Notes under the pieces: model-generated
The model's database searches: none
Seen by the model: only the letters and a program-made list of their open reading frames with translations
What the model was told of the DNA's origin: nothing
From: Hondaea fermentalgiana
Taxonomy: Eukaryota > Sar > Bigyra > Thraustochytrida > Thraustochytriidae
Direction: 5' to 3'
Assembly: GCA_014084085.1 (NCBI GenBank)
Contig: NPFB01000151.1
Span: forward strand, 1-27,169
DNA: 27,169 nt
Made by a program: the position numbers and the translations under genes
Part shown: one piece after another, positions 1-27,169 of the stretch
Layout: each line of letters starts with the position of its first letter
Numbering within the stretch: position 1 is the first letter of the stretch

Positions 1-120
1 TTCCTTTCCTTTCCTTTCCTTTCCTTTCCTTTCCTTTCCTTTCCTTTCCTTTCTTTTCCTTTCCTTTCCTTTCCTTTCCTTTCCTTTCCTTTCTTCCTTT
101 CTGTTTTCTTTCTTTCCTTC
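1..120. repeat. TTTCC pentanucleotide microsatellite at window edge
   Basis: The window opens inside a nearly perfect (TTTCC)n array of about 18 units with a single TTTCT-type interruption near 51-56. From about 93 it decays into irregular T/C-rich sequence. The array runs off the left edge, so its full length is unknown. All purines are on one strand. Confidence 0.95.
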
Positions 121-340
121 CCCCCTTCTTCTCCCCAGCTTCCGCCGGCAGCCACGCGCCGCGCAGGCGCCTCCCGAGCTCGGAAGAGCGGGACCCCTTG
201 TGCCTGTCACCCGCCCGGAGAACGCAACCCGCCGATCGTGCCCTCAGTGGCGCACCCCACCGTTTGCCGCACAGGACTGCCAGCCAGGGTCCCCGCCCGA
301 CTCGTCTGTCCCTTCCGGCGCTAACGTGATAATGAGTGCA

Positions 341-394
341 TTCTTTTGCTTTTCCTTTTTCTTTTCTTTTTTCCTTTTCTTTTTCTTTTGCTCT
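341..394. repeat. Polypyrimidine TTTTC-type tract
   Basis: About 50 bases are almost entirely T and C, built from irregular TTTTC and TTTTTC units, with two G interruptions. It resembles the larger tracts at 2110 and (purines on the + strand) 3907. Confidence 0.8.
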
Positions 395-557
395 CCCCTG
401 TGGCTGTCAAGGTGGGTCTGCAAAGTTTTGAGGGGCCCCGTCCCGGGCGTGGCGGCGGCGCTGGCCCGCGGGGCCACTAGGACACCCTAGACGCTAGCTA
501 GGCAGCCAGCGCGTACACTCTACTCCGCCCTGTTCCGCTCTGCCACGCGGCCGCGAT

Positions 558-586
558 GGAGGGAGGGAGGGAGGGAGGGAGGGAGG
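558..586. repeat. GGGA tetranucleotide array
   Basis: Six to seven tandem GGGA units on the + strand. The same tetranucleotide, as its complement TCCC, reappears at 26431-26460 and at the right edge of the window. Confidence 0.9.
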
Positions 587-689
587 AGAAGCGACCAGCC
601 TCAATCGCGGTGGGCCTCGGCTCTCCTCCAGTCAGTGGCCGACTGCGACCCGCCCATGGCGAGTGTCGCGGGATCTTCCTGACTGAAAA

Positions 690-719
690 CAGCAGCAGCA
701 GCAGCAGCAGCAGCAACAG
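690..719 (+). repeat. CAG trinucleotide array (intergenic)
   Basis: Eight uninterrupted CAG units followed by CAA CAG. It is not in a credible reading frame. It is the first of four CAG arrays in the window, all with CAG on the + strand. Confidence 0.9.
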
Positions 720-828
720 TCTGTAGAAATGAAAAGTGGCACGGCCTGCCAGCCAGCAGCTGCAGGATTGGATCCACTCGTCCCTCGCCACGCCGAACTG
801 GTTGCTCGCTCTTGTCGCTCGCGTTGCT

Positions 829-893
829 TATTGATTGCTTGATTGATTGACTGCTTGATTGATTGACTGATCAATTGATTGATTGATTGATTG
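829..893. repeat. GATT tetranucleotide array
   Basis: About 15 units of GATT or TTGA with scattered GACT and CTTG variants, ending at TTGCTATAAG. A short reverse-complement relative (CAATCAATCAGTCAAT) lies at 11345-11360, just upstream of the kinase start on the minus strand. Confidence 0.85.
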
Positions 894-2109
894 CTATAAG
901 AATCGAATTTGACTTTTCACTACACCTACAGCTTGTAGCAAGTCAGGCAGCCGAGCTTCAAGCGCGCGTGGCCCGCGGTCCACCTAGCTCGCAGCAGCAA
1001 GTTCCGAAGACCCAGGAACGAATGGATGGAATAATCGTGATTAATAATAAAAAAGAAGTGCTAGCAGAAACTCTTGCAAAAGCTGCAGCGCAGCGGGAGA
1101 ACCCGGTGCCTGGCTGTCGGACCACAGCGACACAGCTTTCACTGGTCGGCGTCGAAACAACCTAGAATCCAAAGCAGCCATGGTAGCGCAAAGCTATGAT
1201 GATATAGCTTGAGAGGTTGGCGCCACCGTACTCAGCGCAAGAGCACAAGCCAAAGCCAAAGCCGTCGTCCTGTCAGTGCAGTGCGTGCGTGCAGAGCAGT
1301 GCAGAATCAATCATCGCACACAGGCGTGCGTTTTTCAGCCTGAAAAGGCTTGCGATCGGAGGCGAGAAATGAGCCAGCGTACGCGAATCGCAGTGGCCGC
1401 TGGCCGTGCCGGCGTGGCTTGCATAAGTCATTGCATGAGTCGGGCTGGCTGTTTCGATCGCGCTGGCAATCTGGCGTAAAAGCAAGGCCAGGCAGGTCCA
1501 AGTTTGCGGCGTGCAGTGCCAGGTCCAAGTTTACGGCAAGCCAGCGCCGGATTCTAGCCTGGCTTGAGTCGGCCGAAGCGAGTTGATCGGCGAGGCCTAC
1601 GCGGAGAAATGGAAAGCAGCTGGCGGTGGTTGGTTGGCAGGTTGGTCGGTCGGTTGCATGCGTGGTGGAGTTGCACGAGTCAGGTCCGCCGGATAGCAGA
1701 GTGCCAAGCCTGGGGGGTTTTCTCTGTTTCCGGGCAGGCGTCCGAGCATTCCGTCGCCGGTCTCGTTCTGACCGAGAAAAGCCATCACACTCGTAGTAGG
1801 GGCGATCTATGGCCGTCTGAGTGACGCACGCACTACACTGCACGCATGTATGTATGCACTGCGCGTCTGTGCCGAGCGAGTGCGCGTGCGACTTGATGAT
1901 GCCTTCATTCGTCGCAGCAAGTCGCAAGTCAAGCCAAGGCAGCCCAACCAAATTGTAAATCTTTGGTATACAATTGGCCACTTGCACATCCGCGTGTCAC
2001 TGGCAGCAGAATTCAGGCCGCCGATGGACTCTAAATCAATCACTCCGGCGTGTCCGGAGAGCGACAGGCGGAAACCGTCTCGCCGCGCCCGCGTCTGTGA
2101 CGCCCGGCC

Positions 2110-2219
2110 ACCTTTTTTTTCTTCCTCTTTTCCTCTTTTTCCCCCTCTTTTTTCTTTTCCTTTTCCTTTTCCTTTTCCTTTTCCTTTTCCTTTTACATTT
2201 CCTTTTCCTTTTTCTTTTC
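2110..2219. repeat. 110-base homopyrimidine tract with TTTTCC hexamers
   Basis: An almost pure T/C tract. Its core at about 2157-2193 is a run of at least six TTTTCC units. One A interrupts it near 2195. Homopyrimidine mirror-like tracts of this length can adopt triplex (H-DNA) structure under supercoiling; that is known for such sequences in general and inferred here. Confidence 0.9.
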
Positions 2220-2620
2220 GTCCGTCCACGACTGTGGCGGAGAGGAGCGGGGCGCGGACCCCTCTTTCAACCGCCCTGCTCGTGCCTGCTTCCTTCCCTC
2301 CTTGCTGCCTGCCACGCCCCGCACCGCACGCGCGAGGACCCGGCCGGTGCGGAGGACGCCTCGTCCGCGCCCCCCCTCTGACGCCGCGCCCCCCTCTCCC
2401 TCCCTCTCGCCGCAAGTCCCCGCGCCGTCCCCGGAGAGAGGCGGGGTGCGCGCGTGCGAGCAGGAAAGAAGCCGTGGAGCCGAGTCGCGCAGCGTCGAGT
2501 CGAGTCGGGTCGCGCCGCGTCGAGTCTGGTGTGACGCTGGCCGGCCGAAAGTAAAGTACTATAAAGTTGGTCGGGCAATCCGAGGCATAGTAAAGAAAGT
2601 AAACCGTGGCCGACTGGCTG

Positions 2621-2646
2621 GCTTGCTTGCTTGCTTGCTTGCTTGC
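2621..2646. repeat. GCTT tetranucleotide array
   Basis: Six tandem GCTT units. A more degenerate GCTT/GCTC cluster sits at about 14660-14685. Confidence 0.9.
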
Positions 2647-2741
2647 ACTCGCGCGGCCGCGACGCGAGGGGAGAACGCGCGGGACGCACCTTGCGTGCCG
2701 CGCGCGCGTGCACGTCCGTTCCGTTTGCTGGGCGAGGCTGT

Positions 2742-2775
2742 GGCTTGGCTTGGCTTGGCTTGGCTTGGCTCGGCT
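2742..2775. repeat. GGCTT pentanucleotide array
   Basis: Five to six tandem GGCTT units grading into GGCTC. The reverse-complement style (AAGCC/CAGCC) recurs at 26890-26950. Confidence 0.9.
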
Positions 2776-3097
2776 CGCAGCGCTAGCTGCTCCAGGGACG
2801 GACCCGTAAATACGGCCTCTGCGCTGCCTGCGCTGCGCGAAATGAGTGACGCTCGGAAACAGTAAAGAAAAGAAAAGAAAGGAGATAATTAAAAATTACG
2901 AAAGGAAGAAAGAACAGAAGGTGTGCGCGCACGGGGCACGCGCCCGCGTACCCCCTTTCCTCTCTCCCTCTCTCTCCCTCTCTCTCTCTGGTCGCTGGCG
3001 CGCGCCCCCTTCGAGGCTTCCTTCCTTCCTCCGTACTCACGTACATTACACCAGCCAGCCAGCTGGCTGGTCGCCGTCGCGCAGTCCCCCGTTATAG

Positions 3098-3137
3098 GAT
3101 CGATCGAGCGCGCGATCGATCCATCGATCGATCGATT
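3098..3137. repeat. CGAT self-complementary array
   Basis: Two blocks of (CGAT)n separated by a GCGCGC core. CGAT is self-complementary, so the block is strongly palindromic. Smaller CGAT blocks lie at 22312-22322 and 24931-24948. Confidence 0.85.
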
Positions 3138-3641
3138 GCTCGCGTGCTCGGCCTGCTCCCGCCGCCGATTGGTTGCGAGGAGGACGAATCGAGGGCCTGG
3201 CGGAGCGAGGGCCTCCGAGGGAGGGGAGCGACGGTGGCGGGACAGCGAGGAAAGTAGGATAGGCGCCGCGGGCGTGGCTGGGCCCGCTTCTTTCTTCCTT
3301 TCTTTCTTCCTGGTTGTCCTGGCTGCTCTTTTGGCTGCCCTTTTCGCAGCTCGATCGACGAACCGTGCCTGGCTATGCATGCAGGGATGCAGCTGCTGCA
3401 GGTGCGTATGTGCATCGCCGCGGCCGATTGTGTCCCCGCTGCGGGCGCCCATTTACTTTGTCTGCGCTGCGAGCCGCAGCCGCCAGCATCCTGCCGGTCT
3501 GTCTGCCGCCGCACAATCAAACTTGAGGGGACGCTCCCGCCCCGCAGAAACGGTGCGCTGCGGGGGGTGGGGTCCTGGGTTATTGGAACCGCGGCGTTTT
3601 CACATCCCTTTGCCCCTTTCTCCACACTAGCTGTCGCTTAG

Positions 3642-3679
<38 letters not shown>

Positions 3680-3685
3680 TTTTTC
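3642..3685. repeat. GTTTCTTTCTTT dodecamer array
   Basis: About three imperfect copies of a 12-base T-rich unit ending in a T run, on the pyrimidine strand. Confidence 0.8.
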
Positions 3686-3906
3686 ATGCACTGTCAACCC
3701 TTCCCCGTCCAGACCTCGCTCCTCTTTCGCGGCGCAGGGCGGCGGAAACGAAGCGTGCCGGCCATGAGTACCACCGAGCGACCCCTGAAGAAATCGGGCA
3801 GCAGCGGCCGGACTGGACGCGGCCGGCGCGCCTAGCCGCCTCCATTCCTACTGCCGGCCCGCCACGGGAGAACGTCATGCAGGACAGCCTGCGCGCCGGC
3901 CAGCCA

Positions 3907-3990
3907 GAAAGAAAAGAATCGAAAAAACTAAAAGGAAACGTAGAAAAGAAAAAGAAAAAGGAAAAGAAAAAGAAAAAGAAAAAGAAAGAG
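3907..3990. repeat. Homopurine AAAAAG-type tract
   Basis: An 84-base A/G-rich stretch made of AAAAG and AAAAAG units with a few C/T interruptions near its left end. It has the opposite strand polarity to the pyrimidine tracts at 341 and 2110. In one + frame it reads as a long Lys/Glu run, which I regard as an accidental translation. Confidence 0.85.
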
Positions 3991-4153
3991 GTGAGGTGGA
4001 AGCGGGAGGAGGGTAAAAGGGCCACTTGGGTTCCGGAGACAAGGAAGAAAAGGAAGAGGGCGCCCAGGCGAGAACCGCAGAGGCCTCTCCTCTCTCTGCA
4101 GGAGGCGCGACGAAAGCGCAGCGAGACAAGACCAACAAACGAGAGCAAACAAG

Positions 4154-4184
4154 CAACGCAACGCGACGCGACGCGACGCAAGGC
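4154..4184. repeat. CGACG pentanucleotide array
   Basis: Four CGACG-type units flanked by degenerate CAACG copies. The same pentamer recurs at 24639-24661. Confidence 0.85.
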
Positions 4185-4200
4185 AACGATCGCAGCGCCG

Positions 4201-4203
<3 letters not shown>

Positions 4204-4242
<39 letters not shown>
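4204..4242 (+). repeat. CAG trinucleotide array (about 13 units)
   Basis: A pure CAG run. It lies inside a long open + frame that I do not accept as a gene, because the surrounding translation is low-complexity throughout. It is only about 700 bases upstream of the similar coding CAG run in the 4804 gene. Confidence 0.9.
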
Positions 4243-4243
<1 letters not shown>

Positions 4244-4324
4244 CCCCGAAGGGACCGGTCGAGCAGAACGGAAACAGCGGCCCGAGACGCGGAGCTGGGA
4301 GAACCTGCGGGTTGCGGTACGCAA

Positions 4325-4368
4325 GAGAGCAAAGCAGAGCAAAGCAGAGCAGAGCCGAGCAGAGCCAG
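4325..4368. repeat. GCAGA/GCAAA pentanucleotide array
   Basis: Eight or so tandem pentamers of the form (A/G)GC(A)(A/G), mostly AGCAA and AGCAG, decaying to AGCCG. It continues the pentamer theme of the window. Confidence 0.8.
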
Positions 4369-4803
4369 CACGAACAAAACGCGAAAGCCGCCGACCGCGC
4401 CGGAGACAGGGATAGCGCGGAGGCAGCCAGCCAGCCTGCCTGCCAGCCAGCCAGATAGACGACGGGGAGCGCGCGAGGGGACGGCCGTCTTCGCCGCGTG
4501 CCCGCTTCGCTGCCCGCGCGCCGGCTTGCTTAACGAGCTTGCTTGACGGCGCGACCGCGGGAACCTTTTCCTTCAAGTACGCCGCGACCTGGGCTCTCGC
4601 GCGTCGCGGCGACGGCGGAGCGCACAGGCGCGCCCGCGTCGGCCTCTTGCGCCTTGGCCGCTTCGTTTCGCTCGTGCAGGCCGAGCTGACTTGCTCCACC
4701 GGCGTCTCACCGACAGCCGACAGCTAGCAAGCTCAACCGGGTTCAATAGCAGCAACAAGAACGCCCATCCTTTACAGACACACAGACAGAACAGGCAGAA
4801 AGG

Positions 4804-4955
4804 ATGCCGTTCACTTGGCAGCAGCAGCATCGTTACTTGGGCTCCAACACCCCGTCGCCGAACAACTCCCAGAGTGACGAGGAACTCTTCAACCTTCTCA
4901 TGAGAAGCTCGCAAGGCGAAAACCCGCATCTCGCTGCCACTCAAATGCTGCAGCA

Positions 4956-4996
<41 letters not shown>

Positions 4997-6408
4997 TGCA
5001 CTTGCAGCACTTTGCCCAACAGCAACAGCGGCATTCTCATCCCACATTGTTCGGCGTCGACCCGGAGATCCTTCGGCGGTGCAACTCGAACAGCAGCGTG
5101 GCTAGTGCTGCCAACTTTGTATCCGACCACCCGCAACTCGAGACACCGCGCCTCATCTCGGACGAACGAACCCCTCTCAGCTCCATCCCCAGTGCCATCA
5201 CGCAACACCTTCTCAACTGTCGCACCGACGCAGAGAAGAATGCTGCTCTCGGCGCCATCGTAACTTCTCTTGCTCAAAGCGTCCCTGGTCTTTTTGACCA
5301 TCAGAACCTCTCCATGGCAATCGCCACTGGAGCGCAAAACAACACCAACACCAAGGACGAAAAGATCGCTACCAACAACAACAACAACAACAACAATAAC
5401 AAGCGCGAGCACTCCCAGATCAGTGCAGCACCCCAGTCGCACCAGGCACGCTCAACGCCTCCACCCATCAACACGCAGGCTCCCTCGATGGACCTTCGCC
5501 TGAACAAACGCGCTCGCAACGCCGCCAGCCCGGTCTCCCTCGCGACCTCGGCGCCCTCGTCCCCGCACGCAAACGACTCGAGACCGCGCATTATGGCGCG
5601 CGCCGCATCCTCCGAAGGACCTGCGGACCGCATTCTCGTCGAAGACCTCCCCCTTACCCGCGCCGAGTACCCGTTTTGGGCCAACGCCATTCGCCTTCAC
5701 ATGCGCGAACCCCTCGACGAAAGGGGCAAAGAGGAACTTTGCGCCCGCGTTGTCGCAAAGCTTCAAAAGGACCTCGTTAACGTTGGCTCCAGCGTCGAGA
5801 AACTCGCTGCCATCACTGATGGCGCGGACTGCAAGCCCATGCACGTGAAAAAGGAAGGCAATAAGTTCTTTCCTCGCAAAACCCGCACCGCTCGTTTCAC
5901 CCACTGCAACTTCCCTTGCAAGTTTCAGGCGTCCTTTGCCGCCGCAATCTACCGCGCCACCTTTAATCACGGCGGCACGATCGGACTTCCCAATCTATGC
6001 GATCTCTTTATGCCCCGCAGGGGTGTCTGTCTCGTGCAGCACTCGTACGCGCCAGTCTCAAGCAATGCTCTGCGCTCTCCTGCTTCGGAGCATATGGCAT
6101 TTTTCTGTGGCGATGACATCGACGCCAGGACTGACACCGCCGCGTCCACGCCCAGACCTTCGGCCTTTACCGCGCGCTCTTCAAATTACAAAGTCGAGGG
6201 CGATGCTCATCTTTACCCCACAGCCGCCTCTTTTGTCAACAACGCCAACAATAATGACGCAAGGGTCAAGGTCGAGCGCGCAGCAGCCTCGCTGCCACGA
6301 ATGGGCACCTCGCAGTCCGCCAGCTCGCTCTTTGGGGCCTCGCAGGACTCGCTCAGCTCTGTTGACCTGAATCTTCTCGCCGAAGCCGCTTCTTCTCAGA
6401 ACAAGTGA
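4804..6408 (+). CDS. PolyQ/polyN probable nuclear protein with unrecognised C-terminal region
   Basis: A single exon of 534 aa. I do not recognise the family. The start chosen is the first in-frame Met, at AGGATGCC. The N-terminal half is Gln/Asn/Ser-rich and probably disordered, with a 15-Gln run at residues 50-64 and a 9-Asn run at 191-199. A basic patch (LNKRAR, 233-238) could be a nuclear localisation signal. From about 277 to 440 the composition changes to an apparently folded region that begins ILVEDLPLTRAEYPFW. It has several Cys/His (CNFPC near 368-372, plus C399 and C409) and a Phe/Arg-rich core (KFFPRKTRTARF). The tail carries a VKVE consensus sumoylation site (488-491) and a related YKVE (462-465), then a Ser-rich acidic end. 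A polyQ head, NLS and SUMO motifs suggest a transcription or chromatin role, which is inference only. It converges on the kinase gene. Confidence 0.85.
4951..4995 (+). repeat. Coding CAG run (15 Gln)
   Basis: Fifteen Gln codons in the 4804 gene, almost all CAG with one CAA near the start. The near-absence of CAA interruptions means the tract is likely to vary in length between strains. A separate AAC-rich Asn run lies at 5374-5400. Confidence 0.95.
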
Positions 6409-7064
6409 GCAAGTAAGCAAGCAAGCCTGTCTATTCTCTTCGCCTCTGTACTTTTTCCTTTCCAAATGACTGAAACGCGCGCAAAAGGCACATCATGCGC
6501 AAAACATTTCGTACCATACCCTCCAGTTCCGTCAAATCTACCCTATGTGAATTTGTAGGCATTTCTATCACATCCACAATGAGGTTCATGTATTCATTCA
6601 TCTATTCAACAATTCCTTCGTTCGACTCTCTTATTCAAAGCGCTGTTTGATTCACGTAAGACACCAAAGTCTTAGCGTCGGCATCGCACTCTCGCTGGAG
6701 TTTATGCATATCCAATATCTGCATCACATGTACCACCATCTCTAGCCGTCTTCAGGTCTCACGGAAAAGGGCAAAATGGAACGGATGCAGACTTGTGCGG
6801 TGATCGCGAATTGAACAATCAAACTTTCAGTCAGTCTTCATGATATAAATAGGTTGTCCTCATGTGCTTCTTCTGCCGAGCCTCATCTAAGGCAAACTGT
6901 TGCGGAATAGCTCGCTTCGCAAGGAGACATACACTTCATCAAAAAACAAACAGATCTTCTTTTTTTTTCTGGCAGAGGAAAAGAGATCCTCCACCCCTGA
7001 CAGATGGTTTTCTTCTCGGGAGAAATACTCCTGCTGGAACACAGAACAAACACAGGTTTCTACC
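6409..7064. other. Convergent intergenic region / two 3' UTRs
   Basis: The stretch between the stops of two convergent genes is visibly less GC-rich than the flanking coding sequence. It holds short T-rich patches and no recognisable gene. A TGATATAAATAGG stretch at 6840-6852 resembles a TATA box, but no credible gene starts from it. No canonical AATAAA is visible on the + strand here. Confidence 0.6.
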
Positions 7065-10000
7065 TCAATTGCGACGGATAACGTGCGCGAAATCGTTGAG
7101 CGTCGAAGTCCACGTCGACAACGCCTCCTGGATGAGCTCCTTAAAACGCTCCGCGGCCTCCTCTTCGGAGGCGTCGAGCATGAGACGATCGCGTACCCAA
7201 TCAATGTCCGACTCGCGCTGCAACTCGGGCATCCCGCTCGAAAGCATGAGCGAAAAAAGAGTAATGAGCAAACTCGCATTACGCCGCAAAATGTTGTACG
7301 CTTGGCCGCAAAGCGCCTCGAACTCCTTAAACAAAGGACGATCCTGCGGACCCAGGACCGTAGCCATCGCGTTCGAAAACAGAAAAGGACCACGCTCTCG
7401 CTTGATGCCCATCTTCGACTTGAAATTGCCCAAAAAGTGCCCAAAGTCAATGTGAAACAGCTTACCATCACGCGTGAGCATAATGTTGTCCGCGTGCCGG
7501 TCGCCAATACCCAGCACATACGTCGCAACGCAGTACCCCGCACACGAGCACTTAAAGTTCTGCTCTGTCACACGCCGCGCATAGCCCGAATTCTGCAGAT
7601 ACCGTTTCAGCTTCTTGTCGTCAAACACCTTGACGGCCTTGCTCAGCTTGCCTCCCGTCCGGCCCGCCGTGATGCGTGCAATCGTCTCCGCATTCGGCAC
7701 AATCTGAATCATACCGCGCTGATCACCCGTCGACACAACGCTGTACAAGGACAGCCGCAAATCCAAGCCCTCCGTCTTCCACAGCTTGTCCATCGTGCGC
7801 AAAACCTGTAGCGTAAGCTGATCCTGGCGCAAATCATCGCCAGACTTGTACAACACAGACACGGGGGGCGCACCGGGACGAGCCTGCAAACACTCGAGCA
7901 GTAGCGGCGCCTTCTTCGAGTTCATCACGCGGCACTTTTTCACATCCAGCCCGCGAAAGAATAGATACGGCGAAAGCGGCAGCTGAAACTCCTCCGGGAG
8001 CGTCGCGGACGCCAGCTGCTGCTTCAAGAACGCCGTGCGTCGGTTCGGTTTCTCCTCCTTTACCGCCGCCGCAATCGACTCCAGCTTGCTGTTCACGAAC
8101 TGCTGGTGGCCCAGGTCCTGGCGAACACGGCAGTGCCGCAGATACGTGTCCAACAGCGCGCCGTAGCGGTCAGCAATGTAATCCTCGTGCATCTCGGCCT
8201 TGAGCAGCCAAAACAGACGGTGCCCAATCAGCGATGGTGTGCGCAGCGCACGTCGCAGCAGAAAACGAGAGAGCGCAGAGTCCACAAAACGCTCGAACTT
8301 GAGCACTTGCACGAGCTGCAGCATGATCTCCTCCAAACTCACGTCAGAAAGCGGCTCCAGCGCAGATACGGCCAGGGCGCGCACTTTCGGATCAGGATGC
8401 TTGAAGTCCAGCAACTGCAGGGCCACCATCGGGTCTGGCATCGCCCATTCGTTCAACATGCGATACGCCAGCTGCATCTGCGAGCGCTTCGACCAGTCGA
8501 TCGCCTGCAAAAACTTTGGCAGCGACTTTGGGTCCTCCATGAGTTCACGCCGCATCTGCAATATCAACTCTTTTTGCTCCTTGCTCAGCGGATGCAACGG
8601 GTCTCGGTGAATAAAAGTGCTCAGTTCCGCGCGCATAAGTCGATACAGGTTCGAACGTGGCGCCGCGTCCGACTCCTCTGCATCCCGCTGCACGTCGTCG
8701 CTCATGTAGTCACTGTAAACGACCGGCTTGCCCCGCGACGGCAGCTCGAGCTCCAAAAAGTCGACTGCGTCCTTTGCACGCGTGTTGTTGCTCAAAAGTG
8801 TCGCCACACCCGCCATGTCGGATCCCGCCTCCCCGCGAAAGAGCTTCAAACGCAAATGCCCCGACCGCATCACCTGCTCAAAATCGAAAAGAGTCAGGCC
8901 GGCCCACCCGATGGGTGTCGCCGAGCCCTCCTCGACGAGTCGCTCAATCTCCATGTGCCGCCGCCGCTGTCGCTCCCGTCGCTGTCGCTGTTGGATACGC
9001 TTGCGCACCGCTGACGTCCGTTTGACGCTGTCGCGTTCACCGCTGTTTTCCTCGTCGTCGTCCTCCTCTTCGCGCGCGTGACGGTTCTCGCGCTGACGCT
9101 GCTCTTCCTCGAGCTGCGCACGCAGCTTGGCTTGCTCGTCCTTGATGGCCTCAAACAAGTCATGCGCCTCGTCCGCCTTCGGCGAGTAGTACACGTTGAA
9201 GATCACACGAGCCGCACGAGGGAGGTTCGAGAGCTTGATGTCCAGCGTGACCTTCGAGTTGAATGGCACGATCATGTACGGCATGAGTCGCTCTGCCGTG
9301 CGCTCCAGGTATCGAGCCGGAGCCAGTGGCTGTCCTGCGTGGTAAATTGCGCACGATACGATGAACGAGTCTGAAAGAACGTGGCCCGGTAGACTCGTGC
9401 CGAGCACGCGCTTGACATTGATCGTCAGCGAGTCTTCAAGCTGCCAGATCGGGAGATAGTGCTCGAGGGAAAAGTCATTCAGTTGCTCGGCGCGCTTTTG
9501 TGCGAGCGTCGCACTCATCTGCTCGCTTACAGACGCAATCACATCTTGGTCCTCCTCGGAAAAGGGCGCACCACCGCGCTTATTCAAAAGCTCAATCACT
9601 GTGATCACCGTTCCGTCATTGGTGCACACCGGGCAGCACAGCACGTTGCGCGTCACGAATCCCGAGTCTTCCGACTCTACCTCGCCGTAAAAATGCTCAT
9701 TCTTGTGCACGTGTGGCACATTCACAATCTTGTTAATCGCCGCACAATGGCCCGCAATGCCCTGGCCAATGTCCAGCTTGACTGTTCTCTTTCGCGCCTT
9801 GCCCCCCGCGCCACTGCCAAACTGCATTTCTAACTGACGCTTCTCCCAGTCCACCGTGTACAAGGAAACGCGTTCGCAGTTGAAGATCTGAAAGAGGACC
9901 TTACGCATGCGCGCGACGGTGTCTGCCACGTTCAGCTCGGGGCTAAAGGCCGTCATGAGCAGCATGAGAGCTTCCGCCACACGCCGCTCTCTCTCTGTGT

Positions 10001-11210
10001 TGGCGCGCCGCTTCAGCGAGAGCAGGACATCAAAGTTGCCCACGTGCTTGGTGAAGCTTGCGACCTCGAGACTCATGTGGGACAGCTGCGTGTTGGACGT
10101 GGTCATGAGCTCTTCAGGCTTGATGACCTGACGAAAGACGTCGCTCGAGAGCGTGTACGTGGACACGTGCGTCAGCGCCATCACCGTCGCTGTCCGGGTC
10201 TTATCCTCGAGAAGCGCCTTCTCGCCGAAAAAGTCGCCCGTGCTCAGCTCGTTGACGAGCTTGCCAAAGGCGTTGTCCTCGGGCAGAATACCTTGGTCCT
10301 CTGTCCACGCACCAGCAACATAGACGCGGACTTTGCCCTCGACAATCAGGTAAAAGAGCTCGCCCTTGGTGTCCTGCCGCACAATGACCTCGTTGGGCAC
10401 AAAGGTTTGCTTGCGCATCGACTTGCGCACCAGCTCAAATTGCTCATTATCTAGGTTGTGAAAGAGCGGCACCGACTTGAGAAAGGAGTCGACCGTGGGG
10501 GCGGTCGTCCGGATGGAACTGCGAAAGGCCACGCGCCCAAACGAGTTCTCCAAATACCGTGTGACTCCCTTTTCGCGTGCGCGAGGTTGCGCCCTGTTCG
10601 AGGGCAGGCGCTCGCTCTCGCCTCGCAAATGGGCCAGACGTTGCGAACGCGCCTCTACGGTTTCCTCAATCTGGTTCTCCATCATTTCCATGCGCGAGAG
10701 CTCGTCCGAGACGTCGTGAATACGGCTCTGCAGCAGACGGGCGTACCGTTCCACATCCTCGTGTTCCTGCGAAGAGCGAACCTGCTCGATACGGTAATCG
10801 GCGCCACGTGGCTTACGCCACACCGCCATGCCTGGCGAATGCCAGAATGCCATGTTACGAGTCGGATCGAACGCCGGCACAAAGCCCATGTAGTCTTTGC
10901 GCTCTCCGCTCATGCCGAGCGCATCGTGCGAGTAGGGATGGATTGCAAGGTGTCGAAAGTCTTCCTCTTCGTAATCAGGGGGCTCGGCATATGTGCTCTG
11001 CTGTCGCAGCAGGTTAAAGTAGTAGACGCGATCAGATGCTGCATCGCGCGCCTTGTGCCACTTGTCCGCAGGCAGCTTCCACACGCTCAGGCCCGTCACC
11101 ACGTTGTGGTAAAACTGCAGGCCTGTTCTCTCGTCCGTGTGCGGCTGCCAGACTCCGCCGCCAAGCCCGTCGTCGGCGCACGGCGAGTTGGCCTGAAAAC
11201 TGCTTTCCAT
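7065..11210 (-). CDS. Phosphoinositide 3-kinase fused to WW-like, cyclic-nucleotide-binding and GAF domains
   Basis: A 1381-aa single exon starting at ATG 11210; an in-frame ATG at 11351 would add 47 Arg-rich residues. The usual class I catalytic subunit is about 1070 aa. Domains from Met1: a WW-like repeat at 19-49 (GVWQP, FYHN, VWKLP) and two degenerate ones at 50-79 and about 107-134; coiled coil at about 150-195; CNB at 237-365 with FGEKALL (328-334) and RTATV (339-343); GAF at 408-575 with an NK...F...D signature (N543, K544, F550, D554); a PI3K-type C2 at 589-823 split by a charged insert at 677-760; PIK helical domain at about 868-1053; kinase domain at about 1078-1353. Catalytic features are K1122 in LYKSGDDLRQD, D1237-R-H...N1242, and DFG at D1255. 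The activation loop (GNFKSKMGIKRERGPF) has the basic residues typical of class I enzymes using PI(4,5)P2. No Ras- or adaptor-binding domain is seen. It probably makes 3-phosphoinositides under cyclic-nucleotide control. Confidence 0.93.
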   Translation of the reverse strand: MESSFQANSPCADDGLGGGVWQPHTDERTGLQFYHNVVTGLSVWKLPADKWHKARDAASDRVYYFNLLRQQSTYAEPPDYEEEDFRHLAIHPYSHDALGMSGERKDYMGFVPAFDPTRNMAFWHSPGMAVWRKPRGADYRIEQVRSSQEHEDVERYARLLQSRIHDVSDELSRMEMMENQIEETVEARSQRLAHLRGESERLPSNRAQPRAREKGVTRYLENSFGRVAFRSSIRTTAPTVDSFLKSVPLFHNLDNEQFELVRKSMRKQTFVPNEVIVRQDTKGELFYLIVEGKVRVYVAGAWTEDQGILPEDNAFGKLVNELSTGDFFGEKALLEDKTRTATVMALTHVSTYTLSSDVFRQVIKPEELMTTSNTQLSHMSLEVASFTKHVGNFDVLLSLKRRANTERERRVAEALMLLMTAFSPELNVADTVARMRKVLFQIFNCERVSLYTVDWEKRQLEMQFGSGAGGKARKRTVKLDIGQGIAGHCAAINKIVNVPHVHKNEHFYGEVESEDSGFVTRNVLCCPVCTNDGTVITVIELLNKRGGAPFSEEDQDVIASVSEQMSATLAQKRAEQLNDFSLEHYLPIWQLEDSLTINVKRVLGTSLPGHVLSDSFIVSCAIYHAGQPLAPARYLERTAERLMPYMIVPFNSKVTLDIKLSNLPRAARVIFNVYYSPKADEAHDLFEAIKDEQAKLRAQLEEEQRQRENRHAREEEDDDEENSGERDSVKRTSAVRKRIQQRQRRERQRRRHMEIERLVEEGSATPIGWAGLTLFDFEQVMRSGHLRLKLFRGEAGSDMAGVATLLSNNTRAKDAVDFLELELPSRGKPVVYSDYMSDDVQRDAEESDAAPRSNLYRLMRAELSTFIHRDPLHPLSKEQKELILQMRRELMEDPKSLPKFLQAIDWSKRSQMQLAYRMLNEWAMPDPMVALQLLDFKHPDPKVRALAVSALEPLSDVSLEEIMLQLVQVLKFERFVDSALSRFLLRRALRTPSLIGHRLFWLLKAEMHEDYIADRYGALLDTYLRHCRVRQDLGHQQFVNSKLESIAAAVKEEKPNRRTAFLKQQLASATLPEEFQLPLSPYLFFRGLDVKKCRVMNSKKAPLLLECLQARPGAPPVSVLYKSGDDLRQDQLTLQVLRTMDKLWKTEGLDLRLSLYSVVSTGDQRGMIQIVPNAETIARITAGRTGGKLSKAVKVFDDKKLKRYLQNSGYARRVTEQNFKCSCAGYCVATYVLGIGDRHADNIMLTRDGKLFHIDFGHFLGNFKSKMGIKRERGPFLFSNAMATVLGPQDRPLFKEFEALCGQAYNILRRNASLLITLFSLMLSSGMPELQRESDIDWVRDRLMLDASEEEAAERFKELIQEALSTWTSTLNDFAHVIRRN

Positions 11211-12369
11211 CGTCTTCCCGCGGCCGTGCGTCCGCTGCGACTCTCCCTTCGCCGCGCCGCGGTCCTCGTCCCGCCTCTCGCGCGCGCGTGCTCGTGCGAG
11301 TCTTCTTCGTGCGTCTCTCTCCCTGCACGCGCCGACAGATCGATCAATCAATCAGTCAATGTCCGAATGACGAGCTCCCGAGCCCGGAAAGTACGCCGGT
11401 CCTCTCTCCGCGGCGAGCGCCCGCCGGCGGCCTTCGCGGACGGACGGCGCGCCGCCGGGCCCTGCTCTCTCGCCCGCGCGCGCGCTGTGCGTGCGTGCGT
11501 GCGTGCGAGACGGAGCGGGATTGCTTGCTCGCTCGCTGGCTTGCTGTGCGCGACGGGGTTGTGAACGCGCACTAGCACAAGTGGGCGAGTCAAGGACCCA
11601 AGTCGGCTTTAGGACGCGCTGCAAGTGGACAGCGGGGTGTGCACAAGTGGAGGAATGGGCAAACGTGGAGTGCTTCCCTGTCACTTCGGGCGAACGAAGA
11701 CCAGGCGCGCGCGTGCCTTGCCGCATTGGCCGACTCCGTCAGTCAGTCACTGCTGCGGCTGGCAGCAGCAAGAGTCGGGATCTACGAGGCGACTTGTTGT
11801 ATTCGTTGTTGAGGAGCATTGCTAGGCTTGAGCTTAATGAGTATTGGAAAGAAGGAGACACGGAAAGGTGAAAAAAAATAACACCCAAGGAAAACGCGAA
11901 GAATTACGTTGTTCACAGTGATCTCTCTTTAACCCCAGACAACGCTTGTTAAAGGGGGTATTACTTGGCTTTCACAACATTTCTCCTGGTGCGTATCGTA
12001 GCAAACGCAAAGAAAATAACTTTAGAACAAGCCCCATTCACTCCATCATGGCCCAAGAAAGCCCAGTGCCCCAAAATCTTAGGCAAAGAGAAGATTCACA
12101 TGGTTGGTGTGGCCCCGAAAACGAGACCAATCAAAGTCGTACCAGCAAGCAACGCAAAAAAGAACATTGGGTGATTGATGCATATGCGGGTCATCTACTA
12201 TACAATTGACCACAAAATAGACAGACTCGTGACGACTCGCCGAGTGCAGGCAGGATGGCACAGATGAACGAATGAACGAACGAATGAGTAAATGGATGGA
12301 TGAAAAATTGATCTTGCCACCTCATCACGCCGATGCCCGCTGCCTCGACTTTCGCTGAGCTGCGTGAGT
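11211..12369. other. Spacer between the kinase 5' end and the SYLF gene 3' end
   Basis: This contains the kinase 5' UTR and probable promoter (minus strand) and the SYLF 3' region. 11211-11560 is very GC-rich with CGCG runs, plus a small ATCGATCAATCAATCAG block at 11338-11356. 11870-12210 is markedly A-rich, with overlapping short open frames on both strands that match nothing I know. The decamer GCACAAGTGG occurs at 11574-11583 and 11641-11650. I see no clear TATA box or RNA gene. Confidence 0.55.
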
Positions 12370-13503
12370 TTACCGGAACTCAAAAGAGGATTGACGCAAG
12401 ACCGCCGTCTCTTCTTCCACCGTGTCCGCGGGCGTCTCGGCCGGAGACTCGGCAATCGGTGCCGGGACCTTGGTCTGGGCCGCAAAATCAGACCTTGCTG
12501 ACCCACTCGATCCGCCCCAGCCCCGAGCAATCGCGGTCGGCTGAGGCATCGAGTGGTTCCACGTTGACGCTCTGGAGCGCGTCACGTCCGCCATAGGCGT
12601 GCTCGCAGGCGCCAGACCGGCCAACGCCAGATCATCGTTAGAGTTAGACTGGCCCCAAGATGAGGTTTCGGATGATGAAGAAAATCCAGGAGCGGGGGGG
12701 CGTCGAGGCGCTGGGGGCCGAGAAGACACTGAAGACCACGTCGACGGCGCGGACGGTGCCTGCTGAGCATCCGTGGCAGGCGCTGCCGTGCCAGACGAAG
12801 AGACGGGCAAAATGCTTGAGAGCACAGCTCGGCATTGGTCGGCGAGCACGTGGTTCTTTTGGGGCCAGCGGTCTTTGATGGCCTTGAAAGCGACGCTCTC
12901 GGCATCCTCTGGGGTCAAGTTGTTTAGCTTGATGATGTTGTGGAGCGATGCGTTTCGAGTGCCATAGAACTTCTCGTTCGAGGATGTTCGGAACTGCCAA
13001 ATGACATCGCGAGCTTCGGCTTCGTGCACGAGCTTGTGCTCAACGTGATACGCATAGCACGACTTGAGGCCAAATTCGGGGTCCAATTTCGCTTTTCTGT
13101 ACGTGGCAGGGTCGAAGCGGTCGGAGCGGAGAGAAATTCCCTTTTCCAGCTTGTGCGAGGCTTTGGTGTTGAAACCAATCTGGCCGAGCGACTTGAGAAG
13201 CTGGCACACTTCCTCGTCTGTGATGAGTACGAGGAGCTCGACGCGTTCGTAGGCAGACCACGACGAGATGTTGCCTGCGAGGAATTGAAGAGCAACGGGA
13301 TAGGTCCAGCCGCCCGTTTCAGAGTCAATGCAGGAAAAGAAACCTCCATGCGAGTAGTGCGAGACGCGCCCGGGGACGATCTTGTTGGAAAAGATCATCC
13401 CCTTGACGTTGCCCAGGATCTCGGGCGGGACGCCCATCTCCTCCAGATTCCGGCCCTCGAAGTGGGTCACGAACCCATGAAGCGTGTTCGTGAGCGTCGT
13501 CAT
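12370..13503 (-). CDS. SYLF-domain (Ysc84-like) lipid-binding protein with proline-rich tail
   Basis: A 377-aa single exon beginning MTTLTNTLHGF. Residues 27-185 follow the SYLF/Ysc84 pattern: PPEILGNVKGMIF matches the family's 'ipe.vl.nakGl' entry; GGFFSCIDSETGGWTYPVAL matches 'G.Gv...d..GWSaP.ai'; ERVELLVLITDEEVCQLL matches 'itdlvlvl.t.eav..l'; and SSNEKFYG matches the terminal 'N..fYG' box. SYLF proteins (SH3YL1, Ysc84/Lsb3) bind phosphoinositides and sometimes actin at endocytic or ruffling membranes. The domain is divergent, so binding is inferred. The usual C-terminal SH3 is missing. Instead, residues 240-377 are Ser/Pro/Ala-rich and probably disordered, with a PPAPRRPPAP segment (263-272) that could be an SH3 ligand. 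The gene lies in tandem behind the kinase gene, about 1.16 kb away. A degenerate non-SYLF fold remains possible. Confidence 0.8.
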   Translation of the reverse strand: MTTLTNTLHGFVTHFEGRNLEEMGVPPEILGNVKGMIFSNKIVPGRVSHYSHGGFFSCIDSETGGWTYPVALQFLAGNISSWSAYERVELLVLITDEEVCQLLKSLGQIGFNTKASHKLEKGISLRSDRFDPATYRKAKLDPEFGLKSCYAYHVEHKLVHEAEARDVIWQFRTSSNEKFYGTRNASLHNIIKLNNLTPEDAESVAFKAIKDRWPQKNHVLADQCRAVLSSILPVSSSGTAAPATDAQQAPSAPSTWSSVSSRPPAPRRPPAPGFSSSSETSSWGQSNSNDDLALAGLAPASTPMADVTRSRASTWNHSMPQPTAIARGWGGSSGSARSDFAAQTKVPAPIAESPAETPADTVEEETAVLRQSSFEFR

Positions 13504-13762
13504 CCTCTGCTTTTCCCAATCCCCCGATCAGCAGCTGCCTCCCCTCTCACGGTCGCGAGCGAGCCTATCTCTGCCTGCGCGCCAGGGACACGCACACGCA
13601 CGCACGCACGCTCGCACGTCTGGACAGGCCTGGCCGGGGACGGATGATGAGATGCGTCCAAGTACTGAGCTCGCGCCCTCTGCTTGCTCGCTCGCTTGGG
13701 TGCTTGCCGGCGATGCAGCGCGACGCGGCCTCACGCGCCGCGGACTCGGTCGCCGCGGCTTC

Positions 13763-13788
13763 TGGCTGGCTGGCTGGCTGGCTGGCTG
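13763..13788. repeat. GGCT tetranucleotide array
   Basis: Six tandem GGCT units about 260 bases upstream of the SYLF start. It is one of several GGCT arrays in the window. Confidence 0.9.
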
Positions 13789-14411
13789 AATGGTCGCGGG
13801 GTCGAGCTGCGAGTTGCCTTTGATTCGGGACTGCCGCCTGCGAAACAAGACAGACCGCGTCGCGGCCGGCGCCGCGGACGCGCGCCCGCCTCACACGAGT
13901 ATACGCCCGCGATTTCCCGAAGGTCTACAGCGCGCGCCGCGGGACACAGTCCACTTCCTCTGGCCCCGCAGAGCGCGGCCCCGGAAACATTTTTGTAGAG
14001 GTTCTGAAGATACAAGTTTAGTGATGGTAGTAAGTGAGTTGAAAGCATTTGCGGAAGACGGGTCGATACAAGAACCAGCGGGGGGCCCCGCTACCATCAA
14101 GAACCCGAAAAGCTTTGCTTTAACCACGCAGGCTCGGAGGAAAAGCCCCGTGCCGTGCGGCTGCAGCCCGCCACGCGAGAGACCTCTCTCGAGACGTGCT
14201 CAGCATAGATGCGGCCGGCCAGCCAGCCAGGCAGGTCGGTCTCGTCGCGAGGACCGTTCCCGCCACGCACCGCTGAGCTGCCGACAGTCCTTGATTCGGA
14301 GCCGGAAGCAAGGAGAAGCCGAGAGACCAAGGCGAGAGAGACAGCTAGCTACTAGCTTCTTTGCTTCTGGCCATGCTTTTCTTCTCCTTTTTCTTGTTCT
14401 TTGGCATCTAC

Positions 14412-14443
14412 TCTTCTACTTCTTCTTCTTCTTCTTCTTCTTC
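14412..14443. repeat. TTC trinucleotide array
   Basis: About nine tandem TTC units (GAA on the minus strand), with one CTA interruption near the left end. It is the only clear GAA/TTC run in the window. Confidence 0.9.
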
Positions 14444-15307
14444 GGGCAAACCTTCTGGCCGACCGCGACTTCGCCGCAGCGGCAGCAGCGGCTGCAAAGG
14501 TCGCCGCCGCGCCGCTGCGCGAATCTCGCCCGCTTCATCCGCCATATGCACGGATGCGCACGATGCGGGGTCATAAAAACCCTTGTGGACGTACCATGTT
14601 TCGCCACCGTGTCTAAAAGACCTTCTATCTCGCCACGAACTTGCAGTGCTGCTTGCTCGCTTGCTTGCTTGTTGCAGTTGCTTGCATGCATCAGCATGCA
14701 GCGTGCCGCCTCTTCGCTTCAAGACGACGCGCCAGTCGCAGCTCGGCCGCCGAACTTGCGTGACCCTGAATGGTGGCGACAAAACTGTGCTGCGAGGGAC
14801 AGTAATTTGTAAAGAAAGCCGCACCGTGCTGCCGAGCGGACGACTATAGACCATTGGCAGCAACAGCTGCAACCAGCAAAATGCTGCCGCAGTCGTGTCG
14901 ACGCGGCGAGGCAATATCAATCTCGACGACTCGGTTGCGTCCCGGAGCGCGCAGTCACTCGGCTGGCATGAATGCGCACGCACGCAGAAATGCGCACGCA
15001 CGCAAAAGGGCAGCAGCCTGTCATTTTCCCTCGGGGCGGGGTGGCGTTTCTCGCGCTGGGAGACCGGGCTCGACGAATGTGAGGTGAGGCCCAGCCGCCG
15101 CTGCCGACGATGCCGGCGACGCCAGGATGCCGAATGGCGCTGCGGATTCGCTGACCCAAGGGAGTCTTGAGCGAGCCAGGCAGTCGGCCGAGAGCCACCG
15201 ACCGGCAGCGACCGACCGACTGAACGAACGAACAATCTTGATGATGGAATGGGCCGCAGGGGTCTTGCTTCGGTCATCGGTGGGCATGGCGGGCTGGACG
15301 AGTGGGA

Positions 15308-15331
15308 TGGCTGGCTGGGTGGCTGGCTGGC
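15308..15331. repeat. GGCT array with GGGT interruption
   Basis: Five GGCT-type units with one GGGT variant, followed by GGATGGAT. It belongs to the dispersed GGCT family. Confidence 0.8.
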
Positions 15332-16236
15332 GCGATGGTTCGGGGTGGATGGATGTGCGGCGGATGCATGGACGTGACTCGGGTGCGGCGGGTCGCGAAA
15401 AGCTTGTTCAAGCCCGGCTCCAGTGCCGAGAGAGAGTGGTGTATCGTTAAAATTCTAGAAAGCCTTGGCAGTGTGCTCCCGTAGGCTACGGCTCACTGTG
15501 GCCGATCGATGCCAAGACACCTACTGCCACTAGTATCTCATGGGAGTATTGCGAGGCCAACTCGAACGCTGGAAGCGTGGGCTGATGTGCGATGGCATGT
15601 GGTGGTCATGGGATGTCATGTGATGTGACTTGTCGCAAGAAGATTCTGATTGAGTAATCCGCGGATAATTCTTGGCTCATCTCGGAGACGAAGGGGATGA
15701 GAACTCGCGTCGGCGTCCTTCATTATGGACATCTTTCCATGCCATTCGGGAGTGCTCATGAAAAGCATCGAGAATGGCACGAACGGAAAATAGAGGCAGG
15801 AAAGATAATCAAAACAATGACGGCAACTGCGAAGCGAAATCAATTGGCGCTGCTTCGAGCGAGAAGTCCCTTTCTCTCTCTGCCTTTTACTCCGACAGAC
15901 GTGACTCCCCGTTCAACAGACCCAGCTGTCTTCGTTGTCGGCTGCGGTTGTGACAATTTCTCATTCGCGGTCAAGTGCCAGCCCACAAGCAAGTATCTCC
16001 GATGTTGCGATCGATTCACAGTGAGTCCGATATTCGCCTTCTTCATCATCCACCTGAGACGCATCAAGATTTGGGGCATCTTTGCCCAAGTCTTGTCGCG
16101 TCAACTCCTGTCCTCGCTCCCTGCCCTCGAGACTTGGGCCTCGCCAACTTGAAGGAGGCCAAGGCTCAGTCAGCCTGTTCTACTCGCACACCTCCTCGAC
16201 CATGGCGACTCTGGTGCCATAGCCATTGTGCCTTTA

Positions 16237-16260
16237 GGCCTGCCTGCCTGCCTGCCTGCC
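16237..16260. repeat. GCCT tetranucleotide array
   Basis: Six GCCT units about 180 bases upstream of the preferred Sam50 start. A sister array lies at 24279-24306. Confidence 0.9.
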
Positions 16261-16441
16261 ACTGTGCAGTCGCATGCATCACTGTGTCAGTGCTTGGCTC
16301 TCCGAGAGGCCTGTCTGCCTGATGAGGGAGTGAGTGATACTGATAAGGGCTGCCGCTGCAGCTGCTGCAGTCGAGCTTGCGTGGCTGCGTCGCGGCGAGG
16401 CGGCACGCGGGCGGGCGCGCAGATCTCTGGCGGAGGGGACG

Positions 16442-17890
16442 ATGATGGGGCACGCGGAAGACGCGGCGGCGGAGGCCGGCGCAGCGGGCCAGTACGTCGG
16501 GCTGGATGACCCGATCTTCTCCGTGCCGCTGCGCATCAGGCGCGTGAACGTCGTGGGCCTCTCGCGGACGAGGCGCAGCGTGATCGACGCGGAGCTCGCC
16601 GAGGCGCGGCGCGGGCGCACCGTGCGCGAGGTGAGCACCGGGATCATGAACGCGCTCAAATCGCTCAAGGAGGTGGACTCCTTCGAGTTCGTCGAGGTCT
16701 ACTGCGACGTGGCTGCCAACAGGCGCAAGAAACGTGGACGTCCCGGCCAGGCAGAACTCACCGACATCACCGTCAAGGTCCGCGAAAAGCGCATGGTGCA
16801 ACTCAAGGCCGAAACGTACGTCCAGGGCACCGGCTCGGAAGGCGGCGTCGAGACGGCGCTCTCACTCAATAATCCCGTCGGATACACGGAGAAAATCAAC
16901 GCCGCGTGGTCCTACGGAACCAAGAGCAGCGCCTCGGCGCGCCTCGAGGTGCAAAAGCCGCGCTTCCGTGGCCTCAACGCCTCACTCGATGTCTCTGCGT
17001 CACATAGTACCGTCAGTCGCGCCATTTACTCGTCCTATGACGAAAAGATCCAAGGAGCCCAGGCGGTCTTGCGTCACAACAGCGGACGACATGAAATTGG
17101 TGCTGGATGCTTTTGGCGCGACGTCATGCCCGTGCGGAGTGCCAGCAATCAGTACGAGTTTGCTGCCTCGGGGCTCATTTTGGCGCAGGCCAAACCCAGC
17201 CTCAAGAACAGCATCTTTTACACCTTTACGCAGGATCGCCGGGACAACCCTTTCGGGCCTTCCCGGGGTTCGTTTCTGCAGTTTCGTACCGAGTTTGCGG
17301 GCATGGGCGGTGACGCTCATTTTGCCAAAGGCGAGGTCAAGGTGCAGCAGTTCCTCCCGCTCTTTGCCGACGTCATCTCGGGCATCGCGCTTGGCTTCAC
17401 CTTTCAGGCAGGCGTATTATGCCCCCTCGCCACACCGCGTAGCGCCTCACCCGACAAGTTGCCTGGCGTCGGTGCAAGCACTCACATTTGCGATCGCTTC
17501 TGGCTCGGTGGCCCTCTCGATCTGCGTGGCTTCAACCACAAGGGCGCAGGGCCTCGCACCTCGCCGAATCGGCCTGGCGCCCAGGGCGGAGACTCTCTTG
17601 GTGGCGATGCGACCTGGCGTCTCGGTACGAACCTCACGCTTCCTTTTCCGCACGGACTCTTGCACGCTGCGGGCGTTCGTTGCCACCTTTACGCCAACGC
17701 TGGCAATCTTTGCGCATGGGAAACCTCGTTTCGCTCTCTCGTGCACGGCATGCGCGCTGCCGTGGGTGCCGGTATTGTCTTTCCTACTGCTGTTGGTCGC
17801 ATTGAGGCCAACTACTCCTTTGTGCTTCGTGCCAACTCGCGCGACCAGCAAAAGCGCTTCCAGCTAGGTCTGGGCGTTGACTTTACCTAA
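16442..17890 (+). CDS. SAM50: Sam50/Tob55-type Omp85 outer-membrane beta-barrel assembly protein
   Basis: 482 aa from ATG 16442, which I prefer because the upstream in-frame ATG (16334) adds only a low-complexity Ala/Arg segment. Sam50 is the core of the SAM complex that inserts beta-barrel proteins into the mitochondrial outer membrane. From Met1, residues 30-117 form a single POTRA domain (IRRVNVVGLSRTRRSVIDAEL...), with a basic RKKRGRPG insert at 95-102. Residues 124-482 form the 16-strand barrel. The hallmark loop-6 motif is present as WLGGPLDLRGF (354-364), with the conserved Arg at 362, followed by GAGPR. The last residues, FQLGLGVDF, fit the mitochondrial beta-signal (polar-x-G-x-x-hydrophobic-x-hydrophobic). 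Length and a single POTRA suit mitochondrial Sam50; a plastid OEP80-type protein is less likely but not excluded. It is convergent with the rhomboid gene. Confidence 0.93.
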   Translation: MMGHAEDAAAEAGAAGQYVGLDDPIFSVPLRIRRVNVVGLSRTRRSVIDAELAEARRGRTVREVSTGIMNALKSLKEVDSFEFVEVYCDVAANRRKKRGRPGQAELTDITVKVREKRMVQLKAETYVQGTGSEGGVETALSLNNPVGYTEKINAAWSYGTKSSASARLEVQKPRFRGLNASLDVSASHSTVSRAIYSSYDEKIQGAQAVLRHNSGRHEIGAGCFWRDVMPVRSASNQYEFAASGLILAQAKPSLKNSIFYTFTQDRRDNPFGPSRGSFLQFRTEFAGMGGDAHFAKGEVKVQQFLPLFADVISGIALGFTFQAGVLCPLATPRSASPDKLPGVGASTHICDRFWLGGPLDLRGFNHKGAGPRTSPNRPGAQGGDSLGGDATWRLGTNLTLPFPHGLLHAAGVRCHLYANAGNLCAWETSFRSLVHGMRAAVGAGIVFPTAVGRIEANYSFVLRANSRDQQKRFQLGLGVDFT

Positions 17891-18372
17891 AGAGCGAGGG
17901 TTCTTTTCTTTCATAGCCTTCTTCACCTTCTTCTTCTTTATTTTCTCTTCGCAAAGCTCTCAGGTTTGTTCTCTCATACACTCTCTTTTTCTCTTCAAGA
18001 TTGACCCATGCCTGCCACGTATGTGAGTATACGTATCCCAGATATATTCTCTGCTGCCGTAGTTTTCACAGGGATTGCTTCCTCTTGAGGCAAGCGTGAC
18101 GAACTTCGAAATCAAGAGACAAGGATAACGCAAGGACCAGCGCAGCAGAGCTGCTCTGTGCGTTGTAGATCGATCAAAGCTTTAGATAGATTTCCAGAAG
18201 AAAAAAAATACAAGCAATCATACTCATTCTATCGGCTTGACCAAATAAGCTGCGTTCTTTTTTCCCCGCCGCAGCAAAGCTTACTTACGCTTCATAGTTC
18301 TCCTCGCGGAGAAAAGATTGGCTGACTGATTGGCTTTAAACGTATACACATTAGGACCTTTCCTTTCGCATT
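17891..18372. other. Convergent intergenic region downstream of Sam50 and rhomboid
   Basis: About 480 bases with lower GC and a T/C-rich stretch (17900-17995) right after the Sam50 stop. A TTTATT at about 17937-17943 would read AATAAA on the minus strand, but it is over 400 bases beyond the rhomboid stop. There is no gene or RNA I can support. Confidence 0.6.
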
Positions 18373-19515
18373 TCAAAAATGAACGCCCCTTTCCTCAACA
18401 CCTCTGACATCATTGCGATTTTGTTCATTTGCCCTTGCTCGGACTACGCTTGCCAACAGACCGGCCACGCCGGGAGGAAGACCTCTTTGTGCCCTTGCAT
18501 CATTTGCCGATCGACTTGCGCGCGTCCCTCGATTCCTGCTACTGTCATCGTGAACCTCGCTTGGGGGGCGACTTGGTTGCCGCAAGCGCTCGGGAATGTC
18601 AATACGCATCTCCATCAAATAATCGAGCTCGTTGTCATCTACAGAGGCGCCGGCTGGGACGCCAGCCTCCAAGTCTTCGGGCGCACTAGCATTCTCATCA
18701 TGCTGCGCAGTTTCATCTTGCGCAGGTTCTCGTCTTCGGCGTTGAACTTGCGCAGCAAAGCCCTCTTCGATACGCCGCTGAGCCACAACCTCGTCGGACA
18801 CGAGGGTCGGCGGGAACCCTCTGCCAGCCACAAAGGCAACGCAGCACCATTGCAGAGCACAAAAGCTAAGATACGGCGTGATCCAGTCGAGTGCGCCAAC
18901 GACAAAAAGCACGCCTGCGATCGTTCCTATTGCGTGCACCATGGTGACTGGACGCTGCGCCACAGCCGAGTAAAAAATGACCACTAGAGCCGACACGCAC
19001 GGGGCCGGGACCCGAATAAAACTCATGACCGTGATTTGAGAGGTCTCCTCGAGGTACGGCAAGACGAAGCGCGCCATGAGCAGCGCAAAGACAACTGCCG
19101 ACATTCCGTGCCACGACCACGTCTGGCTCGGGCGCACGCCGGGTCCGCGCGAAGAATCAAAATGCGCGTACCCGAGATGCAAAGCCGCAATGATGAGAAC
19201 AAAGTGGAAGACAAGGCGAGCGTAAGCGGCGGGGCCAATCCACTGCTCCACATCTCGCGAGTCCCAGACGAGAAGTACGGACACAATGAGATGGATTGGG
19301 TCTTTGTGCGCAAGAGGCGCCACCAGCACCCTCCAGAACTCGCGCCGCTGGACCACCTCCTTATAGCTGCACGCGACCATATCTACCGAGGCGCCGAGTA
19401 CGTTGAAGAATACCGTGATTGCTATCAAAACCGTCACCAGTGCCGCTGTCACTGGCGGCAGCGAAGGTTCTGCCCACCATGGTTCCCACGCCGCGTCGTC
19501 GGCGGCCTCAAGCAT
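18373..19515 (-). CDS. Rhomboid-family intramembrane serine protease-like protein
   Basis: 380 aa from ATG 19515 (MLEAADDAAW). The frame stays open upstream to 19926, but that extension is Arg-rich and unlike protein. Six to seven hydrophobic segments lie at about 21-40, 62-84, 96-116, 135-150, 163-180, 184-203 and 207-222. Rhomboid landmarks: HKDPIHLIVS (70-79) corresponds to the TM2 H...H...N box; WHGMSAVVFALL (135-146) holds the putative nucleophile Ser139 in a G-x-S context; and HAIGTIAG (194-201) supplies the putative His194. The layout, with a long cytosolic tail (225-380), resembles ER RHBDL4-type proteins, which cleave membrane substrates for degradation. Odd points are Ser79 where the oxyanion Asn is usual, and Ala140 instead of Gly in GxSG, so activity is uncertain. 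The tail is charged and Arg/Glu-rich with no domain I recognise. Confidence 0.85.
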   Translation of the reverse strand: MLEAADDAAWEPWWAEPSLPPVTAALVTVLIAITVFFNVLGASVDMVACSYKEVVQRREFWRVLVAPLAHKDPIHLIVSVLLVWDSRDVEQWIGPAAYARLVFHFVLIIAALHLGYAHFDSSRGPGVRPSQTWSWHGMSAVVFALLMARFVLPYLEETSQITVMSFIRVPAPCVSALVVIFYSAVAQRPVTMVHAIGTIAGVLFVVGALDWITPYLSFCALQWCCVAFVAGRGFPPTLVSDEVVAQRRIEEGFAAQVQRRRREPAQDETAQHDENASAPEDLEAGVPAGASVDDNELDYLMEMRIDIPERLRQPSRPPSEVHDDSSRNRGTRASRSANDARAQRGLPPGVAGLLASVVRARANEQNRNDVRGVEERGVHF

Positions 19516-20009
19516 CTTGTGCCGCCCTCTTTCTGCGCTTGCGCCTCGCGACTTGCGCGGCGACCTAGACAGCGGCGCGCAGCACCTGCGCGCGCTTGCA
19601 CGTCTCCGCCCCTTCGAAAAGCCCTTGCGCGCGCGCGCGCGCGACCGCCCGCACGCCGCGCGCGGGCCGCTCCTCCTCGCGTAGCTCTTCTGGTGTCGTA
19701 CTATACCAGACCATGCTATACCTATACCCTCGTTCGGCGGCCCAAGGCGTGATGAGGTGGTGGCAGGAGAACGATACGATGTTGCGTTGGGCGGAGGACC
19801 TTGCCCGTGGGCTTGACAGTGAGCCCTCGCAGAAGCCTCGATGATTTTGCGCGTGGTCAACTTGCTCAGACTTTTTTCGAAGGTCATCTGCGCAACTTGT
19901 GTGTCTGGCAAGCCAACGATGCGCATCGAAGACGAAGTCGGTGACGCATTCGTGACCGACGTGTGGACGGCTACCTATTATTCTGCATGGTAAACAGCCG
20001 GATAATGTG

Positions 20010-20548
20010 GATGGTAAACACGTGCCCGCCCAAAATTCTACAGGGTTTGGCTGTTGAGGCCATCGAAACCTTTAAAAAAAACATTCGGATCAGTCCTCGC
20101 CGTTTGTTAGGGTATGAACAGCCTCTTGAAATCTGTATTGCTCTGGAAAGTGTTTGCGCGCAAACGAGCAGCTATGTTTGCTTCTTGCCAATGGCAGTCA
20201 AGCTTGCACGCAGGGCTATCCTCTGCACACACCTCGTCCTTGCAACAACGACTGATCTCTGTGAGACTACGGCAAAAGCAGGAGGATCTGGATGGTATAC
20301 ACGTGCCCGCCCAAGAATTTACAGGGCTTGGCTGTTGGGGCCATCGAAACCTTTATAAAAATCATTCGGATCAGTCCTCGCCGTTTGTTAGGGTACGAAC
20401 AGCCTCTTGAAATCTGCATTGCTCTGGAAAGTGTTTGCGCGCAAACGAGCAGCTATGTTTGCTTCTTGCCAATGGCAGTCAAGCTTGCACGCAGGGCTAT
20501 CCTCTGCACACACCTCGTCCTTGCAAGAACGACTGATCTCTATGAGAC
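20010..20548 (+). repeat. Near-tandem duplication of a 258-bp segment
   Basis: Copy A is 20010-20267 and copy B is 20291-20548, at a constant offset of 281 bases. Aligned by eye they differ at about 12 of 258 positions with no indel, roughly 95% identity. The 23-base spacer is weakly similar to the 23 bases before copy A, so the unit may be 281 bp. Sequence after copy B (CCGGATAAGTCTG) resembles the start of another unit (CCGGATAATGTGG, 19998-20010). Each copy contains CACGTG near its left end and an open frame, but several differences change the amino acid, so coding is not favoured. Confidence 0.92.
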
Positions 20549-22160
20549 CCGGATAAGTCTGTGCTTTTTCAAAGAGTCGTTCCCAAGCCCAGCTTTGGCT
20601 CTTTGACAGACAAAGTTGAGTATGCTTTGGTGTGCAAGGTCCGATCTCGAGCAAGAAGCTCAATGTCAGTCAATACACTACATACCTTATTTCTGTGGCA
20701 CATCGCTGACAATGACAAGGTGATTGTTTTTCGCTCGTCAGTCTGACGCTGCAGCTTGCCATTGAATTAGAGCAAACCTTTGTCGACTTGCGTTGGTGAT
20801 CAAGCAATGTACGTGTGAAACCTTCTTCACTTTCAGCAACATAGACCTTTCAATCAATGTCCAGGACAGCGCATACTGGACCAAGTCCATCTTCAAGCTC
20901 AGTTAAAAATAGAGCAGTCTACACGTGGTCGAGTCGCTCTGACCGGGAAACCTTGGCTCGGAAAGACTCGAGCTTGCTCGCTCATTTCCAATCGATGACG
21001 TCAACGTTCGGCCATACGTTCAGCTCCGCTTTGCGTTGCACGAGATCGCTTTGTGCGATCTTCTGCAGACCGATCGAGATCCCGAACATTCCGACGAAGC
21101 GCATTGTGTCCCTGAGTCGTAGCGGTTGGTCGGCGGCGCGTCCTCAGGTTTCTGCCGACAACTTGTGTCGCAGCTCGCCGGTCCCGTGCAGCTGTCCGTC
21201 TCTTCAGTCGTTCCGCAGTGCCGAGCGCCTGTTGAGGTGCCCTCCCCCCGCACGCAAAGTAGCACGCAGCTGCTTTGCGTGCATGTAAGGACGCCTACCG
21301 CCCTGTCGTTAAACTCTGCGAACCCTCGCCTGCTGTACGAGGAGATCTCAAGGCGAGGGAAAGACCCCGGCTGGATTTCAATCGAACGCTGCGCGACGTC
21401 TACTAGTATACCCGGCTGCCAGCGGCCTGCCTGATCCGTCCATCATCCTAGACCGCGTGCAAGGCCGGCGTTCCAGCCCGGCTCGAACGAATTCCGCCTC
21501 GCCAGGCGATTGACTGCCGGCCGAGCGGTCGATGGGTTCGCCGGTTGGCTGGTCGTGCTTCGCGCGTTCGAGGTCCTCGGCGCCGTTGTCGTGCCTCTTG
21601 GTCTGCCTGCGTTGCTCAGAAGCGAGGTCATTATCTTCGTTCATGTCCTGCGTTGTGTTGTCTTTCGTCCGTGTCAAGAACGAGGTCAAGAAGGAGCGTT
21701 CATGCGGGGAGTGAAAACGGGGGTGGGACGACTTTTCACAAGCGCCAATCGAAGACCGAGCGCCCTTGCGTCGGAGCGGTTGCTGCGCAGTGGATTGTCA
21801 GGCCGTGCGCGGTACGCGGGGACGTGATGAGCGACGCGTCGCAAGCCCTGGCGGCCTCGCGTGCGTCTCGTCCTGCTGGTCCAAAGTATACTGGAGACCC
21901 GCCGGGGACGGTGTGATACTGTTTGCGTGCAAGGCCTTCAGGCCCTGGAGGCGATTCCTCGGAACTCGCCTGGCTTCCTGACGGCCGTCAGGAAGGCGGT
22001 CCTCGCCGCGACTCGCTTCGTGTGAGTGACCAAGAAGAGTCGAGCCTCCAGAAGTTGGGCGATGGGATATCAGCGAGGGCAGGTACTAACTACTACGCAG
22101 CTAAGTACGCGTGCACGCAGCCAGGTGGCCGATGGGGCTGCTGTGAACCCACGGGCCTTC

Positions 22161-22187
22161 GACTGGCTGGCTGGCTGGCTGGCTGGC
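22161..22187. repeat. GGCT tetranucleotide array
   Basis: Six tandem GGCT units. Confidence 0.9.
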
Positions 22188-22991
22188 GGACGACCCAACG
22201 AAAGAAACGAAAGACCCAACCTGGCTGTTTCTAACTGACCTGCATATCCCCGAGGAATTGTGATGCTTTCGAAGAACCGAAGCGCCAGCGAACACGCGAG
22301 CAAGCGCCTTGATCGATCGATCGACTTATCAATCAGTTGACCAGTCGACATGCAGCCGACAGTTTTGACGCAAGTGCCTGCCGATTTTGGCCAGCTGGTA
22401 CGCAGCACGGAAGCGTCCGCTGCCGCTGGCGTGGTGAGGCGTCAAAAAACTGACCGCTCGAGTGGCTCAAATCGTCCTGGCTTCAGTATCAGCCACACCT
22501 TCGGCATCACGAATCATCTCTGGCTGGCTCGGATCGTTACGACTGCGGTATTGGCATTGCCGCAGTGAGGGAAGGAAGAAAGGTGCAGCATCACCTTGAA
22601 ACGCGGTGTGCTATGTATCGTTTGCGCACGTTGGCAGAACTCGTGCTGGCTGCCAGCTAAGCGTCGAGGTGCAACAAAAAGGGAGGAGCGTCAAGTCGCC
22701 GTGCTTGATTGGACGAGCCCATCGATTGGTTGAAGACGCCCGTAACAGCGCGACTTCGGCCGCATCGAGGCGAGCCGAGACGAGACGCGTCGCGACGAGC
22801 TGCGAGCAGCCTTGGGGCTTCCGGACGCTTCTTGACGCGGAAAGGTGGGTGCGACGGCGGGTGACACGAGCAACCAAGGCTTTCGGCTGTCGCATCGCAT
22901 CGCAATGCATCGCAATGCTTCACAGTTGTCCGACGGCCGTGCCCGTAGAGCGAGACGTAGAGCCTCGGAAGGCCGGAGAGTTCGGCTGGTG

Positions 22992-23081
22992 TGGCTGGCT
23001 GGCTGGCTGGCTGGCTGCGCAGCTGGCTGGCTGCGCAGCTGGCTGGCTGCGCAGCTGGCTGACTGGCTGACTGGCTGGCTG
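22992..23081. repeat. GGCT array with embedded 16-bp minisatellite
   Basis: It starts as pure GGCT (about six units), then becomes three copies of the 16-mer CTGGCTGGCTGCGCAG, with GCGCAG at 23017, 23033 and 23049. It ends in GGCTGACT variants. The exact 16-base period indicates that a higher-order unit grew inside the tetranucleotide array. Confidence 0.92.
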
Positions 23082-24278
23082 AATCGACGCGGTGCGAATT
23101 GCCCGAGCCCAAGCCCCTGCTGGATGCCGTTGTTTCGCTCGGCGAAACGAAGTGCAGGAAGGGAGAAAACTCGTCGTCGAGATGCCGAACGTTGACTCGG
23201 ATTCCTCGCGGATCGCGTCACGCGACTGCGACTAGCCAGGCGACTCGCATTGCTGGGGACGGCCAGCACGGGACGCCTCGCAAAGTTTTGATCCGCCAGG
23301 CGTTCGCTACGCGGGCTACTTACTCTTCAGACGATCGTTTTCCATGGCCGCAAGCCTTTGTTGGGCTTCTCTACTCGCTTCCCTCGGCCGAAACTGGCGG
23401 GCGATGTGAGTGTCACAGCGACCGTGCATCCACCGCAGCTGCGGTAGGTCAAGAAGGCTCGCGAAAGTTACGCTGTGGCCCCACGTGAGGGGGAACTCAC
23501 AGTTAAAGGAGAAGCGGGCTGAGGGGGACGCTTCGTCCGAGGAGTTGAGTCCGAGTGACCCAGGGCGTCCGTCTTTCACGTCACGACGTGTCTCATCACG
23601 CGGCACGTCTTCCTTTCCTTTCATGCTTTCTTTCCTGCGCCGCGCCTCACCGAGGCCGCTTGATGCTCGCGCGCGGCCGCGTGCTCGAGCCCGGATGCGG
23701 ATCGACAGATACAGACAGCTCTCGCGGCAGGGGAGCGAGCGGTCGGGTTGGTCCAACACACGCGCGCGGGGCCGCCTCGAGGATCGGTCAAAGGCCAGCT
23801 GTTCGACGCCAAGCTGCTGGCTTGTTTTCCCTCCAAGCCCGTATTTTCTTTCTTTGTCCGTCGCGAACGCCCCTGGCCCTCGCGCGCGCACGAACAAGCG
23901 CGGGGACCCCACCGCCGCCCTCTCTCCAACCCTCCCTCCCGCCCTCCCTCGTCGACCCGCGGGCCGCCACTGCCGCCACCTCTGTCTGCAGGCGGCGTTG
24001 GGGGATGGATGGACGGGATGCGATGCAATGAACGCGCGGAAGACGCGGAGGCGAGGAGGAATGCCAAGACCGACAGCGACCCGTTGCCTCGATCCTTCCA
24101 TCCACCCGAGTCCGTCGATCGACCCCTGACATCCGCCGCGCCGCCAGACGATGGCGAAGGACCGATCGACGGATCGATTCATCGTACGGTACGAAGCAGC
24201 AACGCGCGCACGAAACGAAGGAAGCGAGGAAGGGAAGATCTCCAGGATGGTGGTGCGACCGACCGCGCCAGCTCGCTC

Positions 24279-24306
24279 GCCTGCCTGCCTGCCTGCCTGC
24301 CTGCCC
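24279..24306. repeat. GCCT tetranucleotide array
   Basis: Six to seven GCCT units. Confidence 0.9.
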
Positions 24307-24638
24307 ATGATGATCGCGCCAGATCTATCTATCTTGCACAGCGAGGCAGGATCGAGACCGTGGCCGGGACGCATCGCGGCCAGGAAGAGCAGAGGAAGGC
24401 TCCGGCGCCGTGATCAATGCGATGCGCGCCCCTCTAACGGGGCAGGCTCGCACGGTACGGTGCTCGTGCATGCGGCCGCGGCGCCCTACCTTGGCAGCAG
24501 CTGGCTGCTGCAGCAGCGCAGCTGTAGCTACACTGTGCACGCACGGCGGCACACAGCACGGCGCTGCATCGCGTCGCGCAGCACGGCCGAGCGCGAAAGA
24601 CCCGCCCTCTTGAACTTGAACCAACTCGTCCCACCTTG

Positions 24639-24661
24639 CGACGCGACGCGACGCGACGCGA
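24639..24661. repeat. CGACG pentanucleotide array
   Basis: Four to five units, the same pentamer as at 4154-4184. Confidence 0.9.
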
Positions 24662-24691
24662 CCGAACCCTCCGCAACCGACGCGACGCGGC

Positions 24692-24725
24692 CGGCAAGGC
24701 AAGGCAAGGCGAGGCAAGGCGAGGA
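24692..24725. repeat. GGCAA/GGCGA pentanucleotide array
   Basis: Six to seven pentamers alternating GGCAA and GGCGA. Confidence 0.88.
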
Positions 24726-24860
24726 AGTGGAAAGAGGGAAGCGGCGGAAGCCCGGCGATGTGGATCTTGAGAAGGCGCGCCGCACCGGCCATGACGACGG
24801 GAAAGGCCGCCATGCCTCCTCGCCCTGCCATTCCATGTCGAGCCGAGTCAAGCGGTGCGG

Positions 24861-24896
24861 GCGAGGCGAGGCGAGACGAGACGAGACGAGATGAGA
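24861..24896. repeat. GCGAG to ACGAG pentanucleotide array
   Basis: Seven pentamers that change from GCGAG to ACGAG along the array, which looks like replication-slippage expansion of a point variant. Confidence 0.88.
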
Positions 24897-25245
24897 ATAG
24901 ACCTCGCGTTCGAAGCCCTGGCCGCCGCGGCACGATCGATCGATCGTGGATCGACGCGTGCAGTCGCACCTTCCCGACTGTGAGCCGCGGGTGCCGTCTG
25001 CGCCGCGCGGCTTCGAGTATTTTCAGTTGGCCGGCAGCGGCAGCGGCACGCGAGCGGCGGCGGTGAAAGACGCGCGAGCAGTCCAGAGCGGCTGGGGAAA
25101 GATAGAGGGGATAGGGCGCCGCACTCGTTCCGTGGCACCCGTGCGGTCGGTTGGCTGTGGCAGTGGCGCGCGACAACGACCCGGCTCCCGCGGCGCCGCC
25201 CCTGTCGCGGCCTCTGCGCGTGCACACGCGAAGCGGCGGCCGGAC

Positions 25246-25277
25246 GGAGGCGGAGGCGGAGGCGGAGGCGGAGGAGG
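25246..25277. repeat. GGAGGC hexanucleotide array
   Basis: Five tandem GGAGGC units, a purine-rich GC block that reads as poly-Gly in one frame. Confidence 0.88.
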
Positions 25278-25332
25278 ACTGCCGCTGGAAGGGGCCAGGG
25301 AAGGTCCTCCACCGCGGAAAGGGGCCAGGGAA

Positions 25333-25361
25333 CGCGAGGCGAGGCGAGGCGAGGCGAGGCG
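25333..25361. repeat. GCGAG pentanucleotide array
   Basis: Five to six GCGAG units. The reverse complement CTCGC forms an array at 26201-26225, giving two inverted copies about 850 bases apart. Confidence 0.9.
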
Positions 25362-26142
25362 CAGCGAAGGCGACGGGCGCGGCGGCTTCACAAGGCGGGC
25401 GGAGGTGTCGGAGCGGGCGAGGGGTATCCGCCCCGATCGGTCGGAGAGGTCTTTCCCAAAGAAGCGCGTCCCACCCGGCGGAGCCCCAAGCCCCCGCAGC
25501 GCATGAGTGTGGGGAGGAAGGTCGAAGGAAGGGTCGCGCGAGGCGAGCAGGAGAGGAAGAAGAAAGACGCCAGGGAAGAACAGGCAGAAAGAAGGAAAGA
25601 AAGAAAAAGGCCGCCTCGGACATAAAGAAGGCGAGAGGCGCCATTGCTCGCGAGGACCGCCTCGATTCCGCACGAGTTGCCGGGCTTAGTTGGGTCGGCC
25701 GGCTGGCTGGCAGCCGCGAGGAGGCGGAGGCGCAAGCTGGAGCAAGCAAGCCCCAAAGCAAGCGGCTTCTTCGATTCGGCTTGAGACTCGGTTTGACGTG
25801 GCTTGGCTTGGCTCGAGAGCGCCGCGAGCCAACACACGGATCACGCCGCGCGTCGCTCTTGCGCGCGTTTGCTCGGCTTCGACCAGCGCCCGGCGAGGCG
25901 CAGCACGCAAGACGCAGCCAGCCACCAGCCAGCCAGGTCGATGGTGATCACGATGCTGGCAGTGAGTGCCTGGCACACGTCGAGGCAGGCACGCAGTTCG
26001 AGCGAGCGCCGTAAAGATCAGATCAGCCAGCCTCCAGGGCCTTGCTTCCACGCTGGTAGAGAAAAAAGAGCCTATCATGCGGCGGGTGCGGCAGGGATGG
26101 ATGCACCGCATGCGCATGCGCGCTTCCATGCTGTGGCCGCTG

Positions 26143-26156
26143 TATAATAAATAAAA
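26143..26156 (+). promoter_or_regulatory. Isolated TATAATAAATAAAA element (TATA-like or poly(A)-signal-like)
   Basis: A 14-base AT-only island in very GC-rich surroundings, containing two overlapping AATAAA hexamers (26146 and 26150) and a TATAATAA. It could be a poly(A) signal for an unseen + strand transcript or a TATA-like element. No gene on either side lets me choose. Confidence 0.25.
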
Positions 26157-26200
26157 CACACTACGCTTTGCCGTCTTCCTTCCTCCCTCTTTCCCCTTCC

Positions 26201-26225
26201 CTCGCCTCGCCTCGCCTCGCCTCGT
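26201..26225. repeat. CTCGC pentanucleotide array
   Basis: Five CTCGC units directly followed by the GTCGA array. It is the reverse complement of the 25333 array. Confidence 0.9.
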
Positions 26226-26241
26226 CTCCTTTCTTGCTCCT

Positions 26242-26294
26242 TCGAGTTGAGTCGAGTCGAGTCGAGTCGAGTCGAGTCGAGTCGAGTCGAGTCG
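26242..26294. repeat. GAGTC pentanucleotide array
   Basis: About nine nearly perfect GTCGA (GAGTC) units, the longest pentamer array in the right half. A degenerate version with GAGTCGGGTCGC variants is at about 2480-2527. Confidence 0.93.
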
Positions 26295-26430
26295 CTTCCT
26301 GCATCCTCCACGTCACGATGTGCGCGACGCGACATCAGGCACGCGATGGCGCGAAAGACCGTGTTGGAAGGAACGAACGCCGGTCCTTCCCGCCTCTTTC
26401 CCGCCCCTTTCCTCGCGGCCAGCCAACTGG

Positions 26431-26460
26431 CCTCCCTCCCTCCCTCCCTCCCTCCCTTCC
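26431..26460. repeat. CTCC tetranucleotide array
   Basis: Seven CTCC units, the complement of the 558-586 array. Confidence 0.9.
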
Positions 26461-26687
26461 TCCTCCTTCTGCGCCGCGATCATGAGGGCGGTGCCATGCC
26501 ATGCCGCGCCGTGCCATGCTGCGCCGTCCAGCCATCTGCCTGGGCGGGCGGCTCGCCGGTCAAATGACCTCCCGGGGCGGGCGGCGCCGGGCCCTCCCGA
26601 TTCCCGAACCAGGGCCGGCTGGACCGGGACGCGGGCGAGCGAGCAATGGCCGGCAGGCAGGCCGGCGTCTGGAAACGTTCTCGCGCG

Positions 26688-26749
26688 CAGCAACAGCAAC
26701 AGCTGGCAGCAGCAGCAGCAGCAACAGCAACTGCGGCAGCGACAACAGT
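26688..26749 (+). repeat. Interrupted CAG/CAA array
   Basis: A mixed CAG/CAA/CTG-GCAG stretch of about 60 bases with a five-unit CAG core, again with CAG on the + strand. It is not in a credible gene. Confidence 0.85.
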
Positions 26750-26889
26750 AAAGCGTCGCAGCGCATCACAAGTGCTTGCTCGCTTTCCTTTCCGCCGCGT
26801 CTTTCGCGTCTTTCGCCCGAGCCTCCGCTCCCTCGCGCTTCTTTCAGCAGCGTCACTGATCCCCGGAAGGAATTTTATACTTATTAGAA

Positions 26890-26950
26890 AGCCAGGCAAG
26901 CAAGCCCAGCCAAACCAAGCCCAGCCAGGCCAAGCCAGGCCGAACCCAGG
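26890..26950. repeat. Degenerate CCAGC/CCAAG pentamer array
   Basis: About ten pentamers mixing CCAAG, CCAGC and CCAGG, the complement-type relative of the GGCTT array at 2742. Confidence 0.8.
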
Positions 26951-27073
26951 CCGGCCACTCCCACGCGCTCGCCTCGCTCTTACGCGCTCGCCTCCCACCA
27001 TAGTTCAGGCGCGCCTTGGTTAGGTTGGGACCGTGCGCATCGATCGGTCTTTCGCGCGCTCGCCAGCGGCCAG

Positions 27074-27079
27074 TATATA
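27074..27079. promoter_or_regulatory. Possible TATA element near the right edge
   Basis: TATATA within GGCCAGTATATACCTGTAAG, in GC-rich surroundings, 90 bases from the window end. It could serve a gene to the right, but nothing else supports it. Confidence 0.15.
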
Positions 27080-27150
27080 CCTGTAAGAAGTGCGTGCGAC
27101 TGTGAGACAGACACGCTGACTGCAGAGAGAAAGTAGAGCCATCCATTAGT

Positions 27151-27169
27151 CGCTCCCTCCCTCCCTCCC
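27151..27169. repeat. CTCC array at right window edge
   Basis: At least four CTCC units running off the edge. Confidence 0.9.

Follow-up and report, generated by a model that had tools for sequence, protein, structure and literature searches.

The question raised by contig NPFB01000151.1 of Hondaea fermentalgiana is whether a phosphoinositide 3-kinase (PI3K) can have sensors of the cyclic-nucleotide kind built into it and, if so, whether these control it. In the window (the whole analysed stretch of 27,169 nt) the minus strand contains a frame that is open from position 11351 to a stop codon at 7065-7067 (1428 codons from stop to stop). Its first ATG, at 11210, has A at -3 and G at +4, which makes a strong context, and the predicted product is 1381 aa long. 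The earlier note had placed this gene correctly at 7065-11210, without naming the strand, and had described its frame as single and uninterrupted, which agrees with our reading of 1381 codons and no internal stop. The third-position GC content is 0.66-0.83 in every one of 14 successive blocks (at most 100 codons each) and runs unbroken across the CNB-GAF-C2 junctions. An assembly chimera or a pair of transcripts, in which the CNB-GAF part and the PI3K would be separate proteins, is opposed by the stop-free frame, by the even GC content over the junctions and by another gene of the same genome (C210), which independently has CNBs upstream of C2, PIK and kinase domains in one frame of 2313 codons. 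Because of these three observations we rejected this reading as very improbable: the WW-CNB-GAF-C2-PIK-kinase gene is a real, intact single gene. Among the five frames checked, the genes adjoining it revealed no functional link, and the window contains no Rfam matches.

The Pfam search returned, from the N- to the C-terminus, the order WW-WW-CNB-GAF-C2-PIK-PI3-kinase, every domain above its curated cut-off (Table 1). This is the order claimed in the earlier note, which had made its interpretation dependent on the scoring of the CNB and GAF segments, both of which pass. The catalytic Lys, DRH...N and DFG that it had listed were likewise all found in the translation, as Lys1122 (VLYKSGDDLRQD), DRHADN at 1237-1242 and DFG at 1255-1257. 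Three points are absent from that description: a charged insert of ~75 residues interrupts the C2 domain, no Ras-binding domain was found, and the genome contains a paralogue with CNB domains (C210).

Table 1. Coordinates of the predicted features of the WW-CNB-GAF PI3K gene in the window.
Feature	Position	Strand	Evidence
Complete coding frame from ATG to stop (1381 aa)	7065..11210	-	Frame reading and translation
WW domain 1, residues 21-47	11070..11150	-	Pfam WW 2.7e-9 (2 stretches, best one 21-47)
WW-like repeat 2, ~residues 51-78, limits by eye	10977..11060	-	Pfam count of two WW stretches; weak alignment of residues 44-77 with the WW of C23
CNB, residues 268-364	10119..10409	-	Pfam cNMP_binding 4e-16; PDB matches
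Phosphate-binding cassette GDFFGEKALLEDKTRTATV, residues 325-343	10182..10238	-	Glu330, Arg339, Thr after Arg
GAF domain, residues 431-568	9507..9920	-	Pfam 1.1e-10; PDB matches; AF2 pLDDT 88.9
NKX5FX3D(Q) signature, residues 543-555	9546..9584	-	Translation, motif comparison
PI3K_C2 first half, residues 614-682	9165..9371	-	Pfam 5.3e-13 (2 stretches, best 614-682)
Charged insert in C2, ~residues 683-758, limits approximate	8937..9164	-	Translation; between C2 stretch 1 and residue 765
C2 second half and linker, ~residues 765-857, limits approximate	8640..8918	-	p110beta alignment from 765; Pfam count of two C2 stretches
PIK helical domain (PI3Ka), residues 858-1028	8127..8639	-	Pfam 4.8e-50
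PI3/4-kinase catalytic domain, residues 1117-1331	7218..7862	-	Pfam PI3_PI4_kinase 5.1e-55; PDB comparison

The PI3K_C2, PI3Ka and PI3_PI4_kinase matches follow the order of the PI3K superfamily core, and the PDB search indicates a kinase core of class I type (p110beta, 3.7e-127). The best 60 of 283 PDB rows are class I entries and not Vps34 chains, which speaks against membership in class III. A basic box of the KRER type in the activation loop is a mark of class I; the loop FKSKMGIKRERGPF contains such a box (cf. FKSKFGIKRERVPF of p110beta), and it is absent from the Vps34-like gene of the same genome (C28), whose own PDB search reported Vps34-type chains in 14 of 14 rows. Class II was rejected as well, with neither a PX domain nor a PF00168 C2 domain found up to E 1 and the kinase match ending at residue 1331 of 1381, i.e. 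with no such domain at the C-terminus. Neither the Ras-binding domain (RBD; PI3K_rbd) nor the adaptor-binding domain (ABD) was found by Pfam up to E 1. Class IA is marked by the ABD together with p85, for which the genome gave no match either, and the protein does not fit it. The place of the RBD is occupied by the GAF domain, with only ~45 residues between the GAF and C2 matches. Class I proper was rejected because no RBD was found, and we classify the protein, from its sequence, as a class I-type PI3K without a recognizable Ras-binding domain. It is a new variant within the class I/II kind.

The CNB domain matches PDB structures of PCR12, PKG and PKA regulatory subunits. The Glu and Arg of the phosphate-binding cassette are the nucleotide-binding residues of CNBs, and both are kept here in canonical form (Glu330 and Arg339), so that the pocket motif looks intact. 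In a tree of 32 rows, three of them CNBs of C210 (one among the 30 CNB loci taken from 105 matches, the other two added to these), the CNB from the window belongs to no starred set of half the rows or fewer. A rough regular expression for the cassette fits 24 of the 30 loci; it misses the canonical-looking L021 and L031 and accepts L049, in which the Arg lies earlier.

For the GAF domain, 19 of the 20 relatives found in the PDB, i.e. among solved structures only, are named as phosphodiesterases (PDEs) or adenylate cyclases, including a CyaB-type cyclase and PDE2A/6/10/5. The signature of cyclic-nucleotide GAF domains is NKX(n)FX3DE (NKFDE); the motif in the window reads NKX5FX3DQ, with Gln in place of the final Glu. 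Structure prediction had been proposed beforehand, and AlphaFold (AF2) run on this domain gave a confident GAF fold (pLDDT 88.9). The relatives for the alignment came from a scan that reported 168, of which 80 were kept, all from bacterial or archaeal genomes and serving as alignment depth only; 67 of the 80 loci entered the alignment (12, among them several split or near-duplicate matches, were omitted and one had a stop), and a loose NKFDE pattern is present in 36 of the 67. We predict that the GAF domain is of the cyclic-nucleotide (PDE/cyclase) kind.

Apart from this protein, C210 is the one PI3K of class I type that was found in the genome, with the Pfam layout SH3x3-CNBx4-RBD-C2-PIK-kinase. 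The two proteins share 45% identity in the PIK-kinase part (BLASTP), and their C2 domains gave no significant BLASTP alignment. Both join CNBs to a class I-type core; C210 differs in having SH3 instead of WW domains, four CNB stretches, a retained RBD (match of 7e-6) and no GAF domain. Since C210 combines CNBs with a PI3K in another layout, more than one protein has the pairing; the Vps34-like gene carries no CNB. Matches of the cyclase, PDE and PTEN types are present in the genome too, and p85 was not found in it (no iSH2 match at E <= 0.001).

Both the CNB domain, with its intact cassette, and the GAF domain, with its PDE/cyclase affinity, look like nucleotide binders. Because of this, and because a second PI3K carries CNBs, there is more to be said for an input by cyclic nucleotides than the earlier note had brought forward, and direct control of 3-phosphoinositide production by cAMP or cGMP is plausible. 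The best explanation, which we regard as rather likely, is a PI3K with a CNB-GAF regulatory half, from which cyclic nucleotides would free the kinase core. As long as no ligand is bound, the CNB-GAF module, possibly a GAF-mediated dimer, would prevent the C2-PIK-kinase core from being active or from reaching the membrane. Once cGMP or cAMP occupied the CNB cassette, the GAF pocket or both, it would move the C-terminal helix of the GAF domain, which leads towards C2, and the freed core would turn PtdIns(4,5)P2 into PIP3. The tandem WW domains may add docking to proline-rich partners. Ligand binding, the sign of regulation and dimerization are what we infer from the domains, and the predicted lipid product is deduced from the activation loop.

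CNBs and GAFs that bind no nucleotide are common, and the two domains could be folded scaffolds that serve dimerization, protein contacts or autoinhibition, or the GAF domain could bind another small molecule, with no cyclic-nucleotide gating in any of these cases. The Gln at the end of the NKFDE signature would fit such a role, as would the fold matches of the predicted GAF domain, which include other GAF kinds at similar Z. The preserved Glu and Arg of the cassette, the PDE and cyclase names among the GAF relatives and the recurrence of CNBs in C210, one of them with GEIAVLASEPRSATV, argue against it, and we consider it unlikely, at a little over one chance in four. The presence of two WW stretches, and the failure to find an RBD and therefore any obvious Ras input, would also suit an ordinary PI3K whose N-terminal domains only localize the enzyme (WW docking, a CNB-GAF tether), its activity being set by access to substrate. 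This would leave unexplained both the two adjacent domains of the cyclic-nucleotide kind and the fact that each of the two kinases of class I type found has CNBs, and it seems improbable.

The WW-CNB-GAF PI3K resembles p110 alpha/beta/delta/gamma in the C2-PIK-kinase order, the catalytic motifs and the basic KRER activation loop, and differs from them by the WW, CNB and GAF domains, by the lack of a detectable ABD or RBD and by the insert in C2. In passages of Philippon et al. (2015; PMC4617754), class I/II PI3Ks outside Opisthokonta are given one domain set, RBD-C2-PIK-kinase; the core is common to our protein, which probably belongs to the same group, whereas it departs from that four-domain set in two ways, since CNB and GAF domains are present and no RBD is seen. 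Oomycetes are described, in part of another paper, as having GPCR-PIPK, GPCR-AC and GPCR-PDE "bigrams" (PMC5784254), which are alike in fusing signalling domains in one protein and different in the domains involved; the term "PI3K" is absent from that paper. One table in PMC2837644 includes cNMP_binding and PI3K among PX-associated domains, in separate rows, which does not imply a shared protein. The statement that no family with this order has been described agrees with the literature searched (titles, abstract starts and passages), and no description of a CNB-PI3K was found among the titles and abstract starts of the matches listed. Neither a scan of bacterial and archaeal genome contigs with the single CNB-GAF sequence nor a scan of viral contigs confirmed any relative; a eukaryotic gene would hardly be expected in either collection.

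The partial repetition of the CNB-PI3K pairing in C210 suggests that one of the two messenger systems may activate the other without a go-between. It is conceivable, with somewhat less than an even chance, that in a lineage of eukaryotes the formation of PIP3 is under the direct control of cyclic nucleotides: PI3Ks of class I type would there carry CNBs (here together with a PDE-type GAF domain replacing the RBD), and cAMP or cGMP would be the primary allosteric activator, instead of the Ras and adaptor inputs of animals, and at least two enzymes of different build would be involved. A single molecule would then unite two messenger systems whose usual link runs via intermediates, and a PI3K tool switched by nucleotides could naturally be developed from it. 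Built-in sensors of the cyclic-nucleotide kind in a PI3K offer a concrete and testable answer to the question of how such kinases are controlled elsewhere.

The two halves of the protein also have separate counterparts. GAF-regulated PDEs and CyaB-type cyclases share the GAF kind and all but one residue of the signature, and differ from our protein, which has a single GAF domain and a lipid kinase output. PKG-like kinases (C3 and C23 of the same genome, and PKG entries of the PDB) have a related CNB and differ in their protein kinase output and their three CNBs. C23 also has a WW domain before its CNBs, with which residues 44-77 of the PI3K align weakly (E 0.005 in a single comparison).

The CNB-GAF-PI3K gene lies on the minus strand of the window (C59:1-27169 of a 36.0-Mb, 238-contig genome), in an open reading frame that extends from position 11351 to the stop codon at 7065 without any internal stop. 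The first ATG, at position 11210, has a strong context and yields a product of 1381 aa. The GC3 content remains between 0.66 and 0.83 in 14 of 14 blocks (of at most 100 codons each), and the domain junctions pass without a break. The earlier note had claimed a single uninterrupted multi-domain frame, which is borne out by the 1381-aa product, in which every Pfam domain scores above its curated cut-off (WW, two stretches: 2.7e-9; cNMP_binding: 4e-16; GAF: 1.1e-10; PI3K_C2, two stretches: 5.3e-13; PI3Ka: 4.8e-50; PI3_PI4_kinase: 5.1e-55). The domain search that the note had proposed thus recovers both the CNB and the GAF segment.

The kinase half matched 283 PDB sequences in a phmmer search, and the best 60 of these 283 are all chains of PtdIns(4,5)P2 3-kinases (class I p110), with p110beta as the top match of the protein (3.7e-127). 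The activation loop (FKSKMGIKRERGPF) is nearly identical to that of p110beta (FKSKFGIKRERVPF), whereas the Vps34-like gene of the same genome (C28) lacks a class I-type loop of this kind. Judged by work on activation loops, the expected substrate is PtdIns(4,5)P2. Neither a Ras-binding nor an adaptor-binding domain was found in the protein by Pfam up to E 1. The C2 domain is split by a charged insert (see table), which might form a loop with a role at the membrane or in regulation.

The CNB domain (residues 235-385) matched 128 PDB sequences at E <= 0.001; among the best 60 of these 128 are PCR12 and PKG (7.5e-35 and ~1.5e-26, both values being sums over several CNBs), regulatory subunits of PKA, and PKG I. 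PCR12 is a Toxoplasma protein, and the first-ranked PKGs come from Plasmodium. For individual domains the values are 2.8e-9 (best single CNB of PCR12) and 8.3e-12 (single-CNB PKG I construct, 5j48). The cassette GDFFGEKALLEDKTRTATV retains both the Glu and the Arg residue, which in CNBs hold the ribose and the phosphate. A Thr after the cassette Arg is a feature of cGMP-selective PKG sites, and its presence in this cassette is a hint, and no more, that cGMP may be the ligand. The two best relatives of this CNB in its own genome belong to PKG-like genes, at the loci C3 (CNBx3-Pkinase) and C23 (WW-CNBx3-Pkinase). The WW domain ahead of the CNBs in the C23 kinase suggests, but does not prove, domain shuffling from such a gene; the WW-CNB order may stem from a kinase like C23.

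The genome contains 16 PI3/4-kinase matches, and four frames have a PIK-domain match: the CNB-GAF-PI3K gene, its paralogue C210, the Vps34-like C28 and a frame of C143 (weak, below the cut-off). The C210 protein (Pfam: CNBx4, 7.3e-41; RBD, 7e-6) is identical to the CNB-GAF-PI3K protein at 237 of 525 residues, and the PDB search identified it as class I-like (p110beta: 1.7e-120; p110 beta and alpha account for all of the 37 rows with E <= 1e-115). The corresponding search with C28 returned exclusively Vps34-type structures (14 of 14 rows, best 3.3e-112), and Pfam found no CNB in this gene. Thus, CNBs are present in both class I-type kinases found in the genome, but not in the class III gene. 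Among the CNB cassettes of C210 there is one canonical (GEIAVLASEPRSATV), one altered (GEAAFLRGHPRAET) and one degenerate (GESIALDQGVTTPATY). As CNB matches are common in this genome (105), CNB and PI3K might have been joined on two separate occasions; the tree of CNB domains does not separate one origin from two.

In the favoured reading, a cyclic nucleotide would bind to the CNB and/or the GAF domain, the long C-terminal helix of GAF (model residues 158-185, corresponding to residues 552-579 of the protein) would relay the change towards C2, and the C2-PIK-kinase core would thereby be released to make PIP3; here we infer the ligand, the sign of the regulation and dimerisation. Less likely readings are that the CNB and GAF domains serve solely as scaffolds, that they only tether the enzyme, or that the frame is an artefact. 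The genome shows 21 cyclase-domain, 12 PDEase_I and 4 PTEN_C2 matches (matches, not genes), so that, judged by domain content, makers and breakers of both messengers appear to be present. The animal adaptor p85 was not detected, as the iSH2 search gave no genome match at E <= 0.001.

Cyclase and PDEase_I matches also occur in frames of equal length and the same strand at C91:570349-577764 (minus, 2646 aa) and C176:26818-32796 (plus, 2334 aa), which probably encode cyclase-PDE fusion proteins. Another frame (C160, L074:1901-5968, plus strand) has the order GAF-GAF-nucleotide cyclase, the layout of cyanobacterial CyaB proteins.

Among the matches listed in the literature searched, no title or abstract opening describes a protein with both PI3K and CNB, and a search by term finds no mention of cyclic nucleotide, cNMP or GAF in Brown and Auger 2011 (PMC3024228). 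Philippon et al. (2015) assign the four domains RBD-C2-PIK-kinase to class I/II kinases from outside Opisthokonta. Fused signalling proteins, e.g. GPCR-PIPK and GPCR-AC, are known in oomycetes, according to an excerpt of PMC5784254. Related proteomes may well contain the architecture of the CNB-GAF-PI3K protein, and it may even be annotated there.

Locations of features in the window and of related kinase genes in the genome
Feature	Location	Strand	Details
Charged insert splitting C2	window 8937-9164	-	~75 residues mid-domain, acidic then basic; read from translation
Omp85-domain gene	window 16334-17890	+	Pfam 1.2e-46
Rhomboid-domain gene	window 18373-19926	-	Pfam 8e-8
C210 PI3K, SH3x3-CNBx4-RBD-C2-PIK-kinase	C210:128001-137500 (L071:756-7697)	-	single 2313-codon open frame
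C23 PKG-like kinase	C23:17001-21500 (L158:262-4143)	+	N-terminal WW, then three CNBs

Three further frames of the window have no Pfam match, and no functional link to the CNB-GAF-PI3K gene was found for these or for the Omp85- and rhomboid-domain neighbours. The window also carries a tandem repeat at 20008-20548 (281-bp unit, ~1.9 copies, 95% matches), and elsewhere on the same contig a 1684-codon frame (C59:113022-116960, minus strand) contains several CNB matches.
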